Below are positions 1-64,000 of a stretch of 64,000 nt of DNA, one piece after another. Numbering within the stretch: position 1 is the first letter of the stretch; each line of letters opens with the position of its first letter. Under the pieces are notes generated by a model that saw nothing but the letters and a program-made list of their open reading frames with translations, was not told the origin of the DNA and searched no databases. The stretch comes from [Leptolyngbya] sp. PCC 7376 (GTDB lineage: Bacteria; Cyanobacteriota; Cyanobacteriia; Cyanobacteriales; MRBY01), in assembly GCF_000316605.1 (NCBI RefSeq), contig NC_019683.1:3704036-3768035 (forward strand). Reading direction: 5' to 3'. A program made the translations under genes and the position numbers.

Positions 1-490
1 TATTCCCGACTCATCACAGTAGATGATTTGTTCGGGTTTTAATCTTGCTAGTTCTTGCCTCAATGCTTCTCGCTTCTGTTCATCCCTTTCCTGATACCCA
101 TAGGCCTTTTTTGCGAGTAAAATCTATCTTCTTCAACATTCTCGATATGGTGCGACGACTCATCACATCACCCGCTGCCATTTCTGCCTGGGTTTTATCT
201 GGATGCTGTTGCACAAAGCTTTTGAATGCTTCCCAGTCTGTGATTTTGTGACCATAGCCTTTCTGATACCCTGTTTTGGCTCTGTAAAATTTCCTGTTTG
301 CTCTAGTCGTTGTATCCAGAGATAAAGGCTATTAAGGCCAAGACCGAACATTTCACAGACATCTTTTTTCAGGATACCTAGTGCTATTGCAGCAAGAGCT
401 TTCCGACGTAGGTCATCACTATCAGCAACTGGCATTTTTAATCTAGATACAGACTTCCCTCCTCATTCTAAAACTATTCGGCCACTGCTA
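1..490 (-). mobile_element. IS630-family element (type II here), partial, broken
   Basis: The reverse strand encodes the N-terminal helix-turn-helix of an IS630-type transposase (DDLRRKALAAIALGI...), starting near 435 and decaying by frameshift after about 40 residues. The remainder leaves the window at base 1. The outer end is GGCCACTGCTA at 480-490, followed by the TA at 491-492. The same end and a closely similar protein occur in the element at 45383-46333. It is inserted in an IS1-type transposase gene: the TA falls in the Tyr codon of the conserved GKTSY motif. The A-tract that normally carries the frameshift is degenerate here (AAAAAA at about 108-113), so no functional transposase is expected. 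Confidence 0.8.
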
Positions 491-492
491 TA

Positions 493-756
493 GCTGGTTT
501 TACCTATCTCTTTACCGACAGCTTGATGACGTTTACGAGGGAAGACAGTGCCATAGGCTGACCAAAAATCAGTATAAGCCACATCACATTGACGATAGAC
601 CTCAGGTAAAGATTCCCACAAATGCTTTGCTCCTAACTCAGAGCAGTCTCCCACGTAGACTCCCACAATCTCACGAGCATCGACTCTATAGCAGTCGCCA
701 GATAGATTAAGACACTCCACAATGGTTTTGCAGACAAGCTCAGGATTGAGGTTCAC
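493..756 (-). pseudogene. IS1-family transposase fragment
   Basis: The reverse strand encodes the central catalytic part of an IS1-type DDE transposase: VDAREIVGVYVGD, then SLPEVYRQC, YTDFWSAYGTVFP, KRHQAVGKE and GKTSY. These are the conserved InsB blocks. The N-terminal zinc-ribbon half is absent and replaced by unrelated sequence before VDARE. The C-terminal part (ERFNNTLRQRVSRLVRK in relatives) is cut off by the IS630 element that ends at 490. It is an orphan fragment with no function of its own. A second, different IS1 copy lies at 2173-5697. Confidence 0.8.
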
Positions 757-775
757 ATGATGTATTCAAACTAAA

Positions 776-787
776 TGACCACTGCTA
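776..787. repeat. Solitary IS630-type terminal repeat
   Basis: TGACCACTGCTA followed by TA (788-789) is the reverse complement of the TAGCAGTGGTCA end of the IS630-type element at 45383. No matching element body is present, so it looks like the scar of a deleted copy. It marks the point where the beta-helix gene sequence starts on its right. Confidence 0.6.
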
Positions 788-789
788 TA

Positions 790-1319
790 TATCAAAGGAA
801 ACAGTCAATCTGCAATCGATGATGTAACTATCACCGACAACAACATCTCAACATCTGGAGACGTTAATACCTTTGGTGCCTAAATGAATGTCAACACAAT
901 CCTTTTGCAGAATACTATGGTCTCAGGCAATACCGTTACGACAATTGGAAATAGCGCTAGTGGTATTTATGTACTTGCTCAAAATCTCAATGGAAAAATC
1001 GAAACTTCTACCATATCGGGCAATACAGTACAAACATTTGGAAATATATTAAGACGGAATCATCATGCGTGCAGCAGGGCCTAATGCAACAATTGAGCAA
1101 GCTGTAATCACAGACAATACGGTATCTTCGGCAGGCAACTATGCTGATGGCACAGGTATTCTTACCCATAATGACACCTCTTTCCTTAATCAGGTAACCA
1201 TTATAGGTAACAACGTTCTGCAATCTGGCGCTAATAGTTTTATTGTCCAAGCGCGAAATGCAAGTGAAGCTATCTGCATTGCTCAATTCAGCAACAATAG
1301 CAGTGGTCTTCCTCATGTA
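790..1319 (+). pseudogene. Fragment of a right-handed beta-helix repeat protein
   Basis: The translation shows imperfect repeats of the type ISGNTVxTxGN...GIY..., for example VTITDNNISTSGD, SGNTVTTIGNSASGIYV, ISGNTVQTFGN, ITDNTVSSAGNYADGTGI and IIGNNVLQSGANS. Asn/Gly/Thr/Ser-rich repeats of about 20-45 residues like these are typical of surface or secreted parallel beta-helix proteins. The frame is broken by a TAA at 881-883 and by a frameshift near 1045-1062, after which the repeat continues in another frame. The 5' end is cut by an IS630 scar at 787 and the 3' end by an IS982-family element at 1320. No start, signal peptide or stop of the original gene remains. The substrate or role cannot be told from this piece. 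Confidence 0.65.
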
Positions 1320-2172
1320 ACGTGAGTTCGGGATAAGAAAGAAAAAGGAGAAAGTGCATATTGTGGAAGCTGATAACCAGTCCACCACTTTCTCCCATGA
1401 CCAGTCTAGAACCTTTGTTCTGTTCCATTGATGATTTCTGCCAAGTCTTTGAACCTCAATGGCAACAACAATTACTGGTCTCAAAACAAAGACAGCGGCG
1501 TCGCCCCAGAAGCCTTAGTCTCAGTGAGATAATGACGATACTGATTACTTTTGATCAATCTCATTATCGTCACTTCAAGTATTTCTATCTCATCAATGTG
1601 CGTCATCACTGGCGACGAGCCTTTCCCAGAGCCGTGAGTTACCAACGTTTTGTGGAGTGGATGCCTTCAACATTAGTACCGCTGTGCATCTATTTGCGTC
1701 ACTGTTATGGCCAATGCACAGGCATCAGCTTTATTGATGCCACCAGTATCAAGGTTTGCCACAATCGCTGCATCGTGAAAGTCACACCCGGCAACACCGA
1801 TGATAGAAAGCCGGTAGTGGAGCTTTTGAAAGAGTTATCGGGAAAAGTCTTTGCCGATAAAGGTTACGTCTCTCAAGCTCTGGCACAGTATTTACAAGAA
1901 GAATATGATGTGAGGCTTCTAGCTAAGCCTCGTCGCAATATGAAGAATCACCTGATGCTTTGGCGTGACAAAGTGTTTGCTCGTAAGCGAGCTTTGATTG
2001 AGACCGTCATTGACCAACTGAAGAATATTTCTCAGATTGAGCATTCCCGCCACCGCAGTCCTGCCAATTTTTGTGTCAACTTGCTGTGTGGTCTCATTGC
2101 CTATTGTCATCAACCTAAGAAACCCTCTCTTCAGCTTGATTAGAACCTTTATTCCTTATCCCGAACTCACGT
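1320..2172 (+). mobile_element. IS982-family element, internally deleted (copy 1)
   Basis: It has both terminal repeats: ACGTGAGTTCGGGATAAG at 1320 and CTTATCCCGAACTCACGT ending at 2172. It is flanked by TA on both sides. At 853 bp it is about 110 bp shorter than the intact copy at 4170-5134. The loss is in the transposase gene. This copy interrupts the beta-helix gene fragment on its left and abuts an IS1-type element on its right. Confidence 0.85.
1361..2143 (+). pseudogene. IS982-family transposase, internal deletion
   Basis: The reading frame is open for 260 codons and matches the 293-residue transposase at 4208-5089 at both ends: [15 protein letters not shown], then [26 protein letters not shown], and [20 protein letters not shown] near the C-terminus. 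An in-frame deletion joins CHNRCI directly to [13 protein letters not shown]. It removes about 38 residues with the conserved QHRVF...[19 protein letters not shown] block. That block belongs to the DDE fold, so the protein is unlikely to be active. The likely start is TTG at 1361. Confidence 0.8.
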
Positions 2173-2206
2173 TAAGAAGGGAAGTTAAGTCACCAGTCTC
2201 TCTCAA

Positions 2207-2654
2207 ATGCTTCGTTGTCCCAACTGTCAATCCACAAAAGTTGTAAAAAATGCTCGTATCCATAACGGCAAACAAAACCATAGATTTCGAGACTGCGGTA
2301 GACAATTTGTAGAAAATTCTCAACAGAAAATCATCTCTTCTGACACCACGGAGTTAATTGATAAGCTACTCCTCGAAAAGATTCCTCTGGCTGGAATTGC
2401 TCGAGTTTGTGATGTCTCAGAACCCTGGTTACAAATGACCTCTTGCAAAAGGTTATGGCAATCTTTACCCGGAGTTTATCGCCAATGCGCAGTAGCTTAC
2501 AGTGATTTTTGGTCTGCTTATGGCCTCATCTTCCCTAGCAAACGTCATCGATTCGTAAGCAAAGAGACAGGAAAGACAAGTTATATTGAGCGATTCAACT
2601 GTACTTTGAGGCAAAGAGTTTCGCGCTTGGTGAGAAAGACTTTATCCTTTTCTA
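2207..2654 (+). pseudogene. IS1-family transposase, 5' part with internal deletion
   Basis: It starts with the IS1 zinc-ribbon motif (CPNCQSTKVVKNARIHNGKQ) and helix-turn-helix region (IPLAGIARVCDVSEPWLQ). It then jumps directly to SLPGVYRQC, YSDFWSAYGL, GKTSYIERFN and RQRVSRLVRKTLSFS. About 50-60 residues between WLQ and the catalytic block are missing, including the first conserved Asp region and the VGxYxGD motif. The frame is then broken by an inverted-repeat insert at 2655. The gene is dead. Confidence 0.8.
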
Positions 2655-2788
2655 AGAGGATGTCTGAAAAGAGACTGACTGTAACTTTTGTCGAAATGAG
2701 TTGCACGTAAAAATAAGCACTTCAGGCGATCAACCTGGCGGAATTTACGCAGCATTTATCGAACATAAAGACTTTTCAGACATCCTCT
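2655..2788. repeat. 134-bp insert with perfect inverted terminal repeats (MITE-like)
   Basis: AGAGGATGTCTGAAAAG (2655-2671) is repeated in exact inverted orientation at 2772-2788. Including the flanking TA and TCT/AGA bases the arms extend to 21 bp. It lies inside the IS1 gene exactly where LSFSK should run on into KVANHIGAI, so it is an insertion. TA on each side would fit IS630-type mobilisation. The interior has an open frame containing ISTSGD and GGIYAAF, which resembles the beta-helix repeat of the fragment at 790-1319. Confidence 0.6.
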
Positions 2789-2834
2789 TAGAAAGTCGCA
2801 AACCACATTGGAGCTATAGCAGCGAAGGAGAAGG

Positions 2835-3256
2835 TTAGGACATAGAACAGAAGGCTATTCTGATGGCATCGAACAAATCCTCAGTCTTCTTGATGAGCTT
2901 ACTTACCTCCTTCTTTAACCTCCCCCAAAACTTCTCTATCTTGTTCAGGTGTGGTGAGTAGGGTGGCAAAAATATCACTTCACATCCTGCCTTCGCCACC
3001 AATGTTTGTATTCTTTCCTTTGGATGAACACTGGCATTATCCAGAATAATAATTTGACCCGGAATCAACTCTGGCACTAAGCAATCCTCTACCCATTGGC
3101 AAACTAAGGCGCTGTTGGCATAGCCCTCAAATACCATCGGTGCTATCTGCTCTCCCTCTCGCCATCCTCCAATCACGCTAACTCGTTCTGTACGATGATC
3201 TAACTTCTCTGCGATAAACCTCTCTGACTTATGGCAGTAGCCATACCCATAATCTA
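2835..3256 (-). pseudogene. IS630-family transposase, C-terminal part
   Basis: It encodes the DDE catalytic half from LDYGYGYCHKSERF through GGWREGEQIAPMVFEGYANS, IIILDNASVHPKE, VIFLPPYSPHLNKIEKFWGR to the end CSMS. The LDNA..H and PPYSP.LN.IE motifs contain the second Asp and the final catalytic Glu of the IS630 DDE triad. The upstream half lies at 5135-5584, beyond the IS982 insertions. The open frame on the left reads through the IS982 end into unrelated sequence, so no intact protein can be made. Confidence 0.82.
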
Positions 3257-4168
3257 ACGTGAGTTCGGGATAAGGAAATGAGGTTCTAATCAAGCTGAAG
3301 AGAGGGTTTCTTAGGCTGATGACAGTAGGCAATGAGACCGCAAAGCAAGTTGACACAAAAGTTCGCTGGACTGCGATGGCGAGAGTGTTCAATCTGAGAA
3401 ATATTCTTCAGTTGGTCAATGACGGTCTCAATTAAAGCTCGCTTACGAGCCAAAACTTTGTCACGCCAAAGCATCAGGTGATTCTTCATATTGCGACGAG
3501 GCTTAGCTAGAAGCCTCTCATCATATTCTTCTTGTAAATACTGTGCCAGAGGTTGAGAGACGTAACTTTTATCAGCAAAGACTTTTCCCGATAACCCTTT
3601 CAAAAGCTCCACTACCGGCTTTCTATCATTGGTGTTGCCAGGCGTGATTTTAACATTGAGTAATTCGCCATGGTCATTGATAACCAGATGTAGTTTGAAG
3701 CCAAAGAACCAACCCACAGAGGTTTTACCTCGAGCGGCATGACCATCAAAAACGCGATGTTGAGAGATGCGGCGATTTTGACAAACTTTGATACTGGTGG
3801 CATCAATAAAGCTGATACCTGTGCATGAACCATAACAGTGCTGTAGGTAGACACATAGAGGTACTAACGTCGAAGGCATCCACTCCACAAAACGTTGGTC
3901 ACTCACTGCTCTGGGAAAGGCTCTTCGCCAGTGATGACGCACATTGATGAGATAGAAATACTTGAAGTTACGATAGTGAGATTGATGAAATGCAATCAAT
4001 ATCGTCATTATCTCGCTGAGACTAAGGCTTCTAGGGCGACGTCGCCGCCGTTGTTTCGAGGCCAGCAGCTGTTGTTGCCATTGAGGTTCAAAGACTTGGC
4101 AGAAATCATCAACGGCACAAAACAAAGGTTATAGACTGGTCATGGGAGAAAGTGGTGGATTGCTTATT
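3257..4168 (-). mobile_element. IS982-family element (copy 2), 5' end lost
   Basis: The 3' terminal repeat is present at 3257 (ACGTGAGTTCGGGATAAGG). At the other end the sequence stops within the 5' coding region (GGATTGCTTATT) and the end of copy 3 begins at 4170, so its own 5' repeat is missing. The transposase gene has a premature stop. Copies 2 and 3 lie in the same orientation, back to back, in the middle of an IS630 gene. Confidence 0.82.
3286..4125 (-). pseudogene. IS982-family transposase with N-terminal stop
   Basis: This is nearly the whole IS982-type transposase: [77 protein letters not shown] and [15 protein letters not shown] are all present. Compared with other copies, MTSLEPLFC reads MTSL-stop-PLFC because a GAA codon has become TAA at about 4129-4131. 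The first codons upstream are also truncated at 4168. An internal start at 4125 would give 279 residues, so residual activity cannot be excluded, but inactivation is more likely. Confidence 0.75.
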
Positions 4169-4169
4169 A

Positions 4170-5134
4170 ACGTGAGTTCTGGATAAGGAAATGAGACTCT
4201 AATTGAGTTAGAGAGAAGGTTTCTTAGGCTGATGACAATAGGCAATCAAGCCACACAGCAAATTGACGCAGAAGTTCGCTGGACTACGATGTCTAGAGTG
4301 CTCAATCTGAGAAATGTTCTTCAGTTGGTCAATCACGGTTTCAATCAAAGCTCGTTTACGAGCGATGAATGTATCTTGCCAGAGCATCAAGTGATTCTTC
4401 ATATTGCGGCGAGGTTTAGCAATTAACATCACATCATGTTCTTCTTTGAGATGTTGTGCCAGAGCTTGGGACACATAGCCCTTATCTCCAAAAACTTTGC
4501 CGAATAAATTCCGTAACAGTTCAACGACAGGCTTTCTGTCATCAATATTGCCAGGAGTGATTTGTACATGAAGTAATTCTCCTCGGTCATTAATGACCAG
4601 ATGGAGTTTGAAGCCAAAGAACCACCCAACAGAGGTTTTACCTCTAGCGGCATGACCGTTAAAGACTCGATGTTGGGCAATACGGCGATTGTGACAAACT
4701 TTGATACTGGTGGCATCAATGAAACTAATGCCTGTGCAATCTCCATAACAGTCACATAAATAGGCACATAGAGGCACTAAGCTGGAGGGCATCCATGCCA
4801 CAAAGCGTTGATAACTCACTGCTTTGGGAAAGGCTTTTTGCCAATAGTGTCGCACCATCAGGAGATAGAAATGCTTGAAATTACGATAGTGAGATTGATG
4901 AAATGCAATCAGTATCGTCATCACCTCACTCAAGCTTAGGCTTCTAGAACGGTGACGATACCTTTTGCAAGAGCTAAGTAATTCTTGATGCCACTGAGGT
5001 TCAAAGACCTGGCAGAAATCGTCAACGTCACAAAATAAAGCGTCTAAACTAAGCATAGGAGAAAGCTGTGGATTGGTTTCAACTGCCACGATATGAGCTT
5101 TCTTCTTTTCTTTCCTTATCCAGAACTCACGTTA
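4170..5134 (-). mobile_element. Intact IS982-family element (copy 3), 965 bp
   Basis: The ends are ACGTGAGTTCTGGATAAGG at 4170 and its inverse CCTTATCCAGAACTCACGT ending at 5134. They enclose one full-length transposase gene. The CTGG variant of the terminal repeat (others have CGGG) marks a separate subtype. The same variant is found at 25730. It lies within the split IS630 element; on its right side TA follows directly. Confidence 0.88.
4208..5089 (-). CDS. IS982-family transposase, full length
   Basis: The product is a 293-residue DDE transposase that would cut and rejoin the IS982-type ends. Conserved blocks run uninterrupted: [15 protein letters not shown] near residue 20, [20 protein letters not shown] near 53-72, [17 protein letters not shown] near 118-134, [19 protein letters not shown] near 146-164, [10 protein letters not shown], then FGDKGYVS and [18 protein letters not shown]. 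The Asp in FIDATS, the Asp in GDKGY and the Glu in IETV probably form the catalytic triad. Translation most likely starts at GTG 5089. This is the only IS982-type gene here without stop, deletion or insertion, so it is the best candidate source of transposase for the other copies and the MITEs. Confidence 0.88.
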
Positions 5135-5215
5135 AGGTATTATCAAATCCACTTTCATCGATATATACGAGTCGTTCTTGGACATACTGCTTCAGTTGTG
5201 CCACAAATGCTTTTT

Positions 5216-5584
5216 CTAATTCTTTATCTCTCTCTTGATATCGATAGGTCTTTTTTTTCGAGTAAATTCAATTTTCCGTAGAGCTTCACATCTGGATGCA
5301 TCACTAATAGACTCTGGCCATTTCTCCGCCATTTCCTTCTGGGTTAGATGCCCATATTTCTCTGCAAAAGCACGAAAAGCATCTAGATCATTAATCTTCG
5401 GTTGAGGGCCTCGACGGTAATCTGTCTTCGGAGCGACTGAACCGATTTTCTCTCGTCGTTTCAGCCACAGGTCTAGCGTATTTCGGCTAATACCAAAGAA
5501 GCGACAGATATCACTTTTTCGTTCACCTTTATCGAAGGCGGCAACAGCTTTTAGGCGTAAATCAAGACTATGGGGAGCAGGCAT
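5216..5584 (-). pseudogene. IS630-family transposase, N-terminal reading frame (OrfA)
   Basis: The frame gives 122 residues with the IS630 helix-turn-helix (SLDLRLKAVAAFDKGERKSD, then ICRFFGISRNTLDLWLKRRE) and ends in FTRKKRPIDIKREIKN. An A8 tract at about 5252-5259 lies at FTRKK, where a -1 shift would lead into the catalytic frame. Here the downstream frame is cut by the IS982 elements at 5134. The fragment is 122 codons long and differs from the copy at 26097 at two residues (AEKYG against AEEYG, SRCEA against SRREA). Confidence 0.8.
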
Positions 5585-5689
5585 GGCATCTATGTTTATT
5601 GCTTCTATCCTATTCTGTCTTAACCCACTCCTTGCCTGCTATATTTGGCTTTTTGTTCATCACTACAACTCATCCTTACCTCTTTAGGA

Positions 5690-6043
5690 CTACCAGATAA
5701 TGGACATGGCTTAGTAAGATTTGTTGATGTGGCAGATGATAATTATGAGCCAGAAGCAAATTGGGGCATTACTTTCACTGAAGCAATGGAGCGAATTCAT
5801 GCTTATTTACCCAACGGCACAATTTAAAAAAATGTCGCAGTGTTCAGATACGTCTATGAAGTGCTGGGAATGGGTTGGGTTTATGCCATCACGAAATTGC
5901 CAATCATTGGCGGTGCAGTCGATGCAGCCTATGGCGTATGGGCAAAGTATCGTCTCAAAGTAACAGGTCGTCCCGATCTCATTACTCTCATTCAAGAACG
6001 GGAAGAAAGACGGAATTGTAGTTTAGAAGAATGCCAAGTATAA
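5690..6043 (+). pseudogene. DCC-family (DUF393) thiol-disulfide oxidoreductase-like fragment
   Basis: The recognisable part runs LVRFVDVADDNYEPEANWGI, TFTEAMERIHAYLPNGTI, then VFRYVYEVLGMGWVYAITK and GVWAKYRLKVTGRPDL. This matches the C-terminal two thirds of the DUF393 family, whose N-terminus normally holds the DxxCxxC motif. That N-terminal part is absent because the IS1-type element ends just upstream. A TAA at 5825-5827 interrupts the frame between NGTI and KNVAVF. Both defects mark it as a pseudogene. The C-terminus (EERRNCSLEECQV) is retained. Confidence 0.72.
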
Positions 6044-6097
6044 AAGGTAGTCTAACTAAAAAGTAAGGCGATCGCCCGCCATCCTTATCTATCAAAA

Positions 6098-8041
6098 TTA
6101 GGGAGAAGGTCGATCATACTTAGACGCGGCAGGGAAATACTGAGGCTTCTCATTCTTAAGAGCGTCCTGCATAAAGGCTTGCCAGATGGGTGCTGCATGG
6201 GTACCTCCAGTAACCCCTTTCCCCATGGGACGATAATCATCATTACCGACCCAAACTGCTGCAGACATTTGGGGGGTATAACCGACAAACCAGACATCCC
6301 GCTCCGAAGACGTTGTCCCTGTTTTACCAGCAGCAGGACGACCACCTAATTTAGCCCTCTTTCCTGTACCACTATCAATTACCCCTTGCAAAATACTGGT
6401 AAGAGAAGCTGTAGCCCAAGGATCAAGTACGAGTTTCGGATCCGGCGTATTATCGAGCAGAACGTTGCCCTGACTGTCCGTCACTCTCAAAATTAATGTC
6501 GTATCACTCTGCCAACCATTGCTCGCAAATGTCGCATAAGCTCCCGCCATTTCCAGGGGACTAATACCCACAGCACCCAGTGGCAAAGACACAACAGGCT
6601 GTAACTCGCTTTCGATGCCAAGAAGTTGGCTCACCTCGATCACACGGTCTAAGCCAATTGATTTACCGAGCTTTACGGCAGGCACGTTCTTAGAAGACTT
6701 CAGCGCATCAAACAGAGAAACTGTGCCTGAAAATCCACCGCCATAATTTTGAGGCTCATACCATTTCGTACCATCCTTATACTTGACAGGCGTATCCTGA
6801 ATGGTTGTGTAGGGACTATAACGTCCACTCGCGAATGCTGCGTAATAAACGAACGGCTTAAATGAGGAGCCTGGTTGCCGCTTCGATTGCGTTGCACGGT
6901 TAAACTGGCTATTCTCATAGCTCGTGCCACCCACAAGTGCTTTTACGAAATGCGTCCGGGGATCAACAGCTGCCAAAGCCACTTGATCGGCCCGTAAACC
7001 ACGATTTTGCGCCCTTCGAAATGCCTTCCGAACTGTTTCTTCAGCTTGTCTCTGAAAATTAACATCAACTGTTGTCTGAACCCGCATTCCACCTTTCTGA
7101 ACGAGTTCTTCCCCAAAACGTTGCTTCAACTCCTCAACAACAGCCTGGGTGATATAAGGCGAAGCACTACTTTTCCATGCCGTCGGTTGGCCGACAAGTA
7201 ATGGTTCTTTATAGGCAGTCTCTGCTTCTTCGCTAGTAATCCAGCCCAGATCGCGCATCCGATTTAACACCATCCTTTGGCGCTGCTTCGTCGATTGGTA
7301 ATCTCTAAACGGGCTATATTCTTCGGGAGCTTGGATCATCCCCGCCATTACTGCGGATTCGGCCAGGGTTAACTCATCAGCTTTTTTGTTGAAATAGGAT
7401 TCGGCTGCAGTTTGGACACCGTAATTGTTATGACCCCAATAAATATTATTGAGGTACATTTCTAAGATTTCAGCTTTTGGGAAAATCTGTTCAATACGAA
7501 GGGCAAGGACAGTTTCTGCTAGTTTTCGGTTATAGGTTCGATCTTGGGCAAGAAATAGGTTTTTAACGAGCTGCATCGTGATCGTTGATGCACCCTCGAC
7601 AATGGCTCCCTCTTCATAGTTACTGAGCATGGCACGTCCCACACTAGTAGGGTTAATGCCTTTGTGCTGATAGAAATGACTATCCTCAATGGCAATCACA
7701 GCCATTTTTAGATGAGGGGAAACGTTTTCAAGATCAACGTTGGTTCGGTTTGCTTCGCCGTGGAGACTGAGAAGCAGGGTGCCGTTAATGTCATAGATAT
7801 AACTAGTTTCAGTGGGGACATAGCCTCTGAGGGTACGGACGTCAGGCAGATTTCGGAAACTAACGGCTAATCCGACTAATCCTCCTGCGGCGATCGCACT
7901 GGCAATCATTGTGGTTCCTATAACTGTTCCGGCCGCATTTTGAAAAACCCCTCCCACAAATTTCAGGACGGGATGGGCTTGCTTCTTGCGCTTGCGTTTA
8001 ACTCGGCGGACTTTACGCTGGACAGTAGTACTAGACGACAA
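6098..8041 (-). CDS. Class A penicillin-binding protein (PBP1A type)
   Basis: This bifunctional peptidoglycan synthase polymerises glycan strands and cross-links their peptides on the outer face of the cytoplasmic membrane. The 647 residues show a basic cytoplasmic tail (KRKRKK at 16-20), a membrane anchor at about 37-60, a GT51 glycosyltransferase domain with catalytic Glu119 in IEDSHFYQHKG and the TMQL motif at 155-158, and a transpeptidase domain with SSFK at 392-395, SKN at 450-452 and KTGT at 573-576. All catalytic motifs are intact and the length is normal. The gene is a single unit, transcribed towards the decayed DCC gene and the IS cluster. Cyanobacteria usually have several paralogues, so a specific pbp number is not assigned. 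Confidence 0.93.
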   Translation of the reverse strand: MSSSTTVQRKVRRVKRKRKKQAHPVLKFVGGVFQNAAGTVIGTTMIASAIAAGGLVGLAVSFRNLPDVRTLRGYVPTETSYIYDINGTLLLSLHGEANRTNVDLENVSPHLKMAVIAIEDSHFYQHKGINPTSVGRAMLSNYEEGAIVEGASTITMQLVKNLFLAQDRTYNRKLAETVLALRIEQIFPKAEILEMYLNNIYWGHNNYGVQTAAESYFNKKADELTLAESAVMAGMIQAPEEYSPFRDYQSTKQRQRMVLNRMRDLGWITSEEAETAYKEPLLVGQPTAWKSSASPYITQAVVEELKQRFGEELVQKGGMRVQTTVDVNFQRQAEETVRKAFRRAQNRGLRADQVALAAVDPRTHFVKALVGGTSYENSQFNRATQSKRQPGSSFKPFVYYAAFASGRYSPYTTIQDTPVKYKDGTKWYEPQNYGGGFSGTVSLFDALKSSKNVPAVKLGKSIGLDRVIEVSQLLGIESELQPVVSLPLGAVGISPLEMAGAYATFASNGWQSDTTLILRVTDSQGNVLLDNTPDPKLVLDPWATASLTSILQGVIDSGTGKRAKLGGRPAAGKTGTTSSERDVWFVGYTPQMSAAVWVGNDDYRPMGKGVTGGTHAAPIWQAFMQDALKNEKPQYFPAASKYDRPSP

Positions 8042-8427
8042 TGATTATGACCTCACGAATACCGAAAAAAATTGTTGGAGTATGGGCTATCACAGGATTG
8101 TCTGATCAAAGACATTCGCAGCTCACTCGCATTTTAATATGAAGCGATTGTAGCAAGGGAATTTCGTCTTGAGCGCAATTTCTACTGATGGGATGAGTTT
8201 ACAGAGAACTATTTACGGAAGTTCATACTTGGGGAAAGTGATACTTCCATAGCGCTAAGACTAAACCAAAATCCTGAGGAATATGTCTCAGACTTTCTGG
8301 GAGGTGGCAGAAAAATGATTAGCTACAAAAAATCCTTGCTGCGCTTGAGCAAGGACGTTTATCGGTAAAACATTTTCTGTCATCGTATTTCTGATGAAAC
8401 TGTTTTGATAGCGGCAGGAGCTAGTGC
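8042..8427. other. Intergenic region between PBP and petG
   Basis: This stretch of about 385 bases separates two reverse-strand genes. I see no convincing coding frame, RNA gene or strong terminator. It should contain the promoter of the PBP gene and the 3' end of the petG transcript. Confidence 0.4.
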
Positions 8428-8544
8428 TTACTCCATACCAAGGTCGTTACCACGCTTGTACTGTAGATATGCTGCTACAAAAAGCCCAGCTAAGGTAATG
8501 GGTATAAGGCCAAGGACAATGCCCAACAAGAGGGGTTCGATCAC
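8428..8544 (-). CDS. petG: Cytochrome b6f complex subunit V (PetG)
   Basis: This short gene encodes a 38-residue membrane peptide, translated [20 protein letters not shown] followed by [18 protein letters not shown]. It has the single transmembrane helix and the [13 protein letters not shown]-type stromal tail of PetG, a peripheral subunit that stabilises the cytochrome b6f dimer in the thylakoid membrane. The start is GTG at 8544, supported by a CAGGAG ribosome-binding sequence 8-13 bases upstream. It is divergent from the cytochrome gene that starts at 8735, so both promoters probably share the 190-base gap. Confidence 0.95.
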
Positions 8545-8734
8545 GCTAGGGTCTCCTGAATCGTTTTGTTAAAAGTTATTATCTCAATTGTTGCTTATTT
8601 TATGGGATAAGGTCGGCGATCGCCAAGAACTGACTTTAATTTTTGATCGACAAGGCTTGAAGATCGCAGTACCATTACTGTTAAGAAACGTTGCGTAATG
8701 TCAACGAGATCGTACTGTCCCCTTTTCAAGTTCT

Positions 8735-9112
8735 GTGGTTAATTCTGACAACACTACTTCTAATCAGCCTCCCAAGTTGCTCCTCGTTTTGGGCTTAATT
8801 TTGGCAATCGTCGCTTCTGGTTTTGTAGGAGTTTATGCGTCCCAAGCAACGAGTGATCCATATACTCGCGAAGTTTTAACGTTGGTGGGAGATGATTTGC
8901 AAGGTAACGCCATTTTCCAGATTAATTGTGCAGGTTGTCATGGCATTCAAGCAGATGGCAATGTTGGCCCCAGTCTCAAAGGCGTCACCCAAAGAAAGTC
9001 GGATAGTCGTCTTATCCAGCAGGTGATTAGCGGCAACACACCGCCCATGCCTAAATTCCAGCCTGAACCCGAAGAGATGGCAGATCTGCTGAGTTATCTC
9101 CACACTCTCTAA
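8735..9112 (+). CDS. cytM: Membrane-anchored cytochrome c, CytM-like
   Basis: The product has 125 residues. An uncleaved N-terminal membrane anchor lies at about 14-36, followed by one class I cytochrome c domain with haem motif CAGCH at 65-69 and a probable axial Met105 in NTPPMPKF. The size, single anchor and motif order fit cytochrome cM, which acts in cyanobacterial membranes in electron-flow regulation under stress or heterotrophy. The start is GTG 8735. It lies opposite petG and 41 bases before a membrane-protein gene that may be co-transcribed. Other small c-type cytochromes are possible, so the symbol is probable rather than certain. Confidence 0.75.
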   Translation: MVNSDNTTSNQPPKLLLVLGLILAIVASGFVGVYASQATSDPYTREVLTLVGDDLQGNAIFQINCAGCHGIQADGNVGPSLKGVTQRKSDSRLIQQVISGNTPPMPKFQPEPEEMADLLSYLHTL

Positions 9113-9153
9113 AAGATTTTTCATCCAAGTTTTGAGAGATAAACAAGATTTTC

Positions 9154-9843
9154 ATGAATACTTCCCGTGCGATCGCTATTGGCTTGATTTGGCTAAGTTT
9201 TTCAATTTACGCTTTTGTGTTTGCGCCGCCGAATCAGCCTGATACCTTTGATTTGATTACGCAGCTCTCTAGTGGCAATTGGGATGAGATCAATCCGCTA
9301 ATTATTGCTCTGTTTAATGTGATGGGTATTTTGCCGTTGATGTATGGCGCAATTCTCTTCACCGATGGTCATCGACAAAAGCTACCAGCTTGGGCTTTTT
9401 CAACGGGTAGTTTTTTTCTTGGGGCATTTGCTTTGATGCCTTATCTTGCTCTCCGTCGTGACAATCCAACTTTTACGGGACAAAAAAACTGGTGGCTTAA
9501 ATGGCAGGATTCGCGAATTCTGGGCACACTTACGCTAATTGCTCTGATTGTTTTATTTGGTTATGGATTTAGTCAGGGAGATTGGGCTGACTATGCAATA
9601 CGGTTTCAGAGTGATCGTTTTATCCATGTGATGAGTCTGGATTTTTGTGCATTGTCATTGCTTTTCCCAACGCTGTTAAAAGACGATTTGGCTCGCCGTG
9701 GTTTAGCTGAGAAAAAATGGATCTTTTGGGCGATCGCCTTAACTCCTCCATTCGGCATGGCGATTTATCTGACCCTCCGTCCCGCAACCATTGAGCAACC
9801 TCTAACTGAAACAGAGCAAACTCAGGAAATGGCTCAAGTATGA
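9154..9843 (+). CDS. Conserved multi-pass membrane protein, unknown function
   Basis: The product has 229 residues with about five or six hydrophobic segments: near 5-25 (IAIGLIWLSFSIYAFVFAP), 47-67, 78-98, 120-140, 155-172 and 188-206. The C-terminus is charged (ETEQTQEMAQV). It resembles the conserved cyanobacterial and plastid membrane proteins of unknown role. No catalytic motif is visible. Its stop overlaps the start of the downstream SDR gene (ATGA), so the two are translationally coupled. It follows the cytochrome gene closely. Confidence 0.7.
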   Translation: MNTSRAIAIGLIWLSFSIYAFVFAPPNQPDTFDLITQLSSGNWDEINPLIIALFNVMGILPLMYGAILFTDGHRQKLPAWAFSTGSFFLGAFALMPYLALRRDNPTFTGQKNWWLKWQDSRILGTLTLIALIVLFGYGFSQGDWADYAIRFQSDRFIHVMSLDFCALSLLFPTLLKDDLARRGLAEKKWIFWAIALTPPFGMAIYLTLRPATIEQPLTETEQTQEMAQV

Positions 9844-10577
9844 ATGCATTGGTGATTGGGGCTGGACGAGGCATTGGTCTAGAATTTGTGCGGCAATATT
9901 TAGAGGATCCCGCTTACGGGAAAGTATTTGCGACCTTTCGGCAATCCTCTAAATCATTAACTCATTTAGCCGCAACTTATCCCGAGAAACTCGTCTGTTT
10001 GCAGGTGGATATCACCATCGAAGCGGATATCCAGGAGGCGATCGCCACAATTAAACAAAAGACTATGACCTTGAATGAAGTCATTTATGCCGTTGGTGTA
10101 TTGCATGATGGGCAGATGCAACCAGAAAAAAGTTTGCGCCATATCCAGTCAGAAAATCTTGTGTCGTATTTTCAAGTGAATGCTATTGGAGCCGTTCTTT
10201 GGGCGAAATACCTTCTCCCTCTTTTACGAGGTTCTAACCCGGCAATTTTTGCGGTAATTTCGGCGAAAGTAGGGAGCATTGGCGATAACGGTTTAGGCGG
10301 TTGGTATGGCTATCGTGCCTCAAAAGCCGCATTAAATATGCTCCTCAAAAATGTCTCTATCGAATGGCGAAGGGTTGCTCCCAATATCATTGTCGCTCTG
10401 CTTCATCCAGGCACAACCGATACAGAGTTATCCAAACCTTTCCAAAAAAATGTCCCTGAAGGGAAGCTTTTCCCTCCTGAAAAAACAGTAACTTTACTCC
10501 GCACTGTAATCGACAATCTCACACCGCAGGATAATGGCGAATTTTTCTCCTGGAATGGCGATCGCTTACCTTGGTAA
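9840..10577 (+). CDS. SDR-family NAD(P)-dependent oxidoreductase
   Basis: The 245-residue protein has a short-chain dehydrogenase fold. The dinucleotide motif is GAGRGIG at 8-14, the Asp of LQVDIT follows, and the catalytic YRASK motif is near 159-163 with an upstream Ser in VISAKVGS. The C-terminal region (LLHPGTTDTELSKPF) matches the C-factor / CsgA-like subgroup, which is annotated on many genomes without known substrate. The start codon overlaps the stop of the membrane-protein gene, indicating an operon. The substrate cannot be deduced. Confidence 0.85.
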   Translation: MNALVIGAGRGIGLEFVRQYLEDPAYGKVFATFRQSSKSLTHLAATYPEKLVCLQVDITIEADIQEAIATIKQKTMTLNEVIYAVGVLHDGQMQPEKSLRHIQSENLVSYFQVNAIGAVLWAKYLLPLLRGSNPAIFAVISAKVGSIGDNGLGGWYGYRASKAALNMLLKNVSIEWRRVAPNIIVALLHPGTTDTELSKPFQKNVPEGKLFPPEKTVTLLRTVIDNLTPQDNGEFFSWNGDRLPW

Positions 10578-10607
10578 ATTGACGTTAATTCATTCAGGAC
10601 TGTGCTG

Positions 10608-11525
10608 ATGGAACCGTTAAGAATGCCTGACCCTCTACAACCCGGTGATTTACTGAAAGTGGTTTCACCGAGTGGTCGACTTCTCGAACATGATGACCTG
10701 ATGGCTGGCGTTGAAATTTGGCGATCCCAAGGATATCGCGTCGAATTCACGAATGGCTGGGATCAAAAATATGGCTACCTTGCAGGTGATGATGAAACTC
10801 GCCGAAACTCTTTGGCAGAAGCATGGTTTGATCCTGAATGCAAAGGAATTTTGTGCGCGCGTGGTGGTTATGGTGGGATGCGTTTACTTGAGAATTGGGA
10901 CTGGAAAATCAATCAAGTCAAGCCAAAATGGTTGATCGGTTTTTCGGACATTACGAGCTTGCTTTGGAGTCTAGCGACAGTGGGTGTAGGAAGTTTACAT
11001 GCACCTGTTTTAACGACTTTACCCAAAGAACCCGATGAGTCATTAGAGCGATTATTTAAGATAGTGCAAGGGAAACCGACAGAGCCATTAGTCGGCAAGA
11101 GCTGGGTCAGTGGATGCGCAACGGGAATTTTATTGCCTGCAAATCTAAACGTTGCAACTCATCTACTCAATACAAAATTGCAACCCAATTTTGAGAATGT
11201 CATTCTTGCCTTAGAGGATGTTACTGAAGCTCCTTATAGCATTGATCGCCTTCTCACTCATTGGCGATTATGTGGTGCCTTTGAGAAGATCAAAGGAATT
11301 GCTCTTGGTCGCTTTAGTCAGTGTGATGAATTGGGTTCAAAAGATAGCTTTTCTACAATGGAAGTTCTTGGCGATCGCCTCAAAGATTTAAATATTCCTA
11401 TCATTGCTGAGTTACCCTTTGGGCATGATGGCGTAAATTGCAGCTTAATTTCCGGAGCGATCACTACCCTTGACGCAGATCAAGGAAAACTAATAGCCCA
11501 ATCAGCACACAGAACAAACATCTAA
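10608..11525 (+). CDS. S66-family LD-carboxypeptidase (muramoyltetrapeptide carboxypeptidase)
   Basis: The protein is about 305 residues and belongs to peptidase family S66, which removes the terminal D-Ala from peptidoglycan tetrapeptides during recycling. Visible blocks are LQPGDLLKVVSPSG at the N-terminus, ARGGYGGMRLL, the nucleophile Ser in WLIGFSDITSL, and ALEDVTEAPYSIDRLL carrying the conserved Glu. The ending ELPFGHDGVN contains the His of the Ser-His-Glu triad. ATG at 10608 is preferred over GTG at 10602, two codons earlier. It follows the SDR gene by 30 bases and may be in the same operon. Confidence 0.88.
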   Translation: MEPLRMPDPLQPGDLLKVVSPSGRLLEHDDLMAGVEIWRSQGYRVEFTNGWDQKYGYLAGDDETRRNSLAEAWFDPECKGILCARGGYGGMRLLENWDWKINQVKPKWLIGFSDITSLLWSLATVGVGSLHAPVLTTLPKEPDESLERLFKIVQGKPTEPLVGKSWVSGCATGILLPANLNVATHLLNTKLQPNFENVILALEDVTEAPYSIDRLLTHWRLCGAFEKIKGIALGRFSQCDELGSKDSFSTMEVLGDRLKDLNIPIIAELPFGHDGVNCSLISGAITTLDADQGKLIAQSAHRTNI

Positions 11526-11535
11526 GTAGTAACTA

Positions 11536-12504
11536 ATGCTTCCCACTTTCCCGGAAATTCAAAAAAAGAAGCCTATTCTCATTACAGGTTCACATCGCTC
11601 TGGCACCACTTGGGTTGGAAAAATACTCAATACACCTCAGACTGCATATATATTTGAACCTTTCAATATAGAAAACAATGAGCCTCGTCATGATTACCCA
11701 CTGCAATACTGGTTTACCTATCTCGCAGGCCTAGATGAAATATCACGTAATCAATGTTTAACTGATCTTGCCCAATGTCTGAGTTATCAGTACCAGCCAG
11801 CACTTTCCAATGACTATTCATGGCACTTTGCTGCTCGTATCAAACTACAGCGGAGTTGGGAAAACTTTCAAAAGCGTAGTAAACAACTGCGCCCATTAAT
11901 GAAAGATCCAATTGCACTTTTCGCTGCACCGACTCTAGCAGAAACCTTTGACATGAAGGTTATTTGCATGATTCGCCATCCTCTTGCCTTCTGTAGCAGC
12001 ATTAAAAAATGGCAATGGACTTTTCCTTTTGAGCATTTTCTTCAACAGCCAAATTTGATTGATGATCTATTCCCAGAAGAGCGAAAAAAAATTGAACTCT
12101 TTGCCGCTAAAGAATTTAGTTACGTTCAACAAGCCGCGTTCCTGTGGGTTTTATTCCATAAGGTGATCAAAAGTTATCAAAAAAAACACCCTCATTGGTT
12201 GTTTATACGACATGAAGACCTTGTTCTCAATCCGGTGTTGGAATTTGAGAAAATATATGGCAGTTTAGATTTGAATTATGATCAGTCAGTGATTAAGAGA
12301 ATTGATAAGTTTACAAATGTAAGTACCGCCAAAACTGAATCACTTGATGCAGATAGCCCAGCATTGAAAAAACGAGATCCTCGACAAATTATCACTTCAT
12401 GGAAAGCTCGCTTAAAAGTCAATGAATATAAATTTATTTTAGAGCAAACACAAGGTCTTAAAGAACACTTTTACCCTCAGGATGCTCAAAGTTACTTAGT
12501 TTAA
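11536..12504 (+). CDS. Sulfotransferase-family protein
   Basis: The product has 322 residues. The N-terminal PAPS 5'-phosphosulfate loop (ITGSHRSGTTWVGKIL, near 16-31) and the 3'-phosphate motif (MIRHPLAFCSSIKKW, near 143-157) are typical of sulfotransferases, which move sulfate from PAPS to hydroxyl or amine groups. Downstream, FIRHEDLVLNP is also a usual family motif. No signal peptide is present, so it probably acts in the cytoplasm. It starts only 10 bases after the S66 peptidase gene. The acceptor is unknown; a cell-surface polysaccharide or lipid is one possibility. Confidence 0.82.
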   Translation: MLPTFPEIQKKKPILITGSHRSGTTWVGKILNTPQTAYIFEPFNIENNEPRHDYPLQYWFTYLAGLDEISRNQCLTDLAQCLSYQYQPALSNDYSWHFAARIKLQRSWENFQKRSKQLRPLMKDPIALFAAPTLAETFDMKVICMIRHPLAFCSSIKKWQWTFPFEHFLQQPNLIDDLFPEERKKIELFAAKEFSYVQQAAFLWVLFHKVIKSYQKKHPHWLFIRHEDLVLNPVLEFEKIYGSLDLNYDQSVIKRIDKFTNVSTAKTESLDADSPALKKRDPRQIITSWKARLKVNEYKFILEQTQGLKEHFYPQDAQSYLV

Positions 12505-12630
12505 GAAGTAGTCAAAGTCATCCTATCAAGGAAGAGTGAGATGGATATTGCAGGGCAAATTCCTCTATAAGGTAAACTGTCTAACTGTGCATAAATCATA
12601 AATATAGCGAGCCGAAAGTTTAGGATCACC

Positions 12631-13356
12631 GTGCGAAAGATTATTATTGCGGGCAATTGGAAAATGTTTAAGACTCAAGCAGAGTCTTTAGAGTTTCTCA
12701 CGGCATTATTACCCAAAATTGCCGATGGTCATGAGGAACGGGAGGTTGTACTTTGTACTCCTTTTACGGACCTAGGGATTATGTCGAAAAGTCTCCACGG
12801 TACGCGGATTCGCCTCGGAGCACAAAATATTCACTGGGAAGATGAAGGTGCATTTACTGGTGAAATTTCTGGGGCAATGCTCACGGAGGTCGGGGTACGG
12901 TATGTTGTGGTCGGACATAGTGAGCGCCGTCAGTACTTTGGTGAAACGGACGAAACGGTTAATCAACGCCTCAAAGCGGCTCAACGTCATAGCTTAATTC
13001 CTATTCTCTGTGTTGGTGAAAGCAAGGCTCAGCGCGATGCTGGCGAAACAGATACAGTAATCGCAAACCAGCTTGCTAAGGACTTGGTTGATGTTGATCA
13101 AAATAATCTTGTTATTGCCTACGAACCCATTTGGGCGATCGGTACAGGTGAAACCTGTGATGCGAAGGAAGCGAACCGTGTGATTGGTCTAATTCGCGAA
13201 AAGCTTACCAATAAAAATGTGACCATTCAGTATGGTGGCTCTGTTAAGCCTGCGAATGTTGATGAAATTATGGCTCAGCCAGAAATTGATGGCGCTCTAG
13301 TCGGTGGTGCCAGCCTAGAAGCCGATAGTTTTGCCCGCTTGGTTAACTTTGTGTAA
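12631..13356 (+). CDS. tpiA: Triosephosphate isomerase
   Basis: This enzyme interconverts dihydroxyacetone phosphate and glyceraldehyde 3-phosphate in glycolysis and the Calvin cycle. The 241-residue protein has the catalytic Asn9 and Lys11 in GNWKMFK, His96 in VGHSERR and Glu165 in [11 protein letters not shown]. It also has the C-terminal phosphate-binding YGGSVKP and [10 protein letters not shown] motifs. The length is normal and no residue is missing. The start is GTG 12631. A rho-independent terminator follows at 13409. Confidence 0.97.
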
Positions 13357-13408
13357 ACATTTTCATTAATCTGTTTTTGCAACCTTAAGCAGGGAGCAAA
13401 GTTTGTTA

Positions 13409-13452
13409 GAGGAGAAAGGTCTCATTTGTGCGGGATGTTCTCCTCGTTTTTA
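13409..13452 (+). terminator. Rho-independent terminator after tpiA
   Basis: GAGGAGAA at 13409-13416 pairs with TTCTCCTC at 13438-13445 and is followed by a T-rich run (GTTTTTAC). It separates tpiA from chlD. Confidence 0.75.
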
Positions 13453-13504
13453 CAAAAAATGTTTAAATTCACTTTTTTATTTTTTAACACCATTTTTTAG
13501 ATAG

Positions 13505-15556
13505 ATGCCTACTTTAACGACATCTCGAACATCTTTCCCCTTGACGGCGGTTGTCGGTCAGGATGTGATTAAAACAGCCCTTCTGCTCGGTGCGGTTGAC
13601 CCGGCTCTGGGCGGGGTGGCGATCGCCGGAAAACGCGGCACGGCTAAATCAGTGATGGCGCGGGGCATTCATTCATTGTTGCCACCTATCGAAATTATTA
13701 AAGATAATCCATACAATTGTGATCCGACTAATCCAAGTGATTGGGATGATCTAACCGCACTCGAATTTAATGGGACAAATCCTGAAAATATTCCGACAGA
13801 AGTGATTGCGGCTCCCTTCGTGCAAATTCCTTTGGGAGTCACGGAAGATCGCTTACTTGGTTCTGTTGATGTCGAAGCTTCAGTACGGCAAGGTGAACCT
13901 GTATTTCAACCCGGACTTTTGGCGCAGGCACATCGAGGTGTTCTCTACATTGACGAAATTAATCTTCTCGATGATCAGATTGCCAACCAACTTTTAAGCG
14001 TGCTGACTGATGGTCGTAACCAAATTGAGCGGGAAGGCATTAGTTTTTCCCACCCTTGTCGTCCGCTATTAATTGCCACCTATAACCCCGAAGAAGGTGA
14101 TCTCAGAGAACATTTGCGAGATCGCATCGCCATTACTCTCTCCGCTGATCGTCCTTTGCTCTTGGAAGAAAGAGTAGCTGCCGTAGAACAAGTGGTGCAA
14201 TACTCTGAATCACCCAAAGAATTTTTAGCATCCTACGAAGATGATCTAGATGCCCTGCGAACTCAAATTATTTTGGCGCGGGAATGGCTCAAGGAAGTAA
14301 ATATCACAACAGATCAAGTAGCCTATCTCGTCAACGAAGCAGTACGAGGTACGGTCGAAGGTCATCGGGCAGAACTTTTTGCAGTTCGGGTCGCAATGGC
14401 TGCAGCTGCTTTAGATGGTCGCAATATCGTTACAGCGGACGATTTGCGGACTGCCGTGGAATTGGTTATTCTACCGCGTGCAACAACGATTCCCACGCCG
14501 GAAGATGACGATATGCAGCCACCACCTCCGCCTCCACCACAATCTCAAGATGAAGACGATGACGATCAGTCTTCTGACGATGATCAGGATGATGAAGATC
14601 AAGACGACGATGATCAAGATGAAGATCAGGAAGAGCAGCCCGAACAGGAACCGACAATTCCCGAAGAATTTATCTTTGATCCAGAAGGGGTCGTCTTAGA
14701 TCCTAATATCCTTGCTTTTGCGCAGATGATGCAGAACAAGAGTCAAGGTAGTTCTGGTAAGCGGGGTCTAATTTTCTCTGATGATCGTGGCCGTTATATC
14801 AAGCCAATGTTGCCACGAGGTAAAGTTCGTCGTATTGCGGTGGATGCAACCCTAAGAGCTGCGGCACCTTACCAGAAAGCTCGTCGTGCTAAGTATCCTG
14901 GTCGTAACGTTATCGTTGAACAAGGCGATTTGCGCTCAAAGCGAATGGCTCGGAAAGCAGGTTCATTAATTGTTTTCCTCGTAGATGCGTCGGGTTCTAT
15001 GGCCCTTAACCGAATGAATGCAGCAAAAGGTGCAGTGATGCGTCTTTTGACAGAAGCCTATGAAAATCGTGACCAAATTGCATTGATTCCGTTCCGTGGT
15101 GAAATGGCGGAGGTTCTATTACCACCCACACGTTCGATTACCCTCGCTAAAAACCGTCTGGAGACGATGCCTTGTGGTGGTGGTTCACCGTTATCACATG
15201 GTTTAACTCAGGCGGTTCATGTTGGCATGAATGCGAAAATGTCTGGTGATGTCGGTGATGTCGTTATTGTGGCGATTACCGATGGTCGTGGCAATATTCC
15301 ATTAGCGCGTTCTTTGGGTGAGGTGCCGGAGGAAGGCGAAGCGAAACCAGATATTAAGGAAGAACTCCTTGATATTGCAGGGAAAATCCGTGCTTCTGGT
15401 ACGAAACTCTTGATTATCGATACGGAGAAAAAGTTTATCTCTTCTGGTTTTGGTAAGGAGTTGGCTAAGCAAGCAGGCGGTAAATATTATCGTCTGCCCA
15501 AAGCAACGGATCAGGCGATCGCCTCCATGGCAAAAGGAGCAATGGCCGAAATCTAA
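13505..15556 (+). CDS. chlD: Magnesium chelatase subunit D
   Basis: ChlD forms, with ChlI and ChlH, the ATP-dependent enzyme that inserts Mg2+ into protoporphyrin IX, the first committed step to chlorophyll. The 683-residue protein has an N-terminal AAA+ domain ([42 protein letters not shown]). A Pro-rich and very acidic linker follows at about residues 338-380 (PPPPPP, then runs of Asp/Glu). The C-terminal von Willebrand A domain has the MIDAS motif [12 protein letters not shown] near 497-508. Unlike many ChlD proteins, the Walker-like loop is well kept. It converges on speE, with a shared terminator. Confidence 0.97.
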
Positions 15557-15576
15557 TTGATTACGTCAAAAATCTG

Positions 15577-15620
15577 AAAGAGGGGATTAACTGTTTATGA
15601 AGTTAGTCCCCTTTTTTTAT
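15577..15620. terminator. Bidirectional terminator between chlD and speE
   Basis: AGGGGATTAACT (15581-15592) pairs with AGTTAGTCCCCT (15601-15612), with one G-T type mismatch, and is followed by TTTTTTT. The upstream bases AAAG give a short T-run on the opposite strand. It lies between convergent genes. Confidence 0.8.
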
Positions 15621-15624
15621 CGGG

Positions 15625-16572
15625 TTAGTTGGAAGTAGCTTGGCCTTTACCAAAGAATTTGGGTGGTTCAGCTAAGGTATAGACTTCGGTGTGGGTGGCG
15701 ATCGCCTGACGAACAAAAAGACTCGTCTGCAACAAACCTAGAAGTGTTTGACCATCGATCAGTTTCAAGCCACCATTAGTTTTCTCGGCGAGGAGCTGAT
15801 CCACTTCTGCAGAATCAGGCATCGTATCTAATTCAGTATCCCGGCACAGCGCAAAGCCCCAAGGCGCACCATAGGTCGAGACAAAGGAACTGTAGGAAGT
15901 CACATTAGTGAAAACAGTTTTGAGGGTATTGACCAAGCGGCAATGTAATTTCACTTCTGCTGGAGCTGTTGGGCCAGCCTGCACAACGACTAAGCCACCA
16001 GGAGCCAATACACTCTTTAACTGGGCAAAATACTCTTTCGTAAAGAGTTTAAAAGAAGGGCCTTCCTCGATAGGATCAGATAAATCTGAAATGATAATGT
16101 CCCATTTTTCTGTGGTGGTATCCAAAATTTTGAAAGCATCCTCAATGCGGAGATCGAGTCGGGGATCATCAAAAGCCCCCTCATGCATTTCCGGCAAAAA
16201 CTCTTTGCAAGCCTCTACCACTTCGCCATCAATATCCACCATCATCACTTTTTCGACGGATTTCCATCGCAAAATCTCTCGCACCGTAGCCCCTTCACCA
16301 CCGCCAAGCACCAAAACTTTTTTCGGATTTCCATGGGCAATCATTGCAGGTTGTACGAGTGGTTCATGGTACAAAAACTCATCACCTGTACAGGACTGCC
16401 ATTTACCATCAAGAATTAAGGCTTTACCATAAGCACCCGTTTCGGCGATCGCCATTTCCTGAAACTGTGTTTGCTTATAGACCAATAATTTTGTGATGCC
16501 GTGACTGTAGATATCCCACGGCGTAATGTATTCATTAACCCAATAGTCCGCTTTAAGCTCACTGCCAGCCAT
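15625..16572 (-). CDS. speE: Spermidine synthase (polyamine aminopropyltransferase)
   Basis: The enzyme transfers an aminopropyl group from decarboxylated S-adenosylmethionine to putrescine or a related amine. The 315-residue protein has a short N-terminal beta domain (ITKLLVYKQTQFQEMAIAET), then the Rossmann methyltransferase-like core with VLVLGGGEGATVREILRW, the acidic residue in MMVDIDGEVVE, and the catalytic Asp region IIISDLSDPIEEGP. C-terminal residues after about 250 are a family-typical extension. It is convergent with chlD. The exact amine product cannot be read from sequence. Confidence 0.93.
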   Translation of the reverse strand: MAGSELKADYWVNEYITPWDIYSHGITKLLVYKQTQFQEMAIAETGAYGKALILDGKWQSCTGDEFLYHEPLVQPAMIAHGNPKKVLVLGGGEGATVREILRWKSVEKVMMVDIDGEVVEACKEFLPEMHEGAFDDPRLDLRIEDAFKILDTTTEKWDIIISDLSDPIEEGPSFKLFTKEYFAQLKSVLAPGGLVVVQAGPTAPAEVKLHCRLVNTLKTVFTNVTSYSSFVSTYGAPWGFALCRDTELDTMPDSAEVDQLLAEKTNGGLKLIDGQTLLGLLQTSLFVRQAIATHTEVYTLAEPPKFFGKGQATSN

Positions 16573-16970
16573 AAGAAACTTTCCCTAATTGCGCAAAATT
16601 TACCGGCTACCAGTATCGCAAACTATTTAGGAGAGTGGCCTTAATGTGTTCTTTTTCCGTGAATTCTCTGAGAAAATCAGAAAGGCGATCGCTCTCTAAG
16701 CTACCCAACACTTTAATGGCTTCATTATTTGTTCCATAGCAATTGATACTCGGTAGAAAATTCAGCCCCAACTCCAAAACTAATCCTTGATCACCGCAAG
16801 ATCACCGATACAAAAACATAATTATTTTTATATTCATCGCTTGCGCTGACGACCGACAAAACTCTAAAATAGTATGTCTTATGATATGGCTAAACTTTAT
16901 ATTAAAGTTTTACGTCAATATTTATTTTTAATTGCTTACTAACCTATTAGTGTTCAAAGGAGGATACTGT
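16573..16970. other. Intergenic region upstream of rpsU
   Basis: Nearly 400 bases lie between the divergent speE and rpsU genes. It becomes AT-rich towards rpsU and should hold both promoters. One HIP1 octamer is at about 16684. I see no reading frame or RNA gene that I can support. Confidence 0.4.
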
Positions 16971-17147
16971 ATGACCCAAGTGGTTGTCGGACAAAACGAA
17001 AACATCGAATCCGCGTTACGTCGGTTTAAGCGTCAGGTTTCCAAAGCCGGTATTTTCGCTGACATCAAGCGTCGCCGTCACTTCGAAACTCCCATCGAAA
17101 AACGCAAGCGCAAAGCTGTAGCTCGCCGCAAGAAGCGTTTCCGTTAA
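16971..17147 (+). CDS. rpsU: 30S ribosomal protein S21
   Basis: The 58-residue protein begins [20 protein letters not shown] and ends with the very basic [13 protein letters not shown] tail of S21, a small-subunit protein that helps translation initiation. The ATG at 16971 is chosen because a strong AAAGGAGGA ribosome-binding sequence lies 7-10 bases upstream. The frame is open further upstream, but no other start has such a site. The gene stands alone and ends in a rho-independent terminator. Confidence 0.95.
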
Positions 17148-17213
17148 ACAGAATTTTTTTAGATTGGTTTTGAAATCGACGCTCATCACCAACATGAAGA
17201 AAAAACTTAAAAC

Positions 17214-17256
17214 AAAGGCAGGAAAGTCAATCTAGCTTCCCTGCTTTTTATTTTTT
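17214..17256 (+). terminator. Rho-independent terminator after rpsU
   Basis: GCAGGAAAG at 17218-17226 pairs with CTTCCCTGC at 17236-17244, with one mismatch, followed by TTTTTATTTTTT. Confidence 0.8.
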
Positions 17257-17398
17257 GAACTATTTTAGGTGAACGAAAAAATCATTACTTTCGTTTATTT
17301 ACCTAATAATAAAACCTGTTGAGAAGTACGATTTGAAGCACTATATAAAACTCATAATGAGCCATGAAAAATGCTTCAGAATCACTTCTTTTTTGAAA

Positions 17399-17485
17399 CG
17401 GAGAGAGAGGGATTCGAACCCTCGTTAGAGTTTCCCCTAAACAGCATTTCCAGTGCTGCGCCTTCAACCGCTCGGCCATCTCTCC
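17399..17485 (-). tRNA. tRNA-Ser (anticodon GGA)
   Basis: The reverse strand folds into an 87-nt class II tRNA. The acceptor stem GGAGAGA pairs with TCTCTCC, with discriminator G. The D-arm is GGCCGAGCGGTTGAAGGC, the anticodon arm is GCACTGGAAATGC with anticodon GGA, and a long variable arm follows. The T-arm is GAGGGTTCGAATCCCTC. The long variable arm and GGA anticodon assign it to serine, reading UCC and UCU codons. CCA is not encoded after the discriminator base. Confidence 0.95.
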
Positions 17486-17547
17486 AGATGGGGCACGGTT
17501 AAAGATTATACAATACCCATTGAAAAAGGCAAGCTTTTATTTGACTT

Positions 17548-17916
17548 ATGTCTAAAACGCACAAAATAACGGTAAATTACCGCCAAATAGATAAAACAGA
17601 AACTTTTACTGTCCCAGAGGATGAATATATTCTGCGTAGTCTGGAGCAACAGGGCTTTGAAATTCCTTTTTCTTGTCGTAATGGGGCTTGTACGACTTGT
17701 GCTGTGCGGGTCAAGTCTGGTGACCTAGAGCAAAAATATGCAATGGGTTTATCACCGGATCTCCAACGACAGGGCTATGCCCTCATGTGTGTGAGCCACG
17801 CAAAAAGCGATTTGGTTGTAGAAACTCAGGATGAAGATGAAGTCTACGAACTACAATTTGGGCGCAATTTTGGGAAAGGTAAAACGCGTTTTGGTTTCCC
17901 AATCGAAGATGACTAG
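17548..17916 (+). CDS. Plant-type [2Fe-2S] ferredoxin with C-terminal extension
   Basis: The 122-residue protein has the plant-type ferredoxin fold with cluster ligands in SCRNGACTTCAVRV (Cys43, Cys48, Cys51) and a fourth Cys in ALMCVSHAKSD (near 81). It is about 20 residues longer at the C-terminus than photosynthetic ferredoxin PetF, ending RNFGKGKTRFGFPIEDD. It therefore belongs to one of the minor cyanobacterial ferredoxins rather than the main photosystem I acceptor. It would carry electrons to an unidentified partner in the cytoplasm. A GC-rich hairpin terminator follows. Confidence 0.9.
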   Translation: MSKTHKITVNYRQIDKTETFTVPEDEYILRSLEQQGFEIPFSCRNGACTTCAVRVKSGDLEQKYAMGLSPDLQRQGYALMCVSHAKSDLVVETQDEDEVYELQFGRNFGKGKTRFGFPIEDD

Positions 17917-17938
17917 GTTTTTTTGATTTAGATACGTT

Positions 17939-17970
17939 AAAAGGAAAGGGGCGATCGCCCCTTTCTTTTG
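17939..17970 (+). terminator. Terminator hairpin containing HIP1
   Basis: AAAGGAAAGGGGCGAT and its inverse ATCGCCCCTTTCTTTT make a long perfect stem centred on a HIP1 palindrome, ending in TTTT. It follows the ferredoxin stop codon by about 23 bases. Confidence 0.75.
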
Positions 17971-18024
17971 CTTCTATAAAACATCGCCACAATTTCCACT
18001 AGATATCCCCAGCCATTACCGAGC

Positions 18025-18861
18025 ATGACCTATCCCACAAGCGAACAACGTCAGACTTACCTTGAGATTGCAACAGAAGCAGCGTTGAGCGCTGGAGCTG
18101 CGCTAAAGCATTACTACGGAAATCTCCAACAGGTACGAGAAAAAGATACCCCTGGTGACTTGATTACCGAGGCTGATACTGCTTCCGAAAAAATCATCAT
18201 TGAGTTATTACAAAGGCAGTGTCCAGATCTCCCAATCCATGCAGAGGAATCTGGCCAAATTTCTGGCGCAATAGATAGCCCTTTCCTATGGATGATTGAT
18301 CCCCTCGATGGAACGGTGAATTATGCTCATGGCTATCCGATGTTCTCTGTCTCAATCGCCCTTTTATATGAAGAGAACCCCGTTGTTGGAGTGGTTTACA
18401 ACCCTTATCGCGATGAACTATTCCGGGCAGCAGAGGGAGCAGGGGCAACATTAAATCGTAAGCCGATTCATGTTTCTAAAACAGAAAAGTTACAGGATAG
18501 CCTCCTCACCACTGGTTTTGCCTATGATCGTCGTCAAACGAAAGACAATAATTACATCGAATTTTGCTGTCTCACTCACAAAACCCAAGGAGTGCGACGC
18601 GGTGGCTCGGCAGCCCTTGACCTCACCGACGTTGCTTGTGGCAGATTGGATGGCTATTGGGAGCGAGGTATTCAACCTTGGGATATGTCCGCAGGAATCT
18701 GTATTTTGCGGGAGGCAGGGGGACTAGTTACCGCTTATGATGAGAGTCCATTGAAATTGCAGAATGGCCGATTGCTTGCGACAAATCACAAAATTCATAG
18801 TCAATTGAGCCAAACCCTAGGGTCAGCAAAGGGGTGGTTTATGGACTATTACAAGAGCTAA
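18025..18861 (+). CDS. Inositol monophosphatase family protein
   Basis: The 278-residue protein is a Mg2+-dependent phosphatase of the IMPase superfamily. The metal-binding residues are in HAEESG, IDPLDGTVNYAHG (near 91-103) and the C-terminal WDMSAGICILREAGG. Family members dephosphorylate inositol phosphates, histidinol phosphate or similar sugar-alcohol phosphates. The hisZ and hisG genes follow about 1 kb downstream, but an intervening unrelated gene makes a histidine role only a guess. No signal peptide is seen, so it is cytoplasmic. Confidence 0.9.
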   Translation: MTYPTSEQRQTYLEIATEAALSAGAALKHYYGNLQQVREKDTPGDLITEADTASEKIIIELLQRQCPDLPIHAEESGQISGAIDSPFLWMIDPLDGTVNYAHGYPMFSVSIALLYEENPVVGVVYNPYRDELFRAAEGAGATLNRKPIHVSKTEKLQDSLLTTGFAYDRRQTKDNNYIEFCCLTHKTQGVRRGGSAALDLTDVACGRLDGYWERGIQPWDMSAGICILREAGGLVTAYDESPLKLQNGRLLATNHKIHSQLSQTLGSAKGWFMDYYKS

Positions 18862-18938
18862 ACTACTATGGCACTCTGCTGTGTTCAATCGCTAAATCCG
18901 TCATAATTAAAACCATTACGCCCGAGAATTTCTGAGAT

Positions 18939-19907
18939 ATGTCATTTGTTATCCGCCAAGGACTGTTTTTACTAGATATTGCTGACCACTATGCTGTTCT
19001 CGGTTTACCAGTGGATGCAGGGTCAAAAACAGTGCGGAAAGCATATCTTAAGATTGCTCAGCGATTACACCCAGATACTTGTAAGGCAAAGGATGCCGCG
19101 GAGAAACAGCTAGCGAGTGAACTCCTATCTAAGCTTGTGAATCCGGCCTACGAACAACTCTCTAAACCTGTTTCTTGGTCTGAGTTTCAAGTGGTTATTA
19201 AGCAGCTTTCGAAACAGCTCAATCAAAAAAGCGATACTCCCCTCAAACTTAAGTCGGCGATCGCCCAAGATTTAGTCAAAGATTTAGACAAGCTGGAAGT
19301 GGAATATCACAATAAAGTTCGGGAAGTAGCCCAGACAAATTATCGAGATCTCTCAACAACACTCGATAACATTGGTGCCCTCAGCGAATTAAATCTAGTT
19401 TTTCTGAAAAATACAGTCCAGGAAAATACAGGCCTATTGAGCAATAGCACTTCGCCAGGACGCACAACAAGAACAAACTCTCGTACCACATCATCCTCTT
19501 CGCCAGCATCAGTAACCCCAGAAAGGAATACTACTGCTCCAGCGAAAACAACAACATCATCGTCCCTCGAAGCTGCGATATGGCGAGGTGAGCAGCACCT
19601 CAAAAAGAAAAAATTTGCGAAAGCAACCCTCGAATTTCGTGAAGCAATCAAACTTGATCCCAACTCCGTCAGAGCCCATGCCTTAATGGGTATTTCTTAT
19701 CTCCAACAAAAGCAGATTGCGATGGCTAAAGTCCATATCAAGAAAGCCTATATGGCTAAGCCTAGTGACCCTCTGGCTCGTAAAGCAAAACAGCTTCTTG
19801 AAAAGGCGATGGGTAGTGCCCTCGAAACCCAGACAGGCTCGAAAAAATCTGGCAATGAGAAAAAAGGTGGGCTCTTCGGCGGTTTGTTTGGCGGGAAAAA
19901 GAAGTAG
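18939..19907 (+). CDS. J-domain and TPR protein
   Basis: The N-terminal J domain covers about residues 13-75 (DHYAVLGLPVDAGSKTVRKA, then QRLHPDTCKA with the HPD motif at 47-49), so it probably stimulates an Hsp70 partner. A helical stretch and a Ser/Thr-rich linker (about 165-205) follow. The C-terminal part has tetratricopeptide repeats (WRGEQHLKKKKFAKATLEFR, then AIKLDPNSVRAHALMGISYL). The end is GGLFGGLFGGKKK, a glycine-phenylalanine tail. The length is 322 residues. The client is unknown. It lies 33 bases before hisZ and could be in the same transcript. Confidence 0.88.
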   Translation: MSFVIRQGLFLLDIADHYAVLGLPVDAGSKTVRKAYLKIAQRLHPDTCKAKDAAEKQLASELLSKLVNPAYEQLSKPVSWSEFQVVIKQLSKQLNQKSDTPLKLKSAIAQDLVKDLDKLEVEYHNKVREVAQTNYRDLSTTLDNIGALSELNLVFLKNTVQENTGLLSNSTSPGRTTRTNSRTTSSSSPASVTPERNTTAPAKTTTSSSLEAAIWRGEQHLKKKKFAKATLEFREAIKLDPNSVRAHALMGISYLQQKQIAMAKVHIKKAYMAKPSDPLARKAKQLLEKAMGSALETQTGSKKSGNEKKGGLFGGLFGGKKK

Positions 19908-19940
19908 AATAGGCGACGGCAAACCTGAGAAACCAGTTTT

Positions 19941-21155
19941 ATGATTCACCAACCCCCCGCCGGTGCGAGGGATCTCCTTCCGCTTGAGGTCGCCCAAAAG
20001 GCTTGGATTAACGACAATTTACAGCGTGTTTTTCGACGGTGGGGATACCAACGTATCGTTACCTCGACATTGGAATGGCTGGATACATTGACGGCGGGTG
20101 GTGCAATTGATGGCTCGCAGGTAGTCCAGGTGCAAACAGTAGCGAGCCAATCTCTCGGTTTACGGCCTGAATTGACGGCTTCCATCGCCCGTGCTGCTGT
20201 GACAAGAATGGCAGAGAATACATTTCCACAGCGACTTTGCTACCGAGCCAATGTGTTTCGGCATCCCCCCGATGGCACCCACGGTAAGCAAATGGAGTTT
20301 TACCAAGCAGGGGTTGAACTGTTATTCGCCGATGGTATTATTGCAGATGCTGAAATTTTATTACTTCTAACGGATTCTCTAAATGAGCTGGGTCTGGAGG
20401 ATTGGCAGTTAATTCTTGGGGAAGCGGCCCTTGGGCGATCGCTCCTACAGTCTTTTCCCGCAGATATTCGCGAAACTGTACGCCACTGTATCGCCCATTT
20501 AGATCGGGTTAGATTGCAAAGTTTGGAGTTAAGCGACGAACTTAAAGCCTATGCCCTCGATATTTTCGAGCTACGCGGTGAACCAATGGGGGTTTTAGAG
20601 CGTGTCAGCAAATTTGAACTGACTCCCGACGCACAAAAAATTGTAGCCAATCTCAAAGCATTATTTGAATTGCTTACAGGTAGCACCGACAAACCTTTAC
20701 CGATTTTGTTGGATTTAACGCTTATTCAAACCTTTGATTACTACACAGGTATTGTGTTTGAAGCGGTTAGTTTTACAAATAATCAATCCCGGGTGCTTGG
20801 TCAGGGTGGGCGTTATGATAAGCTCCTCGGCCTTTACCACCCTCAAAAAGAAGATCATCCTGGCATTGGTTTTTGCCTCAATCTAGAAGAAATCCATAAT
20901 TGTTTATTGCAAAGCCCACAACTGCCAAACAAGTTGGATGGAAATGCTTGGCTCGTCATTGCGAAAGATTCAGCAGCACAACAGCAAGTTTTTCAATATG
21001 CCCAAACTTTACGCCAGGGGGATGAGATTGTCCGCGTGGAAGTGGAATTGGGTGGGCGATCGCCAGAAGACATTTACGATTACGCCAAACGCAGCAAAAT
21101 TGCGAACCTCGCCTGGGTATCTAGTAGCGACGACCCAAAAATTGAAACTCTCTAG
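19941..21155 (+). CDS. hisZ: ATP phosphoribosyltransferase regulatory subunit
   Basis: HisZ is a catalytically inactive class II aminoacyl-tRNA synthetase-like protein that forms a complex with short-form HisG for the first step of histidine synthesis. The 404-residue protein begins with QPPAGARDLLPLEVAQK, followed by RVFRRWGYQRIVTSTLEWLD and the histidyl-tRNA-synthetase-like region YRANVFRHPPDGTHGKQMEF. Near the C-terminus is DYYTGIVFEAV and GQGGRYDKLLGLY. The length fits HisZ rather than HisS. hisG follows 53 bases downstream, which supports the assignment. Confidence 0.92.
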   Translation: MIHQPPAGARDLLPLEVAQKAWINDNLQRVFRRWGYQRIVTSTLEWLDTLTAGGAIDGSQVVQVQTVASQSLGLRPELTASIARAAVTRMAENTFPQRLCYRANVFRHPPDGTHGKQMEFYQAGVELLFADGIIADAEILLLLTDSLNELGLEDWQLILGEAALGRSLLQSFPADIRETVRHCIAHLDRVRLQSLELSDELKAYALDIFELRGEPMGVLERVSKFELTPDAQKIVANLKALFELLTGSTDKPLPILLDLTLIQTFDYYTGIVFEAVSFTNNQSRVLGQGGRYDKLLGLYHPQKEDHPGIGFCLNLEEIHNCLLQSPQLPNKLDGNAWLVIAKDSAAQQQVFQYAQTLRQGDEIVRVEVELGGRSPEDIYDYAKRSKIANLAWVSSSDDPKIETL

Positions 21156-21208
21156 AGCTCATCTCGAAATCTCCAGCATTTATTCAAAAATATACGATTC
21201 GACTATCT

Positions 21209-21841
21209 ATGATTACTATTGCCATTCCTAAAGGAGGTCTACTCCCTCAGGCGATCGCCCTACTCCAGGAAGTGGGACTAGACTTTAGCGCCTTCTTAGA
21301 CAAAAAAAATCGCCAACTTCAAATCACAGATCCGACTGGTACAGCAAAAGCATTATTGGTACGTACCCATGATGTGCCCGTTTATGTTGAATATGGGCAG
21401 GCACAACTCGGATTTGCAGGGTACGATGTATTAAGAGAAAAAAAACCAGACGTTGCAAATTTACTCGATCTTAAATTTGGTGGCTGCCGCCTTTCTGTAG
21501 CCGTGCCCCAAGCCAGTCCCTACAAAGATCCTCGTCAACTTCCGCCCAATTGCCGCGTTGCTTCCAAGTTTGTTAACTGTGCCAAAGACTATTTTCGTGA
21601 GCTAGATTTACCCATCGAAGTTATTCCCCTCCACGGTTCCGTTGAATTAGGACCTATTACCGGTATGTCTGAGGCGATTGTCGACCTCGTCTCCACAGGT
21701 AATACCCTGCGTGAAAATAACCTGGAAGAAATCGAAATTTTATTTCAAAGCACAGTACGTCTTATTGCCCACCCCATCAGCTACCGAGCCAATCGCCATA
21801 ATATTGCCGAATTAGTTCAAAAAATCGAAAAAAACCTCTGA
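21209..21841 (+). CDS. hisG: ATP phosphoribosyltransferase catalytic subunit, short form
   Basis: HisG joins ATP and phosphoribosyl pyrophosphate in the first step of histidine synthesis. At 210 residues it is the short form, lacking the C-terminal regulatory domain, and so needs HisZ, whose gene lies directly upstream. Typical blocks are ITIAIPKGGLLPQAIALLQE at the N-terminus, VPVYVEYGQAQLGFAGYDVL, and the PRPP-binding GSVELGPITGMSEAIVDLVS region. An AAAGGAGG-like sequence inside the first codons is fortuitous coding sequence. Confidence 0.95.
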   Translation: MITIAIPKGGLLPQAIALLQEVGLDFSAFLDKKNRQLQITDPTGTAKALLVRTHDVPVYVEYGQAQLGFAGYDVLREKKPDVANLLDLKFGGCRLSVAVPQASPYKDPRQLPPNCRVASKFVNCAKDYFRELDLPIEVIPLHGSVELGPITGMSEAIVDLVSTGNTLRENNLEEIEILFQSTVRLIAHPISYRANRHNIAELVQKIEKNL

Positions 21842-21975
21842 TTTCATTCGGAAAAGTAACAAGGTTTGCTGACAACTGCAAAAAAAACTTTTAGCAGCAG
21901 CTCAAAATCTATTACAATAAATTAACAATTTGTTTCCAGGCATTGACCTAAGTACCATTTTTTACTAGAGACTGC

Positions 21976-23289
21976 ATGACCACAAAACCTTCAATTGCAA
22001 TTTCACACCTCGGCTGCGAGAAGAATCGCATCGACTCAGAGCACATGATTGGGCTATTAGCCGAAGCTGGTTACCACGTGGATGCAAATGAAGAGTTAGC
22101 GGATTATGTCATCGTCAATACCTGTAGTTTTATTGAAGATGCTCGCGCAGAATCAGTACGAACTCTTGTTGAGCTTGCCGAAGCAGACAAGAAAATCGTT
22201 ATCTCTGGTTGTATGGCGCAACATTTTCAAGAACAGCTTTTAGAAGAATTACCAGAAGCCGTGGCCTTGGTGGGCACTGGTGACTATCACAAAATTGTTG
22301 ATGTCATTGAGCGTGCCGAGCAAGGTGAGATTGTTAAGGAAGTTTCAGAAGAGCTGACTTATATCGCGGATGAAACAGTTCCCCGTTATCGCACTACCAA
22401 TGAAGCTGTTGCCTATGTGCGAGTGGCAGAAGGTTGTGATTATCGCTGCGCGTTTTGCATTATTCCCCATCTCCGAGGGGATCAGCGATCACGTCCCATT
22501 GAATCCATTGTTGCTGAAGCAAAACAGTTAGCAGCTCAGGGTGTGCAAGAAATTATTCTGATTTCTCAAATCACCACAAATTACGGCAAAGATATTTATG
22601 GCAAACCTAAACTGGCTGAACTTCTCAGAGCTTTAGGTGAAGTCGATATTCCTTGGATCCGCATCCATTATGCTTATCCCACAGGGTTAACACCTGAAGT
22701 GATTGAAGCGATGCGAGACACCAAAAACGTTATTCCTTATCTGGATCTACCGCTACAACATTCCCATCCAGAAATCCTTCGGGCGATGAACCGTCCTTGG
22801 CAGGGGCGAGTCAATGACGAGATCATTGAGAACCTCAAAGCTGCCTTGCCCGATGCAATTTTGCGCACCACCTTTATCGTGGGTTTCCCCGGCGAAACTG
22901 AGGAGCATTTCCAGCACCTCGTAGAGTTTGTGAAACGCCATGAGTTTGATCATGTCGGCGTGTTTACTTTTTCTCCGGAAGAAGGGACGCCCGCCATTGA
23001 TCTCCCAAATCAACTACCGCAGGACGTGAAGGATCGCCGTCGGGATGCTCTGATGGAAATTCAACAGCCGATTGCTGCCCGCCGCAACGAAATTTGTGTC
23101 GGACAAACGGTGGATGTGCTGATCGAACAGGAAAATCCCACAACTGGAGAGCTAGTCGGGCGATCGCCCAGATTTGCACCAGACGTGGATGGACTTGTGT
23201 ATATCGAAGGAGAAGCCTCCTTGGGTAGCCTTGTCCCTGTTCAAATTACCGCTGCGGATATTTACGATCTTTACGGCACTATCGCCTAA
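21976..23289 (+). CDS. rimO: Ribosomal protein S12 methylthiotransferase RimO
   Basis: RimO is a radical-SAM enzyme that adds a methylthio group to an Asp of ribosomal protein S12. The 437-residue protein has an N-terminal UPF0004 domain with cluster cysteines in [26 protein letters not shown] and SGCMAQ. The radical SAM core has the CxxxCxxC motif in [15 protein letters not shown], near 155-169. A TRAM domain sits at the C-terminus (after about 370). These features together separate RimO from MiaB. It is a single gene with about 135 bases on the 5' side. Confidence 0.93.
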
Positions 23290-23484
23290 TAATTCTCGTA
23301 ACTAGACCGTTCAGCCACAGCCCCCGGCATTGTCCAGACTGTTAAGCAGCATCCAATTGGTTTAACTAAAAAACCCAGTTTGGGAAGAAAGGGTTGGGGG
23401 AGAGATTGACACAATTTTTATGTGAATCTCGCAATTTTGTAAAACCTTAGCAAATTACCCATCCATAAACCTTATAACTTTTTT

Positions 23485-24969
23485 ATGACCACCACTTTTC
23501 AAAACATCGGCCTCTCTGAAGCACGCGCTAACCTTTTAGAAAATATTGGTTTCGAGAAGCCCACAGAAATTCAAACCAAGGCGATTCCCGCAATTCTTGA
23601 AGGCAGAGATGTCGTCGGTCTTTCCCAGACTGGTACAGGTAAAACGGCCGCCTATTCTTTACCTTTCCTCGAAAAAATTGATCTCCAAGATAAAGCTGTA
23701 CAGGGTCTGATTTTGACACCAACTCGTGAGTTGGCAATGCAAGTCACCCAGGCTCTTAAGCAATTTGCTGTAGACCGTCGCCTATGGGTCTTGACTGTTT
23801 GTGGTGGTCAATCCATGGAACGTCAAATCCGTAGCCTCCAAAAGGGCGTTCATATCGTTGTTGGTACGCCTGGTCGTGTAATCGACTTATTAGAGCGCGG
23901 TAAATTGTCTTTTGAAGATCTTCGTTGGGCAGTACTCGATGAAGCAGATGAAATGCTCAGCATGGGCTTCATCGATGATGTAAAGAGAATTTTGCGTCAA
24001 TCTCCTGCTTCTCGTCAAACGGCTTGTTTCTCTGCGACAATGCCCCCCGCAATTCGTGATTTGGTTGCAAACTTCCTTGAAGAGCCCATCAATATAACGA
24101 TTAAGCAGCCTCAGGTTACACCTGACCGCATTAAGCAGGAAGCTTATATGATTCCTCGCGGTTGGTCTAAGACAAAGGCTTTGTTGCCTATTCTTGAGAT
24201 GGCAAATCCTGAGTCAGCCATTATTTTTGTACGAACGAAGCGAACGGCATCTGAGTTAACAAATGAATTGCTTGAAGCAGGTCAAAGTGCTGATGAGTAC
24301 CATGGTGACCTCAGCCAAGCTCAGCGTGAAAAGCTGGTACGGCGATTCAAGGATGGCCGCATTAAGATGATCGTTGCAACTGATATTGCGGCGCGTGGTC
24401 TTGATGTTGCAAACCTCAGCCACGTAGTGAACTTCGACCTTCCTGACAATACGGAAAGCTATATTCACCGGATTGGTCGGACTGGTCGTGCTGGTAAAAC
24501 TGGTACGGCGATCGCCCTTGTAGAGCCTAGTGATCGTCGCTTGTTGCGCCAGATTGAGCGTCGTGTGAAGCAATCCCTAACAACTTGCAAAATTCCTAGT
24601 CGTCCTGAGGTTGAAGCAAATCGCATTAACCGTCTTGAGACTCAGGTTCGTGAAGCGCTTGCTGGTGAGCGGATGGCCTCTTTCCTCCCCATCGTTAAGC
24701 GTTTAGGCGATGAGTACGATCCTCAGGCGATCGCCGCTGCAGTATTGCAGATGACCTACGATCAGCACACTCCCGATTGGATGACTGAAGATTGGGATGT
24801 TCCTGAAGTTGGTAAAGGTGGTCTACCTAAGCCTGTTAAAGGTGGCGGTGGTCGTCGTGGTGGCGGCGGTTACCGTGGCAAAGGTGGCTACAAAGGCAAA
24901 GGTGGTGGCGGTGGTTACCGTGGCGATCGCCGTGGCGGCCGTCGTTCCTACAGCTCTAACCGTGGCTAA
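23485..24969 (+). CDS. crhR: DEAD-box RNA helicase, CrhR-like
   Basis: The 494-residue protein has the full DEAD-box set: the Q motif (FEKPTEIQTKAIP), motif I SQTGTGKT at about 50-57, PTRELAMQ, DEAD near 154-157, SAT, then ATDIAARGLDVANLSHVVNF and YIHRIGRTGRAG. It has a C-terminal RNA-binding extension ending in a Gly/Arg/Lys-rich tail (GGGGRRGGGGYRGKGGYKGK). The length and tail match the cyanobacterial redox- and cold-regulated helicase CrhR, which unwinds and anneals RNA. The 195-base gap upstream is long enough for a regulated 5' leader. A DeaD/CsdA paralogue remains possible. Confidence 0.85.
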   Translation: MTTTFQNIGLSEARANLLENIGFEKPTEIQTKAIPAILEGRDVVGLSQTGTGKTAAYSLPFLEKIDLQDKAVQGLILTPTRELAMQVTQALKQFAVDRRLWVLTVCGGQSMERQIRSLQKGVHIVVGTPGRVIDLLERGKLSFEDLRWAVLDEADEMLSMGFIDDVKRILRQSPASRQTACFSATMPPAIRDLVANFLEEPINITIKQPQVTPDRIKQEAYMIPRGWSKTKALLPILEMANPESAIIFVRTKRTASELTNELLEAGQSADEYHGDLSQAQREKLVRRFKDGRIKMIVATDIAARGLDVANLSHVVNFDLPDNTESYIHRIGRTGRAGKTGTAIALVEPSDRRLLRQIERRVKQSLTTCKIPSRPEVEANRINRLETQVREALAGERMASFLPIVKRLGDEYDPQAIAAAVLQMTYDQHTPDWMTEDWDVPEVGKGGLPKPVKGGGGRRGGGGYRGKGGYKGKGGGGGYRGDRRGGRRSYSSNRG

Positions 24970-25002
24970 GTTTTCGCATAAATTAATTTATTAGCCAAAT
25001 AA

Positions 25003-25037
25003 ATATAGTCCTTTTCTATTTAGTTGAGGACTTTTTG
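25003..25037 (+). terminator. Probable terminator after the helicase gene
   Basis: TAGTCC (25006-25011) and GGACT (25028-25032) form a short stem with a 16-base AT-rich loop, followed by TTTTT. The stem is weak, so this is moderate evidence. Confidence 0.5.
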
Positions 25038-25099
25038 TGTATAGAAATCAAGGTGCAATCTCTACATATAGTCATTTCGAATGAGTTCTAGAGGATTGA

Positions 25100-25729
25100 T
25101 TGCGATAGCAGTAGTCGACTATCAGCTCGTCAAGACTCATCCCTTCCTCTAATCTATATACTGTCTTCGTTTCTTTAATTCGGCAAAGTCATGTTCTATC
25201 TTGTTGAGGTCTGGTGAATATTTCGGTAGCAATTTCACTTGATGACCTTGCTGCTGAACTATTTCTCTGATCTTGTTCTTGCAATGAATCGGAGCATTAT
25301 CCAGAATCAGTACAGACTTCTGCGATAACCGTTTCATTAACCATTGTGATAGCCATTTTTCAAAGCAGGCAACATTCACACTACCCGTCACTAACATCGG
25401 TGCGATGATTTTCCCATCTTGTCTGGCAGCTAGTAGATTCTCTCTCTTCTCTCGTTTACCTATTCTGCTGCTGTAAAGCTCCTGACCTCGGCGCGACCAG
25501 CCATATCTTGTGTAGACCCGATTATCAAAGCCTCATTCATCGATAAAAGCGAGTTTCTTTGGCCTAACAGTTTTGAAGATTGCTCGTAGATCTCTCAGAT
25601 ATTGTTGTCGTTCTCGATGAGCACGTTCACGATACTTTTGCTCTTTTTTTTCTGGTTATTTTCATTTGCTTCAAGGCATAGTGCATTGAACTGATCTTCA
25701 CACCAAAGTACTGTGCTCTATCTACTAAA
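25100..25729 (-). pseudogene. IS630-family transposase (type III), C-terminal part
   Basis: The translated remnant includes YFGVKISSMHYALKQMK, then FIDE-stop-GFDN, YGWSRRGQELY, SVLILDNAPIHCKN and [20 protein letters not shown]. These are the IS630 catalytic blocks, with the second Asp (LDNAPIH) and the final Glu (KIEHDF) kept. A TGA replaces the Ser of DESGF (at about 25534-25536). Part of the frame upstream is also shifted. The fragment is not functional. Confidence 0.72.
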
Positions 25730-25769
25730 ACGTGAGTTCTGGATAAGGAAAGAAAAGGAGAAAGCCCAT

Positions 25770-26039
25770 ATCGTGGAAGTTGTAACGAATCCACGGCTTT
25801 CTCCCATGTCCAGTCTAGAGGCTCTGTTTTGCCATGTTGATGATTTCTGTCGAATCTTTGAACCCTTATGGCATCAAGCGTTACTCAGCTCTGGCAAAAA
25901 ATACCGTCGCCGTCAGAGAAGCCTCAGTCTGAGTGAGGTGATGACTATTCTCATTGCTTTCCATCAATCTCACTATCGAAATTTCAAGCATTTCTATCTC
26001 ATCAAGGTGAAATACGATTGGCAACAAGAGTTTCCTCTA
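25770..26039 (+). pseudogene. IS982-family transposase N-terminal fragment (copy 4)
   Basis: It starts at GTG 25770 and encodes [49 protein letters not shown] and KYDWQQEFPL. The frame continues after the IS630 insert as [20 protein letters not shown] (26989-27055), then ends at the chimeric junction. Removing the IS630 element plus one TA restores EFPLAVSYQRF exactly. Confidence 0.8.
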
Positions 26040-26986
26040 TAGCAGGCAAGGAGTGGGTTAAGACAGAATAGGATAGAAGCAATAAACATAGATGCCATGC
26101 CTGCTCCCCATAGTCTTGATTTACGCCTAAAAGCTGTTGCCGCCTTCGATAAAGGTGAACGAAAAAGTGATATCTGTCGCTTCTTTGGTATTAGCCGAAA
26201 TACGCTAGACCTGTGGCTGAAACGACGAGAGAAAATCGGTTCAGTCGCTCCGAAGACAGATTACCGTCGAGGCCCTCAACCGAAGATTAATGATCTAGAT
26301 GCTTTTCGTGCTTTTGCAGAGGAATATGGGCATCTAACCCAGAAGGAAATGGCGGAGAAATGGCCAGAGTCTATTAGTGATGCATCCAGACGTGAAGCTC
26401 TACGGAAAATTGAATTTACTCGAAAAAAAAGACCTATCGATATCAAGAGAGAGATAAAGAATTAGAAAAAGCATTTGTGGCACAACTGAAGCAGTATGGC
26501 CAAGAACGACTCGTATATATCGATGAAAGTGGATTTGATAATACCTTAGATTATGGGTATGGCTACTGCCATAAGTCAGAGAGGTTTATCGCAGAGAAGT
26601 TAGGTCATCGTACAGAACGAGTTAGCGTGATTGGAGGATGGCGAGAGGGAGAGCAGATAGCACCGATGGTATTTGAGGGCTATGCCAACAGCGCCTTAGT
26701 TTGCCAATGGGTAGAGGATTGCTTAGTGCCAGAGTTGATTCCGGGTCAAATTATTATTCTGGATAATGCCAGTGTTCATCCAAAGGAAAGAATACAAACA
26801 TTGGTGGCGAAGGCAGGATGTGAAGTGATATTTTTGCCACCCTACTCACCACACCTGAACAAGATAGAGAAGTTTTGGGGGAGGTTAAAGAAGGAGGTAA
26901 GTAAGCTCATCAAGAAGACTGAGGATTTGTTCGATGCCATCAGAATAGCCTTCTGTTCTATGTCCTAACCTTCTCCTTCGCTGCTA
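26040..26986 (+). mobile_element. Intact IS630-family element (type I), 947 bp
   Basis: The element begins TAGCAGGCAAGGAGTGGGTT at 26040 and ends in ACCTTCTCCTTCGCTGCTA at 26986. The two ends are imperfect inverted repeats and TA lies on each side. It contains two overlapping transposase frames with an A8 tract between them. Its length equals the sum of the two parts of copy A at 2817-5641. Copy A lacks a continuous gene, so this is the only complete type I element in the window. Confidence 0.9.
26097..26968 (+). CDS. IS630-family transposase, OrfA-OrfB, probably joined by -1 frameshift
   Basis: OrfA (26097-26465) codes for 122 residues with a helix-turn-helix (LDLRLKAVAAFDKGERKSDI, SRNTLDLWLKRRE). 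In the other frame the product continues KTYRYQERDKELEKAFVAQL, VYIDESGFDN, IIILDNASVHPKE, LPPYSPHLNKIEKFWGR and stops at 26968. The frames overlap at an A8 tract (26422-26429) in FTRKK. A -1 slip there gives one DDE transposase of about 290 residues, with Asp in DESGF, Asp in LDNASVH and Glu in KIEKFW. A frameshift of this kind is well known for IS630-type elements, but slippage at this site is inferred. Confidence 0.82.
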
Positions 26987-27062
26987 TAGCTGTGAGCTAT
27001 CAACGCTTTGTGACATGGATACCTTCGAGCTTGATTCCTCTCTGTACATATCTGCGACGAGG

Positions 27063-27740
27063 CTTAGCTAGAAGCATCACATCATATTCTTCTTGTAAAT
27101 ACTGTGCCAGAGGTTGAGAGACATAGCCTTTATCTGCAAAGACTTTTCCCGATAACCCTTTCAAAAGCTCCACTACCGGTTTTCTATCATCGGTGTTGCC
27201 GGGTGTGACTTTCACATTGAGTAATTCTCCACGGTCATTGATAACCAGATGTAGTTTGAAACCAAAGAACCAACCCACAGAGGTTTTACCTCGAGCGGCA
27301 TGACCTTCAAAAACGCGATGTTGAGAGATGCGGCGATTGTGACAAACCTTGATACTGGTGGCATCAATGAAACTAATACCTGTGCATTGACCATAACAGT
27401 GCTGTAGGTAGACACATAGAGGTACTAACGTCGAAGGCATCCACTCCACAAAACGTTGGTCACTCACGGCTCTGGGAAAAGCTCTTCGCCAGTGATGACG
27501 CACATTGATGAGATAGAAATATTTAAAATTGCGATAGTGAGATTGGTGAAAAGCAATCAATATCGTCATTATCTCGCTGAGACTAAGGCTTCTGGGGCGA
27601 CGCCGTCGCTTTTGCTTTGAGGCCAGTAATTGCTGTTGCCATTGAGGTTCGAAGACTTGGCAGACATCATCAACAGCACAAAACAAAGGTTCTAGACTGG
27701 TCATGGGAGAAAGTGGTGGATTGCTTATTAACTTCCACAA
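27063..27740 (-). pseudogene. IS982-family transposase, C-terminally truncated (copy 5)
   Basis: It encodes the N-terminal three quarters of the transposase, from MWKLISNPPLSPM through [48 protein letters not shown] and [15 protein letters not shown] to LLAKPRR. It then runs into inverted copy 4 sequence (RYVQRGIKLEGIHVTKR), so the part with the final catalytic Glu is missing. FCAVDDFC reads FCAVDDVC here. It is inactive. Confidence 0.8.
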
Positions 27741-27783
27741 TATGCACTTTCTCCTTTTTCTTTCTTATCCCGAACTCACGTTG

Positions 27784-27978
27784 TTTTACATGTTCAGTGA
27801 CTGCTTGCCAGTCCAACTTACGGCGACGACGTGTCACGATGGTGGGACGTAAATCTGGGCGATTGAGCCAACTATAGACAGTGGCTTCTGAGACTTCATA
27901 GCGTCTTGCCGTTTCTGCTTTGCTGCCGTCAGAGCGTACGAAGTTTACTACTCTTTTTCTCAGGTCTAAGCTATACAT
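27784..27978 (-). pseudogene. IS630-family transposase (type III), N-terminal part
   Basis: The frame encodes MYSLDLRKRVVNFVRSDGSK, AETARRYEVSEATVYSWLNR and LDWQAVTEHVKQ, the helix-turn-helix of an IS630-type transposase. It continues open for another 35 codons into the end of the neighbouring IS982 copy, but that tail is not transposase sequence. The rest of the gene is at 25100-25729. Confidence 0.78.
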
Positions 27979-28122
27979 CCTCTCGTCTCTATTCTTTATT
28001 CGAAATTACTATATTTGTGAGGTGAAGCAGCAAAATCCAAAAAAGTAGAATCGCTTTTGCTGTGAACTAATCCCCAAGACTTTCTAAAATGATTATTGAC
28101 TTGACCTCAGGAAAAATCAGCT

Positions 28123-28518
28123 ATGAAAATGCTACATACCATGATTCGCGTGGGAAACCTCGACGAATCGATAAACTTCTACTGTGATGTCCTCGGCATG
28201 AAGCTTTTGCGTAAAAAGGACTACCCTGGTGGCAAATTCACCCTTGCTTTTGTGGGCTATGGTGACGAAAAAGACAATACTGTTATCGAACTAACCCACA
28301 ACTGGGATACCGATAGCTACGACCTCGGCAACGGCTTTGGTCATGTGGCTCTCGGTGTTGATGACATTTACGGCACTTGCGAGAAAATCCGTGAACTCGG
28401 CGGCAAGATTTCGCGCGAACCAGGCCCAATGAAACATGGCACTACAGTCATTGCCTTCGTCGAAGATCCCAATGGCTACAAAATTGAGCTAATCCAACTC
28501 AAAAAGGCGATCGCCTAA
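28123..28518 (+). CDS. gloA: Lactoylglutathione lyase (glyoxalase I)
   Basis: GloA isomerises the hemithioacetal of methylglyoxal and glutathione to S-lactoylglutathione. The 131-residue protein carries His5, Glu56, His74 and Glu122 at the same positions as the metal ligands of E. coli glyoxalase I. Blocks are [31 protein letters not shown] and [14 protein letters not shown]. It lacks the insert of the Zn-dependent eukaryotic form, so Ni/Co use is expected. gloB, the second enzyme of the pathway, is at 49702-50481. The next gene is convergent and only 5 bases away. Confidence 0.95.
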
Positions 28519-28523
28519 TTCAC

Positions 28524-29651
28524 CTAAGCGGATGCGTCGGCAGTTTTATTTTTGCGTCGTTTTGTCCAACGGTAGGCGGCAAAGCCACTGAGTCCGAGGG
28601 CTAAAAAGATCATGATCGGACTATGCAGAATGATCGAGATCAAGATAGTGACACTGGACAAAATCGCCGCAAGGATAAACGCGACAAACCCCGACGCATT
28701 TCGACTTAAACCACCCAGAAATGGAATGAAGTCGAGCACTACGCTCAAAGGCTCAACCATCATGCTTAAACCAGCCCACATCATGCCGAATCCGACAAAT
28801 CGCAGAATCCAAGTCATTGTTTTATGAGATGACGCAAGGGAGGCGATCGCCTCTTCTCTAGTCCCTTTCAACAACCGATAAACCGAAATCCCGCGTGTGT
28901 CATGGGGAGCCAAACTTTGCGATGCACCTAATTCACCAAATACTGTTGTTTGAATATCGCTGGGAAGAGATTGGTAACTGAGACGAATGTCCCCAATTTG
29001 CGGCGCTTGCAGCGTTCCTTGACCTAAAAAGAGATAGTTTCCAGATTGCTTCGACTTATATTCCGGTAAGACATTTTCAGGAGAAAGACTCACACCAGTA
29101 GAAACTGGATAGGACAAACGAGCTAAATCTAATTTGTAATCACCTACGTTGGCAGCACCAACTTTAAAGCTTTCATTATCAATTGTCTTTGTGGGGTTTT
29201 GGTGGCCACTTGGTTGCTCAAAATTCGCGGAATTCGCGGGACTCGCTGTCCACCTTTTTTCATAGGAATAGGTCGTTGTTTTAGTCTCTGAACCGCCAGT
29301 ATTTTTCTTCGTTTCAGTACTGCTTTGCTCAACCCACGCAAACATTTCCGTTTTACGCTCAAGGGCAATATAGTTGCCCGGTGCGAGATAGGGATTATCG
29401 CCAAGGGTTTCAGTCGTGTTTAGATTGCCTGTGACCGAGACAAATTCGCCAACATCTGTGGTGGGTGCGCCAGTGGCTGCAATTTCCGTAGAGGTTTTGG
29501 CGACCTTGGATAAATCGATCCGTCCTTCATTCCAATACAACACCCCAAAGGATATGAGGAATAACAAAATCCCAAGGAACACGCCAATAATCGAATTTTT
29601 GATGCGTTCAAAATAGCCAATCGTTTCTGTCTTAACAACTTGGTCACTCAT
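28524..29651 (-). CDS. TMEM43-family membrane protein
   Basis: The 375-residue protein has an N-terminal membrane segment (about 20-43, IGVFLGILLFLISFGVLYWN), a long soluble region with WNEGR and LAPGNYIALERKTEMFAWVE, and three or four C-terminal hydrophobic segments between about 275 and 360. This layout and the WNEGRA-like motif match the TMEM43 family, whose role in bacteria is unknown. The C-terminus is basic (TKRRKNKTADASA). It converges on gloA. Confidence 0.85.
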   Translation of the reverse strand: MSDQVVKTETIGYFERIKNSIIGVFLGILLFLISFGVLYWNEGRIDLSKVAKTSTEIAATGAPTTDVGEFVSVTGNLNTTETLGDNPYLAPGNYIALERKTEMFAWVEQSSTETKKNTGGSETKTTTYSYEKRWTASPANSANFEQPSGHQNPTKTIDNESFKVGAANVGDYKLDLARLSYPVSTGVSLSPENVLPEYKSKQSGNYLFLGQGTLQAPQIGDIRLSYQSLPSDIQTTVFGELGASQSLAPHDTRGISVYRLLKGTREEAIASLASSHKTMTWILRFVGFGMMWAGLSMMVEPLSVVLDFIPFLGGLSRNASGFVAFILAAILSSVTILISIILHSPIMIFLALGLSGFAAYRWTKRRKNKTADASA

Positions 29652-29923
29652 AGGTCGGGCGGAAAATCGTAGAAAATCAGTGGGTTTTGAGCCATTTTAG
29701 GATAGTCTTTAGAGCGCGTATTTTCGTGTTTTGTGACGCTTTGCAACTATCCGTAATGTTCCCGCGATAAGATTTGGCGGGATATTACTCTTCATGAATG
29801 TCTATACACACATAAAAATCTTGATCTGGGCGATCGCATAGGATAGGATTTAGCTCTGCAAAACCATCGAACACTATTGGGTGGCGGCGTTTTAAGACAA
29901 AATCTACGCGAGGAAATAACGAA

Positions 29924-31075
29924 ATGGAAGATAAACATATGCTGATGATTCCGGGGCCAACACCAGTCCCAGAGAGTGTGCTTTTGGCGATGGCAAAGCA
30001 TCCCATTGGTCATCGGAGTGCAGCATTTAGCGAGATCATGGCGGAGGTAACTGAAAATCTCCAATGGCTCTTCCAAACGAAAAATGATGTGTTCTGTCTT
30101 GCGGCTAGTGGCACTGGCGCGATGGAAGCTGGTCTCATTAACTTTCTCAGCCCTAAAGATAAAGTTCTCGTTGGCACTAATGGTAAGTTCGGCGATCGCT
30201 GGGCCATTATCTGCGAAAAATATGGCATGGATGTGGAGCGAATCGCAGCGCCCTGGGGACAACCTCTCGACCCCGCAGCTTTTAAAGCAAAATTAGACGC
30301 AGACACAAATAAAGAAATTAAAGGCGTTGTCGTCACCCACTCCGAAACATCGACTGGTGTCCTCAACGACCTCGAAACCATCAGTGGTTATGTGAAAGAG
30401 CATGGTGCATTGATGATTGTGGATTCTGTCACTAGCATGGGCTCTTGCAATGTGCCCGTTGATGAGTGGGGTCTCGATGTGGTTGCCACCGGTTCCCAGA
30501 AAGGCTTTATGTTGCCCCCCGGTTTAGGTTTTGTCTCCGTGAGTGATAAAGCTTGGGAAGCCTATGAAACTGCGACAATTCCTTGCTTCTATCTCGATCT
30601 AAAAGCTGCAAAGAAGAGTCTCGCGAAAAACACCACACCTTTCACCCCTCCCGTAAACTTGATTTTCGGTTTGCAAACCGCACTGCAAATGATGAAGCGA
30701 GAAGGTCTCCAAGAAATTTTTGCGCGCCATGAACGCCTCACTGAAGCAACCCGTGCAGCAGTGAAAGCTATTGGTCTTAAAACATTTGCACCTGATACCC
30801 ATGCAAGTAAGGCGGTTACGTCCGTTGATCCAGCTCCCATCGGTGCTGAAGATATCCGCAAAGGAATGCGTTCTCAGTTTGATATTGCGCTCGCTGGTGG
30901 CCAGGATGATTACAAAGGGAAAATCTTCCGCATTGGTCACCTCGGTTTCGTGCATGAACGTGACGTAATTACAGCGATGGCAGCCCTCGAAGCAACTTTG
31001 CAGGGTCTTGGCCACACTGGTTTTGAGTCTGGTGCAGCGGTTAAGGCCGCAGCGGCTGTTTTTCAGAAAGCTTAG
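29924..31075 (+). CDS. Class V aminotransferase (alanine-glyoxylate / serine-pyruvate type)
   Basis: The 383-residue protein is a PLP-dependent aminotransferase with an N-terminal IPGPTPVPESVLLAMAKHPI motif, ASGTGAMEAGLINFL, the Asp in VDSVTSMGS, and the PLP lysine in TGSQKGFMLPPGL near 190-200. Relatives convert glyoxylate to glycine in photorespiration or use serine and pyruvate. In older annotation the same family is called the 42-kDa subunit of soluble hydrogenase. The C-terminus is Ala-rich (GAAVKAAAAVFQKA). It stands alone and ends in a hairpin terminator. The exact amino donor is not determined. Confidence 0.9.
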   Translation: MEDKHMLMIPGPTPVPESVLLAMAKHPIGHRSAAFSEIMAEVTENLQWLFQTKNDVFCLAASGTGAMEAGLINFLSPKDKVLVGTNGKFGDRWAIICEKYGMDVERIAAPWGQPLDPAAFKAKLDADTNKEIKGVVVTHSETSTGVLNDLETISGYVKEHGALMIVDSVTSMGSCNVPVDEWGLDVVATGSQKGFMLPPGLGFVSVSDKAWEAYETATIPCFYLDLKAAKKSLAKNTTPFTPPVNLIFGLQTALQMMKREGLQEIFARHERLTEATRAAVKAIGLKTFAPDTHASKAVTSVDPAPIGAEDIRKGMRSQFDIALAGGQDDYKGKIFRIGHLGFVHERDVITAMAALEATLQGLGHTGFESGAAVKAAAAVFQKA

Positions 31076-31100
31076 TTAAAGGCTAAATAATTTGCATGTG

Positions 31101-31135
31101 TCCCTGGTTCTTTAATTGAGCTAGGGATTTATTTT
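31101..31135 (+). terminator. Rho-independent terminator after the aminotransferase
   Basis: TCCCTGG (31101-31107) pairs with CTAGGGA (31121-31127), followed by TTTATTTT. The gene on the opposite strand ends at 31134. Confidence 0.6.
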
Positions 31136-32126
31136 AGATGAAGAAAAAATAGATGGATAAAGCAATCCACATCACCATAATTAACCAATAAATAATTGGA
31201 TTTTCACGGCATTCGACCAGCTCAAAGAAATAAGTTGAACCGCTCTGGATGTCTGGAATCACCCAAAGCAGAAAAAGAATACCCCATACCCAATTGAGGT
31301 TGAGAATAATTGCCAGAGTAACAAAAAATAAGCCTAAACTAGCTCGCCATTTAAACTGAGATTTCTCGGAATGCTTAGTAGCGCCAGATTCTTTTTTCGT
31401 CTCGATAAGATAAAAAGCCGCTCCTTGGGAGTCATAAGCGAGGAGTGCTGGGCGATCGCCGACCTTATCTTCTGCTACAACCTGACCACCAGCCTTTTCA
31501 ACAGATTGATATGCAGCATCAAGATTCTCAACGGCAAAATAAACGCCCCAATATTCTTTATCACCTTTGATCTCATTACTCGTAACGCGAATGCCTGCGA
31601 TTAATTTCCCATCACTATAAATTTCGTGGCGATCGCCTTCCTTCGTAGATCTAATTTCCCAATTAAAAAGCTGAGTGTAGAACTCTTTAACGCTCTCTAA
31701 ATCTGAAATATGTAGCTCATGCCATGCCCTCTGGCCTTGAAGTTGAACTGTATTCTGCGTAGCGAAAGCCTCTCCTTCATAGCAAGTAAATCCAGCACCT
31801 AATGGGTCTCGAATCAAAGTAATGGCTCCGCCCCCAGGAGCAGCTTCAGGTTTGACTTCTACCTTACCACCGAGTTTTGGAGCGCGTTCGGCGATCGCCT
31901 GAATATCTTGCACCTGAATATAAGACATCCAAAAAGATGGCATCTTAATGCGCTGAAATTTTTTAGGCATAGGGTACAGTCCAGCCACTGGCTCACGCTT
32001 CGCCTGGCAAAGCAAATATTGATTACCAATATCCTGAAATTTCCACCCAAAACATCGACGATAAAATTGCTTAGCAGCTGCCAGATCAAAGGTAGATAGA
32101 TCTGCCCAAATAAAAGAATTTTTCAT
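31134..32126 (-). CDS. Double VOC (glyoxalase/bleomycin-resistance) domain protein with C-terminal membrane segments
   Basis: The 330-residue protein has two tandem VOC domains, about 4-115 (FIWADLSTFDLAAAKQFYRR) and 130-238 (WHELHISDLESVKEFYTQLF). The hydrophobic C-terminal part at about 265-330 has three likely membrane spans and ends IALSIYFFFI. Two-domain VOC proteins with this opening motif are common in bacteria and have unknown substrates. The fusion to membrane segments is unusual. The typical metal-ligand Glu and His positions are not obviously all kept, so activity is uncertain. Confidence 0.8.
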   Translation of the reverse strand: MKNSFIWADLSTFDLAAAKQFYRRCFGWKFQDIGNQYLLCQAKREPVAGLYPMPKKFQRIKMPSFWMSYIQVQDIQAIAERAPKLGGKVEVKPEAAPGGGAITLIRDPLGAGFTCYEGEAFATQNTVQLQGQRAWHELHISDLESVKEFYTQLFNWEIRSTKEGDRHEIYSDGKLIAGIRVTSNEIKGDKEYWGVYFAVENLDAAYQSVEKAGGQVVAEDKVGDRPALLAYDSQGAAFYLIETKKESGATKHSEKSQFKWRASLGLFFVTLAIILNLNWVWGILFLLWVIPDIQSGSTYFFELVECRENPIIYWLIMVMWIALSIYFFFI

Positions 32127-32235
32127 GATCTCTCCCCGATGCTGACGAGATCATAGCTTAACTTTTTCAACGCATCGATGGACTACAAAATAGACTCTCG
32201 ATATTGAAAAAGCCCTATTAAAAAACACTTATTTC

Positions 32236-32778
32236 TTAACGACCAAAACGGAGCTGTTCTAACTTCTGTTGTGTTTTTGGGTCAAGACTATTGAGGAGAT
32301 GACGACCACGTTTTGATCGGTGTGTTTTGTGATGGTTGCGAGATTTACGGTTCGCTGCAATGATAGCCGTTTGTAGTTTTAAAGAGGACATCCATTCTGC
32401 ACCATAGCCTACGACTGTGTGGCGTTGGGCTTGGTCTGAAGTGACAACGATGATGCGATTGGGGATGGTATAGGTGTGGCGAAAATTTGCGCAGGTTCTC
32501 TCAATATATGTGTCGGCGGTTTCGGAGAACGCAGTATAGCAAACGGATAAAAGCTGAGTATAGTCTTCTTCGTGGCTCGGTGTGTTTTGATATTGGGCAT
32601 CAAAAACAACTTTTGTTTTGTAAGTATTGTGGGAGGCATAGTTAATCAGAACTTCTATTAGTTCGTCCCTTGCCATTTCTAGACCATGTTCGTCGCGGGT
32701 TTCTTTTAGCTCATTCCAAGCTCCAATAACGTTATAGCCATCCACCAAGACTAGAGCACTTGCAGATAAGGACTTCAT
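32236..32778 (-). CDS. NYN-domain protein (YacP family)
   Basis: The protein of about 180 residues has the NYN/PIN-like nuclease fold of YacP/Rae1: VLVDGYNVIGAWNEL at the N-terminus, then a conserved Asp in MARDELIEVL, VVFDAQYQ and VVTSDQAQRHTVVG. These acidic residues are expected to bind a metal. Members are ribosome-associated RNA endonucleases in Firmicutes. The C-terminus is basic (NHHKTHRSKRGRH). I prefer ATG at 32778 over the one at 32814, because the conserved fold begins directly after it. Confidence 0.85.
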   Translation of the reverse strand: MKSLSASALVLVDGYNVIGAWNELKETRDEHGLEMARDELIEVLINYASHNTYKTKVVFDAQYQNTPSHEEDYTQLLSVCYTAFSETADTYIERTCANFRHTYTIPNRIIVVTSDQAQRHTVVGYGAEWMSSLKLQTAIIAANRKSRNHHKTHRSKRGRHLLNSLDPKTQQKLEQLRFGR

Positions 32779-33132
32779 GATCCAATGATTTAACCTCCAT
32801 TTTATTTTTTGCAAACCTTAATATTAATTAAGGAAGCTTTATCGTAGCAAGTTTCGTCACTTGCTTGTTAATTCTGGGGATCAAAACGATGGGTTTGAAA
32901 AGGCTCTCTGTGATACTTTTGGGATTTCAATAAATGCTGAAATAGAGATTCCTCCTCATCGCCTTTATAAAAGATAGTTTGAGCTCCTTACTTATTTTTC
33001 ACTATCTGGAATCCTTATGGTTGATGGCGATCGCCCAAGAAATGACCATAAAAAATCTCCCTTCTGTTAATACCAAAAGAGAGACTGAATTTTTGAATAA
33101 ATTATTTCGCGAAAATCAGATGGTCGAAAGTT
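32779..33132. other. Intergenic region between YacP-like gene and glnB
   Basis: It lies upstream of the YacP-like gene and downstream of the reverse-strand glnB. A 65-codon frame at 32979-33176 overlaps the glnB 3' end and lacks recognisable content. I see no convincing gene or RNA. A HIP1 octamer lies near 33028. Confidence 0.4.
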
Positions 33133-33501
<369 letters not shown>

Positions 33502-33600
33502 TTAAAGATGATGTGAAATAAACGGAATTAAATTCGCTTGCTGACTTGTTTTAGCATCGCTTTAGCAGCGAAATGGTCAAATCCAAGACAATTGTACAGG

Positions 33601-34035
33601 TTAACTTTTCTGGTCTGGGTATTTCGGCGCATTCTGTAACCATTTTTCGAGAATCTTGGGCAGTTGGGCAAGTTTACGATCTGTTGCGGAGATTGATGTG
33701 TGTTTTGTCGTGGCCTGAGCAACTAATTTGTCTGAGCCAGCTTTTAAGAGTTGATATTGCACCGTAAATTTGTTGGGCTTTTTTGGGTTGACTACTGGGA
33801 AAAGCTTAATGAGTAAACGATCGCCCCACCGGATAGGACGAAAAAAATCAATATCTGCGTGAACAATGGGAAGAGCAATTTCACCACGCTCAAGTAAATT
33901 TTGCCAATCGAAACCCAGATCAGTGAGGCAATGCTCATAGGCTTCATGGCAAATATGGAGAAGATTTGCGAAATATACGACGCCAGCGGCATCAGTATCG
34001 TTTAAATGGATAGTGCGTTGGTATGAATAACCCAT
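33601..34035 (-). CDS. Hot-dog fold acyl-CoA thioesterase, probable DHNA-CoA thioesterase
   Basis: The protein of about 144 residues starts MGYSYQRTIHLNDTDAAGVV, followed by YFANLLHICHEAYEHCL and DIDFFRPIRWGDRL, the 4-hydroxybenzoyl-CoA thioesterase hot-dog pattern with catalytic Asp in NDTDAAG. It closely fits the cyanobacterial 1,4-dihydroxy-2-naphthoyl-CoA hydrolase of phylloquinone synthesis. A general acyl-CoA thioesterase is an alternative. The ATG at 34035 is preferred because the upstream in-frame extension has no family match. It is divergent from the repeat-protein gene. Confidence 0.85.
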   Translation of the reverse strand: MGYSYQRTIHLNDTDAAGVVYFANLLHICHEAYEHCLTDLGFDWQNLLERGEIALPIVHADIDFFRPIRWGDRLLIKLFPVVNPKKPNKFTVQYQLLKAGSDKLVAQATTKHTSISATDRKLAQLPKILEKWLQNAPKYPDQKS

Positions 34036-34100
34036 AGAAAAGCTCTGGGGAAAAGTCTGTGGGACAATGAACAAGATGGTTGTGCAATAAAACGTCGATA

Positions 34101-35945
34101 ATGACCTCCACAAGCCCTTACAAAAGTAAACTCTTTAATTTTCTAAATCGTCAATCGATTCAGTGGAATACTCGTTTGGCTCAGGCTGCACGTCGTCTCA
34201 AAATCACAGTGGAATGGGGCTCACAAATTGCGGTTTATCCACTGTATCTCCTCGTTCAAAGTAGCCGAGTTGCCACGAGACAGTTCGCCGCCTCCCGCTC
34301 GAAAAAGCAAAAAGAACAGCAGGCGATCGCCCAAACTTCTGATTCTGCTGTGACATCGGACATGACCAGTGAAATTTTGGCGCTGAATGCTTCGGATAGT
34401 TCAGACGTAAAGTTACAGGGTCTAGCCTGTGACCTAACCTCCCAGCAAATTTTCTTTGTCGATCAACAAAATCAGCTCGTTATACCTGACCAATCCCAAG
34501 AATCTCTTCAGAAGCAAATTAGTCTTGAGCTCGGCAATTTCAATTATCAAAAACGTCGCGATCGCCAAACGGCTCTTCCACCGCAAGAACCACGCATTCT
34601 CCCGCCAGTCCAGCCCCAAAATCCAACATTGTTTGCTCCGGTTCGATGGGCACTCCAAGGCTTAAGTTGGCTCGAACAAAGTCCCGTGGCGATCGCCCTT
34701 GATTTCTTTGGCGAATCAAACTGGCGCACAGCAGTTGTCCCTCTCGAAATATATTCTCCTAAACTCTTTCCTCCGCTTCCTCTTGAGCCTATTCTGACGC
34801 CTCTCGATGATCGTGTTGCTGCGCTTGAGACGAAATTATTAAACTCAGATGTCGATTTCACTAGCGAATCAGATCTCCCACCTCTAAAGCGATTTTTTCG
34901 CAGATTTACCCCAAAGCCTGCTGCAACTGACGAACCCCAAACTACCGAGTCACCATCCTCTAGCCCAGAATCCACACCGACAGATCAGCAATCCTGGCTT
35001 AGTTGGACCGATTTGTTTAAACCCAAAACAAATCCCGCTAATCTCCCAAGCCCAAGTGAGCTAGCAAACACAGCTATTGTCCCCACTACCGAGCAATCGC
35101 AATCATCAAAGCGAACTGCTGTAGAAAGTACTGAGCCAGAGCTGCCACCATTACAGCGTTTTTTCCGTAAATTTAGCCCAAACCCCATCACTTCAAGCCA
35201 ACCTCTAACTCCAGACTCTCCGACTGAAAATTCAACGACGGAACTACCAGCCGAAAAATCGCAGCTTAGTTGGACAGATTTATTTAAACCCAAAACAAAT
35301 TCTGCTAATCTCCCAAACCCAAGTGAGCTGAAAAACACAGCTATTGTCCCCACTACCGAGGAATCGTCAAAGCTAACTGCGGTAGAAAATACTGAGTCAG
35401 AGTTGCCACCATTACAGCGATTTCTCCGTAAATTCACCCCAAACTCCATTACCTCAGACCAATCTCAACCTTCAACTCCAGACCCTCTGACTGAAAATTC
35501 AACGACAGAGCCACCAGCCGAAAAATCATGGCTTAGTTGGACAGATTTATTTAAATCTCAAGCAAAAACAGTAGATTCAACAGATCAGCGAGATACGGCC
35601 ATTATCCCAACACCAGAAATCACTAGCGATGTCACATCATTTGTTGCGCTAAATACTGAACTCACAACAGAGCAAGAAGAAGGGCGATCGCCTGACCTGA
35701 CTCCTGCAAACAACATTGAAACTAACGAGTTAGCGACAGTCAAAACAGAAACAACGACCGACCTAACCAACACATCAAACGACAGCCCAGAAGTGGAAAT
35801 TGAAGCCCAACCCGAGTGGATAGAAACAGAAGCTCTTAGCGCAGGCTATGAATATCATTTTCTCGAAAAACTGCTCAAAAAAGTCGATCAAATAATGGTT
35901 TGGGTAGAAGAAACAATCGCTAAAATCTGGTCAAAATTTCGCTAA
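34101..35945 (+). CDS. Pro/Ser/Thr-rich protein with three tandem repeats
   Basis: The protein of 614 residues is not recognised. Residues up to about 75 are basic and helical (LNRQSIQWNTRLAQAARRLK), and a globular part follows to about 255. Then come three tandem copies of about 88 residues, at 34875-35141, 35142-35402 and 35403-about 35650. Each has LPPLxRFFRKFxP, a Pro/Thr/Ser-rich stretch, LSWTDLFK and NTAIVPT. The C-terminal part is acidic and ends VEETIAKIWSKFR. There is no signal peptide or clear membrane segment. The start at 34101 is the first ATG; the upstream TTG is less likely. An oxygenase gene follows after 10 bases. Confidence 0.75.
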   Translation: MTSTSPYKSKLFNFLNRQSIQWNTRLAQAARRLKITVEWGSQIAVYPLYLLVQSSRVATRQFAASRSKKQKEQQAIAQTSDSAVTSDMTSEILALNASDSSDVKLQGLACDLTSQQIFFVDQQNQLVIPDQSQESLQKQISLELGNFNYQKRRDRQTALPPQEPRILPPVQPQNPTLFAPVRWALQGLSWLEQSPVAIALDFFGESNWRTAVVPLEIYSPKLFPPLPLEPILTPLDDRVAALETKLLNSDVDFTSESDLPPLKRFFRRFTPKPAATDEPQTTESPSSSPESTPTDQQSWLSWTDLFKPKTNPANLPSPSELANTAIVPTTEQSQSSKRTAVESTEPELPPLQRFFRKFSPNPITSSQPLTPDSPTENSTTELPAEKSQLSWTDLFKPKTNSANLPNPSELKNTAIVPTTEESSKLTAVENTESELPPLQRFLRKFTPNSITSDQSQPSTPDPLTENSTTEPPAEKSWLSWTDLFKSQAKTVDSTDQRDTAIIPTPEITSDVTSFVALNTELTTEQEEGRSPDLTPANNIETNELATVKTETTTDLTNTSNDSPEVEIEAQPEWIETEALSAGYEYHFLEKLLKKVDQIMVWVEETIAKIWSKFR

Positions 35946-35955
35946 CAACAGTTTG

Positions 35956-36594
35956 ATGTCCTTATTAACTACCCAATCAAAACCCACCTCAACACAAACC
36001 CGTTTCCTAAAAGGCGATAGTGTAATCATTCCTGACTTTTTGCCACCGGAAAAATACTATGAAATTTTGAATTTCACTCTGACCTGCCAATCATTATTTC
36101 GTGCATCCTCAACCGTTACCCAAGAAACAAACTATCGGCAATCTCTCGTCGCATTTTCCTACGATTTCCCTGTCATTTATGAATGGATGAAATGTTCTAT
36201 CCTCAAACATTTCCCTAGAATTTGCCACCAATTGCAACGCCCATATTTCCGCATGAGCCAAATTGAAATGCAAATGACGGCCCATAACCACAACAATTTC
36301 TACAAGCTCCATAACGATTCAGGCAGTGAGGATACCTACACACGAGAACTCACATATGTTTATTATTTCTATCGCGAGCCGCAAGCCTTTAGTGGTGGTG
36401 AATTGCGGCTCTACGACACAACATTAAAAGGCAAACATCCTTTATCCCAAACGCAATTTCAAGAAGTTCAACCGCAGAATAATAGCATTGTATTTTTTAA
36501 TAGCGATTGTCAGCATGAGGTGATGCCTGTTATTTGCCCTTCTGAACAGTTTCCAGATAGTCGCTTTACGATTAACGGTTGGCTGCGACACTAA
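35956..36594 (+). CDS. 2OG-Fe(II) oxygenase (prolyl 4-hydroxylase type)
   Basis: The 212-residue protein has the double-stranded beta-helix iron site: HND in YKLHNDSGSEDTYT (near residues 115-117), the distal His in FFNSDCQHEVMPV, and the 2-oxoglutarate-binding Arg in SRFTINGWLRH at the C-terminus. The central YVYYFYREPQAFSGGELRLY is characteristic of the PKHD-type and prolyl hydroxylase families. It oxidises a substrate using O2 and 2-oxoglutarate. It follows the repeat-protein gene by about 10 bases, so co-transcription is likely, and that protein is a candidate partner (inference). Confidence 0.88.
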   Translation: MSLLTTQSKPTSTQTRFLKGDSVIIPDFLPPEKYYEILNFTLTCQSLFRASSTVTQETNYRQSLVAFSYDFPVIYEWMKCSILKHFPRICHQLQRPYFRMSQIEMQMTAHNHNNFYKLHNDSGSEDTYTRELTYVYYFYREPQAFSGGELRLYDTTLKGKHPLSQTQFQEVQPQNNSIVFFNSDCQHEVMPVICPSEQFPDSRFTINGWLRH

Positions 36595-36607
36595 ATTAGT
36601 GTAAAAG

Positions 36608-36837
36608 ACGTGAGTCTTGGATAAGAGAAATATGAAAAAGTCTCTTCTTCTCTAGGTTTCGGGCTTTTTTCTATCTATTCAACAAGGATCATTTTATGCA
36701 AAATTTTGCTAGTCTGGCACAATACACAAGATATTTTCAGTAAAAACGCCTTGTTGCGAATCAGAAAATAGATAAAACTCCAAACAAACTTTTGATTTAT
36801 GAGGATTTCAGCCCAATGCGTTATCTCGAACTGACGT
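36608..36837. repeat. IS982-type MITE, diverged copy (MITE 1)
   Basis: This 230-bp element is bounded by ACGTGAGTCTTGGATAAGAG on the left and GTTATCTCGAACTGACGT on the right, which are related to IS982 ends. It contains no transposase. Its internal part (TTGTTGCGAATCAG, ATAGATAAAACTCC, then CAAACAAACT) matches MITE 2 at 37762-38014 with scattered differences. It is the most diverged of the three copies. Confidence 0.75.
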
Positions 36838-36866
36838 TAAGTAACGTCAGTTCGAGATAACGCATT
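36815..36866. repeat. Perfect 52-bp palindrome at a MITE/IS982 junction
   Basis: A 25-base arm at 36815-36839 is repeated as an exact reverse complement at 36842-36866, with only two bases (AG) between. The arms are the right end of MITE 1 and the 3' end of the adjacent IS982 copy 6. Both arms share the same deviations from the usual end (GACGTTA for CACGTTA, CTCGAA for CCCGAA). Confidence 0.9.
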
Positions 36867-37760
36867 AAGGTTCTAATCAAGCTGAAGAGAGGGTTTCTTT
36901 GGCTGATGACAATAGGCAATGAGACCACACAGCAAGTTGACACAAAAATTGGCAGGACTGCGATGGCGGGAATGCTCAATCTGAGAAATATTCTTCAGTT
37001 GGTCAATGACTGTCTCAATCAAAGCTCGCTTACGAGCCAGCACTTTGTCACGCCAAAGCATCAGGTGATTCTTCATATTGCGACGAGGCTTAGCTAGAAG
37101 CCTCACATCATATTCTTCTTGTAAATACTGTGCCAGAGCTTGAGAGACGTAACCTTTATCGGCAAAGACTTTTCCCGATAACCCTTTCAAAAGCTCCACT
37201 ACCGGCTTTCTATCATTGGTGTTGCCAGGCGTGACTTTCACATTGAGTAATTCGCCATGGTCATTGATAACCAGATGTAGTTTGAAACCAAAGAACCAAC
37301 CCACAGAGGTTTTACCTCGAGCGGCATGACCTTCAAAAACGCGATGTTGAGAGATGCGGCGATTGTGACAAACCTTGATACTGGTGGCATCAATGAAGCT
37401 GATACCTGTGCATTGTGCTGTAGGTAGACACATAGAGGTACTAACGTCGAAGGCATCCACTCCACAAAACGTTGGTCACTCACGGCTCTGGGAAAAGCTC
37501 TTCGCCAGTGATGACGCACATTGATGAGATAGAAATATTTAAAATTGCGATAGTGAGATTGGTGAAAAGCAATCAATATCGTCATTATCTCGCTGAGACT
37601 AAGGCTTCTGGGGCGACGCCGTCGCTTTTGCTTTGAGGCCAGTAATTGCTGTTGCCATTGAGGTTCAAAGACTTGGCAGAAATCATCAACAGCACAAAAC
37701 AAAGATTCTAGAAGAAAGTGGTGGACTGCTTATCAACTTTCACAATATTCACTTTCTCTT
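36844..37760 (-). mobile_element. IS982-family element (copy 6), broken
   Basis: The 3' end lies at 36844 within a palindrome. The 5' end runs into MITE 2 at 37762 without its own terminal repeat. The transposase is split by an 11-base deletion near 37413 that shifts the frame. Two open frames, 36873-37460 and 37238-37702, together cover the protein. Confidence 0.82.
36873..37702 (-). pseudogene. IS982-family transposase, frameshifted (copy 6)
   Basis: The N-terminal frame ([15 protein letters not shown] to VPLCVYLQH) ends near 37420. The C-terminal frame resumes with [18 protein letters not shown] and runs through [15 protein letters not shown] and [17 protein letters not shown] to the normal end [10 protein letters not shown]. 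Compared with copy 2 the bases for CYG are lost between QH and QCTG. All catalytic motifs are present but in two frames. Confidence 0.8.
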
Positions 37761-37761
37761 A

Positions 37762-38014
37762 ACGTGAGTTCGGGATAAGAACAACAGGAAACAAGTCTTT
37801 CCTAATCTGGGTTTGAGACTTCTTTATTCTTTATTGAGCAGCGATTATTTTAGGCAATATTCTACTGATTGAGCTCAATCAATACGATATTTTCAATTAG
37901 AATGCTTTGTTGCGAATCAGTACATAGATAAAATTCCAAACAAACTCTTGATTTATAGGAGTTTCAGGCTAACTTGTCGGAATTTCATCCTAATTCCTTA
38001 ACCCGAACTCACGT
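37762..38014. repeat. IS982-type MITE (MITE 2), 253 bp
   Basis: It begins ACGTGAGTTCGGGATAAG and ends ACCCGAACTCACGT, the same ends as the IS982 elements, but holds no open frame. The body is AT-rich and contains GATTGAGCTCAATC, a short palindrome. It is almost identical to the element at 46854-47073 apart from a deletion there. Both stand next to the 5' end of an IS982 copy and are followed by TATTTA. Confidence 0.85.
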
Positions 38015-38091
38015 TATTTAAACTTTTTATCAGCAGTCCAGATAGTGTTTTATTTTGGAGAAATAAGTGGTTGTTTAACTTAAAGAAAAAC

Positions 38092-39042
38092 ATGTCAAAA
38101 GTTATTGTTACGGGCGTAGCTGGATTTATTGGTTCAAATATTGCGGAAACACTCCTAAGCCAAGGACAAAAGGTGATCGGAGTTGACCAAGTTAATGACT
38201 ATTACGACCAAAATTTAAAACGAAAAAATCTTGGAGCTTTAGAGGGTTTCGAGAATTTTCAGTTTATTGAAGACGATATCCAGAATCTTGATTGGCGATC
38301 GCTTTTTTCTGAAGCGAATATTGTCTTTCACCAAGCGGCACAGGCAGGGGTTCGAGCAAGCTGGGGAAAAGGCTTTCGGGACTATACTGAACGCAATATT
38401 AGTGCAACCCAAATCATGTTAGAGGCAGCAAAAGACGTTGGCACTTTAGAACGATTTATCTATGCAGGCACCTCTTCTGTCTATGGCAACGCAGAAACGA
38501 TGCCCACCTCAGAGCTTATTCCTCCACAGCCTGTTTCTCCCTATGGCATCACAAAATTAGCCGCAGAACGGATGTGTTTTCTTTACCATCGCAACTTCAA
38601 TGTCCCAGTGACTTCGCTGCGTTACTTCACGGTTTATGGGCCCCATCAACGACCCGATATGGCATTCCATAAATTCTTTAAAGCAGCAATTAAAGGCACA
38701 ACGATTCCAATCTACGGTGATGGCAAACAAACCCGTGATTTCACATTTATTAGTGATGCGGTTCAAGCCAATTTTCTGGCGATGAAGACTCCTGAAGCAG
38801 TAGGCGAAATTTTCAATATTGGTGGCGGTAGCCGGGTTATTTTGAATGACGTCTTAGATGAAATCGATAACATCGTTGGCAAACCCATCACGCGGAATTA
38901 TGGCGATCGCGCGCGGGGAGATGCGAGACATACTAGTGCCGATGTCACGAAAGCAAAAACGATTTTGGGCTATGACCCACAGGTGAGCCTATCAGAAGGA
39001 TTACGCCATGAATGGGAATGGATTCAAACGTTATATTGCTAA
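38092..39042 (+). CDS. NAD-dependent sugar-nucleotide epimerase (UDP-glucuronate 4-epimerase type)
   Basis: The protein of 316 residues is an extended SDR with GVAGFIGSNIAETLLSQGQ binding NAD at the N-terminus, the catalytic GTSSVYG Ser/Thr and YGITKLAAE (Tyr-x-x-x-Lys). PYGITKLAAERMC, RYFTVYGPHQRPDMAFHKF and GDGKQTRDFTFISD match UDP-glucuronate/UDP-glucose 4-epimerases that supply cell-surface polysaccharides. The ATG at 38092 is used; an upstream in-frame ATG at 38071 is possible. A MITE ends only about 75 bases upstream, so the native promoter may be altered. Confidence 0.88.
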   Translation: MSKVIVTGVAGFIGSNIAETLLSQGQKVIGVDQVNDYYDQNLKRKNLGALEGFENFQFIEDDIQNLDWRSLFSEANIVFHQAAQAGVRASWGKGFRDYTERNISATQIMLEAAKDVGTLERFIYAGTSSVYGNAETMPTSELIPPQPVSPYGITKLAAERMCFLYHRNFNVPVTSLRYFTVYGPHQRPDMAFHKFFKAAIKGTTIPIYGDGKQTRDFTFISDAVQANFLAMKTPEAVGEIFNIGGGSRVILNDVLDEIDNIVGKPITRNYGDRARGDARHTSADVTKAKTILGYDPQVSLSEGLRHEWEWIQTLYC

Positions 39043-39068
39043 AAGCATAATTTGGGGTTGAGAAAAAA

Positions 39069-39551
39069 ATGAACGATCAGATGCCAGCGCCACCACAGCC
39101 TTTGCCTGATGAACTTTGGGGTGAGGAATGGCGGTTTGCCAGTATTCCGGCGGGTGATCTGTGGGATATGTTCAGCGATCGCCCCATTCCTTTTCTCTCA
39201 ATGCCGATCGAATTTAAACCTGTCAATCTCGGCATTGCATCTAATACGTTTATTCCGGGCGTGGTGATTTATGGTGGACGACAATCCATGCAATTAGCGG
39301 GCTGGGTAGCAGAACGAAAGCCCCAAACTCACCTCTACCAAGAAACTGAAAAAAATTTAGCGGGTGGATTATTGCTCAATGACAAAGCTCAACAACGCTG
39401 GGTCACATTAACCTTCCATGATCAGGCGATCGCCACGGCAGGACAACGCTATCAACAACGCCTAGCCGCTGCCAAAGGACTCCATTTTCTACTCGTACAG
39501 CCAGATGACTCCGATGTTACATTTAGCGGTTTATGGCTCCTAAAAGCATAA
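39069..39551 (+). CDS. Tab2/Atab2-like (DUF1092) C-terminal domain protein
   Basis: The 160 residues match the C-terminal half of the DUF1092 family: LWGEEWRFASIPAGDL, RPIPFLSMPIEF, TFIPGVVIYGGRQSMQLAGW and GLHFLLVQPDDSDVTFSGLW. Plant and algal members (Tab2/Atab2) assist translation of photosystem I and II mRNAs. Typical family proteins are about 280 residues, and the N-terminal half is absent here. An ATG with a GA-rich sequence before it exists, so it may be a real short protein or a gene truncated by rearrangement. It follows the epimerase by 26 bases. Confidence 0.75.
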   Translation: MNDQMPAPPQPLPDELWGEEWRFASIPAGDLWDMFSDRPIPFLSMPIEFKPVNLGIASNTFIPGVVIYGGRQSMQLAGWVAERKPQTHLYQETEKNLAGGLLLNDKAQQRWVTLTFHDQAIATAGQRYQQRLAAAKGLHFLLVQPDDSDVTFSGLWLLKA

Positions 39552-39586
39552 AAAATCCCCACTAACTTTGCAGTGGGGATTAACAA
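39551..39586 (-). terminator. Terminator at the 3' end of nblA
   Basis: AATCCCCACT (39554-39563) pairs with AGTGGGGATT (39572-39581). On the reverse strand the stem is followed by TTTTTT, so it best serves nblA. It also lies just after the stop of the DUF1092 gene. Confidence 0.75.
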
Positions 39587-39613
39587 ATCGCGGATAACTC
39601 TGAAGCTGAAACG

Positions 39614-39778
39614 TTAACCTTCAGCAAGTTTTGATAAAAGATTTTCCTTAACCATATTTTGACGGAATAGCTCTAGTAAAAATTCTTGGGTTTGCTCTAA
39701 AGATAAGTTGCGTGCTCTCGCTTCAAATAGTTGTACTTTGAGCCTTTGATCGATGGACAACGGATTTTCTGAGGACAT
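39614..39778 (-). CDS. nblA: Phycobilisome degradation protein NblA
   Basis: NblA is a small adaptor that brings Clp protease to phycobiliproteins and triggers phycobilisome breakdown in nitrogen starvation. The 54-residue product starts MSSENPLSIDQRLKVQLFEA and continues with RNLSLEQTQEFLLELFRQNM, VKENLLSKL. This is the NblA pattern of two helices with the conserved EQTQEFLLEL. The ATG at 39778 has AAAAGGAG upstream and gives the usual length; the frame is open further back but without support. It is divergent from a phycobiliprotein lyase gene. Confidence 0.93.
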   Translation of the reverse strand: MSSENPLSIDQRLKVQLFEARARNLSLEQTQEFLLELFRQNMVKENLLSKLAEG

Positions 39779-39976
39779 AACCTTACTCCTTTTTAGTGAA
39801 GTGGCGATCGCCATGTATGTTTCTGAATACATTCAATAAGAACTCTGTCAAGAATTCTGTTAAAAATAAAACATTTCTTAAGGTATTATGGCGAATTCAT
39901 GAAATTTCCGTGCCTTGCCCCTAACGAACCAGATACACTAATACGCTAATAAGAAGATTTTTTAGGAAACCCTGTT

Positions 39977-40579
39977 ATGCAAAGCTTTGCGGATGCCAAA
40001 GAGTTTTTTCAATACAGTGCTGGGAAATGGCGTTCTAGGCGAGTCACCCACCACTTGCCCTTCCGCCGTGCTGAATCTGGTGGCTCCGACATTAAAGTGG
40101 AAAATCTCGAAAAAGATGACGAGCGCATCATTGAAATCTGTGGCATGCACGAAATGGATGCAGCAAACAGTGTTGGCGGTTCCTACGTAACCTGGGCAGG
40201 TTCAATGCAGTGGGATAAAGCAGATGAAAATCACGATGGTAGTACCGTTTTTGCACTAATTCCTGACCCCGAAAATCCTCGCCAAGGCAAGCTCTTGCGG
40301 GAACGCGGTTATGCAGAAATTGTGCCTGTAGCTGGCGAATACCATCTCGACGAAGAAAATGGTCTAGTGCTCACCACTGAATACGACACCATGACTATTT
40401 ACGAGCGTTTCTGGTTTGCTAATGAAAATCTTCGTTTAAGAACCAGTACCGTTAAACGTTTTGGTGGTTTTAATACGACGACTTTCTGTATGGAAGAGCG
40501 CGTTCAAACTGAAGAGGAAGCCAATCAAGAGGCGATCGCCAGCAACGAAGCACAGCCCTATGCCTTTAGCGGTTGGTAA
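39977..40579 (+). CDS. cpcS: Phycobiliprotein chromophore lyase, CpcS/CpeS family
   Basis: The 200-residue protein is a lipocalin-like bilin lyase that attaches phycocyanobilin to phycobiliproteins. It shows the family blocks MQSFADAKEFFQYSAGKWRS, GGSYVTWAGSMQWDK, STVFALIPDPENP, GKLLRERGYAEIVPV and NLRLRTSTVKRFGGFNTTTF. These blocks distinguish it from CpcT. Whether it is CpcS or the partner CpcU cannot be settled by eye. It is divergent from nblA, linking assembly and breakdown of phycobilisomes in one place. Confidence 0.88.
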   Translation: MQSFADAKEFFQYSAGKWRSRRVTHHLPFRRAESGGSDIKVENLEKDDERIIEICGMHEMDAANSVGGSYVTWAGSMQWDKADENHDGSTVFALIPDPENPRQGKLLRERGYAEIVPVAGEYHLDEENGLVLTTEYDTMTIYERFWFANENLRLRTSTVKRFGGFNTTTFCMEERVQTEEEANQEAIASNEAQPYAFSGW

Positions 40580-40715
40580 GTCGCTACATCCATTTCTATT
40601 AGCGAATATTTTAGGCCTCAAATCCAGAGCGAAAACCATAGGATTTCTCAGCAAAGGATGTTAGAGTATTAGACTGCAACTAATTGTATTTTTATTTTTT
40701 ACACAACACGGAATT

Positions 40716-40985
40716 ATGGCTTTAACGCAAGAGCGTAAACAGGAACTCATGGGCGAGTATCAGATTCATGAAACTGATACTGGATCTGCGGATCTCCAGG
40801 TCGCATTCCTCACAACTCGCATTAACCAGCTCACAGAGCATCTCAAAATCAACAAGAAGGATCACTCTTCTCGTCGTGGTCTCCTCAAAATGATCGGTAA
40901 GCGTAAGCGCCTACTGCAATTTATTAAGGCAAAAGACCAAGCTCGTTACCAAGCTCTCATCGGTCGCCTCGGCATCCGTCGCTAG
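40716..40985 (+). CDS. rpsO: 30S ribosomal protein S15
   Basis: S15 binds 16S rRNA early in small-subunit assembly. The 89-residue protein begins MALTQERKQELMGEYQIHET and has the signature TGSADLQVAFLTTRINQLTEHL and LLKMIGKRKRLLQFIKAKD. The length is normal. The gene is followed after about 45 bases by the PAM68-like gene, probably in the same transcript. Confidence 0.97.
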   Translation: MALTQERKQELMGEYQIHETDTGSADLQVAFLTTRINQLTEHLKINKKDHSSRRGLLKMIGKRKRLLQFIKAKDQARYQALIGRLGIRR

Positions 40986-41029
40986 AATTTACTTCGGCAC
41001 GTTAAGAAATCATTTGTTTTTTAAGATTT

Positions 41030-41515
41030 ATGCCCTCTGAATCATCTCGCGAGCCATTGCCTTTTGAGCCGCGCCAGACTAAGAAAAAGACTCCTAAAAA
41101 AGAGCCAGTCGCTGCTGCACCGACAACGAAAACATCTGCAAAGACAGATAAACGTCGTCAAAATCGCAGAGATAATCGCGATCCAGGTGCGATCCCAGAA
41201 GCAGTCAGCAAACGGATGATCCGTCGCATGGCTTTCTTTTCGGGCATTCCCACAGCGCTGGGGATCAGTTCCTTTGTGATTTCCTATTACATTGTGATTA
41301 ATGAAATCATTGAACTACCCAGTGTTGCTGTATTGCTTGTGAGCCTTGGGTTCTTTGGACTTGGTGTGATCGGTCTCAGCTATGGTCTTCTCTCCACGTC
41401 TTGGGACGAAGAACGTACTGGCAGTCTTTTGGGTAGTGATGAATTTACCCTGAATTTAGGCCGCATGGTGCAGGCATGGAAGGAAGGCCGAAAGGAGGCT
41501 CGCAGTAAATCTTAA
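41030..41515 (+). CDS. PAM68-family photosystem II assembly protein
   Basis: The 161-residue protein has a Lys/Pro-rich N-terminal part (PRQTKKKTPKKEP), then AIPEAVSKRMIRRMAFFSGI, two membrane segments at about 68-90 and 98-120, and LLSTSWDEERTGSLLGSDEF. This is the layout of PAM68, which in chloroplasts and Synechocystis acts with assembly factors on early photosystem II intermediates. The short C-terminal tail is basic. It is 45 bases after rpsO. Confidence 0.9.
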   Translation: MPSESSREPLPFEPRQTKKKTPKKEPVAAAPTTKTSAKTDKRRQNRRDNRDPGAIPEAVSKRMIRRMAFFSGIPTALGISSFVISYYIVINEIIELPSVAVLLVSLGFFGLGVIGLSYGLLSTSWDEERTGSLLGSDEFTLNLGRMVQAWKEGRKEARSKS

Positions 41516-41715
41516 AGTTTAGACCCTTGGTTTTTTAGGGTTTCCGAGTTTAAATATCTCGTATATGCTTTGTCGGCTATCAAAATTTTCTCTGCATCAA
41601 TGTATCCCATCGATATTGAGAACAATGGCGATCGCCGGCAAGTTATTTTTTATAGCGTCATCATAGAAAAAAGCATACTCAAGTTTTTATTGTTGTAATC
41701 TCCAGAGGAACAAGC

Positions 41716-42771
41716 ATGATTGTTGTCATGAAGGTTGGCTCACCTGAAGCTGAAATTAATCGTTTAGGGAGTGAGCTAGAGGAATTGGGTCTTATCCCCG
41801 AAAAGATTGTCGGTGCGCACAAAGTTGTCGTTGGGTTAGTCGGCGACACTGCAGCGTTTAATATCGAGCGTATTCAAGAGCTAAGCCCCTGGATCGAAAG
41901 TGTGTTGCGAGTGGAAAAGCCCTTTAAGCGCGCAAGCTTAGAATATCGCCACGGTGAATATAGCGAAGTTGTTGTCCCCACTCCCAATGGCGATGTCACC
42001 TTTGGCCCTAATCACCCCGTTGTCGTTGTCGCAGGCCCCTGTTCCGTTGAGAACGAAGAGATGATCGTTGAAACGGCTCTCCGAGTGAAGGCCGCTGGTG
42101 CAAAGTTCCTTCGTGGTGGTGCTTACAAGCCCAGAACTTCCCCCTATGCATTCCAAGGTCACGGTGAGAGTGCATTAGAACTTCTCGCCGCGGCTCGTGA
42201 TGCTTCTGGTCTTGGCATCATTACTGAAGTCATGGACACTGCAGATGTAGACAAAATCGCAGCGGTCGCAGATGTGCTCCAAGTAGGCGCGCGCAACATG
42301 CAGAACTTCGCTCTTCTTAAGAAGGTTGGTGCACAGGATAAGCCTGTTCTCCTCAAGCGCGGTATGGCTGCAACGATTGATGATTGGCTCATGGCTGCGG
42401 AATATATCCTTGCGGAAGGCAACAGCAAAGTTATTCTCTGTGAGCGTGGTATTCGTACCTTCGATCGTAAGTACACTCGTAATCACCTCGACCTCTCTGT
42501 CGTACCTGTGTTGCGTAGTTTGACTCACCTCCCCATGATGCTGGATCCCAGCCACGGTACTGGTAAGTCTGAGTTTGTCTTACCAATGGCGAAGGCTTCT
42601 ATTGCAGTGGGTACTGATTCCTTGATGATCGAGGTTCACCCTAATCCAGCAAAAGCGCTTTCCGATGGCCCTCAGTCCCTCACTCCCGATGCATTCGACG
42701 CGGTGATGAAGGAATTGGCGGAAGTGGAAAAGCTAACTGGGCGTGCTCAGAAGGAATTGGCGATCGCCTAA
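41716..42771 (+). CDS. aroF: 3-deoxy-7-phosphoheptulonate synthase (DAHP synthase)
   Basis: This is the first enzyme of aromatic amino acid synthesis, joining erythrose 4-phosphate and phosphoenolpyruvate. The 351-residue protein is the type I-beta form: an N-terminal ferredoxin-like domain (about 1-65, [17 protein letters not shown]) precedes the TIM barrel. Barrel motifs are [62 protein letters not shown] and [13 protein letters not shown]. The N-terminal domain may give allosteric control. It has its own upstream region of 200 bases. Confidence 0.95.
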
Positions 42772-42813
42772 TCGCTTAATTTCCGAAATCAATTAACTGT
42801 AATTTGATTTAAT

Positions 42814-42846
42814 AAAATCCTCGTTCATCGGAATGGGGATTTTTCG
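42814..42846 (+). terminator. Rho-independent terminator after aroF
   Basis: AAAATCC (42814-42820) pairs perfectly with GGATTTT (42837-42843), followed by T. It is followed by the thiO/thiG gene at 42926. Confidence 0.65.
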
Positions 42847-42925
42847 TTCTATTGCGAAAATGGCTAGCTCATTGGTGGTAGATGTAGCGTAAAGTATGCG
42901 GCGAGGATAGAGACGGTTAAAAGCT

Positions 42926-44872
42926 ATGGCAGAGCATTCAGATATTTTGGTTTTAGGGGGCGGCATAATCGGTTTAAGTATTGCCGTCGAGTTACAGCAG
43001 CAGGGTCGTCAAGTTACCGTTTTAAGTCGTCGCTTTAGTGAAGCAGCTAGTCATGCTGCAGCGGGTATGTTAGCGCCTCAAGCAGAAGGTCTAACGGGGC
43101 CAATGTGGGAATTGGGGCGGCGATCGCGCGATATGTATCCTGAGTGGTCACAAAAAATTGAACAGCTTAGCGGCATGGAGGTTGGATATTTACCTTGTGG
43201 CATTTTTGCGCCTTGCGAAGAAACTCCTGCAAATGTCACTACACCGCAGCACAATGGCACTTGGTTGAATAAAACTCAGCTCGGTTACTACCAATCGAAT
43301 TTAGGTGAATCAGTTGCAGGTGCTTGGTTGTACCCCGAAGATGGACAAGTCGATAATCGTAAACTTACTCAAGCTTTATTGCAGGCAGCACAAGGGTTAG
43401 GGGTCACGCTTAAAGAAGGCGTCACCGTCCTCGGATTACAGCAATCTGGAGGTGAGGTTTTAGCCGTTCAAACTGACCAATGCAATTTCACCGCAGAGCA
43501 TTATGTTTTAGCAGCGGGTTCATGGTCAGCTCAAATTACGCCTTTGCCAATCTATCCAGTGAAAGGGCAAATGTTAGCGTTGCAAATGCCGACTCCCGAT
43601 ATTTTACGACGCGTTTTATTTGGCGATGGCATTTATTTGGTACCTCGGCAAGATGGCACATTAATCGTTGGGGCGACAGTGGAAGAGGTGCAATGGCAGC
43701 CGAATAATACGCCTAAAGGGATTCGATATTTATTAAGTAAAGCAGCTCGTTTACTCCCTGCGATCCAAGATTGGAATATTAAAGAATTTTGGTGGGGTTA
43801 TCGTCCTGCAACACCAGATGAAATGCCGATTCTTGGTGAATCTCCCTGCCAGAATTTGACCTACGCAACTGGTCATTATCGCAATGGCATTTTGCTAACG
43901 CCCGTCACTGCTAAATTAATTGGCGATCGCCTCATCCACGGCACAGACGATCCCTTACTTAAACATTTTTCTTACCAACGTTTTCTAGAGGAGCAACCGA
44001 TGAATAACGGTTCTAGCGCCACACTTTACGCAACACCAATCTCTACACCCACACATACAAAAATCGGTGGGTTACCTGCTGATGACCAACTTGTAATTGC
44101 AGGACGAACATTCCGGTCGCGATTGATGACAGGTACAGGTAAATATCCGTCTATCCCTGCGATGCAACAGAGTGTGGAAGCGAGTGGCTGTGAAATCGTT
44201 ACGGTGGCAGTACGACGCGTCCAAACTAAAGCCCCCGGGCATGAAGGATTAGCAGAAGCACTCGACTGGAACAAAATTTGGATGTTACCGAATACTGCGG
44301 GTTGTAAGACAGCGGAGGAAGCAATTCGGGTTGCTCGGCTTGGTCGAGAAATGGCGCGATTATTGGGTCAGGAAGATAATAATTTCGTCAAATTGGAAGT
44401 GATTCCCGATGCAAAATATCTGTTGCCTGACCCTATCGGTACTCTCGAAGCGGCAGAAATTTTGGTGAAGGAAGGCTTTGCCGTTTTACCCTATATCAAC
44501 GCCGACCCCTTGCTCGCAAAACGCTTGGAAGAAGTAGGTTGTGCCACAGTAATGCCCCTTGGTTCACCGATTGGTTCTGGCCAAGGCATTCAAAATGAAG
44601 CCAATATCAAAATTATTATTGAGCAGAGTAATATTCCGGTCGTGATTGATGCAGGCATTGGGTCTCCTAGCGAAGCTGCTTTTGGGATGGAGATGGGCGC
44701 TGATGCTCTACTCATTAATTCGGCGATCGCCCTTGCTCAACACCCGGTGCAAATGGGACGAGCGATGGGTTTAGCCGCAGAAGCAGGACGTTTGGCCTAT
44801 TTAGCGGGGCGGATTCCAGTGAAGAGTATGGCAACGGCGAGTTCTCCCCAAACCGGAACAATTAATTCCTAG
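42926..44872 (+). CDS. thiO/thiG: Bifunctional glycine oxidase / thiazole synthase (ThiO-ThiG fusion)
   Basis: The 648-residue protein joins two thiamine-synthesis enzymes. Residues 1 to about 355 are a FAD-dependent ThiO ([48 protein letters not shown]) that oxidises glycine to iminoglycine. From about 385 to 640 is ThiG ([79 protein letters not shown]) that builds the thiazole ring. The active-site Lys is probably the one in VKLEVIPD. The linker at about 355-385 is Ser/Thr-rich. Fused genes of this kind are known in cyanobacteria. No TPP riboswitch is seen upstream. Confidence 0.93.
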
Positions 44873-45382
44873 ATTCACTGTCCAAACAAACCACCGCCAA
44901 ACTATCTCTTCTACCAGAGCTAAATCATGGATAACGCTTCTAACTAACGTGAGTTCGGGATAAGGAATAAAGGTTCTAATCAAGTTTTAGAGAAGGTTTC
45001 TTAGGTTGATGACAATAGGCAATGAGACCGCAAAGCAAGTTGACACAAAAATTGGCAGGACTGCGATGGCGGGAATGCTCAATCTGAGACATATCCTTCA
45101 GTTGGTCAATGACTGTCTCAATTAAAGCTCGCTTACGAGCCAGCACTTTGTCACGCCAAAGCATCAGGTGATTCTTCATATTGCGACGAGGCTTAGCTAC
45201 AAGCCTCATATCATATTCTTCTTGCAAATACTGTGCCAGAGCTTGAGAGACGTAACTTTTATCTGCAAAGACTTTTCCCGATAACCCTTTCAAAAGCTTC
45301 ACTACCGGTTTTCTATCATCGGTGTTGCCGGGTGTGACCTTCACATTGAGTAATTCTCCACGGTCATTGATAACCAGATGTA

Positions 45383-46333
45383 TAGCAGTGGTCAAAAGAG
45401 TTAAGACGTAGCAGAACGAAGAGTCATATCCATCGCATCTCTGAGAGATGGACAGTGTTTGAGTTGCTTTCGAATGCGGCTTTTCAACCAAGACCAGCAC
45501 CGCTCAATCTTGTTCAAATCTGGTGAATAAGGAGGTAGAGACAATAGCTCACACTTCGCCTGTGCCAGAATTTCTGCGATTCTTCCCCCCTTATGGAAAG
45601 TAGCATTATCCAAAATTAAGACCTGATGAGGTTTTAATTCTGGCAGTAAACAATTCTCTAGCCACAATTCAAACACATTACGGTTACAGGAGCCTTCTAC
45701 TGTAAAGGGTGCAAACAGTTTGCCCTGACTCCATGCAGCAATCATATTGACTCTGCCGCGACGATTTCCGGACTTGAGGTCGTAGAGCCGTTCACCTTCG
45801 GGACTATAGCCATCATCGTAGTTTCCATCTCGCTCATCCATTCCCGACTCATCGCAATAAATAATTTGTTCTGGTCTTAAGTTGGCGAGTTGTTGTCTGA
45901 ATGCCTGTCGCTTCTGTTCATCCCTTTCTCGATAGCCATAGGTCTTTTTTTCGAGTAAAACCTATCTTTTTCAGCATTCTGGAGATAGTGCGGCGGCTCA
46001 CATCTTCTGGCCATAGTTATGCCATCTCTGCCTGAGTTTTATCCGGGTGCTGTTGCACAAAGTTTTTGAATGCTGCTAAGTCTATGATTTTGTGACCATA
46101 GCCCTTTTGATAACCTGTTTTGGCGCTGTAGCTCCCTGTATGCCTTAGTCGCTGTATCCAGAGAGAAAGGCTGCTGCGGCTGATATTAAACATGTCACAT
46201 ACATCTTTTTTGGGAATGCCTCGCTCCACTGCTGCTAGAGCTTTACGGCGTAGGTCATCACTATAAGCAGCTGGCATTTCTTTACTTCACACAACATTCC
46301 CATACTACTGCCTAAGCCATCTGGCCATTGCTA
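45383..46333 (-). mobile_element. IS630-family element (type II), 951 bp, frameshifted
   Basis: The ends are TAGCAGTGGTCAAAAGAGTT at 45383 and GCCATCTGGCCATTGCTA ending at 46333, with TA on each side. The body holds one transposase gene in pieces. The same type occurs in broken form at 1-490 and as a solitary end at 776-787. It lies inside an IS982 transposase gene. Confidence 0.87.
45401..46277 (-). pseudogene. IS630-family transposase (type II), degenerate
   Basis: The N-terminal frame (46017-46277) encodes MPAAYSDDLRRKALAAVERG, then RSSLSLWIQRLRHTG and HPDKTQAEMA, followed by a stop codon TAA. The catalytic frame continues with [46 protein letters not shown] and ends at 45401. The A tract at FTRKK has seven As (about 45951-45957), against eight in the type I element, so a single -1 slip would not restore the frame. 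With the stop and the altered tract it is probably inactive. Confidence 0.78.
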
Positions 46334-46853
46334 TAGTTTGAAGCCAAAGAACCAACCCACAGAGGTTTTACCTCGAGCGGCATGACCATCAAAAACGCGA
46401 TGTTGAGAGATGCGGCGATTGTGACAAACTTTGATACTGGTGGCATCAATGAAACTGATACTTATGCATTGACCATAACAGTGCTGTAGGTAGACACAGA
46501 GAGAGAGGTACTAACGTCGAAGGCATCCACTCCACAAAACGTTGGTCACTCACTGCTCGTGGAAAAGCTCCTCGCCAGTGATGACGCACATTGATGAGAT
46601 AGAAATATTTGAAATTACGATAGTGAGATTGGTGAAAAGCAATCAATATCGTCATTATCTCGCTGAGACTAAGGCTTCTGGGGCGACGCCGTCGCTTTTG
46701 CTTTGAGGCCAGTAATTGTTGTTGCCATTGAGGTTCAAAGACTTGGCAAAAATCATCAATGGAACAAAACAAAGATTCTAGACGGATCCTAGAAGAAAGT
46801 GGTGGACTGCTTATCAACTTCCACAATATTCACTTTCTCTTTTTCTTCTCTTA

Positions 46854-47073
46854 ACGTGAGTTCGGGATAAGAACAACAGGAAACAAGTCTTTCCTAATCT
46901 GGGTTTGAGACTTCTTGATTCTTTATTGAGCAGCGATTATTTTAGGCAATATTCTACTGATTGAGCTCAATCAATACGATATTTTCAATTAGAATGCTTT
47001 GTTGCGAATCAGTACATAGATAAAATTCCAACTTGTCGGAATTTCATCCTAATTCCTTAACCCGAACTCACGT
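46854..47073. repeat. IS982-type MITE (MITE 3), 220 bp
   Basis: It has the same ends as MITE 2 (ACGTGAGTTCGGGATAAG to CCCGAACTCACGT) and nearly identical body sequence. About 33 bases are lost after GATAAAATTCCA. No open frame is present. It stands between IS982 copy 7 and glgB, only about 35 bases from the glgB stop codon. Confidence 0.85.
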
Positions 47074-47106
47074 TATTTAGGGACTTCGCTATTTTGGAAA
47101 TTATAT

Positions 47107-49431
47107 TTAGGTGAGAGAGTGTGATTCAGTTTGAGATTGCTGGGAGGCGATCGCCTCAGCTGTGCGCTCACGATTAATTTTAAGAACAACCACGCCAAGT
47201 GATGGTAAACACAAATCGGCAGAGTAAGGCTGACCATGCATTCCCCACTCTTCAGTCCAGACTCCGCCAAAGTTTTTGTTATTACTGCCGCCAAACGTCT
47301 CCATATCACTTGTGAAAACCTCGTCATAGCAGCCCGCTTCGGGCATCCCAACCCGGTAATGCGGGTGTAACTGTGGTGTGAAATTACAAACCACAACTAA
47401 AAAGTCTTTAGGATCTTTTGCCCGGCGAACAAATGAAACTACACTATTTTGATTATCTGAGCAATCAATCCAGTCGAAACCTTCTTCCTCAAAATCTAGC
47501 TCATAGAGAGCTGGTTGCTCCTTATAAAAAGCATTTAAGGCAGCGAAGAAACTTTTTAACTTCGCATGAGGTTCATGATCGAGCAAATCCCAATTTAGAT
47601 CTGTCCAGACATTCCATTCATTCCACTGGCCAAACTCCATGCTCATAAACATTGTGTTCTTACCCGGATGCATAAACATGTAAGTAAACAATGCTCGAAC
47701 ATTTGCGAACTTTTGCCAGTCGTCTCCAGGCATTTTGCCAAGAATCGAACTCTTGCCATGGACAACTTCATCATGGGACAACGCCAACATATAGTTTTCG
47801 CTGAAGTGATACCACATGCTGAAGGTGATGCTGTTTTGATTATGCTGACGGAACCAGGGATCTGTACTGAAATAACTCAAGTTGTCATGCATCCAACCCA
47901 TATTCCATTTGAGGTTAAAGCCTAAGCCACCGAGATAAGTGGGACGTGACACCATAGGCCATGCTGTGGACTCTTCTGCCACAGAAATGACGCCAGGATA
48001 ATACTTGAAAATCAGGTTATTTGTTTGACGGAGGAAATCGACTGCTTCTAAATGCTCATTACCACCGTAATCATTCGGTAACCATTCTCCATCTTCACGG
48101 TCATAGTCGAGGTAAAGCATAGATGCAACTGCGTCTACCCGAATGCCATCGATATGATATTTGTCAAACCAAAATAAAGCATTCGCAACGAGGAAGTTAC
48201 GGATCTCATTTCGGTTGTAATTAAAGATTAAAGTTCCCCATTCTTTATGCTCACCTTTGCGAGGATCTGCATGTTCATAAAGATGTGTGCCATCGAAAAA
48301 CGCTAGGCCATGACCGTCTTTTGGGAAGTGGCCCGGAACCCAGTCCACCAAAACACCAATACCATTCGCATGACATTGGTCGATAAAGTACATCAAGTCT
48401 TCGGGACGACCAAAACGGGAGGTCGGTGCATAATAGCCGGTAACTTGATAACCCCAAGAACCATCAAAGGGATGCTCCGCAATCGGTAGTAGCTCGATAT
48501 GGGTATAGCCCATTTCTACGACATATGGAATGAGCTTATCTACTAGTTCATAGTAGCTAAGGTACCGTGCTCCTTCTTTTGTTTCGTTGACAGGAATAGG
48601 AGCTACTTCACCAGAGAGCAATGCCATTGGTTCTTCTGCGGAGGCATGTAGCCAAGAACCTAGGTGTAATTCATAAATGGAGACCGGTTGTTTGAGTGGA
48701 TCGCTCGCTTCACGCTGTTTGAGCCAAGCTTCATCATTCCATTCGTATTGGTCGAGATCTGCGACGATAGAAGCTGTATTGGGTCGGACTTCTTGGAAAA
48801 AACCGTAGGGGTCTGATTTTTCGTAGATATGTCCTTCGTAGTTCTTAATTTCGTATTTGTACTGGGTGTTGACACCTAGTTCTGGGATGAAAATGCCCCA
48901 AACACCGACGCCAAGTTTGCGCATTTGGTGTTCGCGTCCATCCCAATTATTAAAGTCACCAATGACGGAGATATTGCGAGCATTGGGTGCCCAAACAGAA
49001 AAGTAGACACCTTCGATACCTTTGATATTGAGGAGATGTGCGCCGAGCTTGTCATAAATGCGGTGGTGATTGCCTTCGGCGAATAAGTGGAGGTCTAGGT
49101 CGCTGATATGGGGGGCTTCGACGAATTCGTAAGGATCATAAATCGTGAAATAGTCATCGCCAGACTTGTATTTCAGTTTGTATTGAGGCGGTAACTCTTG
49201 CTCAAGAATACATTCAAAAAAGTTTGGATTATGCACCGATGTCATCGGGTATTCCTTTTGTGATACTGGATCGATGACCCAAGCCTGCTCAGCTCTAGGC
49301 AGATAGGTACGCACCAACCATGTCATTGTTCCGCCCAATTCAATGGAGTGATGGCCCAAAATAGTATGGGGATTGTCATGGTGGTTTGAAACGATCTGAT
49401 GAACTTGTTCAGATGTAGTCACAGTAGGCAT
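47107..49431 (-). CDS. glgB: 1,4-alpha-glucan branching enzyme
   Basis: GlgB makes alpha-1,6 branches in glycogen. The protein of about 774 residues has an N-terminal CBM48-like region, then the GH13 catalytic barrel with VDWVPGHFPKD, GIRVDAVASMLYLDY (nucleophile Asp), SVAEESTAW (acid Glu) and LALSHDEVVHGK. An extended N-terminal domain precedes the barrel, as in type 1 GlgB. ATG at 49431 is preferred; a GTG four codons earlier at 49443 is possible. The gene is transcribed alone and its 3' end is close to MITE 3. Confidence 0.96.
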   Translation of the reverse strand: MPTVTTSEQVHQIVSNHHDNPHTILGHHSIELGGTMTWLVRTYLPRAEQAWVIDPVSQKEYPMTSVHNPNFFECILEQELPPQYKLKYKSGDDYFTIYDPYEFVEAPHISDLDLHLFAEGNHHRIYDKLGAHLLNIKGIEGVYFSVWAPNARNISVIGDFNNWDGREHQMRKLGVGVWGIFIPELGVNTQYKYEIKNYEGHIYEKSDPYGFFQEVRPNTASIVADLDQYEWNDEAWLKQREASDPLKQPVSIYELHLGSWLHASAEEPMALLSGEVAPIPVNETKEGARYLSYYELVDKLIPYVVEMGYTHIELLPIAEHPFDGSWGYQVTGYYAPTSRFGRPEDLMYFIDQCHANGIGVLVDWVPGHFPKDGHGLAFFDGTHLYEHADPRKGEHKEWGTLIFNYNRNEIRNFLVANALFWFDKYHIDGIRVDAVASMLYLDYDREDGEWLPNDYGGNEHLEAVDFLRQTNNLIFKYYPGVISVAEESTAWPMVSRPTYLGGLGFNLKWNMGWMHDNLSYFSTDPWFRQHNQNSITFSMWYHFSENYMLALSHDEVVHGKSSILGKMPGDDWQKFANVRALFTYMFMHPGKNTMFMSMEFGQWNEWNVWTDLNWDLLDHEPHAKLKSFFAALNAFYKEQPALYELDFEEEGFDWIDCSDNQNSVVSFVRRAKDPKDFLVVVCNFTPQLHPHYRVGMPEAGCYDEVFTSDMETFGGSNNKNFGGVWTEEWGMHGQPYSADLCLPSLGVVVLKINRERTAEAIASQQSQTESHSLT

Positions 49432-49701
49432 TGTGGAAATCACCGGAGATAAATTGGGGTTATTGTTGTGGCAATAATTGTTTAGTTGCCTTAACCAAGG
49501 TTTGCCATGATGTGGCTAAAACAGGGTTATTTAGAGGAAAACTATCTAAGTTTGTAAGAGTTACATCTTAAAAATATTAACTTTTACATTAGTCGGTTTT
49601 CGAATTTAGGGAATCTTTCTGATGACGTATAGCCATGTTTCTACGGTATGAAGTCCTCTAGTCCTAGGGAGGCGATCGCCGAATGAATTGGCTATTGATA
49701 T

Positions 49702-50481
49702 TTAAAATAAATCCCGTTTACCACGTAATTTGCTAAAGACTCGCTCAGGATCTGGATGGTTAATCACGGCTTGAATCTCTGGACAATCACATCGTAAAAA
49801 AGGATTAGTTTGTTTCTCAAGACTGAGCAAGCTGGGGATTGTGGGCTGATTTTGGTTTCTAAGGATTTGTACTCGCTGAAATCGTTCTTGCAACTGAGGA
49901 TTCTTGGTTTGGAGACCGAGAGCAAAACGCAAGTTGGTCAAAGTATATTCATGGGCACACCATATATTTGTCTGATCGGGTAGTGCCCGAATCCGCTGGA
50001 GCGATCGCCACATTTGTGAGGGATTACCTTCGAGTAAGCGACCACAGCCCCCAGCAAACAGAGTATCTCCACAAAATAAATCCCCCATCGCATCCGGTGC
50101 AATAGGGGGAAAATAATAAACAATATGACCTTGGGTATGGCCGGGGACAAACATGATTTCAGCGGTGCGACCAAAAATCTCTAGGTGATCGCCTTCTTTG
50201 AGACGGTCTGTTTGACCAGGGATGCGACCTTGATGCCAGTCATGTTCACTCGCGTACACTTTTGCGTCTGGAAAATGTGCTAAAAGTTGTCGATTACCAC
50301 CGATGTGATCATGGTGATGGTGGGTAATTAAAATCGCTGTTAATTGTAAATTTTCCTGCTGGAGGTAAGTCAATGCAACCTTGCCATCTCCTGGATCCAC
50401 AGCTACTGCTTGCCCGACGGAGCGATCGCCCAAAATAAAAATATAATTGTCATGAAAAGCTGGTAGACGGATAATTTCCAT
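49702..50481 (-). CDS. gloB: Hydroxyacylglutathione hydrolase (glyoxalase II)
   Basis: GloB hydrolyses S-lactoylglutathione to lactate and glutathione, finishing the pathway begun by GloA (28123-28518). The 259-residue protein is a metallo-beta-lactamase-fold enzyme with the metal-binding [10 protein letters not shown] (His54-His59), [23 protein letters not shown] and the C-terminal [12 protein letters not shown] glutathione-binding region. All ligands are present. It is divergent from the small gene at 50567, with about 85 bases between. Confidence 0.95.
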
Positions 50482-50566
50482 AATTTTCCAGAAACGTTTC
50501 GCAGTATCGCGTCGATAGTATCAAGATTGGTCTTAAACTGGCTGTAACGTCTGTCCCGTTTGAGCT

Positions 50567-50785
50567 ATGCCCACCACCAACTTAGAAATTTTGATGAATA
50601 TTCAACAAGTGTGCGATCGCATCCTCAGTGCCGGCGAACTCACCCGCGATGAACATATGCAATTGATGACAACTTGCCTGAATGATGCCCTTGTGAATAC
50701 CGACGAACGTCACAGCATTAATCGTGTGCTTGATGAAATTCAGTTCGGGAAACTTCAATTTGTAGAACCCGAACCTGCCAGCTAA
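50567..50785 (+). CDS. Small conserved protein of unknown function
   Basis: The 72-residue protein is acidic and mainly helical, with no membrane segment: MPTTNLEILMNIQQVCDRIL, then TRDEHMQLMTTCLNDALVNT and NRVLDEIQFGKLQFVEPE. It fits the size and style of small proteins conserved in cyanobacteria, but I do not recognise its family by name. A second ATG ten codons downstream (50597) is possible. It converges on ilvE, whose stop is 22 bases away. Confidence 0.65.
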   Translation: MPTTNLEILMNIQQVCDRILSAGELTRDEHMQLMTTCLNDALVNTDERHSINRVLDEIQFGKLQFVEPEPAS

Positions 50786-50807
50786 TTTGAGTATTTCGTC
50801 TCAAAAA

Positions 50808-51722
50808 TTAGTTCAAAGGAATTTTGTAAACCCATTCGGAGAATTCACTATCTTGATTTTTAGTGATCGCAGTGAGCTTATCGCGTAACTTTTCTGTGAT
50901 CGGGCGATCGCCGGGCAACTTATAGTTCTCAATCTGCTTTACAGGAGTCACCTTCGCTGCCGTACCACTGAGAAATACCTCATCCGCAATTAACAGCTCA
51001 GTCTTATCTATAGGACGTTCAATCACCTCAATCCCAAAGTTTTTCGCCAAAGTAATAATGCTATCGCGGGTAATCCCTTCAAGGATGTCTTGATCCGAAC
51101 CCGGCGTAATCAGTTTGCCATCTCGCACAATAAAGACGTTCATCCCAGATGCTTCACAGACTTTACCTTGAGAATTCATCAAAAGCGCTTCATCAAATCC
51201 AGATGCAACCGCTTCGGTTTTTGCTAGGGCTGACGCAATATATGCACCACTAATTTTGCCCCGCAATGGAAAACTCCGATCCTCTTGTCTTGTCCAAGAA
51301 CTAATCCGGCAGGAAATACCATCAGGAGATAGATAATCGCCTAGTTCTAGACCATAGACAAAAAAGTCTTTGTCAATTTTGTGGAGGCGGGGCGCAATAC
51401 CTAGATCAGATGTATAGACAAATGGACGAATATAGAACGATTTTTCAGGGCGATTCTTTTTTACAAAGTCGACGATGACATGCTCAATTTTGTCCGCAGG
51501 TAAATCAAATTGAAGGAAGTTTGCGCTATTGCTGAGACGACGGCAGTGGCGCTCTAAACGGAATAATAAAATCTGGCTTGGATCGTTCGGATCAGGGATA
51601 CCCCGTAACCCGCCAAATGCGCCTGTGCCGTAGTGCAATGCATGGGTTGCGATGGAAATGTTTGCTTCTGCAAACGGAACAAATTTTCCTTGAAAATAGG
51701 CGCTAGGGAGAAAATTATGCAT
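50808..51722 (-). CDS. ilvE: Branched-chain amino acid aminotransferase
   Basis: IlvE is the last step of leucine, isoleucine and valine synthesis. The 304-residue class IV PLP enzyme has AYFQGKFVPFAEANISIATH, HYGTGAFGGLRGI, the PLP Lys in ISGAYIASALAKTEAVASGF, EALLMNSQGKVCEASGMNVF and VFLSGTAAKVTPVKQI. The motifs separate it from D-amino acid aminotransferase, although the substrate range is broad in this group. It has a GC-poor 75-base gap to the M61 peptidase gene on the same strand. Confidence 0.93.
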   Translation of the reverse strand: MHNFLPSAYFQGKFVPFAEANISIATHALHYGTGAFGGLRGIPDPNDPSQILLFRLERHCRRLSNSANFLQFDLPADKIEHVIVDFVKKNRPEKSFYIRPFVYTSDLGIAPRLHKIDKDFFVYGLELGDYLSPDGISCRISSWTRQEDRSFPLRGKISGAYIASALAKTEAVASGFDEALLMNSQGKVCEASGMNVFIVRDGKLITPGSDQDILEGITRDSIITLAKNFGIEVIERPIDKTELLIADEVFLSGTAAKVTPVKQIENYKLPGDRPITEKLRDKLTAITKNQDSEFSEWVYKIPLN

Positions 51723-51797
51723 TGGGTTAAGGAGCAGGCGACTTTAGTCGATGTAAATTTAATTTTGATGGTTCTGGTCAACGATTAAGGAGTGGGA

Positions 51798-53585
51798 TTA
51801 GCGATTGAGCCAACCGGTTAATCTCGCTTGTTGTTGGGCAGAAGCTTTCGGATTTTTCTTTACTTGATAACGGCTAGGCTGAGGTTCAGCGAGCGTCACA
51901 TCAAGGGTTTTAAGTTGATCCTGTTGAAAAATCGTGATCGAAATTGTATCACCTGCATGGTAGTTCTGGAGGCGTTTCTTCAGTTGCTCGGTGTTCACAC
52001 GGTAGCCGGCTATCGCCAAGATTTCGTCCTTTGGATCAATTCCTGCGATATGGGCAGGAGACCCACTATTCACAGATTTCACCACTGTGCGATTGTGTTT
52101 GTCTTTTATCTCTGCACCGAGATAAGGAATCTTTTCATCCTCATAGACGGGCTCTAAAAGTAATCCAAATGCATTAAGGGATTCGGCAAGGGGCAATTCT
52201 TCAGTGGTATGGAGATAACGTACGAAAAAGTCCGCCAAATCACAATCCGCAACGTCAGCAATAATATTTTCTACTTCGGATGGTGTAAAACCAATTTCGT
52301 CCTTCCCAAACTCTTGCCATAGCCGTTGCATTACGTCATCAAGAGATTTTTGATTATCGTGGCGATCGCGAATCATCAGATCCAGCATTAACGACACCAT
52401 AGCCCCTTTGAGATAATAGGACATCTGATTATTATTGCTGTTGGCATCACGGCGATAGAGCTTAATCCAGGCATCAAAACTGGATTCTGCTAGGGGCTGA
52501 ACTAAGCGACCTGGCGTCTTAAGATAGCGCGTAATATCTTTGCTCAGACTCTCTAGGAAAAAGTCCTCGTCATAAATCTCGGCCCAGCGCGGAATAATGA
52601 GATCGTAATAACTGGTGACTCCCTCAGCAAACCAGAGAGAAGTTGTATAGTTCTCGTTTTCGTAATCAAAGATTTCGAGAGCTTTCGGGCGAATACGCTT
52701 AATGTTCCACAGATGGAAAAATTCGTGGGCAACGAGCTGCATAAAGCGGTTGTAATTATCCTTTTCTCCAAACCCAAAACGTGGGTAATTTAACGAACAG
52801 CTTTCTTTATGCTCTAAGCCACCATAGCCACTGCCTGACAGGTGCAATAGGAACATATATTCATCGTAGGGTAAACCTCCACCATAGATATCAGCTTCGA
52901 CTTGAATGATTTTTTTCGTGTCGGCGATCGCCTTGTCTGCGTCAAAATCCCCATCACCCCAAACAACCCAGCGGTGAGGCTTATCAGCATAGAGAAATTC
53001 ATAACTCTCATGAATGCCGACTTCCACCGGACTATCCACCAGCACATCAAAATTGTCCGCCCAAAACCGTGTTTCCGAATCCTCTAGCAATGGCAAAGTT
53101 GTATTAATCTGCCATGCTTCATTTGGCGGTTCGATATCGAGAATAAAAGATTGATTTTGATGTCCTTCAACAAAGAAAAAGAGGGCAGCGCTATTGAAGT
53201 AACCATGGGTATTATCGAGGTGATTGGTGCGTACCGTGAGTTCATTCGCAAAAACTCGATAACAAATGGTGACTGTCTCTGCTGTATCAGTCGTAATTTG
53301 CCAGTGATTTTTCCCTTGTTTTTGCCAAGAGAGCGGTGTTTCAGGAGCTGTGGCGATCGCCTGAAAATCCTGAACATGGCGGGCATATTCCCGGACTAAA
53401 TAAGAACCTGGTGTCCATACGGGCATCTTCAAATCCAAAACAGCCTTAGACCAATTGTCGATCTGAATCGTTACTTCAAACAAATGCTGGTGGGGATTTG
53501 GCATCTTCACGCCATAAGTGATCCCTACCAATGCCTCACGTTTTACGGCTTTCGAAAGCTCTGCAGAAGTAACTGTTTTACCCAT
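51798..53585 (-). CDS. M61-family aminopeptidase with PDZ domain
   Basis: The 595-residue protein has an N-terminal beta-rich domain, a catalytic domain with the zinc motif HEFFH at 287-291 (LVAHEFFHLWNIKRIRP) and a downstream Glu in WFAEGVTSYYD, and a C-terminal PDZ domain (after about 480, VVKSVNSGSPAHIAGIDPKD). This is the glycyl aminopeptidase (M61) layout. There is no clear signal peptide, so it may act in the cytoplasm. The first start is used; an internal Met28 gives a shorter form. The Crp-type gene lies 16 bases upstream, on the same strand, so they may share a transcript. Confidence 0.9.
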   Translation of the reverse strand: MGKTVTSAELSKAVKREALVGITYGVKMPNPHQHLFEVTIQIDNWSKAVLDLKMPVWTPGSYLVREYARHVQDFQAIATAPETPLSWQKQGKNHWQITTDTAETVTICYRVFANELTVRTNHLDNTHGYFNSAALFFFVEGHQNQSFILDIEPPNEAWQINTTLPLLEDSETRFWADNFDVLVDSPVEVGIHESYEFLYADKPHRWVVWGDGDFDADKAIADTKKIIQVEADIYGGGLPYDEYMFLLHLSGSGYGGLEHKESCSLNYPRFGFGEKDNYNRFMQLVAHEFFHLWNIKRIRPKALEIFDYENENYTTSLWFAEGVTSYYDLIIPRWAEIYDEDFFLESLSKDITRYLKTPGRLVQPLAESSFDAWIKLYRRDANSNNNQMSYYLKGAMVSLMLDLMIRDRHDNQKSLDDVMQRLWQEFGKDEIGFTPSEVENIIADVADCDLADFFVRYLHTTEELPLAESLNAFGLLLEPVYEDEKIPYLGAEIKDKHNRTVVKSVNSGSPAHIAGIDPKDEILAIAGYRVNTEQLKKRLQNYHAGDTISITIFQQDQLKTLDVTLAEPQPSRYQVKKNPKASAQQQARLTGWLNR

Positions 53586-53600
53586 TAGTTAAGATTTATC

Positions 53601-54278
53601 CTAAGCCCGCCCGGCTAGATTCGATAATTGCTTGAAATTAATAAAATGAATAGTAGCATCGTCCATCTCCAGCCAACCCTTGCTCTGCAGCTTCGTTAGG
53701 ATAATTTCGACTTCTTTAGGCTTAATGTCCGCAACCTCGGCAAGATCTGTTGCTGGGATATTAATAATTCTGACCCCTTGATCTGTTGCTTCACCATAGC
53801 TCTCCGCTAATAAAATCAAGGTTTTTGCTAATTTCAGAGCAGGAGGTTGATTACGCCATTGGAAGCGAGCATTGGCATTACGTAATCGCTGAACCATCAG
53901 TTGCAACATTTTGTGATGAAGCTGATGATCGCGAAAGAGAGTCTGAATAAATCTCTGGGCAGAAACACTCAGTAAACTCACTTGAGACAAAGCCACCACG
54001 TCCGTCGACCGAGGAGATTCGTCAAGAATGGCCATCTCACCAAAGAAATCTCCCTGCCCCAAAATCGCAAGGGTCATTGTGCTCTCACCCGTCAAACGCC
54101 GCACTTTCACCCAACCTGATTGGATAAAATAAACAGCATTTCCCCACGAGTCTTCCATGAGTACGGTGCGTCCCACCGGATACTGATGTTCTGTGGTGAT
54201 TGATAAAAGCCCTTCGATGGTTTCAGGGCTTGCGTTGCCGAAGAGAGGGAAAAGCTCACTAAAAGCTTTAGTATCCAT
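53601..54278 (-). CDS. Crp/Fnr-family transcription regulator
   Basis: The 225-residue protein has an N-terminal cyclic-nucleotide-binding fold with YFIQSGWVKVRRL, then GQGDFFGEMAILDESPRSTDVVA where cAMP-binding members usually have an RSxxV/A pattern. A dimer helix follows and a C-terminal winged helix-turn-helix starts near residue 150 (IINIPATDLAEVADIKPKEV). The ligand is not certain from the sequence. It is expressed ahead of the M61 peptidase gene. It could regulate itself, but no matching palindrome was identified. Confidence 0.88.
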   Translation of the reverse strand: MDTKAFSELFPLFGNASPETIEGLLSITTEHQYPVGRTVLMEDSWGNAVYFIQSGWVKVRRLTGESTMTLAILGQGDFFGEMAILDESPRSTDVVALSQVSLLSVSAQRFIQTLFRDHQLHHKMLQLMVQRLRNANARFQWRNQPPALKLAKTLILLAESYGEATDQGVRIINIPATDLAEVADIKPKEVEIILTKLQSKGWLEMDDATIHFINFKQLSNLAGRA

Positions 54279-54803
54279 GAAATATTGCCGAAATAATCAG
54301 AACAAAAACGTAAGGTAAGAGATGGTTATTTCGTAGACTCTCGTAACCATTCATCTTCTAAGCATAGCTTAATTTTTGTGGGACTATCGCTCGTCTTTAA
54401 ACACAGAGCAATACCCGAAGGAGGAACATCATAGTATCTGAGCTGGAAGCTCCACTATCATAATTTTCTTTTACTATTTCCTCTTTTTTTTCTGTCTTAA
54501 TTCATCCTTTGTTATGGTTTAACTAGGTGTTTGAATTCTGCCATATTTGAAGGGCCCAATGCTTGGTGGTATTGCTTCAGAGAAAACCGTTGGGGTGATT
54601 GTTTGGTCTTGCTTTACCGCTCGTTTATGGTTTGCAATCAGGGAAATAAATAAGTGGTTTTTCGAAAATAATTTGGAGTAAAAATTCCTTTAGAGTTTAT
54701 TTTCTTTGATCGTCTTGTTGGGCAAAATGGGTAATGTATTTAGGATTTACCGTTGTTGCCATTGCATCGCCTTGTTTGTATGAATATTTTAGAGTTTGTT
54801 TTT
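54279..54803. other. Intergenic region between the Crp-type gene and the pilin gene
   Basis: About 500 bases lie between divergent genes. It is AT-rich, has no long frame and no HIP1 site that I can see. It should hold both promoters. I see no recognisable RNA or repeat. Confidence 0.4.
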
Positions 54804-55325
54804 ATGATGCTCATTTACAAAGACGATAAAAGCAATGGCAAATACCGAGATAATAATGCTTCTGGCTTTACACTCATTGAGTTACTTGTCGTGATTATTA
54901 TGATTGGGATTTTGGGGGCGATCGCCTTGCCAGCCTTCCTTAGCCAAGCAGCCAAAGCTAGGCAATCTGAAGCCAAATCCTTCGTCGGTGCCATTAACCG
55001 TGCCCAACAGGCTTACATGATGGAAAGGCTTGAATTTGCCGATAGCGTTGAGCGTCTTGATCTTGTGAGAAATAAGAAATCTCAATATTATTCCTACAGT
55101 TTCGTCGTTACACAAACTCAAGGTTCAGTTGTGGCTATCCCTTTAGTTGAGGATACTGGTAAGACATACACTGGCGCCGCAACACTCTATCAAAATAAAG
55201 CACTTGTAAAAACAATTATTTGCGAATCACCGCAGCAAGGTTCCGAGATTCAAAAAGTACCAGAATGGGATGCAACAAATTCCGCATTGTTTTGTCCTGA
55301 TCCAATGAATAACATCACTAACTAG
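54804..55325 (+). CDS. Type IV pilin-like protein (prepilin)
   Basis: The product has a prepilin leader of about 19 residues ending in NNASG, then FTLIELLVVIIMIGILGAIA. The cleavage by PilD lies between Gly and Phe, and the Glu at mature position 5 is present. The mature part has about 155 residues with ALPAFLSQAAKARQSEAKSF, and two Cys near the C-terminus (IICESP and LFCPDP) that could form the disulfide loop. It resembles the cyanobacterial PilA/GspG-like pilins. The start is one of the paired ATGs at 54804 or 54807; the ORF is open further back. Single gene, role in motility or secretion. Confidence 0.87.
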   Translation: MMLIYKDDKSNGKYRDNNASGFTLIELLVVIIMIGILGAIALPAFLSQAAKARQSEAKSFVGAINRAQQAYMMERLEFADSVERLDLVRNKKSQYYSYSFVVTQTQGSVVAIPLVEDTGKTYTGAATLYQNKALVKTIICESPQQGSEIQKVPEWDATNSALFCPDPMNNITN

Positions 55326-55442
55326 TATTTCCCAGCTCAGGTCGTATCCATTAGTTAATTAAAATTTGGATTCATAAATTTTTGCAGAGGAGCTCAAGCT
55401 TCTCCAGGTAATGATCTTCATACTAGAGTTAGTCAATTTTTA

Positions 55443-56975
55443 TTGTTGCTAACTGTGCTAAAAACATTAGATTTAGAGCTGACGCTTTCGAAACAAGATT
55501 ATAAAATTCAGATTGATGAGCTGATGGGTCAGTTGCGAGCGCTTCAAAATGCTTGTTGGCAACACAAGCTTCCAGTGGCAGTGGTTTTGGAAGGATGGGC
55601 TGCTGCCGGAAAAGGCGCCTTAGTCAAAAAAATGACCCGTTATATGGATCCCCGTGGGTTTTCTGTCTTACCGATTTTTGAACCATCTTCACGAGAGGAA
55701 CGTTATCCTTTTTTGTGGCGATTCTGGCATAAGCTACCCGCGCGTGGAAGTGTCGCTTTTTTCTATCACAGTTGGTATACACATCTTTTAGAAGATAGGC
55801 TATTTGAGCGGCTACCTGCTGAAGATGTGCCGATGGTCATACGAACAGTGAATAGTTTTGAGCGACAGCTAGTGGAAGATGGCATGGCGATCGCCAAATT
55901 TTGGATTCATTTATCACAGGATGAACTAAAAAAACGCCTTAAAAAGGCGGCCAAAGATGAGCTCGAAGCATGGCGGGTACGGCCAGAAGATTGGCAACAG
56001 GCAGAAAATTATCGGCAATATAGTCAACTTGCTGAAGAAATGTTGATTCAGACCAGCACAGGAGCTGCGCCTTGGGTTTTGGTCGAAGGGGATGATCGTC
56101 GTTGGGCGAGGGTTAAGGTGCTTTCTCAGTTAGTTGCGACCATCACAGAAGCTTTGGATCGTCGTCGGATTGAATTGCCTGCGTCAGTTCCTCTCAAGCC
56201 ACAAAAAGAGCTTTCTCCCACTGAGCCAGATTTTCTCGCGAAGGCTGATCTAAATCTCAAGCTAGAGTTAGACGAATACAAAGAACGTTTACGGGCAGCA
56301 CAGCTTAAATTACGGCAGTTACAACAACAAATTCATAATTATCAATTGCCTGTTTTATTGATGTTTGAGGGTTGGGATGCAGCTGGAAAAGGCGGGGCAA
56401 TTAAACGATTAACGGAAGTGCTTGACCCTCGCAGCTATAAGGTGGATGCTTTTGCTGCGCCAACGACTGAGGAGCATCAATATCATTATCTTTGGCGATT
56501 TTCGCGGCGACTACCAGGGAAAGGAACAATCGGAATTTTTGACCGCAGTTGGTATGGGCGAGTACTTGTCGAACGGGTTGAAAATTTTGCGACTGAGTTG
56601 GAATGGCGGCGAGCTTACCGAGAGCTGAATGAGTTTGAGGCGGAGCTTGTTCATTCTGGCTACGTCATTCTTAAATTTTGGCTCCATATCAATCAAGATG
56701 AGCAGTTAGCAAGGTTTGATCAGCGAAAAAATGATCCTTTCAAGCAGTACAAATTGACAGAAGAGGATTGGCGGAATCGTGAGCAATGGGGTCTATATGA
56801 GGTGGCTGTTAATCAAATGATCGCCCGGACAAATACGCCTGCGGCCCCTTGGACAGTGGTCCCGGCGAATGACAAGCTTTATGCGCGGGTGTTTGTGATT
56901 GAAACAGTTATTGAAGCGGTGCAAAACAAACTGGATCAGCTGAAAAAATTAGCGAAGAAAAAGGCGAAAAGTTAA
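55443..56975 (+). CDS. Two-domain polyphosphate kinase 2 (polyphosphate:AMP phosphotransferase type)
   Basis: The 510-residue protein has two PPK2 domains. Domain 1 covers about 20-245 with Walker A GWAAAGKG (51-58), and YHSW (108-111) in place of the usual DRSW. Domain 2 covers about 275-495 with GWDAAGKGG (311-318) and DRSWYGR (367-373). Both are fused as in class II PPK2 enzymes, which phosphorylate AMP to ADP from polyphosphate. Only the second domain keeps the full catalytic set. The first start (TTG 55443) or GTG 55455 are both possible. It is followed by folK in the opposite direction, only 10 bases away. Confidence 0.9.
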   Translation: MLLTVLKTLDLELTLSKQDYKIQIDELMGQLRALQNACWQHKLPVAVVLEGWAAAGKGALVKKMTRYMDPRGFSVLPIFEPSSREERYPFLWRFWHKLPARGSVAFFYHSWYTHLLEDRLFERLPAEDVPMVIRTVNSFERQLVEDGMAIAKFWIHLSQDELKKRLKKAAKDELEAWRVRPEDWQQAENYRQYSQLAEEMLIQTSTGAAPWVLVEGDDRRWARVKVLSQLVATITEALDRRRIELPASVPLKPQKELSPTEPDFLAKADLNLKLELDEYKERLRAAQLKLRQLQQQIHNYQLPVLLMFEGWDAAGKGGAIKRLTEVLDPRSYKVDAFAAPTTEEHQYHYLWRFSRRLPGKGTIGIFDRSWYGRVLVERVENFATELEWRRAYRELNEFEAELVHSGYVILKFWLHINQDEQLARFDQRKNDPFKQYKLTEEDWRNREQWGLYEVAVNQMIARTNTPAAPWTVVPANDKLYARVFVIETVIEAVQNKLDQLKKLAKKKAKS

Positions 56976-56985
56976 ATTTGTTGCC

Positions 56986-57495
56986 CTACGATATTCGGAA
57001 AACTTCGCTCTGATCGAGGCGATCGCCCAAGGTTTTTATTCTCAGATTATTACGTGGGTCTATCCAATCTGCCGCAATTTCCATCAAGGGAACTAGAACA
57101 AAGGCGCGTTCTTGCATTCTCGGGTGAGGCACAATTAAATCTGGAGTATTAATGAGGCGATCGCCATACAAAATCAAGTCTAAATCTAAGGTTCTGGCTC
57201 CCCAATGTTCTTTGCGTTCTCGCCCAAATAGGTTTTCAATTTGATGTAGTTTTGCGAGTAAAACTTCTGGTGTTAATGAGGTTTGGCAGGTGATGCAGCC
57301 ATTTATATAATCCGGCTGTGGTGGCCCAATCGGCTTGGTCCGATACCACGATGATTTGCGGAGTAGTGTGACGTTTGGTTCTGTGCTGACCGTTTCAATT
57401 GCCTGCTCAAGGATAGCTAAAGAATCACCCAAATTGCTGCCGAGGGCGATCGCCACATTAATGAGTTTGACCGGAGAGTTTTCGGAATGCTGCAT
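56986..57495 (-). CDS. folK: 2-amino-4-hydroxy-6-hydroxymethyldihydropteridine pyrophosphokinase
   Basis: FolK transfers pyrophosphate from ATP to the pterin alcohol in folate synthesis. The protein of about 169 residues has IALGSNLGDSLAILEQAIE, SSWYRTKPIGPPQPDYING, FGRERKEHWGARTLDLDLIL with the Asp pair, and VPHPRMQERAFVLVPLMEIA. These are the HPPK motifs. ATG at 57495 directly follows the gpsA stop; another ATG at 57513 would overlap gpsA by 17 bases. The two genes form an operon with gpsA first. Confidence 0.94.
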   Translation of the reverse strand: MQHSENSPVKLINVAIALGSNLGDSLAILEQAIETVSTEPNVTLLRKSSWYRTKPIGPPQPDYINGCITCQTSLTPEVLLAKLHQIENLFGRERKEHWGARTLDLDLILYGDRLINTPDLIVPHPRMQERAFVLVPLMEIAADWIDPRNNLRIKTLGDRLDQSEVFRIS

Positions 57496-57496
57496 T

Positions 57497-58456
57497 CTAG
57501 CCAACGCTTTCATCTAATATGTCGCAGGATTCTGGCTTCAGTTCGCGATCCATTAAATTGCCAACTGCTTCAAGAGGCGTAATCTTACCTTTTAGCAAAC
57601 GATAAACCTGACGAGAAATAGGAATCGGAATACCTTCGCGATTCGCCAAATTCACTAAAACTTGTGTTGTGTTTACGCCTTCCGCTGTACTGCCCAGCTC
57701 TTCGAGAATTTGCTCCAAATCTTTTCCCTGGGACAATCCCATTCCAACTCGATAATTACGACTGAGCGGACTTGTGCAAGTCGCCAACATATCTCCTAAT
57801 CCTGCCAACCCTAAAAAGGTTTCTGGCTGTGCGCCAAAGTGAGTACCGATGCGCATAATTTCAGGCAATGCACGAGTAATTAGAGCAGATTGGGCATTTG
57901 TGCCGAGTTTTAATCCGGCACAAACACCGACGGCGATCGCCATCACATTTTTTAGAGTACCGCCTAGCTCTGTACCGAGGGGGTCGTTATTTGTGTATAC
58001 CCGAAAATAATCAGAAGAAAAGACTTCTTGGATGGTTTCTGCTGCGACAAGATCGTGACTAGCTGTAACCGTTGCGGCTGGTAAACCGGCTTCAATTTCT
58101 TTAGACAAATTTGGACCAGATAACACAACAATTGGGTTATCGGGGAAAGTCTCCTGCAAAATTTTCGAGGGTGTCAGGGTCGTTTTTGGGTCAAGGCCTT
58201 TTGTTGCTGTCACCAGAATTGTTTTTTTGGAAATCCCAATTTCTTCTACTTGTGCCGCAACACTAGGTACACCTTTCATCGAAATTACAAACAGGACGAT
58301 ATCAGCATTGGCGATCGCCTCAGAAAGACTCAGTTCATTGCGTCGCGACCAAATCCGAAGCTCATGGTTATTTACAGCAGCGAGAGTTGCTAAGGCACTT
58401 CCCCACGCACCAGCCCCGAGGATAGCAATAGTTTTATGGTCTTGGTCTGTATTCAC
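57497..58456 (-). CDS. gpsA: Glycerol-3-phosphate dehydrogenase [NAD(P)+]
   Basis: GpsA makes sn-glycerol 3-phosphate for membrane lipids. The 319-residue protein has ILGAGAWGSALATLAAVNNH for NAD(P) at the N-terminus, VLSGPNLSKEIEAGLPAATV, and GTELGGTLKNVMAIAVGVCA with the catalytic Lys. GLAGLGDMLATCTSPLSRNY follows and is very typical. A short loop after residue 35 (RRNELSLSEAI) is shorter than in many orthologues. folK follows directly. Cytoplasmic. Confidence 0.94.
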   Translation of the reverse strand: MNTDQDHKTIAILGAGAWGSALATLAAVNNHELRIWSRRNELSLSEAIANADIVLFVISMKGVPSVAAQVEEIGISKKTILVTATKGLDPKTTLTPSKILQETFPDNPIVVLSGPNLSKEIEAGLPAATVTASHDLVAAETIQEVFSSDYFRVYTNNDPLGTELGGTLKNVMAIAVGVCAGLKLGTNAQSALITRALPEIMRIGTHFGAQPETFLGLAGLGDMLATCTSPLSRNYRVGMGLSQGKDLEQILEELGSTAEGVNTTQVLVNLANREGIPIPISRQVYRLLKGKITPLEAVGNLMDRELKPESCDILDESVG

Positions 58457-58673
58457 AAATTTTCTCTGTTGTGCTGGGATTATTATCTTCCCGATCTTAA
58501 GGCCTTGTCACTAGCCTCACGAAATCGCCTCAAATTTCACCTTATTTTCTTAGAAATTCATCCTAGCGATCGCCTTTCCCTACTCAGTTCGATGCCCTGA
58601 CAGCCAACAAAATCGATAAGATAAACAACAGTGGCGATCGCCCGTTTATCTCGAACCATTAGAAGCAATCACT

Positions 58674-60056
58674 ATGCGCGTAAAAGAAATCCTCAAATCT
58701 GCTGAAATTCAGTCCACCATTACCGTCGAAGGCTGGGTGAAAACGAAGCGAGAACTCAAGGCATTTTCCTTTATCGAGATTAGTGATGGCTCCACAATGA
58801 ATGGAATCCAAGTCATTATCGACAAGGATTTAGAGGACTACGACAATATTGTTAAACAGCTCAATACAGGCGCATCGGTCACGGCTGAGGGATTAGTCGT
58901 TGAGTCTCCTGGTAAAGGGCAACGCATCGAATTACAAGCTTCGGCTGTTACAGTTCATGGCGGTGCAGACCCCGAAACCTATCCGCTTCAGAAAAAACGC
59001 CACAGCTTTGAATTTTTGCGGACAATCGGACATCTTCGCAGCAAAACCAATACCCTCGGCGCGGTAATGCGGATCAGAAATGCTTGCGCTACTGCGATTC
59101 ACCAATTTTTCCAAGACAAAGGCTTTATTTGGGCTCATACTCCGATCATCACAGCGAGTGACTGTGAGGGTGCTGGCGAAATGTTTGCCGTCACGAATTT
59201 TGATATTGCCAATCCTAAACGCGATGACAAAGGCGCAATCGATTATGCCGAAGACTTTTTTGGCCGTCCATCTTACCTCACGGTGAGTGGCCAGCTCGAA
59301 GCCGAAGTGATGGCAATGTCTTTTAAGGATGTTTATACGTTTGGCCCCACTTTCCGCGCTGAAAATTCGAATACTTCTCGCCACCTGGCAGAATTCTGGA
59401 TGGTAGAGCCAGAAATGGCTTTTTGCGACATCATCGGTGATCAGGATTTAGCCGAAGAATTTTTGCGCTATGTCTTCAAATATGTCATCGAGACCTGTCC
59501 CGATGATATGGAGTTTTTCAATAAGCGTATCGACAAAACTGTCCTTGAAACAGCCAATAATATTATCGATAACGAGTTTGAGCGCATTACCTATACTGAG
59601 GCGATCGCCCTTTTAGAGAAAAGTTCAAAGAAATTCGAGTTTCCAGTGGAATGGGGGATTGATATGCAGTCCGAGCATGAGCGATATCTCGCTGAAGAAT
59701 TATTCAAAAAGCCTTTGATTGTGACCAATTATCCAAAAGATATCAAAGCATTTTATATGCGTCTGAACGATGACGATAAAACCGTGGCTGCAATGGATGT
59801 TCTCGCACCAAAAATCGGTGAAATTATCGGTGGCTCCCAACGGGAAGAACGTCTGGATGTCCTCGAACGCCGTATTAAAGAAATGGATATCGAAGCAGAT
59901 GATTTATGGTGGTATCTCGATCTGCGTCGTTTTGGTTCCGTGCCCCATGCTGGCTTTGGTTTGGGCTTTGAGCGTTTGGTGCAGTTTATGACGGGTATGG
60001 CCAATATCCGTGACGTTATTCCTTTCCCACGAACACCTCTAAACGCAGAGTTTTAA
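58674..60056 (+). CDS. asnS: Asparaginyl-tRNA synthetase
   Basis: AsnS charges tRNA-Asn. The 460-residue protein has an N-terminal OB-fold for the anticodon ([20 protein letters not shown]) and a class II catalytic core: motif 2 in [28 protein letters not shown], and motif 3 in [20 protein letters not shown]. The ending DVIPFPRTP is typical of AsnRS and separates it from AspRS. HIP1 sites flank the gene. No unusual feature. Confidence 0.96.
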
Positions 60057-60155
60057 AAACAACATATATTCGATTAGAAGAAGTCTGGATCTAAGCGATA
60101 GTTTGTTTAGCTCATTATGAATCAAGGAAGGATGGTATCGAAGTTTTTAAGACTT

Positions 60156-61541
60156 CTAACCCCAGTTGACATTCATAGCTCCTTCATATCCTTCCTCGGT
60201 GATCATATTCCACTTCTTTAATTTTTTAATTACTTTTACCACCATCTCCCCTGAAACTTTAATGCCGAAACCACCTTGGTGTATGTGCATATTACTTTCC
60301 ACTGGAGCTCCCCTGAGATGAGTTCCAGAATGTACAAAATCATGTTCTCCAAATCTACTCACAAGCTTCGCTTTTTTCGCTTCACCTTGTAAGTTCATAA
60401 TTCTCCTCATCGCTTTCATGTCAAATGGATATTTGGGGCAGATTGTAAAAATCTTCCCTCCTTTTGTCTTATGTATTGAATAAATAGTTTCTGATTCTCC
60501 TTTGGGATAAAATGCGTAAGATGCATACGGAGCTGAATCAGCCATCACATTTTCACTAAAGTGATTATTGCCCCTTGCAATAAGAGAATCTTTCAGTAGC
60601 TCTTCACAATATGCGTTGTAATGCGATTCGGTGATGTACGGATAGTTAGACATTTTAATAAGCAAACCATTTAGCATATCTCCATCATTAGCTTGCACAA
60701 AATTCTCTATTCTTTTCTCTCCAGGCAACATGCTTCCTGCTAAGGGATATCGGGCTGCCGATACTGATTCTGGAACTATTCTGTCATCCCCTGCATATCC
60801 CAATTCCTCGCTTGCTTTCTTGACTCTTTTTACTTCCTCCGATCTCTGTATAAGCGCTCTCATTGCAACAGTTTTATCTGCACTTTGTTGCACTACATGA
60901 GTTAATTCATGAGCTAAAAGTGTCTGTCCATTATGTGAATTGGGTTGATATTCTCCTTGACGGAAAAAGATATCTTGACCTGTGGTAAAGGCTTTTGCTT
61001 GGATGGATCGATTCAGATCATCTGCATGGGCATTGTGATGAATTCTGACGTTACTGAAATCCGAACTGAATGCATTCTCCATTTGGGGACGAAGATCGTC
61101 CGGCAATGTCTCTCCCGACCCTCTTACTTGGTTAATTGAGGTCTCTAGTTTGGAAGGAATGGCAGCAGAAGAGTCTCCATCTTTTCTTTGAAGCGCAGAA
61201 AATTTGAGCGGTGTAACACGGGGAGAGCCTCTATCTATTTCTTCTCGACGCTGAATCTGATCGTCTTCAGATTTAGAAATATCGGGGGACTGAATTTGTT
61301 TAACAACTTGATCCGCAACTCGATCTGCTTCTTGCTCGTATTTGTCGTTGGGTTCTCCAATTGTGAGTTTGGCCTGAAGCGGCAAGGATAAGTCGCGGAA
61401 TAGGCCTGAAAAATTTGAGTTAAGAGGTTTCGTCGCTTGCTGTAGCTCTTGACTAAATACTGGTGTGTTCTGAGAGTGAGCAGGGGCGATCGCCGAACTA
61501 GATTGTTTGCTCTGAGGTTTAGTGAGGCGTGTTCTAGTCAT
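60156..61541 (-). CDS. eCIS-core domain (DUF4157) protein with unassigned C-terminal region
   Basis: The protein of about 461 residues starts with a Gln/Ser-rich low-complexity region. The eCIS-core DUF4157 domain lies at about 145-225, with LPDDLRPQMENAFSSDFSNV, RIHHNAHADDLN, AFTTGQDIFFRQGEY and the metallopeptidase-like TLLAHELTHVVQQ (HELTH near 211-215). DUF4157 proteins are linked to extracellular contractile injection systems and often form the leading part of a cargo or toxin. The C-terminal 230 residues are not recognised. They contain HDFVHSGTHLRG and NMHIHQGG, a cluster of five His that could bind metal. The start is taken as ATG 61541; ATG 61550 is possible. Confidence 0.8.
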   Translation of the reverse strand: MTRTRLTKPQSKQSSSAIAPAHSQNTPVFSQELQQATKPLNSNFSGLFRDLSLPLQAKLTIGEPNDKYEQEADRVADQVVKQIQSPDISKSEDDQIQRREEIDRGSPRVTPLKFSALQRKDGDSSAAIPSKLETSINQVRGSGETLPDDLRPQMENAFSSDFSNVRIHHNAHADDLNRSIQAKAFTTGQDIFFRQGEYQPNSHNGQTLLAHELTHVVQQSADKTVAMRALIQRSEEVKRVKKASEELGYAGDDRIVPESVSAARYPLAGSMLPGEKRIENFVQANDGDMLNGLLIKMSNYPYITESHYNAYCEELLKDSLIARGNNHFSENVMADSAPYASYAFYPKGESETIYSIHKTKGGKIFTICPKYPFDMKAMRRIMNLQGEAKKAKLVSRFGEHDFVHSGTHLRGAPVESNMHIHQGGFGIKVSGEMVVKVIKKLKKWNMITEEGYEGAMNVNWG

Positions 61542-61827
61542 GACAATCATCTCGACTCGCAATGACTATATTTTAGAAAAGAAGCTACCACAAAATAATA
61601 TTTACTAGCGAAAAGTAACCAGATATAACAAAAGACTTACAAAAGTTTGCTGTTATTTGGATTGTTGGATTTTGAGGAAAGCCCAAAAGTTTATTTTCGT
61701 TGGCGATCGTCCTTCTAAACCACTAAGTGTGACATTTTCAAAAGTGTACTAATTGGCACTTAAGTGACACGAAGCTTTTTTATGATTCAAGGAAAGCAAC
61801 AATTTTCTTTCTTTGAGGCAATTTCCA

Positions 61828-63021
61828 ATGACTGTTCTAGAGCAGACTATCGAAACGTCTTCTTTCGCTGTTCCCGCCGAAGCACTAAAAATTACAAGCG
61901 ATCGCATTGATGCCCACATCAAAACAATTCAAAATCACCCAGATAAACGAGATGGTGCTTTTCCCTACTATCTATTCCACCCTCCTGGTAAGAAAATTCA
62001 CGGCACAGTAATGCTGTTTCATGGTTTTAGCGCCCGCCCACACCAAATGTGGCGACTCGCTGATTACCTATTCACGAATGGATTTAACGTTTATCAATGC
62101 ACTATTGCAGGACACTCTTACGTTAATCCTGAGGATAATTGGCCACAAGTAGATCTCAAATCTGATATCCGCGAACCATTAAGTACTAAGGTCAAAAAAG
62201 ATCCTGTTTTAAGTCGTTTTTTCCAAAATCTCAAAAATCCAGACAGTCAAACTGCAGCGACTCCCTCCCCACTCCAAATGCTGAGTTTAGTGCGTCGTTT
62301 GCGCCGTCTAGACTCCAAAGTTGTAGACATGATTTTGGCAGTGGAACGAAGTAATGATCCAGATTTTGATCGCTATTACGACTCCAACCATATGGATTAT
62401 CTCAAGGATGCTGAAGAGCGTTTAGCAGAACTAGAGGCAATGCCTGGCCCGATCTATACCTTAGGTTTATCCGTTGGTGGTGCTGTCGCTTTAGCCCTAG
62501 CCGCTGCAAATCCAGCCCGCATCAAAAAAGTCGTTGCCTATGCACCCTTGTTGGAAGTTTGGGGTGAAACTCGCGAACGGTATGTGAATATTGCAGGGCC
62601 ATTGGATATTAAAGAATTTGGTTGGGATGATCTGCGTTTTCCCCTCGGCTGTTTTACTGCCTCTAACCGTTTTGGTGCATTCGTTCGACAGCGACAGAAC
62701 GAGAAAGTACTAGAAAAAACACCAACTTTGATGATTTTGACTGAAAACGAAGATGCAGCAGACATTAAGACTAATCAAAAGTTTTCCAAATCCCTCGGTC
62801 GAGAACGCAATGGCCATTTTCTCTATACTTATCCCGCCGATGATCTTGTACCTCATCCAATGGTTGACCCGTTGGAAGTGAGCCAAAATATGTCGAATGC
62901 ATTCTGGCAGACCATGTACCAAGAAACGTTCCGTTTCCTCGCATTAGATAGTTTCAATTCAGACCAGATGGAAAGCACAAATCAAGATCTAAATCTCCCG
63001 ATTGTATCTGACATCGCTTAG
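61828..63021 (+). CDS. Alpha/beta hydrolase
   Basis: The 397-residue protein has a serine-hydrolase fold. GTVMLFHGFSARPHQMWRLA contains the oxyanion HGF motif, and YTLGLSVGGAVALALAAANP has the nucleophile in GLSVGG. A likely Asp/His pair sits further on (MILTENEDAADIKTN, YPADDLVPHPMVDPLE). Lysophospholipase-like and cyanobacterial esterase families share these features; the substrate is unknown. ATG at 61828 is preferred over TTG 61813. Single gene, divergent from the DUF4157 gene. Confidence 0.85.
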   Translation: MTVLEQTIETSSFAVPAEALKITSDRIDAHIKTIQNHPDKRDGAFPYYLFHPPGKKIHGTVMLFHGFSARPHQMWRLADYLFTNGFNVYQCTIAGHSYVNPEDNWPQVDLKSDIREPLSTKVKKDPVLSRFFQNLKNPDSQTAATPSPLQMLSLVRRLRRLDSKVVDMILAVERSNDPDFDRYYDSNHMDYLKDAEERLAELEAMPGPIYTLGLSVGGAVALALAAANPARIKKVVAYAPLLEVWGETRERYVNIAGPLDIKEFGWDDLRFPLGCFTASNRFGAFVRQRQNEKVLEKTPTLMILTENEDAADIKTNQKFSKSLGRERNGHFLYTYPADDLVPHPMVDPLEVSQNMSNAFWQTMYQETFRFLALDSFNSDQMESTNQDLNLPIVSDIA

Positions 63022-63318
63022 GGCCATTGTCAACTTAAATAGAGTGTTCCCAAAGCTGTTCCCAAAGCCAGGGTTTTGTAGAAATGATTTATTTGCTCAT
63101 CCTACAAAATCTCTGCAATAAAGACATTCTATTTAAGTTAACGATGCCGGCTAGAAAAATCGGCTCGCTTCGTTGCGAAAATCTTTAGAGCCTGCTGCGT
63201 AACCTCTTTATTGTAATAATCCTGAAACTAAGTCTCTGTAGTGCTAGCTGCCATTTTTAGGTTCGGTTCAAGTCTGTTTCTGAGAATGAGAAGGATCGTA
63301 GTAAAGTAAGCGCCCAAT
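63022..63318. other. Intergenic region with a long imperfect inverted repeat
   Basis: It lies between the hydrolase and an unrecognised gene, in convergent orientation. A hairpin-forming element at 63026-63146 fills the first part. The rest has no obvious coding sequence. A short GCCG/CGGC stem lies at about 63146-63163. Confidence 0.5.
63026..63146. repeat. 121-bp inverted-repeat structure
   Basis: The outer arms at 63026-63046 and 63126-63146 match in inverted orientation at 18 of 21 positions (core CTTAAATAGA). An inner perfect 8-bp pair, TTTTGTAG at 63074-63081 and CTACAAAA at 63102-63109, gives a second stem. It could be a convergent terminator or a small MITE. Confidence 0.55.
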
Positions 63319-63696
63319 TCAATGGCTTGTTTCGTTTATTGGGAGCGCATGCAACGTATCATCCGGATCTACCCAATAAAACTCTAAGTTAGCGGGATTT
63401 GATTGTTGCAACTGTTCCGATATCAAAAACTCTTGGCGATAGCTGCTGTTAAATGGTGGACTAACCAATTTTTGAAAGGCTTTAATTAAAAATTTTTTTT
63501 CTTTGAATTTCAACTCAAACTTATAAATTTCTTTCGCAGAATTTCTCAAGCTATGTTTAGTTTCAATCTTGAGTAGGTTGCCTGCCAAAATAAGTTTAGG
63601 CTTTTCTTTTAACTCATCGAATTGAACTTGCTCTTTCCCCAGAAAGATACCCGCACTCTCTAAAGTTCTGAGCAATAATCCTATGAAATTTTCCAT
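63319..63696 (-). CDS. Unrecognised protein, about 125 residues
   Basis: The protein starts MENFIGLLLRTLESAGIFLG at ATG 63696. It is rich in Lys and Glu in the middle (LRNSAKEIYKFELKFKEKKF) and ends LEFYWVDPDDTLHALPINET. I see no catalytic motif, signal peptide or clear membrane helix. It lies 27 bases downstream of the truncated serine-rich gene on the same strand, so co-transcription is plausible. A reading frame from an earlier ATG at 63708 is also open. Confidence 0.6.
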   Translation of the reverse strand: MENFIGLLLRTLESAGIFLGKEQVQFDELKEKPKLILAGNLLKIETKHSLRNSAKEIYKFELKFKEKKFLIKAFQKLVSPPFNSSYRQEFLISEQLQQSNPANLEFYWVDPDDTLHALPINETSH

Positions 63697-63722
63697 AACT
63701 AAAAACAAACCTAACTGGATAG

Positions 63723-64000
63723 CTATAGACTTGACTTTTTCGAACTCTTCTTTGCGCGGCGACCTAGGCTGCTACTTGTACTACTTATAGTGCCACTTAC
63801 GCTACCGCTACCAAGGGCACTATTCGCTGTGTTGCTGGAAATACCTATGCTGCTGCTGGACGTGCTGCTGACACTATTGACGCTACTACTTCGATCTTCG
63901 GGAAGGACACCACCGGTTGTGCCGCCGTTCGCCGCGACGATACCGACACCTAATGCACTAGGGTTTGGAATTCCCCAAGATTTGTATGCCAGTCTTTCTT
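63723..64000 (-). CDS. C-terminal part of a serine-rich protein, running off the window
   Basis: The reverse-strand frame is open from base 64000 to the TAG at 63723-63725. It translates ERLAYKSWGIPNPSALGVGI, then VAANGGTTGGVLPEDRSSSV, a Ser-rich repeat region (SSTSSSSIGISSNTANSALG, SVSGTISSTSSSLG) and a basic ending RRAKKSSKKSSL. The start lies beyond the window. I do not recognise the family. The basic Ser-rich tail suggests a disordered region. It sits near the DUF4157 gene and could belong to a larger cluster outside the window. Confidence 0.6.
   Translation of the reverse strand, partial: ERLAYKSWGIPNPSALGVGIVAANGGTTGGVLPEDRSSSVNSVSSTSSSSIGISSNTANSALGSGSVSGTISSTSSSLGRRAKKSSKKSSL

What the first reader, a model, noticed from the sequence alone, without database searches (positions are those of the whole stretch)
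60156..61541. eCIS-core (DUF4157) protein with an unassigned His-rich C-terminal domain
The protein combines a DUF4157 domain, with the HELTH motif, and a C-terminal region of about 230 residues that I cannot assign. DUF4157 is established as a marker of extracellular contractile injection system cargo or assembly proteins. In cyanobacteria such particles can be thylakoid-anchored. The C-terminal part carries HDFVHSGTHLRG and NMHIHQGG, whose His residues could form a metal site. No sheath, tube or baseplate gene is in the window, so an eCIS link rests on the domain alone.
Basis: partly seen in the sequence, partly recalled or inferred. Interest (0 to 1): 0.75.

Follow-up and report, generated by a model that had tools for sequence, protein, structure and literature searches.

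The report
Injection-machine cargo protein, unknown payload
This cyanobacterial gene most likely encodes a cargo protein for a phage-tail-like injection machine encoded elsewhere in the same genome; its exchangeable business end belongs to a rare family that matched nothing named in the libraries searched, and what it does is still unknown.

Summary
The ORF is real: 60156-61541 (-), 461 aa, with a strong eCIS_core/DUF4157 domain (E 7.8e-32, HELTH intact) and a C-terminal domain (CTD) without convincing match in Pfam, NCBIfam, PHROGs, PADLOC or PDB. The injection-system link no longer rests on the domain alone. (1) The genome has a CIS cluster at C1:693671-713301, about 3.05 Mb away. (2) The CTD was found in two other genomes, both times fused to DUF4157: in G189 169 bp from an AAA-ATPase gene heading a CIS operon, in G636 101 bp behind a related ATPase ORF. 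(3) DUF4157 and the CIS spike tip occur in the same 3 of 6 genomes of the family; in the order, 77 of 78 genomes with a clear DUF4157 have the CIS gene Pvc16_N. (4) The protein is mosaic: the front follows the genus, the CTD does not (G636-G189 50%, window-G636 29%), and a congener carries another C-terminus in the same slot. Best reading: DUF4157 CIS cargo with an exchangeable payload, as AlgoCIS Cgo1/Cgo2. Payload chemistry is open; seven His/Asp/Glu are invariant in the three members. No usable fold.

The parts
60156..61541 (-). DUF4157 protein with unassigned C-terminal domain (461 aa), predicted CIS cargo
61392..61541 (-). hydrophilic, disorder-promoting N-terminal leader (residues 1-50), similar within the genus
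60879..61106 (-). eCIS_core / DUF4157 domain (residues 146-221)
   Evidence: PF13699 E 7.8e-32
60897..60911 (-). HELTH (HExxH) motif, residues 211-215
   Evidence: HExxH present in the five proteins aligned
60159..60794 (-). C-terminal domain (residues 250-461), rare family, three members found
60471..60485 (-). IYSIH (residues 353-357); I, Y, S and H invariant in the three members
60318..60353 (-). FGEHDxxHSxTH motif (residues 397-408); F G E H D H S T H invariant in the three members
60279..60287 (-). HxH (residues 419-421), both His invariant in the three members
63723..64000 (-). 3' end of the second DUF4157 gene of the genome (runs on beyond the window), different C-terminus

Best explanation
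The gene encodes a cargo (effector) protein of a contractile injection system. The hydrophilic N-terminal leader and the DUF4157 domain address the protein to the CIS particle, whose parts are encoded about 3.05 Mb away in the same genome. The C-terminal domain is the payload: an exchangeable module on a genus-specific leader/DUF4157 part. Released on sheath contraction, the payload would act in the target. I think the payload most likely is a small His-dependent hydrolase (nuclease or other), with E399, H400, D401, H404, H408, H419 and H421 (and H357) as candidate active-site or metal residues. Shown here: domain content, CIS genes in the genome, co-occurrence, adjacency of the two homologues to a CIS operon or to a CIS-type ATPase ORF, mosaic structure. 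Inferred: loading into the tube, delivery, enzymatic nature and target. The sub-claim 'hydrolase' alone I rate at about 0.3.
For: eCIS_core at E 7.8e-32. CIS cluster at C1:693671-713301 with Pvc16_N, two sheaths, two T4-gp19-type tubes, CIS_tube-LysM, Phage_GPD, Phage_base_V, Baseplate_J, Tail_P2_I and CIS_spike_tip. Homologue in G189 (32% identity, query positions 48-216 of 234, E 8.5e-15) lies 169 bp from, and divergent to, an AAA ATPase gene (PF00004 E 9.5e-27) followed by Pvc16_N, sheath, tubes, spike and spike tip. Homologue in G636 follows by 101 bp, same strand, an ORF 51% identical over 269 aa to that ATPase. Relatives of these ATPases also lie beside DUF4157 in 5 of the 30 DUF4157 loci (about 3 kb each) fetched. 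Co-occurrence: family f1, DUF4157 and CIS_spike_tip in the same 3 of 6 genomes; order, 195 genomes, DUF4157 at E<=1e-8 in 78, of which 77 have Pvc16_N, against 4 of the other 117; at E<=1e-20, 74 of 75 against 7 of 120. Mosaic: residues 1-60, 37-55% within the genus, 16-23% to G189; CTD 49.7% between G636 and G189 but 28.9% between window and G636; in G512 the same slot holds a DUF4157 gene whose C-terminus shows no blastp or profile match to the CTD. Leader: 5 of 104 background ORFs as hydrophilic over 35 residues, 1 of 104 as rich in disorder-promoting residues at 6-21, the direction reported for eCIS-associated toxins (PMC11297309 section 9). Precedent: Cgo1/Cgo2 of AlgoCIS, disordered N-terminus, central DUF4157, different C-termini, shown to fill the tube (passages of PMC8894135).
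Against: In this genome the gene is far from the CIS cluster, whereas 88% of EATs lie within ten genes of the operon (passage of PMC11297309). No AAA ATPase of the kind next to the homologues was found in the stretches of this genome held here, nor in the CIS stretches of G512; the rest of the genome was not searched for it. No aromatic residue in the first eight, a feature reported for EATs, and the charge at 6-21 is unremarkable (20 of 104 background ORFs reach it). The linker at residues 55-140 does not separate genus from G189 cleanly (34-62% against 36-44%). The window CTD lacks the last ~35 residues present in both homologues and I saw no trace of them downstream, so it could be impaired. 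At E<=1e-3, 26 of 104 DUF4157 genomes lack Pvc16_N (25 weak matches and G656, which has a spike tip); the 1e-8 cut-off was chosen after seeing the list. No fold: AF2 pLDDT 37 and 59, best Foldseek E 0.17.
Confidence: 0.78

Rival explanations
1. An orphaned, decaying cargo gene: once a CIS effector, now cut off from the operon and shortened at its C-terminus, without a current function.
For: Distance from the CIS cluster; missing C-terminal tail; CTD coding DNA is AT-rich for the window, 39.3% GC against 44.1%, 5.8% of 640-bp stretches as low; an IS630-type transposase lies just upstream of the second DUF4157 gene.
Against: A 461-codon frame without inner stops, HExxH intact, and the motif residues shared with the two homologues kept; the two other CIS-bearing congeners, G512 and G636, also have their DUF4157 gene on another contig than their CIS genes, so distance is usual in this genus.
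Confidence: 0.13
2. The protein is not cargo but a helper: DUF4157 works as a chaperone or processing peptidase for CIS cargo (or for the particle), and the CTD is a binding part.
For: DUF4157 has HExxH; the authors of PMC11297309 suggest a chaperone role in cis or trans (passage).
Against: C-termini differ between DUF4157 proteins of one genus while the front half is kept, which fits interchangeable payloads better than a helper; Cgo1/Cgo2 with this architecture are in the tube lumen.
Confidence: 0.12
3. A housekeeping or regulatory protein unrelated to injection.
For: The gene sits between ordinary genes (an asparaginyl-tRNA synthetase, named by eye; an alpha/beta hydrolase).
Against: DUF4157 is absent together with the CIS spike tip from 3 of 6 genomes of the family; the CTD was found in 2 of 388 genomes of the order.
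Confidence: 0.04

Closest known systems
AlgoCIS cargo proteins Cgo1 and Cgo2 (Algoriphagus machipongonensis), passages of PMC8894135
   Same: Disordered N-terminus, central DUF4157, different C-terminal domains, two such genes in one genome; shown to occupy the tube lumen.
   Different: Their genes are in the CIS cluster; the C-terminal domains were not compared here (sequences not held).
Alr3311 and Alr3312 of the Anabaena thylakoid-anchored CIS, passages of PMC8894136
   Same: Two DUF4157 putative effectors in a cyanobacterium with a CIS; found by mass spectrometry in CIS preparations.
   Different: Reported with the cluster there; here two DUF4157 genes lie together but about 3.05 Mb from it. 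Sequences not compared.
eCIS-associated toxins (EATs) of PMC8213781 (passages) and PMC11297309 (passages and section 9)
   Same: DUF4157 with a hydrophilic leader and a C-terminal part; 983 of 1130 predicted DUF4157 EATs have no other annotated domain, which is the class this gene falls in.
   Different: Not adjacent to the operon; whether this very gene is in their lists could not be checked (supplements not available).

Membership tests
DUF4157-type CIS effector (EAT) | eCIS_core/DUF4157 domain with HExxH | tested here: met
DUF4157-type CIS effector (EAT) | hydrophilic, disorder-promoting N-terminus | tested here: met
   (5 of 104 and 1 of 104 background ORFs reach it); the published SVM score was not computed
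DUF4157-type CIS effector (EAT) | aromatic residue in the first eight residues (a tendency, not obligatory) | tested here: not met
   0 in the window protein; 1 of the 5 DUF4157 proteins compared has one
DUF4157-type CIS effector (EAT) | CIS structural genes in the same genome | tested here: met
DUF4157-type CIS effector (EAT) | gene in or next to the CIS operon (88% of EATs, not obligatory) | tested here: not met
   about 3.05 Mb apart in G000; met for the homologue in G189
DUF4157-type CIS effector (EAT) | variable C-terminal payload on a shared front part | tested here: met
DUF4157-type CIS effector (EAT) | loaded in the CIS tube | not testable with these tools
   needs particles, mass spectrometry, cryoET
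DUF4157-type CIS effector (EAT) | toxic or otherwise active in a target cell | not testable with these tools
   needs expression assays
Known payload family (Pfam, NCBIfam, PHROGs, PADLOC, PDB by sequence) | profile or sequence match of the CTD above threshold | tested here: not met
Known fold (PDB, Foldseek) | significant structural match | tested here: inconclusive
   model too weak (pLDDT 59, pTM 0.55); best E 0.17
Thylakoid-anchored CIS (tCIS) cargo | CIS of the tCIS type with its anchoring parts | not tested
   no tCIS reference sequence was compared

The most novel reading that the evidence does not exclude
The C-terminal domain founds an undescribed enzyme family, with its own His-based active site (FGEHDxxHSxTH ... 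HxH), that travels between cyanobacterial orders as a payload cassette of contractile injection systems and, in one genus, is kept in a chromosomal cargo slot away from the injection operon where C-termini are exchanged.
Probability: 0.35. Interest if true: 0.62.

Novelty: new member of a known kind. Interest (0 to 1): 0.45.

Why it matters
Most DUF4157 proteins predicted as CIS cargo have a C-terminus of unknown nature (983 of 1130 in PMC11297309, passage seen). This one gives a small, defined payload family with invariant candidate residues and a natural comparison (a congener with another C-terminus on the same front part), in a genome whose CIS cluster is located. It also shows that a likely cargo gene can lie megabases from the operon, where neighbourhood-based surveys would not look.

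Tried and rejected
Searches with hits: class, 2 of 388 genomes (window and G189); family of G189, 1 of 63, G189 itself; phylum with the 2-row alignment, 1 of 386, the window itself (G636 got its handle only, and the query holds G189's own sequence, so I take it that neither was drawn); order with the 3-row alignment, 2 of 388, window and G636. These are draws from larger groups, and the related-loci scans rest on short peptide patterns, so more members may exist.

Structure: CTD of the window with 2 sequences gave pLDDT 37; the G636 CTD with 3 sequences pLDDT 59, pTM 0.55. The element order of that model made me think of BECR-type RNases (recalled), but Foldseek against the PDB gave nothing below E 0.17, so I do not claim it. 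The BFVD library was not searched (one search failed). Taken as chance: yeast eIF5 (E 0.017, residues 121-199, not the CTD), LSm4 (E 0.14), NCBIfam PRK08238 (E 0.12 and 0.11), Penicillinase_R (E 0.26, 1 of 3 members), phrog_11754 (E 0.07, residues 58-104).

Immunity gene: among ORFs of 45 aa or more in 8-10.5 kb around the window gene, G636, G189 and G512, the only shared ones are the DUF4157 proteins, the ATPase (G189 and G636) and short ORFs antisense to these genes. So there is no sign of a cognate immunity partner; the test does not exclude one.

Co-occurrence: DUF4157 at E<=1e-3 is not a clean marker of a CIS (26 of 104 genomes without Pvc16_N), and CIS_spike_tip misses many CIS (23 of 195 genomes against 81 with Pvc16_N). 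Pvc16_N is one gene, not a whole CIS. Genomes are related, so the Fisher values are not true probabilities.

Full report
Observation. The ORF at 60156-61541 (-) reads from ATG to stop as 461 aa. Pfam eCIS_core (DUF4157) covers residues 146-221 at E 7.8e-32; no other Pfam family is listed up to E 1. HELTH is at 211-215. The C-terminal 230 residues match no family of Pfam, NCBIfam, PHROGs or PADLOC and no PDB sequence beyond chance.

The genome. The window is C1:3704036-3768035 of a single-contig genome of 5,125,950 bases. The size reminds me of Leptolyngbya sp. PCC 7376; that is recall, and a paper search and passages of PMC6256058 do not settle it. eCIS_core occurs twice in the genome: this gene and a second one 2.2 kb beyond its 5' end, which ends at window base 63723 and has another C-terminus. 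Between them lie an alpha/beta hydrolase gene on the other strand and a 129-aa ORF; an IS630-type transposase lies just upstream of the second gene.

The injection system. The sheath family hits two neighbouring genes at C1:695579-697221. The stretch C1:693671-713301 holds Pvc16_N, two sheaths, two T4-gp19-type tubes, CIS_tube with LysM, Phage_GPD, Phage_base_V, Baseplate_J, Tail_P2_I and CIS_spike_tip; a fibre-like 803-aa ORF (no Pfam match) and a 127-aa ORF in the usual place of gp25 (not scanned) are assigned by position only. The cluster is about 3.05 Mb from the window gene (about 2.05 Mb the other way if the contig is a circle). In the 35 kb past the window no relative of its proteins was found.

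Relatives of the CTD. One of 387 other genomes drawn from the class has it: G189, in another order, 556 aa, DUF4157 plus CTD. A third member came to light in a congener, G636, 491 aa, again DUF4157 plus CTD. The 3-row profile finds only window and G636 in 388 genomes drawn from the order. So the CTD is rare in what was searched, and 3 of 3 copies found are fused to DUF4157. Across the three, invariant residues cluster in IYSxH (353-357), FGEHDxxHSxTH (397-408) and HxH (419-421). The window protein ends about 35 residues before the other two; reading the three frames downstream by eye shows no remnant of that tail.

Link to CIS genes. In G189 the CTD gene is divergent to, and 169 bp from, a 674-aa AAA ATPase gene (PF00004 E 9.5e-27), followed by Pvc16_N, sheath, tubes, spike and spike tip. 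In G636 an ATPase-like ORF, 51% identical over 269 aa to that one, lies 101 bp upstream of the CTD gene on the same strand; there the ATPase is seen as a 135-aa and a 543-aa ORF and may be broken. Relatives of these ATPases also lie in 5 of the 30 DUF4157 loci, about 3 kb each, that fetched. The CIS genes of G636 lie on other contigs than its DUF4157 gene (C119 and C150 against C123), as do those of G512 (C16 against C19). Pvc15, the ATPase of the Photorhabdus CIS, loads cargo through N-terminal signal peptides (abstract and passages of PMC11495950). No such ATPase was found in the stretches of the window's genome, or of the G512 CIS region, that I hold; the rest of the genome was not searched for it.

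Co-occurrence. In the family f1, eCIS_core and CIS_spike_tip are in the same 3 of 6 genomes. In 195 genomes of the order, eCIS_core (E<=1e-3) is in 104, CIS_spike_tip in 23, Pvc16_N in 81. The 23 spike-tip genomes all have eCIS_core. At E<=1e-8 (a cut-off chosen after seeing the list) eCIS_core is in 78, of which 77 have Pvc16_N; the exception, G656, has a spike tip. Pvc16_N without eCIS_core at that cut-off: 4 of the other 117. At E<=1e-20: 74 of 75, and 7 of 120. At E<=1e-3: 78 of 104, and 3 of 91; 25 of the 26 without Pvc16_N are weak matches. In at least 10 of the 23 spike-tip genomes a listed eCIS_core match lies within 3.5 kb of the spike tip (read from the rows; the list was cut).

Mosaic structure. 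In the congener G512 the slot between the asparaginyl-tRNA synthetase gene and a transporter-type binding protein gene (both named by eye; 96% and 90% identical to those of this genome) holds one DUF4157 gene; its front is 55% identical to the window protein over residues 1-228 of the 468-aa ORF frame, and no blastp match goes further; the CTD profile finds nothing in G512. Other genes also lie in that slot in G512. Pairwise identities by region: residues 1-60, 37-55% among the four proteins of the genus, 16-23% to G189; residues 55-140, 34-62% and 36-44%, so not clearly separated; DUF4157, 60-68% among window, G512 and G636, 44-52% to G189 (the second gene of the genome is the outlier, 34-37% to the others of the genus and 27% to G189); CTD, 49.7% G636-G189, 28.9% window-G636, 30.5% window-G189 (forced alignment with the two unrelated C-termini gives 7-21%). 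The CTD of G636 is thus nearer to that of another order than to that of its congener, while its front part is nearer to the congener's. I read this as exchange of the payload onto a genus-specific carrier. These are pairwise figures from three CTDs, no tree was built, and a faster rate in the window's CTD could explain part of it.

Leader. Over the first 35 residues the window protein sums to -34 on the Kyte-Doolittle scale; 5 of 104 background ORFs are as low. At residues 6-21, 81% are disorder-promoting; 1 of 104 reaches it. The charge there, +2, is reached by 20 of 104, and there is no aromatic residue in the first eight. The first two are the directions reported for eCIS-associated toxins; so would be a higher charge and an aromatic residue, which it does not show clearly or lacks (PMC11297309 section 9, read). 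Background ORFs are mechanical, some may have wrong starts, and a few are counted twice because L003 overlaps the window.

Mechanism. The nearest tested precedent is AlgoCIS: Cgo1 and Cgo2 share a disordered N-terminus and a central DUF4157, differ in their C-termini, and fill the tube lumen (passages of PMC8894135). In Anabaena two DUF4157 proteins were detected by mass spectrometry in CIS preparations and proposed as cargo (passages of PMC8894136). I therefore commit to CIS cargo (0.78) with an exchangeable payload. For the payload's action I favour a His-dependent hydrolase (about 0.3), from the invariant His, Asp and Glu residues alone. The predicted model is too weak to use (pLDDT 59; Foldseek best E 0.17).

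Novelty. As a protein it is a new member of a known kind: a DUF4157 CIS cargo with an unannotated C-terminus, a class already noted in print (983 of 1130 in PMC11297309). The CTD family itself I did not find in the libraries searched; my four literature searches could not find a domain without a name, so I make no claim that it is absent from print.

Noticed in passing
63723-64000 (-), continuing beyond the window; whole in L003:4259-5740: Second DUF4157 protein of the genome with a divergent eCIS_core (E 7.3e-11, HEAWH) and another unassigned C-terminus with GHAWLSY and NCSSFA, which look to me like a Cys-His (papain-like) enzyme; no Pfam, PHROG, PDB or plasmid match.
   Followed up: partly
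63319-63708 (-): 129-aa ORF directly behind the second DUF4157 gene, same strand; only sub-threshold Pfam matches. Could be a partner or immunity protein of that gene.
   Followed up: partly
L003:5897-6881 (+), beyond the window: IS630-type transposase in two ORFs just upstream of the second DUF4157 gene.
   Followed up: no
L023:10770-12832 (-), G636: The CIS-type AAA ATPase next to the homologue is seen as two ORFs (135 and 543 aa), so it may be broken or misread there.
   Followed up: partly
L009:9941-10935 (-), about 3 kb before the CIS cluster: STAS-domain and HATPase_c_2 (anti-sigma type) genes near each other, close to the CIS cluster; a possible regulator pair.
   Followed up: no
195 genomes of the order: 25 genomes have only weak eCIS_core matches (E 7.6e-4 to 3.8e-8) and no Pvc16_N; they may hold a separate DUF4157-like family with no CIS.
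   Followed up: no
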